From positions 1 to 22,643 of IMG/VR virus record IMGVR_UViG_3300044922_000087: a DNA stretch of 22,643 nucleotides; one strand, written 5' to 3'. Position 1 is the stretch's first letter; every line of letters begins with the position of its first letter. This DNA comes from a virus. The position numbers and the translations under genes were made by a program. Positions 1 to 22,643 of the stretch are shown here, in pieces. Under the pieces are notes generated by a model. It had not been told where the DNA came from. It ran no database searches and was given only the letters and a program-made list of their open reading frames with translations.

Positions 1-259
1 CCAAGTTGATAAGATTTGGATAAGCACAAGAGATGCGAGAACAAGGCGCATACCTAAAGACTTCTTTGACCATTGGAATATGGATGGGCAGATTGTAGCA
101 TACAACGAGCCATTCATAAGTGCGGATAAAGTTGGGAGACCTATTGTGGTGGATGCACCTGGCGACCCAACGGCACCAAAAGGATTTACAATTAATTGCA
201 GATGCGCAGTAGGATTTATTCCGAAGCGTGATGCAAACGGACAACTAATAATGAAATGA
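1..259 (+). CDS. Head morphogenesis protein (Mu gpF / SPP1 gp7-like), C-terminal fragment
   Basis: The reading frame is open from base 2 to the TGA at 257-259 and gives 85 residues of the end of a protein whose start lies outside the window. It has the signature of the Mu gpF/SPP1 gp7 minor head protein domain: a W-I-S-T-x-D-A-R-x-R segment near its start, then an 'MDGQIV' stretch, a 'VDAPGDPTAPKGFTINCRC' segment ending in the paired cysteines N-C-R-C, and a short tail. In known phages these proteins sit at the portal vertex inside the head, aid capsid assembly and sometimes DNA delivery, and are encoded just before the protease and capsid genes, as here. The domain could also be the C-terminal half of a portal fusion; the missing 5' part prevents a decision. 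The next gene starts 1 nt after the stop. Confidence 0.8.
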   Translation, partial: QVDKIWISTRDARTRRIPKDFFDHWNMDGQIVAYNEPFISADKVGRPIVVDAPGDPTAPKGFTINCRCAVGFIPKRDANGQLIMK

Positions 260-260
260 T

Positions 261-1121
261 ATGCCAGTATATTATTGCGAAAGTAACGGAAAATATAAAA
301 TAGGTGAAAATGGTGAATGTATTTACACTTCAAGGGACAATGCCGAATCGGCTTATAGGGCTTATTTGGCAGAGGAGGGACAGAAGGAAGAGACAATTAA
401 AAACGATAATACAACGAATAAAAATATGATTTACAATTACAAATCTTTTGGGTTAGAAGTAAAAGATGTTGATGCGAAAAGTGGGGTAGTAAGTGGTTAC
501 TTCTCTGCCTTTGGTATGGTAGATAGTGATGGTGACATCATTATGCCTGGAGCATTTAAAAGGTCAATTCAAGATTGGGGACCAGAGGCAAAGGGTAGGA
601 TTAAGCACTTACTAAACCACGACCCGTCTAAGCCATTGGGAAAGCCTATCGTAATTAAAGAAGATAGTTATGGACTCTATTACGAGTCAAAAATAGGCAC
701 TCACCAACTTGGTAAGGACTTTATCAAGATGGTAGAGAGTGGACTGATTGCAGAGCATAGCATTGGTTTTAAAACACTGAGAGAGCAAAAAGGGTCAACT
801 GCTAATGAGATACACGAAGTAATGTTATTTGAAGGCTCAAGTTTAACAGCTTGGGGTGCAAATGAGAATACACCATTATTAGGATTAAAAAATATGGGTA
901 ACGTAGAACAGGTTAAGGATCAAATCAAAGCATTTGAGAAGTTTATTCGTGATAGTGATGTCACTGATGAGACAATCGACCTATGCTTAATAAAAGTAAA
1001 ACAACTCGCACAAGCAATAGAGATGATGAGTAGCACTGCTCCAGTCATTGCGACAGAGCCGCAGCAAAAAGAAGCTGAATTGCCAGTGGGTTCATTTATA
1101 TCAATAATTAATAAAATCTAA
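261..1121 (+). CDS. Prohead protease, HK97 family (peptidase U35-like)
   Basis: A 286-residue serine protease that would process the capsid precursor inside the procapsid. Residues about 60-210 match the HK97 prohead protease fold: 'GYFSAFGMVDSDGDIIMPGAF' region (79-99), the catalytic-histidine region ending L-L-N-H-D (H120), and the A-E-H-S-I-G-F motif with the likely nucleophile S167, followed by 'LFEGSSLTAWGANENTPL'. Residues 1-40 form a separate small N-terminal module (Y-Y-C-E-S-N-G-K-Y..., then A-x-x-A-Y-R-A-Y-L), resembling short modules at the N terminus of some other phage prohead proteases. A second in-frame ATG at 426 (Met56) would give a protease core without it; I chose the first ATG because it follows the upstream stop by 1 nt. 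The C-terminal 75 residues are helical. It is immediately upstream of the capsid gene, the usual order. Confidence 0.9.
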   Translation: MPVYYCESNGKYKIGENGECIYTSRDNAESAYRAYLAEEGQKEETIKNDNTTNKNMIYNYKSFGLEVKDVDAKSGVVSGYFSAFGMVDSDGDIIMPGAFKRSIQDWGPEAKGRIKHLLNHDPSKPLGKPIVIKEDSYGLYYESKIGTHQLGKDFIKMVESGLIAEHSIGFKTLREQKGSTANEIHEVMLFEGSSLTAWGANENTPLLGLKNMGNVEQVKDQIKAFEKFIRDSDVTDETIDLCLIKVKQLAQAIEMMSSTAPVIATEPQQKEAELPVGSFISIINKI

Positions 1122-1124
1122 AAA

Positions 1125-2294
1125 ATGAGCGATTTAAAAGCATTCGAATCTGCCCTCGAATCAAAATTGGCAGAACAAAAAGCTGAGGTTGCAAGTGTAA
1201 CCGAGAAGGCTGCAAAGGCATTTGACTCTAAGGTAGAGCAAATCAACGAGCAAATGGAGAAGTCTAACAAATCTCTTGCTGAAGCAATCAACGAAGTAAA
1301 AGAAGCTAAGGCTGCTTTTGGTAAGTTGAGCGCAAACGCTGAGAAGAAAGTTGCAACTTCATACGCTGAACACGTAAACAACATCAAGGCTGAGATTGGT
1401 TCTGCAATCGAAAAAGGCTGGAACGAAATCAAAGCTGCTGCACGTAGCAATGGTAAAGGTTTCTCTGCTGACATCGATTTGAAAGCAGTTGGTGTAATGA
1501 CCATCGGTAACAACTTGACTGGTTCTGTTTACACATCTTATGTTGACAACCCAGCTCTTCGTAGCTTCGTTAACCCACACCTTAGAAGTGTGTTTAACAT
1601 CATCCCAGTATCAACTGGTTCAGTATCTTTCCCAAGAGGTAACACTCCGGTAGGTGAAGGTTCATTCGGTAAGCAAACTGAAGGTTCTGCAAAGCCGCAA
1701 GTTGATTACGATGTAACAGTTGTAAACACTGCGTTGTCTTTCATAGCTGGTTATGCTAAGGTATCTCGTCAAATGATTGATGATTTGCCATTCTTACAAG
1801 CATACCTTCAGCAGTCATTGATTGAAGATTTCCAAAAGGCTGAAGATACTTATTATCTTAACGCTATCGCATCTTCTGCAACTGCTGGTTCTTCTTCTGG
1901 TGCTAACACCGCTGAGAAGTTCATCGACTACGTTGCACAACTTGGTGCATTGAACTGGACTCCAAACCTTGCTTTGACCACTCACGCTGGTTGGGCATCA
2001 TTGTTGAAAACCAAGCCAAGTGACTATTCACTTCCTGGTGGAATGGTTATCGACAACAATGGTAACGTAAGAATCGTAGGTGTACCAGTTATACCTCACT
2101 CTTTGGTTACTGCTTCTAAGATCTACGTTATGGACACTACTAAGTTCGCTATTGCTCAGCAAAGCGGTCTTGCAGTTCGTTCTACCGAGTTCGATCAAGA
2201 TGATTTCATCAAGAACCTTATCACTTTCAGAGCAGAAGCTCGTTGCGAACTATTGCAGTTCCAGCCTTCAGCTGCTATCTATGGTGCTATCTAA
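1125..2294 (+). CDS. Major capsid protein, HK97-like, with N-terminal scaffold (delta) domain
   Basis: A 389-residue HK97-fold capsid protein. Residues 1 to about 108 are strongly helical and charged (Lys/Glu/Ala heptad-like pattern), the usual coiled-coil delta domain that acts as internal scaffold and is cut off by the neighbouring protease. The mature part starts somewhere around residues 108-125 and contains the typical features: 'NPALRSFVNPHLRSVFNIIPV' (N-arm/E-loop region), F-P-R-G-N-T-P, 'SAKPQVDYDVTVVNTALSFI', 'AGYAKVSRQMIDDLPFLQAY' and a C-terminal 'ITFRAEARCELLQFQPSA' strand. Codon use is cleaner than in neighbours (AAC, TTC, GGT, GCT preferred), as expected for the most highly expressed virion gene. 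It starts 3 nt after the protease stop and is followed by an intrinsic terminator. The exact cleavage site is not identifiable from one sequence. Confidence 0.93.
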   Translation: MSDLKAFESALESKLAEQKAEVASVTEKAAKAFDSKVEQINEQMEKSNKSLAEAINEVKEAKAAFGKLSANAEKKVATSYAEHVNNIKAEIGSAIEKGWNEIKAAARSNGKGFSADIDLKAVGVMTIGNNLTGSVYTSYVDNPALRSFVNPHLRSVFNIIPVSTGSVSFPRGNTPVGEGSFGKQTEGSAKPQVDYDVTVVNTALSFIAGYAKVSRQMIDDLPFLQAYLQQSLIEDFQKAEDTYYLNAIASSATAGSSSGANTAEKFIDYVAQLGALNWTPNLALTTHAGWASLLKTKPSDYSLPGGMVIDNNGNVRIVGVPVIPHSLVTASKIYVMDTTKFAIAQQSGLAVRSTEFDQDDFIKNLITFRAEARCELLQFQPSAAIYGAI

Positions 2295-2308
2295 GGTTTA
2301 TAAATATA

Positions 2309-2337
2309 GGGGAGGGAGTTTTCTCTCCCCTTATTTT
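2309..2337 (+). terminator. Intrinsic terminator after the capsid gene
   Basis: An 8-bp stem GGGGAGGG (2309-2316) / CTCTCCCC (2323-2330), with one G-U pair and a 6-nt loop, is followed by TTATTTT. It lies 15 nt after the capsid stop and before the methyltransferase gene. No clear promoter follows it, so it may be leaky and reduce rather than block downstream expression. Confidence 0.7.
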
Positions 2338-2342
2338 AACTT

Positions 2343-2906
2343 ATGAACTATATTATCATAGGGGCAATGGATGGAGTTAGCTTTGACAATATATTTGACA
2401 AGCTAATAAAAGATGATGTTGCATTATTTGTGGAGCCAATCCCACATCAGTTTAAGAAACTGCAAGAAAACGTAGAGAAATTGAGTTGTAAAGTATTCCT
2501 TGAGAACTCGGTTGTTAGTGATAGGATAGAGGACATTGTAATGGCATATTTGCCTGATGCTGAGGATTATTTAGGTGGGTGTAGTAGTGTAGTTAAATTT
2601 GGCACTCCTCTTAATAGGTATTTGGCTAAGATAGATGAGTTAAGTTACCACGAAGCTAAATCGGTAACATTTAATATGTTGTGTGAGAAGTATGGCTTTG
2701 ATGAAGTGGATTATGTGCAAGTGGATTGTGAGGGTTATGACCAAGTAATTGTTGATAGCATTGATATTGACAAATACAAAATAAAACAATTAAAATTTGA
2801 GACTCATTACGTTAGTAGTGAATTTTTAGAATATTTCGAGAAAAAAACTAACCCAACTAATATAATAAACTTAGAAGCTGACATTATCTATGAATATACT
2901 TTTTAG
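2343..2906 (+). CDS. FkbM-family SAM-dependent methyltransferase
   Basis: A 187-residue protein with the layout of FkbM-type (Methyltransf_21) methyltransferases, which methylate sugars and related small groups using S-adenosylmethionine. Visible features: a nucleotide-binding opening I-I-G-A-M-D-G (residues 5-11), V-E-P at 30-32 followed by 'FKKLQENV', a substrate-side 'TFNMLCEKYGFDEVDYVQVD' stretch (109-128) ending in V-D-C-E-G-Y-D, which corresponds to the family's D-(V/C)-E-G motif. It is shorter than many family members (often 220-280 aa), mostly because the N-terminal lead-in is lacking. The gene overlaps the following glycosyltransferase by 17 nt, so the two are probably co-translated and act on the same glycan. 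It is AT-rich (14 G/C in bases 2761-2820) compared with the capsid gene. Whether the substrate is the phage's own virion or a host surface glycan cannot be read from sequence. Confidence 0.78.
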   Translation: MNYIIIGAMDGVSFDNIFDKLIKDDVALFVEPIPHQFKKLQENVEKLSCKVFLENSVVSDRIEDIVMAYLPDAEDYLGGCSSVVKFGTPLNRYLAKIDELSYHEAKSVTFNMLCEKYGFDEVDYVQVDCEGYDQVIVDSIDIDKYKIKQLKFETHYVSSEFLEYFEKKTNPTNIINLEADIIYEYTF

Positions 2907-3864
2907 CATACACTTATATCCTCCTCAGCATCTTTGCGGTGCTGAGATGATGTCTCATAGAATAGTAAAAAATTTACAGAGTAAAGGGCATCACGTAAGA
3001 GTATTGCTGCATCAAGCAAACCACTATAAAATTACTACTACATATACTTACGATGGTGTGGATGTATTTCCTCCAAACGCTAATGTTATAGAGAATTTAT
3101 TTAGATGGAGTCATTGTGTTTTTACACATTTAGACTATACAAGATGGACAATAGGTGCTGCTGGACTATACAAAAAGCCATTATTTCATTTAATCCATAA
3201 TACACATACTTACCCAGAGATTGTAAATGCTATGAGTTCTCAACATATAGTGTATAACTCTTTATGGGCAAAACAAAAATTGGGTTACAAATGGAGTAAC
3301 TTTATACTCACACCACCTACTGACTATCGTGATTTTGAATTAGGGGTTGATAGTGCTGATAATGAATACATTACGCTTATTAATCTTAATGAAAACAAAG
3401 GCGGTGAGATATTTTATCAGATTGCGAAGGCTATGCCTCACAAGAAGTTCTTAGGTGTAAAAGGGTCTTATGACGAACAAATTATTAAAGACTTGCCTAA
3501 TATAACTTATATTGACAAAACAACTAATATACTTTTGGTTTATCAAAAGACTCGCATACTTCTTATGCCAAGCAAATATGAGAGTTGGGGTATAACTGCT
3601 ACTGAGGCGATGTGTTGTGGGATTCCAGTGATTAGTACAGAGGCAGAAGGACTGAAAGAAAATTGTGCCAAGGCTGGTATATTTATAAAGGATAGAAATG
3701 ATATTGAAAGCTGGGTTAAAGAAATTACGAAACTTGACGATGCCAAAGCCTACGCAGCAGCATCTAAAAAAGCAAAAGGAAGAGGAAGAGAACACGACCC
3801 AAGAAAAGCACTTGATGAGTTTGAGCAGTGGCTCAGAGAAGAAGTTAATAAATACAACGGATAA
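2890..3864 (+). CDS. Glycosyltransferase, GT4-like (GT-B fold)
   Basis: A 324-residue cytoplasmic glycosyltransferase. The N terminus reads 'MNILFSIHLYPPQHLCGAEM', the glycine-containing acceptor-side loop typical of GT-B enzymes, and the C-terminal half carries the GT4 nucleotide-sugar signature: 'RILLMPSKYESWGITATEA' with the E-x7-E pair E231/E239, followed by M-C-C-G-I-P-V-I and 'STEAEGLKENC'. At 324 aa it is a little short for the family (usually 350-420), the reduction being in the N-terminal domain. No membrane segment is visible. It follows the methyltransferase with a 17-nt overlap and precedes the connector gene by 2 nt, so it is embedded in the head operon rather than in a host-modification locus. 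Donor sugar and acceptor are unknown; I infer decoration of a virion protein as the leading possibility, host lipopolysaccharide or capsule modification as the alternative. Confidence 0.85.
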   Translation: MNILFSIHLYPPQHLCGAEMMSHRIVKNLQSKGHHVRVLLHQANHYKITTTYTYDGVDVFPPNANVIENLFRWSHCVFTHLDYTRWTIGAAGLYKKPLFHLIHNTHTYPEIVNAMSSQHIVYNSLWAKQKLGYKWSNFILTPPTDYRDFELGVDSADNEYITLINLNENKGGEIFYQIAKAMPHKKFLGVKGSYDEQIIKDLPNITYIDKTTNILLVYQKTRILLMPSKYESWGITATEAMCCGIPVISTEAEGLKENCAKAGIFIKDRNDIESWVKEITKLDDAKAYAAASKKAKGRGREHDPRKALDEFEQWLREEVNKYNG

Positions 3865-3866
3865 GT

Positions 3867-4427
3867 ATGGCGATTTATATAGATAGTATCATAGTCACCG
3901 CTGATGCAAATGTAGAGCCAGTGAGCCGCACACAAGCCAAAGATTGGATGAGAATTACCTATAATACTGACGATACTTTGATTGACGAGCTTATCACAAG
4001 CTCAAGAAAGCATTTAGAGAAACTAACTGGCTTATCACTTGTTAACAAGACAATTAAGAGTTACGTAGAACTAACTGGTGAAGTACCGGCGGTTTGGATG
4101 GTAGATTTGCCTTATGGACCACTTGGATGTATTGACTTGGTTAGATACAAGAGTGGGATAAATATGTGGGACACTTTAGATATAAATGAGGACTACGAGA
4201 AGATAGGTAATAAGTTGTGGTTCTATATGGGTGGCACTTATGAGATTACATACCAGGCTGGGTATGGTAGCATACCAGCAGATTTGGAGAACGACATACT
4301 AACCCTTGTGGCTTGGATGTACGAGAACAGAGGTAAAAAGATGAACGCTGATCCTAAAGGGATTATTTCACAATATCCTTTCTGGGATGGTCTTAACTAT
4401 CATCAATATAAAAAAGTAGTTATATAG
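3867..4427 (+). CDS. Head-tail connector, HK97 gp6-like
   Basis: A 186-residue adaptor that would form the ring below the portal. It has the family pattern: an N-terminal 'VEPVSRTQAKDWMRITYNTD' region, 'LIDELITSSRKHLEKLTGLS' helices, then a beta-rich centre around 'VDLPYGPLGCIDLVRY', the characteristic Y-E-I-T-Y-Q-A-G-Y-G turn, and a final helix 'LENDILTLVAWMYENRGKK'. This is the classic layout of phage gp6-like/YqbG-type connectors (150-200 aa). It begins 2 nt after the glycosyltransferase stop and its TAG overlaps by 1 nt the GTG start of the next gene, in the conserved order connector - gp10-like - tail terminator - tail tube. Confidence 0.87.
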   Translation: MAIYIDSIIVTADANVEPVSRTQAKDWMRITYNTDDTLIDELITSSRKHLEKLTGLSLVNKTIKSYVELTGEVPAVWMVDLPYGPLGCIDLVRYKSGINMWDTLDINEDYEKIGNKLWFYMGGTYEITYQAGYGSIPADLENDILTLVAWMYENRGKKMNADPKGIISQYPFWDGLNYHQYKKVVI

Positions 4428-4858
4428 TGGCAAAGGCTAAAGTTGATATGAGTGCTTTTAATAAATCTATGAATAGCATAGAGAAAGCATTTATTGAAAG
4501 ACTTGATAAGATTGAAAACGCATTTAAAGATACTATGGTTAAAATGGAGCAAGAGGCAACTGCTGCTGCTCCAGTAGATACTGGAGAACTGAAAAGTTCA
4601 ATAAATTGGAAAGAAGTAGGAAAGCTATCTTATGAATTAAGAGCTGAAGCACCTTATGCAGCTTATGTTGAGTTTGGAACTGGAGATGCAACTATAATAA
4701 AAAACTATGACCAATTTTGGCAAGATATTGGAGAAAAATTTTGGACAAGAAGAGAAAACAAGGGAGTGAAAGCAAATCCATTTTTTTATCCAACTGTTAA
4801 TAAAAATATACCAAAGTTAAAGAATAAAATAAAATCAATACTAAGCAAAAATGCTTGA
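4427..4858 (+). CDS. HK97 gp10-like neck / head closure protein
   Basis: A 143-residue protein of the HK97 gp10 family, which sits at the head-tail interface. The diagnostic segment is visible: 'AAAPVDTGELKSSINWKEVG' followed by 'ELRAEAPYAAYVEFGTG', which is the P-V-D-T-G-x-L and Y-A-x-Y-V-E-F-G-T pair found throughout this family, and a later N-P-F-F-Y-P-T segment corresponding to the usual 'rPFl.pA' motif. The start used is GTG at 4427, overlapping the connector stop by one base; an in-frame ATG at 4448-4450 (Met8) is the alternative and would drop only seven residues. It overlaps the next gene by 8 nt. Confidence 0.85.
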   Translation: MAKAKVDMSAFNKSMNSIEKAFIERLDKIENAFKDTMVKMEQEATAAAPVDTGELKSSINWKEVGKLSYELRAEAPYAAYVEFGTGDATIIKNYDQFWQDIGEKFWTRRENKGVKANPFFYPTVNKNIPKLKNKIKSILSKNA

Positions 4859-5282
4859 TTGTAGTAATAATGTGAGAGTGATTTATGTCAATGCCTTAAA
4901 TGGCAATTTGTCTTATAATGGCAAAGATGTTCCAGTGTACGGACAGACTCCATTTGATACTACACCACAAAACTACGTAGTGATAGGTAATATAACTGAG
5001 ACAAGTGATAACACTAACCATTCATTTGGGAATGACGTAGAAGTAGTGGTTGATATTTTTAGTGAGCAGTATAGAGTAAATGATTTAGGAGTGGTTGATA
5101 GTATTGCATCACAAATTTTAAATATACTTATACCTGACACTCAGGTAGATGGATTTGATGATGCTAATTTTGAGGTTTTCCCTATTGGCAGATCAGGTTC
5201 AAGATATTTGCCATTACAAGATGGCGATAATTATGTGGCAAGAAAAATTATAACAATAAATAATTTAGTAAATCAAAAATAG
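4851..5282 (+). CDS. Tail terminator-like protein (DUF3168-like)
   Basis: A 143-residue protein whose layout matches DUF3168/gpU-type tail completion proteins, which cap the tail tube and join it to the head. It has a short N-terminal helix, then 'VPVYGQTPFDTTPQNYVVIG' (the P-V-Y ... P-Y-V-V-x-G pattern), a 'HSFGNDVEVVVDIFS' strand pair, a central helix 'GVVDSIASQILNIL' and C-terminal strands. Position between the gp10-like neck protein and the tail tube gene is exactly where this family is found. The similarity is pattern-level only, so the family name is less certain than the role. It ends 6 nt before the tail tube start. Confidence 0.7.
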   Translation: MLDCSNNVRVIYVNALNGNLSYNGKDVPVYGQTPFDTTPQNYVVIGNITETSDNTNHSFGNDVEVVVDIFSEQYRVNDLGVVDSIASQILNILIPDTQVDGFDDANFEVFPIGRSGSRYLPLQDGDNYVARKIITINNLVNQK

Positions 5283-5288
5283 AAAACA

Positions 5289-5720
5289 ATGGCACAAGTA
5301 TTAGGTAGTTTACAAAACATTGAGATTGATGTAGCTGGTGGTACATCTTATAAAAATCTTGTATGTTTGCGTACATCTTCAGTTAACACCACAATGGATG
5401 CAACAGTTGAGCAAACAAACTGTGGAGTATTGACTTCTCCTTCAGAGCCTCAAATGAATCTTGATTTTGATGCAATTTGCGAAACTGCACCAACTATTGC
5501 TCAAGTATCTTATGAAGATTTATTGTCTGCAATGGTTAATAAAACTATTGTTGCAGTAAGAGTTCAAAATCCGGTTGTTAGTGGTTCATCTGCTGGTGCA
5601 GCGTATTATCACGCATTTAGTGGTTATATCACTGACCTTACTTTGAATCAATCAACTACTGAGTTTATAAACTTCTCTGGAACAATCCAATCAACTGGTG
5701 CTTTGGATGTTGTAGCTTAA
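5289..5720 (+). CDS. Major tail (tube) protein
   Basis: A 143-residue beta-rich protein likely to polymerise into the tail tube. It begins 'MAQVLGSLQNIEIDVAGGTS', continues with 'LVCLRTSSVNTTMDATVEQT' resembling the K-L/V-V-C-x-x-x-x-S/T-x-x pattern of TP901-1/lambda gpV-type tubes, and ends with 'YITDLTLNQSTTEFINFSGT', the terminal strand pair in which a G/S-x-G-T turn is common. There are many Ser/Thr residues and few charged ones, typical for tube proteins. It precedes the frameshifted chaperone and tape measure genes, which is the conserved order. A low-copy tail structural role is the only serious alternative. Confidence 0.8.
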   Translation: MAQVLGSLQNIEIDVAGGTSYKNLVCLRTSSVNTTMDATVEQTNCGVLTSPSEPQMNLDFDAICETAPTIAQVSYEDLLSAMVNKTIVAVRVQNPVVSGSSAGAAYYHAFSGYITDLTLNQSTTEFINFSGTIQSTGALDVVA

Positions 5721-5728
5721 TCTAACTT

Positions 5729-6103
5729 ATGAACTATACTACTATTACTATTAACGACCAAAAGGTCGGACTTAAATTTGGGATGGCTTCGTTCAGATAT
5801 TTATCTGATAAGTTTAAAGATGGCATCTCTTTTGAAAATGGCGAACTAAATGAGATTGGAGTAGCACACTTGGTTTATAGTGGCTATTATAATAACTGCC
5901 TTGTAAAAGGTGTTTTGCCTGAAATGACATTTGAAAACTTAGTAGACTACGTTGAGACTAATATAATGAAGAATGAGTTTTTAGAAGAACTCAAAGGCAT
6001 TATAAAAGTTTGGGGCGAAAGCGATATGATTAAAAGCAATGTTGCTCAAACCGAACAAGTAGAACCTGAAGCAAAAAAAAAGAGTTCACGTGGGAGGAAA
6101 TAG
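5729..6103 (+). CDS. Tail assembly chaperone, short form (gpG-like)
   Basis: A 124-residue protein made when ribosomes do not shift. It is mostly helical: 'TINDQKVGLKFGMASFRYLS' at the start, a 'GVAHLVYSGYYNNCL' helix, and an acidic/lysine tail ending K-K-K-S-S-R-G-R-K. This domain layout is that of tail chaperone N-domains in Bacteroidota and other siphophages, which bind the tape measure protein during assembly. The run of nine A at 6073-6081 near its 3' end is a slippery site that lets a fraction of ribosomes continue in the -1 frame into the gpT-like extension ending at 6396. It lies between the tail tube and tape measure genes, as in lambda G/GT. Confidence 0.85.
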   Translation: MNYTTITINDQKVGLKFGMASFRYLSDKFKDGISFENGELNEIGVAHLVYSGYYNNCLVKGVLPEMTFENLVDYVETNIMKNEFLEELKGIIKVWGESDMIKSNVAQTEQVEPEAKKKSSRGRK

Positions 6104-6396
6104 AGGCTTACGCATTTGGTGAGTTACAGATTCTCCCTCGTGATTTTTTTGATATTAGTCCACGACATTTTTCTCTTATGCTGAGAGGCTATAACGAGAA
6201 GAAGGTGGACAACTATAAGCAGACAAGACTATTGATGTTTACAATGGTGCGTCTAATGGGAGACCCTAAGACTGCACCAAAGACACCAGAGGCATTGTGG
6301 GAATTACCAGGAGATGAGATTAAAAAGCCTTCTGATGAAGAGTATAGAGAAGTCTTTAATAGATTAACAAAATGGCAGAAAACATCGGAGCATTAA
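5729..6396 (+). CDS. Tail assembly chaperone, -1 frameshift fusion (gpGT-like)
   Basis: The frameshifted product is predicted to be 222 residues: the first 117-118 residues of the short form, then the -1 frame from the slippery site. The -1 frame continues without a stop as 'EFTWEEIEAYAFGELQI' then 'LPRDFFDISPRHFSLMLRGY' and so on to the TGA at 6394-6396. The T part carries a W-E-E-I-E-x-x-A-F-G and L-x-P-x-x-F-x-x-S/T-x-x-x-F-x-x-M-x-x-G-Y pattern typical of chaperone T-domains (compare small phage 'gp14/gp15' proteins). Without the frameshift the T-domain would have no plausible start: the only in-frame ATG (6178) begins in the middle of it. The T-domain end overlaps the tape measure start by 25 nt. 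Function: recruit tail tube subunits to the tape measure; not part of the mature virion. Confidence 0.85.
6073..6082 (+). promoter_or_regulatory. -1 programmed ribosomal frameshift site (A_AAA_AAG)
   Basis: Nine adenines (6073-6081) followed by G give, in the zero frame, GCA-AAA-AAA-AAG, which contains the strong bacterial slippery heptamer A_AAA_AAG (6076-6082). A -1 slip enters the open frame that encodes the T-domain, and the zero-frame stop TAG (6101-6103) is 18 nt past the heptamer. I see no strong Shine-Dalgarno stimulator just upstream; a weak 5-bp hairpin CTTAC (6107-6111) / GTGAG (6119-6123) is downstream. Confidence 0.85.
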
Positions 6397-8564
6397 TATT
6401 ACCAATAGGAGCTGATGCGAGTCAGTTCAATAGATCTATTAACGATGTAAAGGCTGCGTTCAAAGAGCTATCAAATACGATAGCATCTACTTCATTTAAT
6501 TTTGTTACTAACGAACAAAAGGAACAATTAAATGGATTACAAAGAACATTAAAGACTTTAAATACTGATGTAAAAGACTTTTCAAAAGCATTTGAGTTTC
6601 CAGAAAATTCTATTGCTGGAATAACTCGAAAAATAGATGAATTAAATAAAAGAAAAATTGCACTTGACGCAAATACAAGCAGTCAAGAAATAGCAAATCT
6701 TACACAACAAATTGAAAAATTAATTGCTAAAAAGAATGAAATAAATTCTTTAGGCAAAGCTATTGCAGAAGTATTTGAAGCTCCAGCAAATTCAATAGCT
6801 GGATTAGATAAAAGAATAGCAGAACTTAGTAAAAGAAAAATAAATCTTGATGCCAAAACAAGTGCAGTAGAAATTGCAAGATTAACAAAAGAAATAGAAA
6901 GACTTACTGCTCAAAAAAATAATATTGATAATTTAGGTCAATCAATATCTAAAATTGGTAAATCATCACAAGCTGCATTTGTAAAAGTACAAGATTCATC
7001 TAAAGGAGCAAGAATTGCATTAACGAGTCTTTCACTTGTTGCACAAGATTTGCCATTTGGTTTTATTGGTATTCAAAATAACTTACCAGGTGTTATTTCA
7101 TCATTTGGTGAATTAACTAAAACAAGTGGTGGTGTAAGTGGTGCATTAGGTCAATTAGGGCAATCATTAAAAGGTCCAGCTGGTATATTCTTAGGATTTA
7201 GTGTTGTTACGGCGGCCGTTACATTTTTAATTCAAAAGTATGGCAGCTTTGGAGAGGCAATAGATGCTATAACTGGTAGGAATAAATTATTAACTGAATC
7301 ACAGAAAGCATTAAATGAGGCAATAGCATCTACAACCGGTAATTTAACAGTTGAAAATGGAAAAGCACAAGCATTAATATCTACTTTAAATAATTTAAAA
7401 TTACCGCAAAATCAAAGACTTGCGGCATATAATGAATTATTAACAGTACAACCAGAAGTGCTTTCTGGTTTAAGTCAAGAAAATGCATTAACTGCTGATG
7501 GTATAGCATTGCTTAATGCAAATAATGAATCTTTAAAAGAAAGAACAAGATTAAAGATTACTGAAGCTGGAATCACAAGTGCATTAAACAAGGCTGCAAC
7601 CACATTAGCGGAAAAGAGATTAGAAGAGACTAAATTATTAGCACAAGAAAAAGTTGAGTTAGATAAATACAATAAATCACTACGTGATCAACCGGCAGCG
7701 GCTAAAGTAGCTGAACAAGGTATAAATACATATAAATTACAATTAGATAATACTCGAAGTTCTCTAAAAGGAGTACAAGATGAAATTAAAAATTTAGAGA
7801 CTGAACAAGAAACTTATCTAAATCAGTTAGCACCAATTACTAATGGTATTGCTGGAGTAAATTATCAATTAAAGTTAAAGGCTGATAATTTAAAAACAGA
7901 GCAGAAAGAATTACAAAATAGCATTGATTTAAATAAAAAGTGGGCAGAACAAAGTAGAAAATCATTTGAGAATCAGCCAGTAATAGATAGCGAACAAAAT
8001 TTTAGTAGATTCGTAGAAGGTGCAACAAGATTAAATGTAAAATCAGTACAAGATTTAGTAAAAGCAAATAGAGAAGGAAGATTGTTGATTACTAAGGAAT
8101 TGCAAACGATTCCAAAAATAAATATTAATCAACAATTTATTGACCAACAACAAATACTTGCATCATTTGCTTTAGCTAAAGAAACAATAGATAATGTATT
8201 TTTTAATCCATTGTCAAGCGCATTTGAAAAGTTTTTGAATACTGGAAGAATATCATTTGCTGAATTTGGTAAAATAGTATTATCAAATCTAAAAAGACTT
8301 GTTGCACAAATAGCTGCAACTAAAATTATTGAAATATTGGCTGGATTAGCTGGAGGACCAATAGCTGGTGCTTTTAGTCAAGGTGGTTCATTTTTATCAA
8401 ATATTGGTGGTCTTTTGCCATCTTTAAGGCAAAGGTCAAGGTTTGATAATATAAGACCATCCCCTTTTACAAATCCAGGTGGTACAGTTAATTTTGTAAT
8501 TAGAGGCACTGAATTAGTTGGGGTATTGAATAGAGGTAATCAAGAAATCAATAGAATAGGTTAA
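6372..8564 (+). CDS. Tail tape measure protein
   Basis: A 730-residue protein that should set tail length and help DNA entry. It opens with the usual tape-measure N terminus ('IGALILPIGADASQFNRSIN', then a long helical region). Residues 74-134 and 135-195 are a tandem pair of 61-residue helical repeats, each beginning F-E-x-P-x-N-S-I-A-G and containing R-K-I-x-L-D-A-x-T. A hydrophobic segment at about 268-291 and a second at about 635-670 are the membrane-insertion type stretches common in these proteins. Residues 430-560 are coiled-coil rich. The C terminus ends 'TVNFVIRGTELVGVLNR' and N-R-I-G, a small beta motif frequent at tape measure ends. The gene is AT-rich (13 G/C in 7861-7920). At about 1.5 angstrom per residue the tail would be near 110 nm (inference). 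It overlaps the chaperone by 25 nt and the next gene by 1 nt. Confidence 0.92.
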   Translation: MAENIGALILPIGADASQFNRSINDVKAAFKELSNTIASTSFNFVTNEQKEQLNGLQRTLKTLNTDVKDFSKAFEFPENSIAGITRKIDELNKRKIALDANTSSQEIANLTQQIEKLIAKKNEINSLGKAIAEVFEAPANSIAGLDKRIAELSKRKINLDAKTSAVEIARLTKEIERLTAQKNNIDNLGQSISKIGKSSQAAFVKVQDSSKGARIALTSLSLVAQDLPFGFIGIQNNLPGVISSFGELTKTSGGVSGALGQLGQSLKGPAGIFLGFSVVTAAVTFLIQKYGSFGEAIDAITGRNKLLTESQKALNEAIASTTGNLTVENGKAQALISTLNNLKLPQNQRLAAYNELLTVQPEVLSGLSQENALTADGIALLNANNESLKERTRLKITEAGITSALNKAATTLAEKRLEETKLLAQEKVELDKYNKSLRDQPAAAKVAEQGINTYKLQLDNTRSSLKGVQDEIKNLETEQETYLNQLAPITNGIAGVNYQLKLKADNLKTEQKELQNSIDLNKKWAEQSRKSFENQPVIDSEQNFSRFVEGATRLNVKSVQDLVKANREGRLLITKELQTIPKININQQFIDQQQILASFALAKETIDNVFFNPLSSAFEKFLNTGRISFAEFGKIVLSNLKRLVAQIAATKIIEILAGLAGGPIAGAFSQGGSFLSNIGGLLPSLRQRSRFDNIRPSPFTNPGGTVNFVIRGTELVGVLNRGNQEINRIG
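6591..6956 (+). repeat. Tandem duplication of 183 bp inside the tape measure gene
   Basis: Two copies, 6591-6773 and 6774-6956, encode residues 74-134 and 135-195 of the tape measure protein. Both begin with a Phe-Glu-x-Pro-x-Asn-Ser-Ile-Ala-Gly segment and align without gaps through a Leu-Gly-x-(A/S)-I end. The DNA copies have diverged at many synonymous sites, so the duplication is not recent. Confidence 0.85.
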
Positions 8565-10624
8565 TGGCGTATAATACTAAATATGAGATTAAATTTTATA
8601 GCAAAGAAGGAGATTTTTGCAAAGTGCAAATGTCTTTTGATGGCTATTCTGGTGATATTATACAATTAAATCCAGCGAGTAGACCATTTATACTTAGGGA
8701 GTTTAATACAGATGAAGATATATATAAACCATTAAGACCACAACAAGCAGAAATAAATTTTATATCTGAGACAACTGTATCAATAGATGACTTTTTAGGA
8801 AATAATGATGTTTACTGTTTAGTAAAATTTTATTATGGTGGCGAGCTTGGTCCAAATGTTTATTGGAGTGGGTATTTATTACAAGATGAGTTTCAAGAAT
8901 TTTGGGAAGATACTAAGCATATTATAACATTAAGAGCAAGTGAAAACTTAGGTTCTTTAAAAACTATACCATTGACTGATGATGATGGTTTAGAAATATC
9001 ATCTATCGAATATATTACTAATTATATTCGATATTGTGTTAAGGACTTAGTACAAGTAGGTAGTGCTAAATATCAAACATTATGGATATTAAATAATTTA
9101 TTTAATACTTATATGGATGATACTTACCCATCACTTGACCAAGTTTACGTTGACCCAAGAACATTCTCAATAGGTGATGGAGAGTATTTAGATGAATATA
9201 GTGTTCTTGAAAGAATTAATAGGGCTTTTTCACAAACATTATTTCAATATAATAACGCTTGGTACATAGTTAGAATTGAAGAATATTATATACCAGACAC
9301 AGATAATTTAAGACTATTCCAATATAAATTCTTGCAATTCCCAGTACCTTGGGATATTTATACAAAAAGATTTGATATAAATGTTGGTGTAAATGAGTCT
9401 GTGAAACCTATTGCTCCTACAATGTTGAGGTTTATAAAAAGACCTACAAAGGTAGATCAGATTAATATAAATTATGACTACCCATCTGAGTTACTTTGTA
9501 ATGAGAATTTTAAAAGAGGTTCTTTATTATCAAGTACATCAACAACTAAAACATATAGCATACTTGATTGGAATGCATATAAAGGATTGAGAGAAAGTCC
9601 AACACCCATAACTGCATCATATTATAGAAAAGATAAATTAGATGCTTTTGGTAATGTTATAGATAGCTTTGCTTATTTACCTTATGAGACAACTGGTACG
9701 ACATCTGGTGCTGACTGGTTGCAAAGTTGCGACATTAAAGTTACTAAAGGTGATGTATTAGACATATCATTTTTATGGAGATGGAATGAGACTGGTATTT
9801 TAATTGCTCCAACACCAACATTTAATGTAGCTCAAGTATTATTTAAGGCAGATGCATCACCTCAGTTTAGAGCTGGTATGGAAAGCAATGGTGTTTGGAA
9901 GATTGCACCATCAACTTGGGATTCTTGGGCGCCTACAAATATCCCTTATATAAAGTTTACACCTCCCGAAACTGCAACAAACGAAAACGGATATTATGAA
10001 ATAAGTGCATTATCTAAGCCTATACCAGCTAATGGTATAGTAAGAATATTATTGCATAATTCAGTTAATGCAAGTTATAGTAACAACTTCTCACAGTTGC
10101 AACTAAGGTTACAAGCATCCTTAAATGGGTTGACTACTTTAAACATTGCTGGTGATTTAGATAGATTTACCAAGCCTGAGGATATAAGAGCTAACTTCTA
10201 TGATACTATCTATTTGGCAGATATGCCTAACCCTAAATTTATGGGTTCATTGTATGATAGTGCTGGTGAGCTTACTGACCCAACTTGGTATAGATATAGA
10301 TATAATACAGAAGAGTTTAGCTTTAAAAAACAGAATCTAATTGCTCAATGGGAGCAAAATAGGTTTTTTAGAAATAAAATAGATGCTAATTTCTTTGGTT
10401 TGAAATGGGATGATGGCGGAAGTGATAAGGTTATTGGATTAATTAATACAATTAAATTTGTAGACGATGACCCTAATAAAACTTATGTTATATCAAATCT
10501 TAAAGAGATAGATTTTGCTAATTCTACTTGGAGTGCTACACTACAAGAGATTTATGATCAAGATAGAGATTTTGAGAATGAGACAGACTATCCAACATAT
10601 TTAAAAGATTATATATATAAATAA
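8564..10624 (+). CDS. Tail tip / baseplate-like structural protein
   Basis: A 686-residue protein located directly after the tape measure, where distal tail and baseplate hub proteins are encoded. Residues 1-260 are beta-rich and resemble the large tail proteins of Bacteroidota phages: 'VQMSFDGYSGDIIQLNPA' region, 'LRPQQAEINFISETTVSIDD', W-S-G-Y-L-L-Q-D-E-F (101-110), later 'VLERINRAFSQTLFQYNNAW'. Residues about 310-530 look like a jelly-roll insertion, with alternating strands such as 'KVTKGDVLDISFLWRWNETG' and 'PIPANGIVRILLHNS', the pattern of a galactose-binding-like or carbohydrate-binding domain. The C-terminal 130 residues return to the first style and end Y-L-K-D-Y-I-Y-K. I infer a hub/Dit-Tal analogue with a possible sugar-binding insert; I do not recognise a named family. 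Start overlaps the tape measure stop by 1 nt. Confidence 0.65.
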   Translation: MAYNTKYEIKFYSKEGDFCKVQMSFDGYSGDIIQLNPASRPFILREFNTDEDIYKPLRPQQAEINFISETTVSIDDFLGNNDVYCLVKFYYGGELGPNVYWSGYLLQDEFQEFWEDTKHIITLRASENLGSLKTIPLTDDDGLEISSIEYITNYIRYCVKDLVQVGSAKYQTLWILNNLFNTYMDDTYPSLDQVYVDPRTFSIGDGEYLDEYSVLERINRAFSQTLFQYNNAWYIVRIEEYYIPDTDNLRLFQYKFLQFPVPWDIYTKRFDINVGVNESVKPIAPTMLRFIKRPTKVDQININYDYPSELLCNENFKRGSLLSSTSTTKTYSILDWNAYKGLRESPTPITASYYRKDKLDAFGNVIDSFAYLPYETTGTTSGADWLQSCDIKVTKGDVLDISFLWRWNETGILIAPTPTFNVAQVLFKADASPQFRAGMESNGVWKIAPSTWDSWAPTNIPYIKFTPPETATNENGYYEISALSKPIPANGIVRILLHNSVNASYSNNFSQLQLRLQASLNGLTTLNIAGDLDRFTKPEDIRANFYDTIYLADMPNPKFMGSLYDSAGELTDPTWYRYRYNTEEFSFKKQNLIAQWEQNRFFRNKIDANFFGLKWDDGGSDKVIGLINTIKFVDDDPNKTYVISNLKEIDFANSTWSATLQEIYDQDRDFENETDYPTYLKDYIYK

Positions 10625-11235
10625 TGGCAGATATAGTAAAAACGGAAGGTCTTGTTTTAGCCATTACTGATGGTAGTGGTAACGTATATCCATTTGCTTG
10701 TGCAAGTAGTTCAAGTATATCAATAACAAAGGATTTGATTGAACTTGCACCAAAAACAAATACAAATTATAGGGAATATATAAATGGTAGGCAAACTGCT
10801 ACCATTAGTGGGTCTGGTCTTGTCAAAATTGTCCAATCAAATATGCAACCAATTACCTTTTTTGATAGCTTCATTGAGGCTACCGATACATCGTATATTG
10901 GATATTTAGATTTGATAGATCCACAAAATAATTATAAATTGTATAAATTTTCTTGTATACTTCAGAGCTTGTCACTTGAATCAAGCTACTCAGGAACACC
11001 TACTTATAACTTTACACTACAAGTAAGTGGAAATTTTACAGAATTAACTGTTGTTGACACTTACACCGTTGCGAGTGGTACAATAACTGCTCGTAGCACT
11101 ACTACTCATAAACTTGTGGCGGTTGGATATGGAGGCAAATGGTATTATAATTATACTGTTAGTGCTGGTCCCGTAATTAATTTAGGTTCATCGCTTAATG
11201 GCACAAGTGTCGTGGCGGCATATATAGCAATATAA
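10624..11235 (+). CDS. Tail protein with tube-like N-terminal domain
   Basis: A 203-residue beta-rich protein. The first ~140 residues read like a second tail-tube fold protein: 'LVLAITDGSGNVYPFACASS', followed by 'SSISITKDLIELAPKTNTNY', then R-E-Y-I-N-G-R-Q-T-A-T-I-S-G-S-G, a turn pattern characteristic of TP901-type tail tube proteins, and 'FTLQVSGNFTEL' at the domain end. Residues about 145-203 form a Gly/Ser/Thr-rich extension ('TVASGTITARSTTTHKLVAV') that could be a small Ig-like or surface-exposed domain. It differs from the main tube gene at 5289-5720 and may build the tail tip ring or adaptor. It starts with a 1-nt overlap with the gene upstream. Family assignment is by pattern only. 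Confidence 0.55.
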   Translation: MADIVKTEGLVLAITDGSGNVYPFACASSSSISITKDLIELAPKTNTNYREYINGRQTATISGSGLVKIVQSNMQPITFFDSFIEATDTSYIGYLDLIDPQNNYKLYKFSCILQSLSLESSYSGTPTYNFTLQVSGNFTELTVVDTYTVASGTITARSTTTHKLVAVGYGGKWYYNYTVSAGPVINLGSSLNGTSVVAAYIAI

Positions 11236-11246
11236 ATTTAATAATT

Positions 11247-11405
11247 ATGAAACAAATGATGGAAAATGTAAAGACAAGCCTTTTTGGTGCGGTAGCTGGA
11301 CTACCTATGATTTGGGAAGGCGCAATGGCTAATGATTGGAAGATGGTCTTAGCTGGTCTTGGAATGCTTTTAGTGGGCATTTTTGCAAGTGACGCTAAAA
11401 AGTAA
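11247..11405 (+). CDS. Small membrane protein, holin candidate
   Basis: A 52-residue protein starting at ATG 11247 and ending TAA at 11403-11405; it is below the size usually tracked. It begins M-K-Q-M-M-E-N-V-K, has two hydrophobic stretches (about 11-25, including G-A-V-A-G-L-P-M-I, and 33-47, including L-A-G-L-G-M-L-L-V-G-I-F) and ends in charged D-A-K-K. Two short helices with a charged C terminus fit a small class II-like holin, and the A-G-L-P and A-G-L-G-x-L-L-x-G pieces recall small phage membrane proteins of holin type. It starts 11 nt after the upstream stop and is followed after 3 nt by another small membrane protein. The endolysin is 6 kb away, so the lysis role is an inference; a virion membrane-associated role is the alternative. 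Confidence 0.6.
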   Translation: MKQMMENVKTSLFGAVAGLPMIWEGAMANDWKMVLAGLGMLLVGIFASDAKK

Positions 11406-11408
11406 GAG

Positions 11409-11630
11409 ATGGAGCAAGGGGTGATTGTGACGATAATTATTCAGACTATTGCATTTGCAATGGCATTGTCAAAGATGTTTACGGATATGAAGATTAAGTT
11501 GAGAGAACTTGATCTTCGTGTCCGCACCCTTGAGAAAAAAGAGGATGAGATTGGTGAGAAATTGGGGAAGATTTTTGACGCTTTGCAAGACATAAAATTG
11601 GAATTAAAAGATAAAGCAGATAGATTATGA
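11409..11630 (+). CDS. Small membrane-anchored coiled-coil protein
   Basis: A 73-residue protein with one N-terminal hydrophobic helix (residues about 4-22, V-I-V-T-I-I-I-Q-T-I-A-F-A-M-A-L) and then a charged heptad-rich coiled coil up to the C terminus ('LRELDLRVRTLEKKEDEIGE' and onward). This shape recalls holin-accessory proteins of the XhlA kind, but the order is reversed (XhlA has its membrane segment at the C-terminal end), so I do not name it as one. It is 3 nt after the holin candidate and its stop overlaps the start of the Ig-like baseplate protein (ATGA). It probably works with the 52-residue protein next to it. Confidence 0.6.
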   Translation: MEQGVIVTIIIQTIAFAMALSKMFTDMKIKLRELDLRVRTLEKKEDEIGEKLGKIFDALQDIKLELKDKADRL

Positions 11631-11965
11631 TACCAGAATTTAATTTAATGCCGATTAGACAAGGAGATACATACGTTCTTCCTTTGTCATTTTGGGAGGA
11701 TGAGTGCGAGACCACTGCAATAAATGTTGCAAGTGATACCTTTAAGCTAATGGCTAAAAATAGTGCTGGTGTCACTCAGTTTACTTGGACTAATGCAGAC
11801 TTTGTGGTTGGTGCGACTAACCAAAGGACAGTAACTTTATCAAGTGTTACCACCGCTGCATATCCACAAGGCGAATTTATTTATGATTTGCAAGTTACCA
11901 CTGCTGGTGGTACTTATACTTGGATGCAAGGTTATATTCAAGTCCAATCTCAAATAACATCATAA
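11627..11965 (+). CDS. Baseplate/adhesion Ig-like domain protein (BppU N-domain-like)
   Basis: A 112-residue single-domain beta-sandwich protein. The order I-R-Q-G-D-T-Y (10-16), 'LPLSFWEDE', then 'DTFKLMAKNSAGVTQFTW' and 'YPQGEFIYDLQVTTAGGTYT' with a closing G-Y-I-Q-V strand is the pattern of the small Ig-like domain found at the N terminus of baseplate upper proteins and many tail-fibre proteins: an opening Q-G-D-T, a middle D-x-F strand, and a G-x-x-x-Y-D-L-Q-V strand near the end. It probably links the adhesion fibres to the tail tip. Start overlaps the previous stop by 4 nt (ATGA), and the next gene follows 1 nt later. Confidence 0.65.
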   Translation: MIPEFNLMPIRQGDTYVLPLSFWEDECETTAINVASDTFKLMAKNSAGVTQFTWTNADFVVGATNQRTVTLSSVTTAAYPQGEFIYDLQVTTAGGTYTWMQGYIQVQSQITS

Positions 11966-11966
11966 G

Positions 11967-12230
11967 ATGTATATAAAGATAAATTATAATATCACTCAGC
12001 CTATCATTAAGGTTACTACATCTACAAGTAATGTGTATGTAAAAGTAACTGCACCAGCACCTATCTATATTAATATTGGTGATAGTGTTAGTGGTGGATC
12101 ATATATAAATAGGTTAGTTCAGTTGGAGGATGTGAGTGCTTTAAATGCAAGTGATGGTGATGTATTGCAATACGTTGCAAGTACGGGATTATGGACAAAG
12201 ACTTCATCAATTAATTTTGGTACCTGGTAA
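11967..12230 (+). CDS. Short fibre-linker protein ending in GTW
   Basis: An 87-residue protein: an N-terminal beta-rich region (about 1-40, alternating V/T/I) and a C-terminal 'VQLEDVSALNASDGDVLQYV' followed by A-S-T-G-L-W, a short motif (x-L-x-D-V-x-x-x-x-x-x-D-G-x-x-L-x-Y-x-x-x-x-x-x-W) seen repeatedly in phage fibre proteins as a connector. It ends N-F-G-T-W, the same last three residues as the big fibre gene that follows. No catalytic motif. Probably a trimeric collar or neck piece of the fibre assembly, or a truncated duplicate of a fibre N-terminus; it is 3 nt from the next gene. Confidence 0.6.
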   Translation: MYIKINYNITQPIIKVTTSTSNVYVKVTAPAPIYINIGDSVSGGSYINRLVQLEDVSALNASDGDVLQYVASTGLWTKTSSINFGTW

Positions 12231-12233
12231 TAT

Positions 12234-14348
12234 ATGTCAAGATTTGTAAAAGAGGTAGGAAGAAATTTTAATCAAGAGCCACCGACTGCTGGTCCAGGTA
12301 GTGGTACGGTCACCTCTGTGGCAATGACAGTGCCAAGCGGTGTATTTACAATCCTTGGCTCACCAATCACATCAAGTGGTACATTGCAAGTTGGGTTAGT
12401 CAATCAGTTAGCCAACACGGTATGGTGTGGGCCAACAAGCGGTGCGGAGAGTGTGCCAACATTTAGGGCATTAGTGAGTGATGATATACCTAACCTAAGT
12501 GCAAGTAAAATCACAAGTGGCACATTAGGAGTAGATAGAGGTGGCACGGGTGCGGTAACATTAACTGGTGTGTTATTTGGCAATGGCACAAGTGCATTTA
12601 CGGGTATTGCATCTACAACGGCTAATCAAATGCTAAGGGTCAATAGTGCGGGGACTGGGTACGAGTGGTTCACACCTGACTACCTTAGTAATCCTATGAC
12701 CTCTTTAGGTGATATGATTTACGGCAATGCTGCTGGTGCGCCATTAAGACGAAGTGGCAACACCACGACTACTAAGATGTTCCTTAGCCAAACGGGTGAT
12801 GGGACAAGTAGTGCTGCACCGCAATGGAGTGTAGTTACGGCAAGTGATGTGGGAGGTGTGCCAACGAGTAGGCAGTTAACTATAAATGGTACAAGTTATG
12901 ACCTTTCGGCTGATAGATCGTGGAGTGTAGGAACAATCACATCATTGACTGGTGAAGCAACTGCAAGTGGAACGGGTGCAGTAGCGGTAACGCTTACAAA
13001 TAGTGCGGTAATAGGTAAGGTGCTAACTGGCTTAAATACAAGTGGTGGAGGAAATATAGTATCAACTGATACTATCGTTCAAGCCTTTGGTAAAGTACAA
13101 AATCAAATAACTGCTTTAGTAGGTGGGGTTATGTACGAAGGTACTTGGAACGCATCTACTAATACTCCTACGATTACATCAAGTACTGGTAACAAAGGCG
13201 ACTATTATGTTGTAAGTGTTGCTGGTTCTACAACGATTGATGGCATTAGCGATTGGAAAGTCGGTGATTGGATAATATTTAATGGCTCTACTTGGCAGAA
13301 AGTAGATAATACTGATTTGGTTAGTTCTGTAAACGGATATACTGGTGCGGTTGTTTTAACTACTTCAGATGTAGCAGAGGGAACTAACCTTTATTTCACA
13401 AACACAAGAGCGCAAAACGCAATCACTCTTACAACAAGTGGAACAAGTGGTGCGTCAACATATAGTGGTGGTACTCTAAACATCCCTAACTATTCTTTGA
13501 GTGGTTTGGGTGGAGTTCCTACAACAAGAACTTTAACTATAAATGGTACTGCTTATGATTTAAGTGCTGATAGGACTTGGAGTGTAGGAACAGTTACCTC
13601 TGTTGCATTAACAATGCCAAGTGCTTTTAGTGTTGCAAATTCTCCTGTAACAAGTTCTGGAACATTAGCGGTTACTGCAACGGGTGATACTACGCAATAT
13701 ATTGCTGGTGATGGGTCATTAGTTGCATTTCCAATAACTGGACAAGCTGGAACATTGGTGCGTGAGGTTAGAAATAATACGGGTGCAACATTAACCAAAG
13801 GAACGGTTGTTTATATAAATGGGGCATTAGGAAATAAGCCAACTGTTGCTAAAGCATTAGCGACAAGTGATGCTACTTCTGCACAAACTTTTGGATTAAT
13901 ACAAGCGGACATACCAAATAACTCAAACGGATATTTAGTAGCGTTTGGTGATTTAGATGGGTTAGATACAAGTGCGTTTACTGAAGGTGTGCAATTATAT
14001 TTAAGTGCAACAACGGCTGGTGGATATACAATTACTAAGCAATATGCACCGAACCATTTGGTGTATATTGGTGTGGTTACTCGTTCACATCCAACACAAG
14101 GTAGGATTGAGGTTCGTATACAAAACGGTTATGAATTAGACGAGATTCACGATGTAGCTGCACAAACTCCATCAAACAATGACGGGTTGTTCTACAATTC
14201 AACGAATTCATTGTGGGAAAACAAAAGTATTGCGACTGCATTAGGGTTTACACCCGTAACTTCAGCACGAACACTAACAATAAATGATGTGGCATTTGAT
14301 TTGTCGGCAAATAGATCGTGGAGTGTGGGGGATTACGGAACCTGGTAA
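12234..14348 (+). CDS. Repeat-rich tail fibre protein
   Basis: A 704-residue low-complexity, Gly/Ser/Thr-rich protein typical of phage tail fibres. A 27-28 residue motif occurs three times (207-234, 426-453, 674-700): 'TLTINGTxYDLSADRxWSVG' type. A second motif, 'TVTSVA(M/L)T(M/V)PSxFx(V/I)' with 'SPxTSSGTL', occurs at 25-51 and 453-479. A third, 'LVSSVNGYTGAVVLTTSDVA' followed by E-G-T-N-L-Y-F-T-N-T-R-A (362-393), is a frequent fibre spacer. Residues 92-113 'ITSGTLGVDRGGTG' are a common fibre segment. There is no chaperone domain at the C terminus; the protein ends with the third repeat and D-Y-G-T-W. It presumably trimerises through beta-helical repeats and mediates receptor contact with the next gene. 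Start ATG at 12234 is 3 nt from the previous stop. Confidence 0.8.
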   Translation: MSRFVKEVGRNFNQEPPTAGPGSGTVTSVAMTVPSGVFTILGSPITSSGTLQVGLVNQLANTVWCGPTSGAESVPTFRALVSDDIPNLSASKITSGTLGVDRGGTGAVTLTGVLFGNGTSAFTGIASTTANQMLRVNSAGTGYEWFTPDYLSNPMTSLGDMIYGNAAGAPLRRSGNTTTTKMFLSQTGDGTSSAAPQWSVVTASDVGGVPTSRQLTINGTSYDLSADRSWSVGTITSLTGEATASGTGAVAVTLTNSAVIGKVLTGLNTSGGGNIVSTDTIVQAFGKVQNQITALVGGVMYEGTWNASTNTPTITSSTGNKGDYYVVSVAGSTTIDGISDWKVGDWIIFNGSTWQKVDNTDLVSSVNGYTGAVVLTTSDVAEGTNLYFTNTRAQNAITLTTSGTSGASTYSGGTLNIPNYSLSGLGGVPTTRTLTINGTAYDLSADRTWSVGTVTSVALTMPSAFSVANSPVTSSGTLAVTATGDTTQYIAGDGSLVAFPITGQAGTLVREVRNNTGATLTKGTVVYINGALGNKPTVAKALATSDATSAQTFGLIQADIPNNSNGYLVAFGDLDGLDTSAFTEGVQLYLSATTAGGYTITKQYAPNHLVYIGVVTRSHPTQGRIEVRIQNGYELDEIHDVAAQTPSNNDGLFYNSTNSLWENKSIATALGFTPVTSARTLTINDVAFDLSANRSWSVGDYGTW

Positions 14349-14383
14349 GACGCATAGAGTTAAAATAAGATAATACAAGATAT

Positions 14384-17020
14384 ATGGCAAATACATTAAG
14401 ATTTAAAAGGGGTTTAGTTGCAACAATACCTACGGCATTAGCTGGTGAGCCACTATTCACAACCGACACCTTTGATTTATACATAGGCAACGGAACGACC
14501 AACACACGTTTCCAAAAGTACATTGCGAGTGGGGCATCTACTCAACTATTGAGAGGTGATGGCTCTTTACTTACAATGCCTATTGTCTTAACAAGTCCTG
14601 CCAATGGTCAAGTGCTAAAGTACAACGGGACAAGCTGGGTGAACGATAGCGATGCTGGGATTACGGGTAGTGGTAGTGCTGGTCAAGTCGCTTACTTTAC
14701 GGGTGCGACTACACAAGCTGGGAGTAATAATTTGTTTTTTGATAGTGCAAATATAAGATTAGGAATTGGCACTGCTGCACCTTCTACTGATTTACATATA
14801 TCAAGAGCAGGAAGTAAAACTTTAAGACTTACTAATACAACAAATTCAACAGATGTAGAATTAGGAATATCTACTGCATTAGGTACTGTTGGTACAAATA
14901 CTGCAAACGCTTTCGCTATTGTAACAAGCAATACAGAACGGATGCGTATTACACCAAGTACGGGTAACGTTCACATAGGAACATTTGTTTCCGATAGCGG
15001 TCAACGCTTACAAGTAACGGGTGATACGTTATTGAAAGGTAGTGGGAATACAAGTGCGACAACGGCATTGACGGTGCAAAATAGTGCAAGTACAAATATG
15101 TTTAGGGTTAAAAACGATGGATTTACCTTTACAAATTTTGGAACATACATTGGTACTTCTGATAGTAATGTAATAGCGGCATCAGACGCAACTGGCAATT
15201 CTTCTGCAAGTGGTTTAAATTTAAAATTATTATTTGGTTCATTTAATACCGCTGGATATGGTCTTATAATTGCTGGCTTTAATACAAGTACAAGAACTGC
15301 AACAAGTGGAACAAGTGGAACATTATCATTAGAACATGGATTCGCACCAACAAGCGGAACTGGTACATTTATAATGTTATCAGCAAGTGGCACCATCAAC
15401 CAAACGGGCGGTGCAAACGGCATCACTCGTGGATTTTATGTTGCACCAACCCTAACGGCTGCGGCTGATTGGAGGAGTATAGAATGGAGCAACAATAGTG
15501 GATGGGGATTGTATGGTGCGGGGACTGCTGCGAATTTTGTAAATGGGGCATTAGGCGTGGGAACTTCTACAATGACATACAAATTCAATGTCATTGATAG
15601 TGCGGCAACCTATGTGGCTGGATTTAGAGGAAGTTCATCAACTTATATTGTAGTTGGTGATACTTCATTAGGTGGCGAAAGTGGAATTAATTTAAGAAAT
15701 AGTACAGGTCAAACTTTTATTACACAAAGTGGTAGTATTTTTGACATAGCCACATTTACCGGTGTTAATGTAATAAGATTTCAAACAACTGGAACAGAGG
15801 CAGCAAGGATAACCGCAACAAATCGTAATTTTCACATCGGCACATTTAGTTCCGATTCGGGCGAGAAGCTACAAGTCACTGGCACTGCGAAGATAACGGG
15901 TGCGACAACATTAGGTGCGACAACGATTAGCACAAGTTCATCTACTGCTCTTGCAATCAATTCAAGTGCTTCTGCTTGTTATTTAGGTATGAGTGATTCA
16001 AGTGGTTCATTCACATACTTAGGTAGTGATAATGGTGCAATGTTATTCCAAACACCAGCAAGTAGCTACTCAACTAAAATGACACTTGACTCCTCTGGCA
16101 ATCTCGGTCTGGGTGTGACTCCGAGTGCGTGGGCAATATTAAAAGGTTTACAAGTTGGGTTAACTGCATCTATTAGTGGTTATGCAGCAACAACTGAAGG
16201 AATGTTTTTAATGAGCAACTCTTTTTATAATGGTGGTGCTTTTGTGTATCAAGTTAATGGTTTTGCTACAACATATTTACAACAAAATGGTGAGCATAGA
16301 TTTCAAACTGCTGCAAGTGGAACGGCTGGTAATAATATTACTTTTACAAGACCAATGACACTCACCGCTGCTGGAAGATTATTGTTAGGAACAACTGTTG
16401 AGGGAACTAATTTATTAGATGTAGTCGGCACTGCGAGGATAACGGGGGATTTAGCAGTTGACACCAACACATTGTTCGTTGATGCGACAAATAATAGGGT
16501 GGGGGTTTTGACTACTACACCATCAGAGCCTTTACACGTTGCTGGGAATATGCTCATTAGTGGTGCTAACTCGTTCAAGATGCGTAACCTTGCTGGTACG
16601 GATGTGAATGTGATTAGAGCAGTAAGTGGCGGTACAAGTGTCCTAAGCACTGCAACTCTTGGAAACAACATTGCAATAGGTACACAATCTGCTCACGACT
16701 TTTTACTATGCTCAAGTGATACTGAAAGAATAAGATTATCAAGTTCTGGATGGTTCTCACATACAACTGCAACAAATCCTTCTTCATCTGTAACTGATTC
16801 TTATGTGCAATACTCGGCTGACGTAACTGCTGGTAACGCTGCTCCACACTTTAGAACGGAGAATGGTGCGGTGATAAAACTATATCAAGAAACAACTGCG
16901 GTAGGTAACTCTATCATATCATTAGGAGGTGGTAACTCGGTTCTTGATGATACAACCTTTGATGGTTACACACTTAGACAAATCGTAAAAGCCTTGCGTA
17001 ATCAAGGTATATTAGCTTAA
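14384..17020 (+). CDS. Large tail fibre / receptor-binding protein with Mtd_N-like head
   Basis: An 878-residue fibre. The N terminus, 'TLRFKRGLVATIPTALAGEP' followed by L-F-T-T-D-T-F-D-L-Y-I-G-N-G, matches the small domain (Mtd_N-like) that opens many fibre and tropism proteins and attaches them to the tail. The body has repeated shaft motifs: a G-I-G-T-x-x-P-S-x-x-L-H-I kind (around 126-140, again R-V-G-V-L-T-T-T-P-S-E-P-L-H-V near 706-720), and two copies of 'HIGTFxSDSGxxLQVTG' at about 197-213 and 486-502, each preceded by an A/M-R-I-T segment. The end 'TFDGYTLRQIVKALRNQGIL' plus A has no peptidase S74 chaperone, and looks like a short helical cap. Probably the host-specificity determinant. 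A 35-nt gap separates it from the previous gene. Confidence 0.82.
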   Translation: MANTLRFKRGLVATIPTALAGEPLFTTDTFDLYIGNGTTNTRFQKYIASGASTQLLRGDGSLLTMPIVLTSPANGQVLKYNGTSWVNDSDAGITGSGSAGQVAYFTGATTQAGSNNLFFDSANIRLGIGTAAPSTDLHISRAGSKTLRLTNTTNSTDVELGISTALGTVGTNTANAFAIVTSNTERMRITPSTGNVHIGTFVSDSGQRLQVTGDTLLKGSGNTSATTALTVQNSASTNMFRVKNDGFTFTNFGTYIGTSDSNVIAASDATGNSSASGLNLKLLFGSFNTAGYGLIIAGFNTSTRTATSGTSGTLSLEHGFAPTSGTGTFIMLSASGTINQTGGANGITRGFYVAPTLTAAADWRSIEWSNNSGWGLYGAGTAANFVNGALGVGTSTMTYKFNVIDSAATYVAGFRGSSSTYIVVGDTSLGGESGINLRNSTGQTFITQSGSIFDIATFTGVNVIRFQTTGTEAARITATNRNFHIGTFSSDSGEKLQVTGTAKITGATTLGATTISTSSSTALAINSSASACYLGMSDSSGSFTYLGSDNGAMLFQTPASSYSTKMTLDSSGNLGLGVTPSAWAILKGLQVGLTASISGYAATTEGMFLMSNSFYNGGAFVYQVNGFATTYLQQNGEHRFQTAASGTAGNNITFTRPMTLTAAGRLLLGTTVEGTNLLDVVGTARITGDLAVDTNTLFVDATNNRVGVLTTTPSEPLHVAGNMLISGANSFKMRNLAGTDVNVIRAVSGGTSVLSTATLGNNIAIGTQSAHDFLLCSSDTERIRLSSSGWFSHTTATNPSSSVTDSYVQYSADVTAGNAAPHFRTENGAVIKLYQETTAVGNSIISLGGGNSVLDDTTFDGYTLRQIVKALRNQGILA

Positions 17021-17041
17021 TAAACAAAAAAACAAAACAAA

Positions 17042-17326
17042 ATGGGAGTAAACATTCAACCAGTTAGTATCTGGGCAAACGGACAAAGCAAACAAGCATC
17101 GGAACTTGATGCAAGGATTATTTATGATGACTTGGCGACAAGTGCTACGTTCTACTATGAACTAAAGGAAGCGGTAGTAGTAGACGAAGAAGGTGCATCA
17201 AGTGGTGGTGCAGTTCTATCGGTAGGGAACGTGGCTATGGATGGTCAAGACTACATTGATTGGGATAATTCTAACGAACAAGCCTATGTTTACATAGCTG
17301 GTAAGTTAAATTTGGTAATTATCTAA
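17042..17326 (+). CDS. Small accessory protein of the fibre module, unrecognised
   Basis: A 94-residue protein with a short N-terminal beta segment ('MGVNIQPVSIWANGQSKQAS'), an aromatic-rich middle (Y-D-D-L-A-T-S-A-T-F-Y-Y-E-L) and a second half of mixed acidic and hydrophobic strands ending L-N-L-V-I-I. I do not recognise the family. Position 21 nt after the large fibre gene and before the lysis region suggests a virion or fibre-assembly role, for example a fibre cap or chaperone. No signal peptide, membrane segment or metal motif is visible. Confidence 0.65.
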   Translation: MGVNIQPVSIWANGQSKQASELDARIIYDDLATSATFYYELKEAVVVDEEGASSGGAVLSVGNVAMDGQDYIDWDNSNEQAYVYIAGKLNLVII

Positions 17327-17344
17327 GAATTTTATATAACTTTA
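17311..17344 (+). promoter_or_regulatory. Possible weak Bacteroidota-type promoter
   Basis: TTTG (17311-17314) and TAACTTTA (17337-17344, one mismatch to TAnnTTTG) are 22 nt apart, slightly long for the Bacteroidota consensus. It lies upstream of the small coiled-coil gene and endolysin. This is a weak match; it may be chance in AT-rich DNA. Confidence 0.25.
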
Positions 17345-17360
17345 CAATAAATTTAAAACT

Positions 17361-17495
17361 ATGGACATTAAAGAACTAAAGGCTCAAGCCTACGATCTAC
17401 TCGCTCAAATGGAGTACATCCAAAAACAATTAGCAGAAACAAATCAGAAAATCGCTGAGGCAATGCAGAAAGATGCTGAACAAACTGCACAATAA
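17361..17495 (+). CDS. Small coiled-coil protein upstream of endolysin
   Basis: A 44-residue protein, ATG 17361 to TAA 17493-17495. It is Gln/Glu/Ala/Lys-rich with a clear heptad-type pattern ('DIKELKAQAYDLLAQMEYIQ' and further), so almost wholly a helix, likely oligomeric. No membrane segment. It overlaps the endolysin start by 23 nt, so translation is likely coupled. The function is unknown. Confidence 0.55.
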   Translation: MDIKELKAQAYDLLAQMEYIQKQLAETNQKIAEAMQKDAEQTAQ

Positions 17496-18066
17496 AATCC
17501 CCATACAAGTCCTTAATGAGTTAGGTGATGTGATGAAGCAATTTGGCATCACCAACTCGTTTAGGCTTACTCACTTCCTTGCTCAAGTTGCTCACGAGAG
17601 TGGTAACTTTCGCTATACAAGAGAGAACCTCAACTACTCTACCGAAGGGCTGCTCAAAGTCTTTCCAAAATACTTCGATAAAAATACTGCTCCACTATAC
17701 GCAAGGCGACCACAAGCCATTGCCAATATGGTCTATAATGGTCGTATGGGCAATAAGCTAAAGAGCAATGATGGTTGGATGTTTAGGGGAGCAGGTTTTT
17801 TGCAACTGACTGGTCGGATTAATTTCCAAGCATTTTCCGATCATATTGGTGATGCCAACATAATGATAAACCCCGACCTTATTGCAACAAAATACCCACT
17901 CACATCAGCCGCTTGGTTCTTTGAAAAGAGAGGACTATGGGCAATTTGCGATGAGGGTGTAGACCTTGCTACGATTCGCAAAGTAACAAGAGTTGTCAAT
18001 GGCGCGTACAATGGAATTAGCGATAGAATAAGCAAGACTAATGTATTTATAAGTTTTTTATCATAA
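17473..18066 (+). CDS. Endolysin, GH19 (chitinase-like) glycosidase
   Basis: A 197-residue GH19-type peptidoglycan-degrading lysozyme. Key pieces: 'RLTHFLAQVAHESGNFRYTR' containing the first catalytic Glu (E42 in A-H-E-S), followed by E-N-L-N-Y-S (E51, the probable second acidic residue), then 'LLKVFPKYF', 'ANMVYNGRMGN', W-M-F-R-G-A-G-F-L-Q-L-T-G-R (102-115), 'YPLTSAAWFFEKRGLW', and a C-terminal 'VVNGAYNGISDR'. These match the GH19 endolysin layout at the usual length (about 190-210 aa). No signal peptide or transmembrane segment, so a holin or pore must let it reach the wall. Start ATG 17473 overlaps the upstream coiled-coil gene; the ORF ends 1 nt before the HNH endonuclease start. Activity against Gram-negative murein is inferred. 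Confidence 0.9.
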   Translation: MLNKLHNKIPIQVLNELGDVMKQFGITNSFRLTHFLAQVAHESGNFRYTRENLNYSTEGLLKVFPKYFDKNTAPLYARRPQAIANMVYNGRMGNKLKSNDGWMFRGAGFLQLTGRINFQAFSDHIGDANIMINPDLIATKYPLTSAAWFFEKRGLWAICDEGVDLATIRKVTRVVNGAYNGISDRISKTNVFISFLS

Positions 18067-18067
18067 T

Positions 18068-18781
18068 ATGAACTACCAAAAACACTACGATAATTTAATG
18101 GCTTCAAGACTTTTGCTTAAAAAACAAAGGCATATTGAAAGAAAAAATGGTCTATATTATGAAGGTCATCATATAATACCAAAATATCTTGGTGGTACTG
18201 GTACAAGTTCTCAAGGTTTATATAATTCAAATATAGTTTACCTTACTGCAAGAGAGCATTTTTTGGCACATTGGCTATTTTGGAGAATAAAAAAAGATAG
18301 ACAAAGTGCATTGGCATTTCATAAAATGATGTCGAACAATAAAAATCAAAATAGAATTGTATCATCAAGAGGCTATGAAGAAGCAAGGTTAGCATTTTCT
18401 GAAACAAATAAAGGAAACGATTTTTGGAAGCATAAAAAAAAGCAAAGGGAATTTAGTGCTGAACATAGATTATTTTATTCTAAATTGATGAAAGGTAGAT
18501 TTGCTGGAGAAAAAAATTATTTTTACGGCAAAACACATACATTGGAGACAAAAAAAATTATATCTGAAAAAGCTAAAAACAGAGATTGCTCACATTACAA
18601 ATCAAACAAAGGTATAAAAGTTGTAATGAAAGATGGAGTGGTATTAGCTGAATTTAAATCAAGTAAAGAGGTAGCTAAATTTATAGGATCATCACATAGT
18701 AATGTTAGACACGTTCTTGGAGGCACACAAAAAACGGCTAAGGGTTATAATATAATATATAAAAATAATTTATTCCAATGA
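18068..18781 (+). CDS. HNH homing endonuclease with NUMOD domains
   Basis: A 237-residue free-standing homing endonuclease. The HNH nuclease part is 'YYEGHHIIPKYLGGTG' (H34/H35), N54 in N-S-N-I-V-Y-L and 'TAREHFLAHWLFW' (H64/H68). It is followed by a NUMOD3-type DNA-binding segment near 145-170 (N-Y-F-Y-G-K-T-H-T-L-E-T-K-K) and a NUMOD1-type repeat near 190-230 (V-V-L-A-E-F-K-S-S-K-E-V-A-K-F-I, then G-Y-N-I-I-Y). Such genes cut a homologous site in phages lacking them and spread by repair. It lies between endolysin and spanin. Base composition is different: 16 G/C in 18121-18180 against 26 in 17881-17940 of the endolysin, with several A-tracts, indicating recent acquisition. It overlaps the spanin start by 4 nt. 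No intron is apparent. Confidence 0.88.
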   Translation: MNYQKHYDNLMASRLLLKKQRHIERKNGLYYEGHHIIPKYLGGTGTSSQGLYNSNIVYLTAREHFLAHWLFWRIKKDRQSALAFHKMMSNNKNQNRIVSSRGYEEARLAFSETNKGNDFWKHKKKQREFSAEHRLFYSKLMKGRFAGEKNYFYGKTHTLETKKIISEKAKNRDCSHYKSNKGIKVVMKDGVVLAEFKSSKEVAKFIGSSHSNVRHVLGGTQKTAKGYNIIYKNNLFQ

Positions 18782-19212
18782 GAATCCTTATTGCAATATC
18801 CTTAATTTTACTTACGTCTTGCGTAACTACTAAACGGATTGAAAGGTATTTAGAGAAAAACCCTCAAGAGATTGAGAAGGTTTTTATTACCAATGATGTC
18901 CACGATACAACACTAATTGTCAAGGATTCCTTGATAGTTGAACGGATTACCGACTCATTCTACACTTGGTTTGCTGATACGCATTACATAGATAGAGTGC
19001 GCATAAAGAAGGTATTAGAGCCTTGCAAGGATAGTATCATTATAGTATCAAAGCAGATATATACGGATAGGTACAAAAAAGTTTATGAAGCTGCAAAGAA
19101 GAACATTGAGGCAAATGATAAGATGCTTAAATGGTGGAGGAAAGGGGCATTGCTAACTTGGGCGTGGATAATACTTATTTGTGGTGTGATTTATATCATC
19201 AAACGTAGATGA
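18778..19212 (+). CDS. Lipoprotein with C-terminal membrane anchor, candidate unimolecular spanin (u-spanin)
   Basis: A 144-residue protein. It starts with a lipoprotein signal 'MRILIAISLILLTSC', with lipobox L12-T13-S14-C15. The central ~100 residues are hydrophilic, charged and partly helical, with one Cys (in E-P-C-K-D). A C-terminal hydrophobic helix (about 122-141, 'LLTWAWIILICGVIYII') ends in K-R-R. Outer-membrane lipid at one end and inner-membrane helix at the other is the topology of a u-spanin (as in phage T1 gp11), which disrupts the outer membrane at the end of infection. Context fits: it is one gene after the endolysin, separated only by the homing endonuclease. It overlaps the exonuclease start by 4 nt. 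An ordinary lipoprotein with an incidental membrane helix is the alternative. Confidence 0.72.
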   Translation: MRILIAISLILLTSCVTTKRIERYLEKNPQEIEKVFITNDVHDTTLIVKDSLIVERITDSFYTWFADTHYIDRVRIKKVLEPCKDSIIIVSKQIYTDRYKKVYEAAKKNIEANDKMLKWWRKGALLTWAWIILICGVIYIIKRR

Positions 19213-20234
19213 AAAAAAGCGACATAGTTAAGGAGTATTTGGCGTTATACCCAACAATGAAAGGGTTGACTCTTGCTAAGAAGATTTACGAAGAAAATAA
19301 AGAATTATTTGATCACGTTGAGAATGCGAGAAAACTAATTAACTACTATCGTGGATTGTCTGGTGATGGAGATAGAAAAAAGCTAAAGAATAGAACATAC
19401 CAAGTTGCTCCAAATTACGACACAACAAAAAGCAAAATGGAGAAAATTCAAACAAGTGCGAAAGTCCTTATCCTCGACATTGAGACCGCACCCATTAGTG
19501 CTTACGTTTGGGGCATTTGGAATCAAAACGTGGGAACGCATCAAATAAAGAGTGATTGGTTTTGCTTGACGTGGGCAGCCAAATGGCTATTCGAAGATAA
19601 GGTGTATAGTGCAAAACTAAAGCCAGAGGAGGTAGCCAACCAAGATGACAAGAGAATAATGGAGGGGATTTGGAAGTTGGTAAATGAGGCTGATATTGTC
19701 ATAGCACATAACGCAGTCAAGTTTGACATCCCTCGACTTAATTCAAGATTCATCATAAATGACTTATGTCCTCCCCTTCCGTATCAAATTATCGATACTT
19801 TGACTCATATTCGTAGGCAGTTTGGGTTTACCAGTAATAAGTTGGATTACGTCAATAAGCTATTGAACCTGGAGCGTAAAAAAGAGACCTCTTTTGAGTT
19901 GTGGGATAATTGTATGAAAGGGGATAGGAAGGCACTCAAAGAGATGGAGGATTATAACGTACAAGATGTACGCATATTAGAAGAAACTTACCTTCAAATT
20001 AGACCTTGGATCAAGCCTCACCCAAATATGGGGTTATTCATATTGGATGAAACCGAGCATAGATGCCCTTCTTGTGGGTCAAATGAACTTGAGGCACAAG
20101 GCAAATGTTATAACACGAGTGCTAACATTTACGAGTTGTTTAGGTGTGGGAATTGTTCAAGTATATCAAGGAAAAGGCTTGGTGCTGCTACAATAAAACA
20201 AAAGCGACATCTTCTAATACCTACCGCCAAATGA
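19209..20234 (+). CDS. DEDDy-type 3'-5' exonuclease with C-terminal zinc ribbon
   Basis: A 341-residue RNase H-like/DnaQ-like nuclease. N-terminal residues 1-80 are helical (possible DNA-binding). Exo I is at 86-93 (V-L-I-L-D-I-E-T, with D90/E92), Exo II is 'IVIAHNAVKFDIPRLNSRF' (H167-N168, D173) and Exo III is Y-N-V-Q-D-V-R-I-L-E-E (249-259; Y249-x3-D253, the DEDDy form). The C terminus carries four cysteines in zinc-ribbon spacing: C286-P-S-C289 and C313-G-N-C316, with C300 between. The exonuclease domain alone is compatible with proofreading, repair or processing; the zinc ribbon probably binds nucleic acid. No polymerase domain follows. It overlaps the spanin by 4 nt and the small HExxH gene by 4 nt. 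Confidence 0.85.
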   Translation: MKKSDIVKEYLALYPTMKGLTLAKKIYEENKELFDHVENARKLINYYRGLSGDGDRKKLKNRTYQVAPNYDTTKSKMEKIQTSAKVLILDIETAPISAYVWGIWNQNVGTHQIKSDWFCLTWAAKWLFEDKVYSAKLKPEEVANQDDKRIMEGIWKLVNEADIVIAHNAVKFDIPRLNSRFIINDLCPPLPYQIIDTLTHIRRQFGFTSNKLDYVNKLLNLERKKETSFELWDNCMKGDRKALKEMEDYNVQDVRILEETYLQIRPWIKPHPNMGLFILDETEHRCPSCGSNELEAQGKCYNTSANIYELFRCGNCSSISRKRLGAATIKQKRHLLIPTAK

Positions 20235-20503
20235 GGAGGATAAAAGTATTATATACCAAACTTGGTAAGCAAAAGGCTTGGGGATTGGCTCATTCTGATG
20301 AGTTGATTGAGATAGATATTCGGCTCAAGGGTCGGAAGGCTATGGAGATATTGATACACGAGATTTGCCATATATTGGCTCCTGAGGATGATGAGGAGGA
20401 GGTGATACGCAAGAGTGTCATCCTCACCAAAACCTTATGGCACGAGGGATATAGGCGCATAGATAACACGGAAGATATACCATTGCAGAATGGTGAGACA
20501 TAG
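20231..20503 (+). CDS. Small HExxH protein, putative zincin
   Basis: A 90-residue protein; I prefer ATG 20231, overlapping the exonuclease stop by 4 nt (ATGA), over an upstream ATG at 20144 that would lie deep inside the exonuclease gene. The motif 'MEILIHEICHILAPEDDEEE' contains H43-E44-x-x-H47, the zinc-binding metalloprotease signature, followed by an acidic segment that could supply a third ligand. The rest is beta at the N terminus ('RRIKVLYTKLGKQKAWGLAH') and helical at the C terminus. Size is minimal for a protease, recalling small SprT/zincin-like phage proteins; the substrate is unknown. It is the last gene before a strong terminator. Confidence 0.65.
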   Translation: MRRIKVLYTKLGKQKAWGLAHSDELIEIDIRLKGRKAMEILIHEICHILAPEDDEEEVIRKSVILTKTLWHEGYRRIDNTEDIPLQNGET

Positions 20504-20537
20504 TTTTTTGTGATTAAATACGGTATGGTCAAATTAC

Positions 20538-20568
20538 GGCTTGGGTTTCTACCCGAGCCTTTTATTTT
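20538..20568 (+). terminator. Rho-independent terminator
   Basis: A perfect 8-bp stem with one G-U pair, GGCTTGGG (20538-20545) / CCCGAGCC (20552-20559), loop TTTCTA, then TTTTATTTT (20560-20568). It closes the structural/lysis/exonuclease transcription unit 34 nt after the HExxH gene stop. Confidence 0.88.
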
Positions 20569-20605
20569 AGAAGTAAATGCTTTCACAAAACTTTAACACA
20601 TATAT

Positions 20606-20636
20606 TTTGTGGTTTAAAAATAATCATATAACTTTG
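20606..20636 (+). promoter_or_regulatory. Bacteroidota-type promoter (TTTG-N19-TAnnTTTG)
   Basis: TTTG at 20606-20609 and TAACTTTG at 20629-20636 are exactly 19 nt apart and match the Bacteroidota housekeeping sigma consensus (-33 TTTG, -7 TAnnTTTG). It lies in the 156-nt gap after a strong terminator and 23 nt before the ATG of the XRE regulator at 20660, so it probably drives the following block. Confidence 0.75.
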
Positions 20637-20659
20637 ATGTCATAACAAATAAACACACA

Positions 20660-20878
20660 ATGACTGAAATTTTAATTAAAGAGAAACTAAGAGCATTACG
20701 AGAATCGAAAGGATTATCTCGTGAAACATTATCTAAGATGGCTAATGTAACAATGCAGACTATTTTTAGAGCAGAGACGGGTGGTAACATTAACCTTAAC
20801 AACTATCTCAAAATCATCCAAACTTTACAATCCTATGGAGTACATAGCAATACTGGTGATAATGTTAATTACATTTAG
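20660..20878 (+). CDS. XRE-family HTH regulator
   Basis: A 72-residue protein with a Cro/C1-type helix-turn-helix: I-K-E-K-L-R-A-L-R-E-S-K-G-L-S-R-E-T-L-S (residues 6-25), then K-M-A-N-V-T-M-Q-T-I-F-R-A-E (recognition helix), and 'INLNNYLKIIQTLQSYGV'. This is a complete minimal XRE domain with no additional domain. First gene of a new transcription unit directly behind the Bacteroidota-type promoter, so it may regulate the early/replication block or its own promoter. Its last 44 nt overlap the next gene in another frame. It could also be a phage transcription switch; target sites are not obvious, though dyads exist at 21823-21836 and 21943-21956. Confidence 0.78.
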   Translation: MTEILIKEKLRALRESKGLSRETLSKMANVTMQTIFRAETGGNINLNNYLKIIQTLQSYGVHSNTGDNVNYI

Positions 20879-21167
20879 TGTAATTTTCATCCCTAATCAA
20901 TGGGACGTACCAATTAAACCTAAACGCAAACACACCAATACTAAGTTTATCATCCCAGCAGAGTTTTGGGTGGAGTACAACGAGATGTTAAGAGAAATAA
21001 ATGATATGACCGAAGGCAATGCAAGAGTGGTGTTTCAAAGATTAAACCAATTAAACGAGAAGTATTGTAGGTTATTTATGAACTATACCTACGATGAGAA
21101 AATGACTCAATTAATTGAGAAGTACAACGCAAAGATTAATTATTTTCATAACCAAAAAACCAAGTAA
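20835..21167 (+). CDS. Small membrane-anchored protein, unrecognised
   Basis: A 110-residue protein with an N-terminal hydrophobic helix ('MEYIAILVIMLITFSVIFIP'), then a basic segment (K-P-K-R-K-H) and a long helical soluble tail of ~80 residues. I prefer ATG 20835 because it places the membrane helix at the N terminus; an earlier ATG at 20781 adds 18 residues of low-quality leader inside the XRE gene, and a later ATG at 20862 would trim nine residues. Basic residues just after the helix suggest an N-out, C-in orientation. Function is unknown; a superinfection-type inner-membrane protein is one possibility, not demonstrated. It ends 2 nt before the SSB-like gene. Confidence 0.55.
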   Translation: MEYIAILVIMLITFSVIFIPNQWDVPIKPKRKHTNTKFIIPAEFWVEYNEMLREINDMTEGNARVVFQRLNQLNEKYCRLFMNYTYDEKMTQLIEKYNAKINYFHNQKTK

Positions 21168-21169
21168 AA

Positions 21170-21754
21170 ATGGGACTAAATCAAAGTCAGAACAAAGGAG
21201 TGTTTTTAAGCATTACAAATGGTAAACTTGTGCGCCAGTTCTCTGCGCCAACAGACAAGTCAGTATCTCGTGTCAACAAAATGGGTCGTGAAGTCCACGA
21301 GGAGTTTTATGACTCACTTAGTGGATGGCTAATGGAAATCAAGACCAAAGAGTCTGAGTATGGTAAGTTTTGGGTCATCACCATCAAAGATGAGAATGTA
21401 TATTACAACTTAGAGTGTAAGTACGATAGCGGTTATGCTATGTCATTTTTGAAAGCATTACCAAATGCTGACCTATCTGAAGTCATTACCTTATCTCCAA
21501 AGCTAATCGTGGATGGTGATAAGAAGCAATCTGTACTTTTCATTTCGCAAAATGGGAACGGACTCAAGCATTACTGGACTAAGGCTGATCCGAAAGAATT
21601 ACCTGACTTGCAAAAGATAAAAGTAAAAGGTAAGGAGACCTGGGATTCTACCAATAGGTTAGAATATTTGGAAGATTATGTGAAATTATCTATCTTACCT
21701 AAGATTAAACCTACCCTCTCAGATGTAACCGAGGGAGAAGATACACCTTTTTAG
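21170..21754 (+). CDS. SSB-like protein with acidic PF tail
   Basis: A 194-residue protein. The first 130 residues are beta-rich with an OB-like arrangement ('GWLMEIKTKESEYGKFWVIT', 'VYYNLECKYDSGYAMSFLKA', 'EVITLSPKLIVDG' segments). The C terminus is D-V-T-E-G-E-D-T-P-F, an acidic tail ending P-F, resembling the C-terminal peptide (D-D-D-I-P-F) by which bacterial SSB proteins recruit partners. It sits between a regulator block and a RecB/Cas4-like nuclease, a position typical for phage ssDNA-binding proteins. The overall sequence does not match the standard SSB family by eye, so the function is an inference from the tail, the fold pattern and context. Confidence 0.55.
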   Translation: MGLNQSQNKGVFLSITNGKLVRQFSAPTDKSVSRVNKMGREVHEEFYDSLSGWLMEIKTKESEYGKFWVITIKDENVYYNLECKYDSGYAMSFLKALPNADLSEVITLSPKLIVDGDKKQSVLFISQNGNGLKHYWTKADPKELPDLQKIKVKGKETWDSTNRLEYLEDYVKLSILPKIKPTLSDVTEGEDTPF

Positions 21755-21770
21755 TGTTTGGGTTGTATTC

Positions 21771-21821
21771 GGGGGTTGCGAAGGTTCGCATTTGGAGATA
21801 GATTCTCACCCCATTTTTTTT
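21771..21821 (+). terminator. Branched terminator-like structure
   Basis: After the SSB-like gene: GGGG within 21771-21775 can pair with CCCC (21809-21812), enclosing two small hairpins, GCGAA (21778-21782) / TTCGC (21785-21789) and GAGA (21795-21798) / TCTC (21804-21807). Eight T follow (21814-21821). It reads as a small three-way-junction terminator or RNA element. The outer stem is short, so stability is uncertain. Confidence 0.45.
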
Positions 21822-21822
21822 A

Positions 21823-21836
21823 CTCAACAAGTTGAG
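21823..21836. promoter_or_regulatory. Perfect 14-bp palindrome CTCAACAAGTTGAG (possible operator)
   Basis: Two 6-bp arms, CTCAAC (21823-21828) and GTTGAG (21831-21836), with a 2-bp centre, in the gene-free region before the PD-(D/E)XK gene. Too small a loop for a stable hairpin, so a protein-binding site is more likely. A match by the nearby XRE regulator is only a guess. Confidence 0.35.
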
Positions 21837-21885
21837 CAAATTAATGATTTTTTAAATAACTGTGTTTTTCATTAGTGTAGCATAC

Positions 21886-21917
21886 GACCTAATGTGTCTA
21901 CGTTGGGGTCTTTTTTT
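21886..21917 (+). terminator. Second terminator-like hairpin
   Basis: GACCTAATG (21886-21894) pairs with CGTTGGGGTC (21901-21910) with one bulged G and two G-U pairs, loop TGTCTA, then seven T (21911-21917). It is 59 nt before the start of the PD-(D/E)XK gene. Confidence 0.55.
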
Positions 21918-21920
21918 AAC

Positions 21921-21963
21921 TGACTAAATTATGCCTAAAATTGTCACTGCGGTGACTAAATTT
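21921..21963. repeat. Direct repeat TGACTAAATT and dyad GTCAC-TGCG-GTGAC
   Basis: TGACTAAATT is at 21921-21930 and again at 21953-21962, with starts 32 bp apart (about three helical turns). Between and overlapping them is the inverted repeat GTCAC (21943-21947) / GTGAC (21952-21956). This is directly upstream of the nuclease gene (ATG 21976). It may be a regulatory binding site. Confidence 0.35.
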
Positions 21964-21975
21964 AAACTTTTAACT

Positions 21976-22643
21976 ATGAACAATTATACTATCGACTTAA
22001 ACAAAAATCGCATCGAGTTTTTAGATTCACGTTTTTATGCTACTCCATCAGGTGGCTATGTTCCTTCAGTCACCACAATCTTAGAGTGCTTCCCAAAGGG
22101 AGCAGAGTTTTACAAATGGCTTAAAGAAATGGGAGGTGATGCCGACACCATTCGTGATGAAGCTGGTCGTAGAGGCTCTAATGTCCACGCATTGACCGAA
22201 AGGTATGATGAAGGGGAGGAAGTGTCTTATTTAGACCATAATGGATTCCCATCGTACAAAAATTTAGAATGGGCAATGTTTGAGAGGTATGTTGATTTCT
22301 GCACTACCCACAAGCCAAGCATCGAGATGATGGAAGCGCACTTTATTAGTGAGAAGTTAGGATTTGCCGGAACTCTTGATCGTGTTATTACATTAAACGG
22401 CAAACGCATATTGCTTGACATCAAGACATCTAACTCCGTTCAAGATAGCTATTGGTTGCAGTTGTCAGCTTATTACGAATTGCTTAGTGAGATTGCAACG
22501 GATGTCAAAAGCATTGATGAGGTAGGGATCTTATGGTTAAATGCCAAGACCCGTACAACTGGCAAAGGTGGAGCAATACAAGGAGTAGGTTGGCAACTAA
22601 TTACCAAGCCGATTAGTGAGGTTTTAAGCTATTGGACACTATT
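21976..22643 (+). CDS. PD-(D/E)XK nuclease (RecB/Cas4-like), 5' part
   Basis: Open from ATG 21976 to the window end (222 codons, no stop), so it is incomplete. The N-terminal half contains R-G-S-N-V-H (H71 region), the conserved His motif of RecB-type nucleases. The core reads G-T-L-D-R-V (D135), then 'RILLDIKTS' with D148-I-K150, the P-D-(D/E)-x-K catalytic pair, and W-L-Q-L-S-A-Y-Y (160-167), the Q-x-x-x-Y motif. These are the Cas4/RecB-like (PDDEXK_1) features. In phages such genes act in recombination or DNA end processing, often next to SSB and replication genes, as here. No CRISPR array or Cas1/Cas2 is present, so a CRISPR role is not supported. Confidence 0.85.
   Translation, partial: MNNYTIDLNKNRIEFLDSRFYATPSGGYVPSVTTILECFPKGAEFYKWLKEMGGDADTIRDEAGRRGSNVHALTERYDEGEEVSYLDHNGFPSYKNLEWAMFERYVDFCTTHKPSIEMMEAHFISEKLGFAGTLDRVITLNGKRILLDIKTSNSVQDSYWLQLSAYYELLSEIATDVKSIDEVGILWLNAKTRTTGKGGAIQGVGWQLITKPISEVLSYWTL

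What the first reader, a model, noticed from the sequence alone, without database searches (positions are those of the whole stretch)
2343..3864. Glycan-modification cassette (FkbM methyltransferase + GT4 glycosyltransferase) inside the head operon
Two overlapping genes for sugar transfer and sugar methylation sit between the major capsid gene and the connector gene, where head genes normally follow without interruption. They are not with the fibre or lysis genes, and an intrinsic terminator precedes them. Both are AT-rich relative to the capsid and connector genes. The simplest explanation is decoration of a virion protein (capsid or tail tube) with an O-methylated sugar, perhaps to help the particle bind host polysaccharide or mucus or to hide from antibodies. 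Some mycobacteriophages are known to glycosylate their virion proteins. Alternatively the pair modifies a host surface glycan to block superinfection.
Basis: partly seen in the sequence, partly recalled or inferred. Interest (0 to 1): 0.62.

Follow-up and report, generated by a model that had tools for sequence, protein, structure and literature searches.

The report
Swappable sugar-enzyme slot behind phage capsid
A large group of uncultured tailed phages always carries a sugar-transfer enzyme gene right behind the gene for its shell protein, together with an interchangeable second sugar-modifying enzyme (a methyltransferase here), so these viruses probably coat their particles with sugars whose chemistry they can swap while the shell protein stays nearly the same.

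Summary
Between the major capsid (MCP) and head-tail connector genes lie an FkbM-family methyltransferase (2343-2906, Pfam 5e-7) and a GT4 glycosyltransferase (2890-3864, Pfam 2.4e-15), 17 bp overlapping, after a real intrinsic terminator. It is not an isolated moron. In all 284 IMG/VR loci where both flanks are visible, GT4 lies between MCP and connector. In 140 distinct MCP-to-GT4 intervals the space is never empty: it holds a GT25-like glycosyltransferase (62), the FkbM methyltransferase (37), an unrelated class I methyltransferase (22) or GT25-like plus FkbM (13); six more include HNH endonucleases. Modifier genes have been exchanged ORF for ORF: homology stops at the slot's start codon and resumes at the GT4 start codon, and slot state changes at least 20 times on the MCP tree. 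One pair has identical MCPs but FkbM in one phage and the GT25-like enzyme in the other. MT and GT4 are under purifying selection. Best explanation: GT4 puts a sugar on a virion protein, most likely the capsid, and the slot enzyme methylates or extends it. It works like the Che8 mycobacteriophage system but with different enzymes. Glycosylation itself is inferred, not shown.

The parts
1125..2294 (+). Major capsid protein gene; constant left neighbour and likeliest acceptor of the sugar (inference)
   Evidence: Phage_capsid 2.2e-16, phrog_10 1.2e-28; 83-100% identical across relatives
2308..2331 (+). Intrinsic terminator after the capsid gene; left border of the exchanged slot
   Evidence: found in 136 of 140 relatives with pair-preserving changes
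2343..2906 (+). Modifier slot gene: FkbM-type SAM-dependent methyltransferase (family B)
   Evidence: PF05050 5e-7, above cut-off; invariant IIGAMDG, EP and D-x-EG motifs; model pLDDT 91 with class I methyltransferase fold; dN/dS 0.07-0.13
2890..3864 (+). GT4-type (GT-B) glycosyltransferase, the constant enzyme of the cassette
   Evidence: PF00534 2.4e-15; phrog_26352 5.4e-64; invariant E231...E239 (E-x7-E); between MCP and connector in 284 of 284 loci
3867..4427 (+). Head-tail connector gene; constant right neighbour
   Evidence: Phage_connect_1 1.5e-8

Best explanation
This is a virion-glycosylation cassette of a small (about 34 kb), apparently virulent siphovirus-like group. The constant GT4 enzyme, encoded with the head genes, transfers a host-supplied nucleotide sugar to a virion protein, most likely the major capsid protein (alternatively tail tube or neck). 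The enzyme of the upstream slot then modifies that sugar: in this phage FkbM adds an O-methyl group; in relatives a GT25-like enzyme adds a second sugar, another methyltransferase methylates, or GT25-like plus FkbM do both. Whole slot genes are exchanged by recombination between the conserved capsid end and the conserved GT4 start, sometimes with an HNH endonuclease gene alongside, so phages can change the surface sugar while the capsid protein stays the same. Shown here: gene families, constant location, slot exchange, purifying selection. Inferred: enzymatic activities, the virion as target, the capsid as acceptor, the order of steps, and the benefit (changed surface recognition or adhesion).
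For: Family assignments. GT4 always between MCP and connector, 284 of 284 loci, single copy in ten near-complete relatives. The slot is always filled by one of three sugar-enzyme-like families in 140 distinct intervals. ORF-for-ORF exchange with borders at the slot and GT4 start codons; at least 20 changes of slot state on the MCP tree. MCPs identical over 389 residues with different slot genes (L122/L177), which fits a slot enzyme acting on the sugar rather than on the protein. dN/dS 0.07-0.26 for MT and GT4. Che8, whose capsid glycosylation is reported, encodes GT2, GT25 and a TylF-type O-methyltransferase domain. TurkishDelight carries a remote GT4 relative, also between MCP and major tail protein. 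Remote relatives of the MTs lie in sugar-gene clusters of other phages, two of them beside Thr/Pro-rich mucin-like proteins.
Against: No biochemical data. Position in the head operon does not prove a virion substrate. The acceptor is unknown. The nearest cultured relatives by MCP (phi10:1, 11b) lack the cassette. GT4 does not diverge faster than its neighbours. Among close pairs (MCP at least 97% identical) most keep the same slot gene (33 of 35). The family A model has only moderate confidence (pLDDT 66).
Confidence: 0.62

Rival explanations
1. The enzymes modify a host surface glycan (LPS or capsule) late in infection, to stop released particles sticking to debris or to infected cells, or to block superinfection.
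For: GT4 and FkbM enzymes commonly act on LPS and exopolysaccharides (family knowledge); the exchange of modifiers resembles serotype conversion; late expression would suit protection of progeny.
Against: No membrane flippase or transferase and no integrase recognised in two relatives read in full; GT4 is never found beside fibre or lysis genes; a host-surface function does not explain the fixed place between MCP and connector.
Confidence: 0.18
2. The enzymes hypermodify phage DNA (sugar on a base, then methylation).
For: Phage-encoded glycosyltransferases can act on DNA (PMC12619734 citing Pyle 2024); a relative has a TET-associated-type glycosyltransferase.
Against: That DNA-type enzyme (TAGT, PF20691 3.8e-33) lies in the replication half and is exchanged there for a cytosine methyltransferase in another relative, so DNA modification looks like a separate module; FkbM and GT4 are not the usual DNA-base families; no base-hydroxylating enzyme was recognised.
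Confidence: 0.06
3. The slot is mainly a recombination hot spot or homing-endonuclease landing site in which cargo genes with unrelated or little benefit are parked.
For: HNH/NUMOD genes occur in the slot; phi10:1 and 11b have unrelated small ORFs there; other genes of the module, e.g. gp10, are also highly variable.
Against: GT4 is never missing and never moves; apart from HNH genes the slot contents are limited to three enzyme families of one functional theme in 140 intervals; dN/dS 0.07-0.26.
Confidence: 0.14

Closest known systems
Virion glycosylation of mycobacteriophages Che8 and Rita (Freeman 2023, doi 10.1016/j.chom.2023.05.028; not held, known here through PMC12691614, PMC11256854, PMC12619734)
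   Same: Phage-encoded glycosyltransferases thought to decorate capsid and tail tube; the Che8 genes include a GT25, GT2 domains and a TylF-type O-methyltransferase domain, with an HNH gene nearby: the same functional set.
   Different: Che8's genes lie at the right end of the genome, not beside MCP; enzymes not detectably homologous (hhalign E about 0.1); no exchangeable modifier slot was examined there; in our phages glycosylation is not shown.
Streptomyces phage TurkishDelight gp20 glycosyltransferase
   Same: GT4-type domains, best at 30% identity over 85% of the query (E 4e-29), also between MCP and major tail protein.
   Different: 678 aa with two GT4 units; no FkbM or family A gene recognised beside it; function untested.
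Virus glycosyltransferases of the GT-A fold: mimivirus R655, PBCV-1 capsid enzyme
   Same: Slot family A model matches mimivirus R655 (Z 15.0), COLGALT1 of GT25 (Z 13.7) and, less closely, the PBCV-1 enzyme for major capsid glycosylation (Z 11.1).
   Different: Viruses of eukaryotes; a shared GT-A fold shows no common substrate, and the PBCV-1 match does not stand above other GT-A rows.
Phage serotype-conversion (gtr-type) systems
   Same: Exchangeable sugar-modifying genes carried by phages (general knowledge).
   Different: Those act on host O-antigen through membrane proteins of temperate phages; none recognised here.

Membership tests
FkbM methyltransferase (PF05050) | Score above the curated family cut-off | tested here: met
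   30.4 bits against 22.7; another family B member 45.6 bits
FkbM methyltransferase (PF05050) | Conserved SAM-binding motifs on a class I methyltransferase fold | tested here: met
   Invariant IIGAMDG, EP and D-x-EG across 17 members; model pLDDT 91, PDB matches are class I methyltransferases, with weak E-values
FkbM methyltransferase (PF05050) | SAM-dependent O-methylation of a sugar or other hydroxyl | not testable with these tools
   Needs enzyme assay
GT4 glycosyltransferase (PF00534) | Score above the curated family cut-off | tested here: met
   56.9 bits against 26.4
GT4 glycosyltransferase (PF00534) | E-x7-E motif of the C-terminal domain | tested here: met
   E231 and E239 invariant in 13 relatives
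GT25 family (slot family A of relatives) | Score to the Pfam family Glyco_transf_25 | tested here: not met
   No Pfam match at E 0.1; called GT25-like from fold and the EDD motif only
GT25 family (slot family A of relatives) | GT-A fold with acidic metal-binding motif | tested here: met
   VIA Z 13.7 to COLGALT1; invariant F-E-D-D; model of moderate confidence
Phage virion glycosylation system (Che8 type) | Phage-encoded sugar-transfer enzymes conserved with structural genes or shown to act on them | tested here: inconclusive
   Location constant beside MCP; no activity data
Phage virion glycosylation system (Che8 type) | Glycan attached to capsid or tail tube protein | not testable with these tools
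   Needs mass spectrometry
Phage virion glycosylation system (Che8 type) | Detectable homology to the Che8 enzymes | tested here: not met
   hhalign E 0.13 and 0.12 for two of the gene pairs
Phage serotype-conversion (gtr-type) system | Membrane flippase/transferase genes in a temperate phage | tested here: inconclusive
   None recognised and no integrase in two relatives read in full; read by eye, with only some proteins searched

The most novel reading that the evidence does not exclude
A glycotype-switching system of phage particles: a constant capsid-linked glycosyltransferase with an exchangeable modifier slot (O-methyl, other methyl, second sugar, or both), swapped as whole genes by recombination, which lets phages with the same capsid protein present different surface sugars, comparable to serotype switching but on the virion.
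Probability: 0.4. Interest if true: 0.78.

Novelty: new variant of a known kind. Interest (0 to 1): 0.6.

Why it matters
Virion glycosylation of tailed phages has been reported for mycobacteriophages; how widespread it is elsewhere is open. Here is a common environmental phage lineage (322 IMG/VR contigs with this GT4) in which a glycosyltransferase is locked to the capsid gene and its partner is exchanged while the capsid protein is held nearly constant. If the virion is the target, it makes directly testable whether phages diversify surface sugars instead of surface protein, and what selects for that in nature.

Tried and rejected
Host or prophage search: MCP and GT4 alignments against genome contigs gave no relative, so the host is unknown; Bacteroidota is only suggested by the nearest cultured MCP relatives (31% identity). 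Faster evolution of GT4 than of its neighbours: not seen. AT-richness as a sign of foreign origin: rejected. Terminator as a mark of a cassette insertion: rejected, it follows MCP in every slot type. Sequence search of PDB for the MT gave nothing useful, and the fold search with its model gave only generic class I methyltransferases with weak E-values. Which virion protein is the acceptor could not be decided. Among 35 pairs with at least 97% MCP nucleotide identity only 2 differ in slot label, one of them only by an added HNH gene, so exchange is frequent over the tree but not between nearly every close pair. Paper searches found no description of this cassette; the Freeman 2023 paper itself is not held.

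Full report
OBSERVATION. The window is a 22.6-kb fragment of an uncultured virus record. It reads, left to right: head morphogenesis protein (partial), prohead protease, major capsid protein (MCP), FkbM-type methyltransferase (MT, 2343-2906), GT4 glycosyltransferase (GT, 2890-3864), connector, neck, tail terminator, tail tube, chaperone, tape measure, tail tip, fibres, lysin, then nuclease genes. MT and GT overlap by 17 bp and GT ends 2 bp before the connector.

THE GT IS A CORE HEAD-MODULE GENE. Relatives of the GT were found in 322 IMG/VR contigs. Of 337 fetched loci with GT (some overlap in the same contig), 284 show both flanks and all 284 have MCP upstream and connector downstream; the other 53 are cut by a contig end. 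Ten long relatives carry it once each. No relative was found in GTDB genomes, and in INPHARED only distant ones, the best in Streptomyces phage TurkishDelight, between MCP and major tail protein.

THE SLOT. In 140 distinct MCP-to-GT intervals the space is always filled: family A 62, B (FkbM, the window's) 37, C 22, A-B 13, and six that add HNH/NUMOD endonuclease genes (A and B were also used as search queries, so the proportions are biased). A+C or B+C does not occur in this set; two loci cut at the contig end show an HNH gene before C (L151 and L300, probably one contig). B passes the FkbM cut-off, has conserved motifs and a confident class I methyltransferase model. C resembles class I methyltransferases, below the Pfam cut-offs. 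A has no Pfam match, but its model (pLDDT 66, moderate) matches GT-A glycosyltransferases, best mimivirus R655 (Z 15.0) and COLGALT1 of GT25 (Z 13.7).

EXCHANGE. L269 (A) and L271 (C) are 97.1% identical over 3,230 bp ending at the slot, have no detectable match in it, and are 95.3% identical from the GT start on. L006 (A) and the window (B) are 99.1% identical up to the slot and align again from base 2889, one base before the GT start codon. L053 (A-B) differs from L183 (A) by an added B gene. L122 (B) and L177 (A) have identical MCPs and one tail-tube difference. On a tree of 95 MCP genes slot state changes at least 20 times (label-shuffled mean 45, so it is also partly inherited). Between the window and L003, synonymous divergence is 0.035 in MCP, 0.332 in MT and 0.054 in GT: alleles of the slot gene seem to move even within one family. 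dN/dS is 0.07-0.13 for MT and 0.09-0.26 for GT, so both are maintained as functional proteins.

BORDERS. The terminator hairpin between MCP and the slot was found in 136 of 140 relatives, in 40 sequence versions whose changes keep the pairs. Three of the other four also show a hairpin by eye; one (L224) has lost it together with the start of the MT. It stands before all slot types, so it is the capsid gene's terminator and the left border of the exchange region. It would make the enzymes scarcer than the capsid protein (inference).

MECHANISM. The modifier changes while the structural proteins stay the same, which fits an enzyme acting on the sugar laid down by the constant GT rather than on the protein (inference). 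The two relatives read in full (G001, with 123-bp end repeats; G003) showed no integrase and no nucleotide-sugar or membrane glycan genes that I recognised (not every protein was searched), so the donor sugar would come from the host. G001 has a separate DNA-type TAGT glycosyltransferase, with a cytosine methyltransferase in the corresponding place of G003, which argues that DNA modification is a different module.

COMPARISON. Glycosylation of capsid and tail tube is reported for mycobacteriophages (Freeman 2023). Che8's three genes, all annotated as glycosyltransferases, hold by Pfam a GT2 plus a TylF-type O-methyltransferase domain, a weak GT2, and a GT25. The functional set matches; no homology was detected for the two pairs compared and the location differs. 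Remote relatives of B (27-29% identity) and C (47-53%) mostly lie in sugar-gene clusters of other phages (L257 is an exception), two beside Thr/Pro-rich mucin-like proteins (L255, L366).

VERDICT. Observation confirmed. Virion glycosylation is the best explanation (0.62) and the capsid the likeliest acceptor, but neither is shown. What appears new is the exchangeable modifier slot on a nearly constant capsid background; my paper searches found no description of it.

HANDING IN.

Noticed in passing
window 4427-4858 (gp10/neck): The neck gene is hypervariable: between the window and L098, MCP is 100% and connector 99% identical but gp10 only 41%.
   Followed up: partly
relative G001 (L160/L161), 32468-33298 of the reversed contig; corresponding place in G003: A TET-associated-type glycosyltransferase (TAGT) without a recognised TET gene; a cytosine methyltransferase stands there in G003.
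   Followed up: partly
window 18068-18781: Homing-endonuclease-like gene with NUMOD3 and an I-HmuI-type domain between lysin and lipoprotein-like gene; absent at that place in G001 and G003.
   Followed up: no
window 10624-11235: A second tail-tube-like protein (weak Phage_tail_2 match, 0.0024) after the tail-tip gene.
   Followed up: no
window 14384-17020: Fibre-like protein with the N-terminal domain of the major tropism determinant (Mtd_N, 8.7e-7).
   Followed up: no
L366 1630-2685 and L255 8368-10839: Thr/Pro-rich, mucin-like proteins beside sugar-gene clusters with remote relatives of families C and B; possible O-glycosylation substrates in other phages.
   Followed up: no
L224 (same contig as L124), start of the slot: A member that has lost half the terminator hairpin together with the usual start of the methyltransferase gene; deletion or assembly error.
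   Followed up: no
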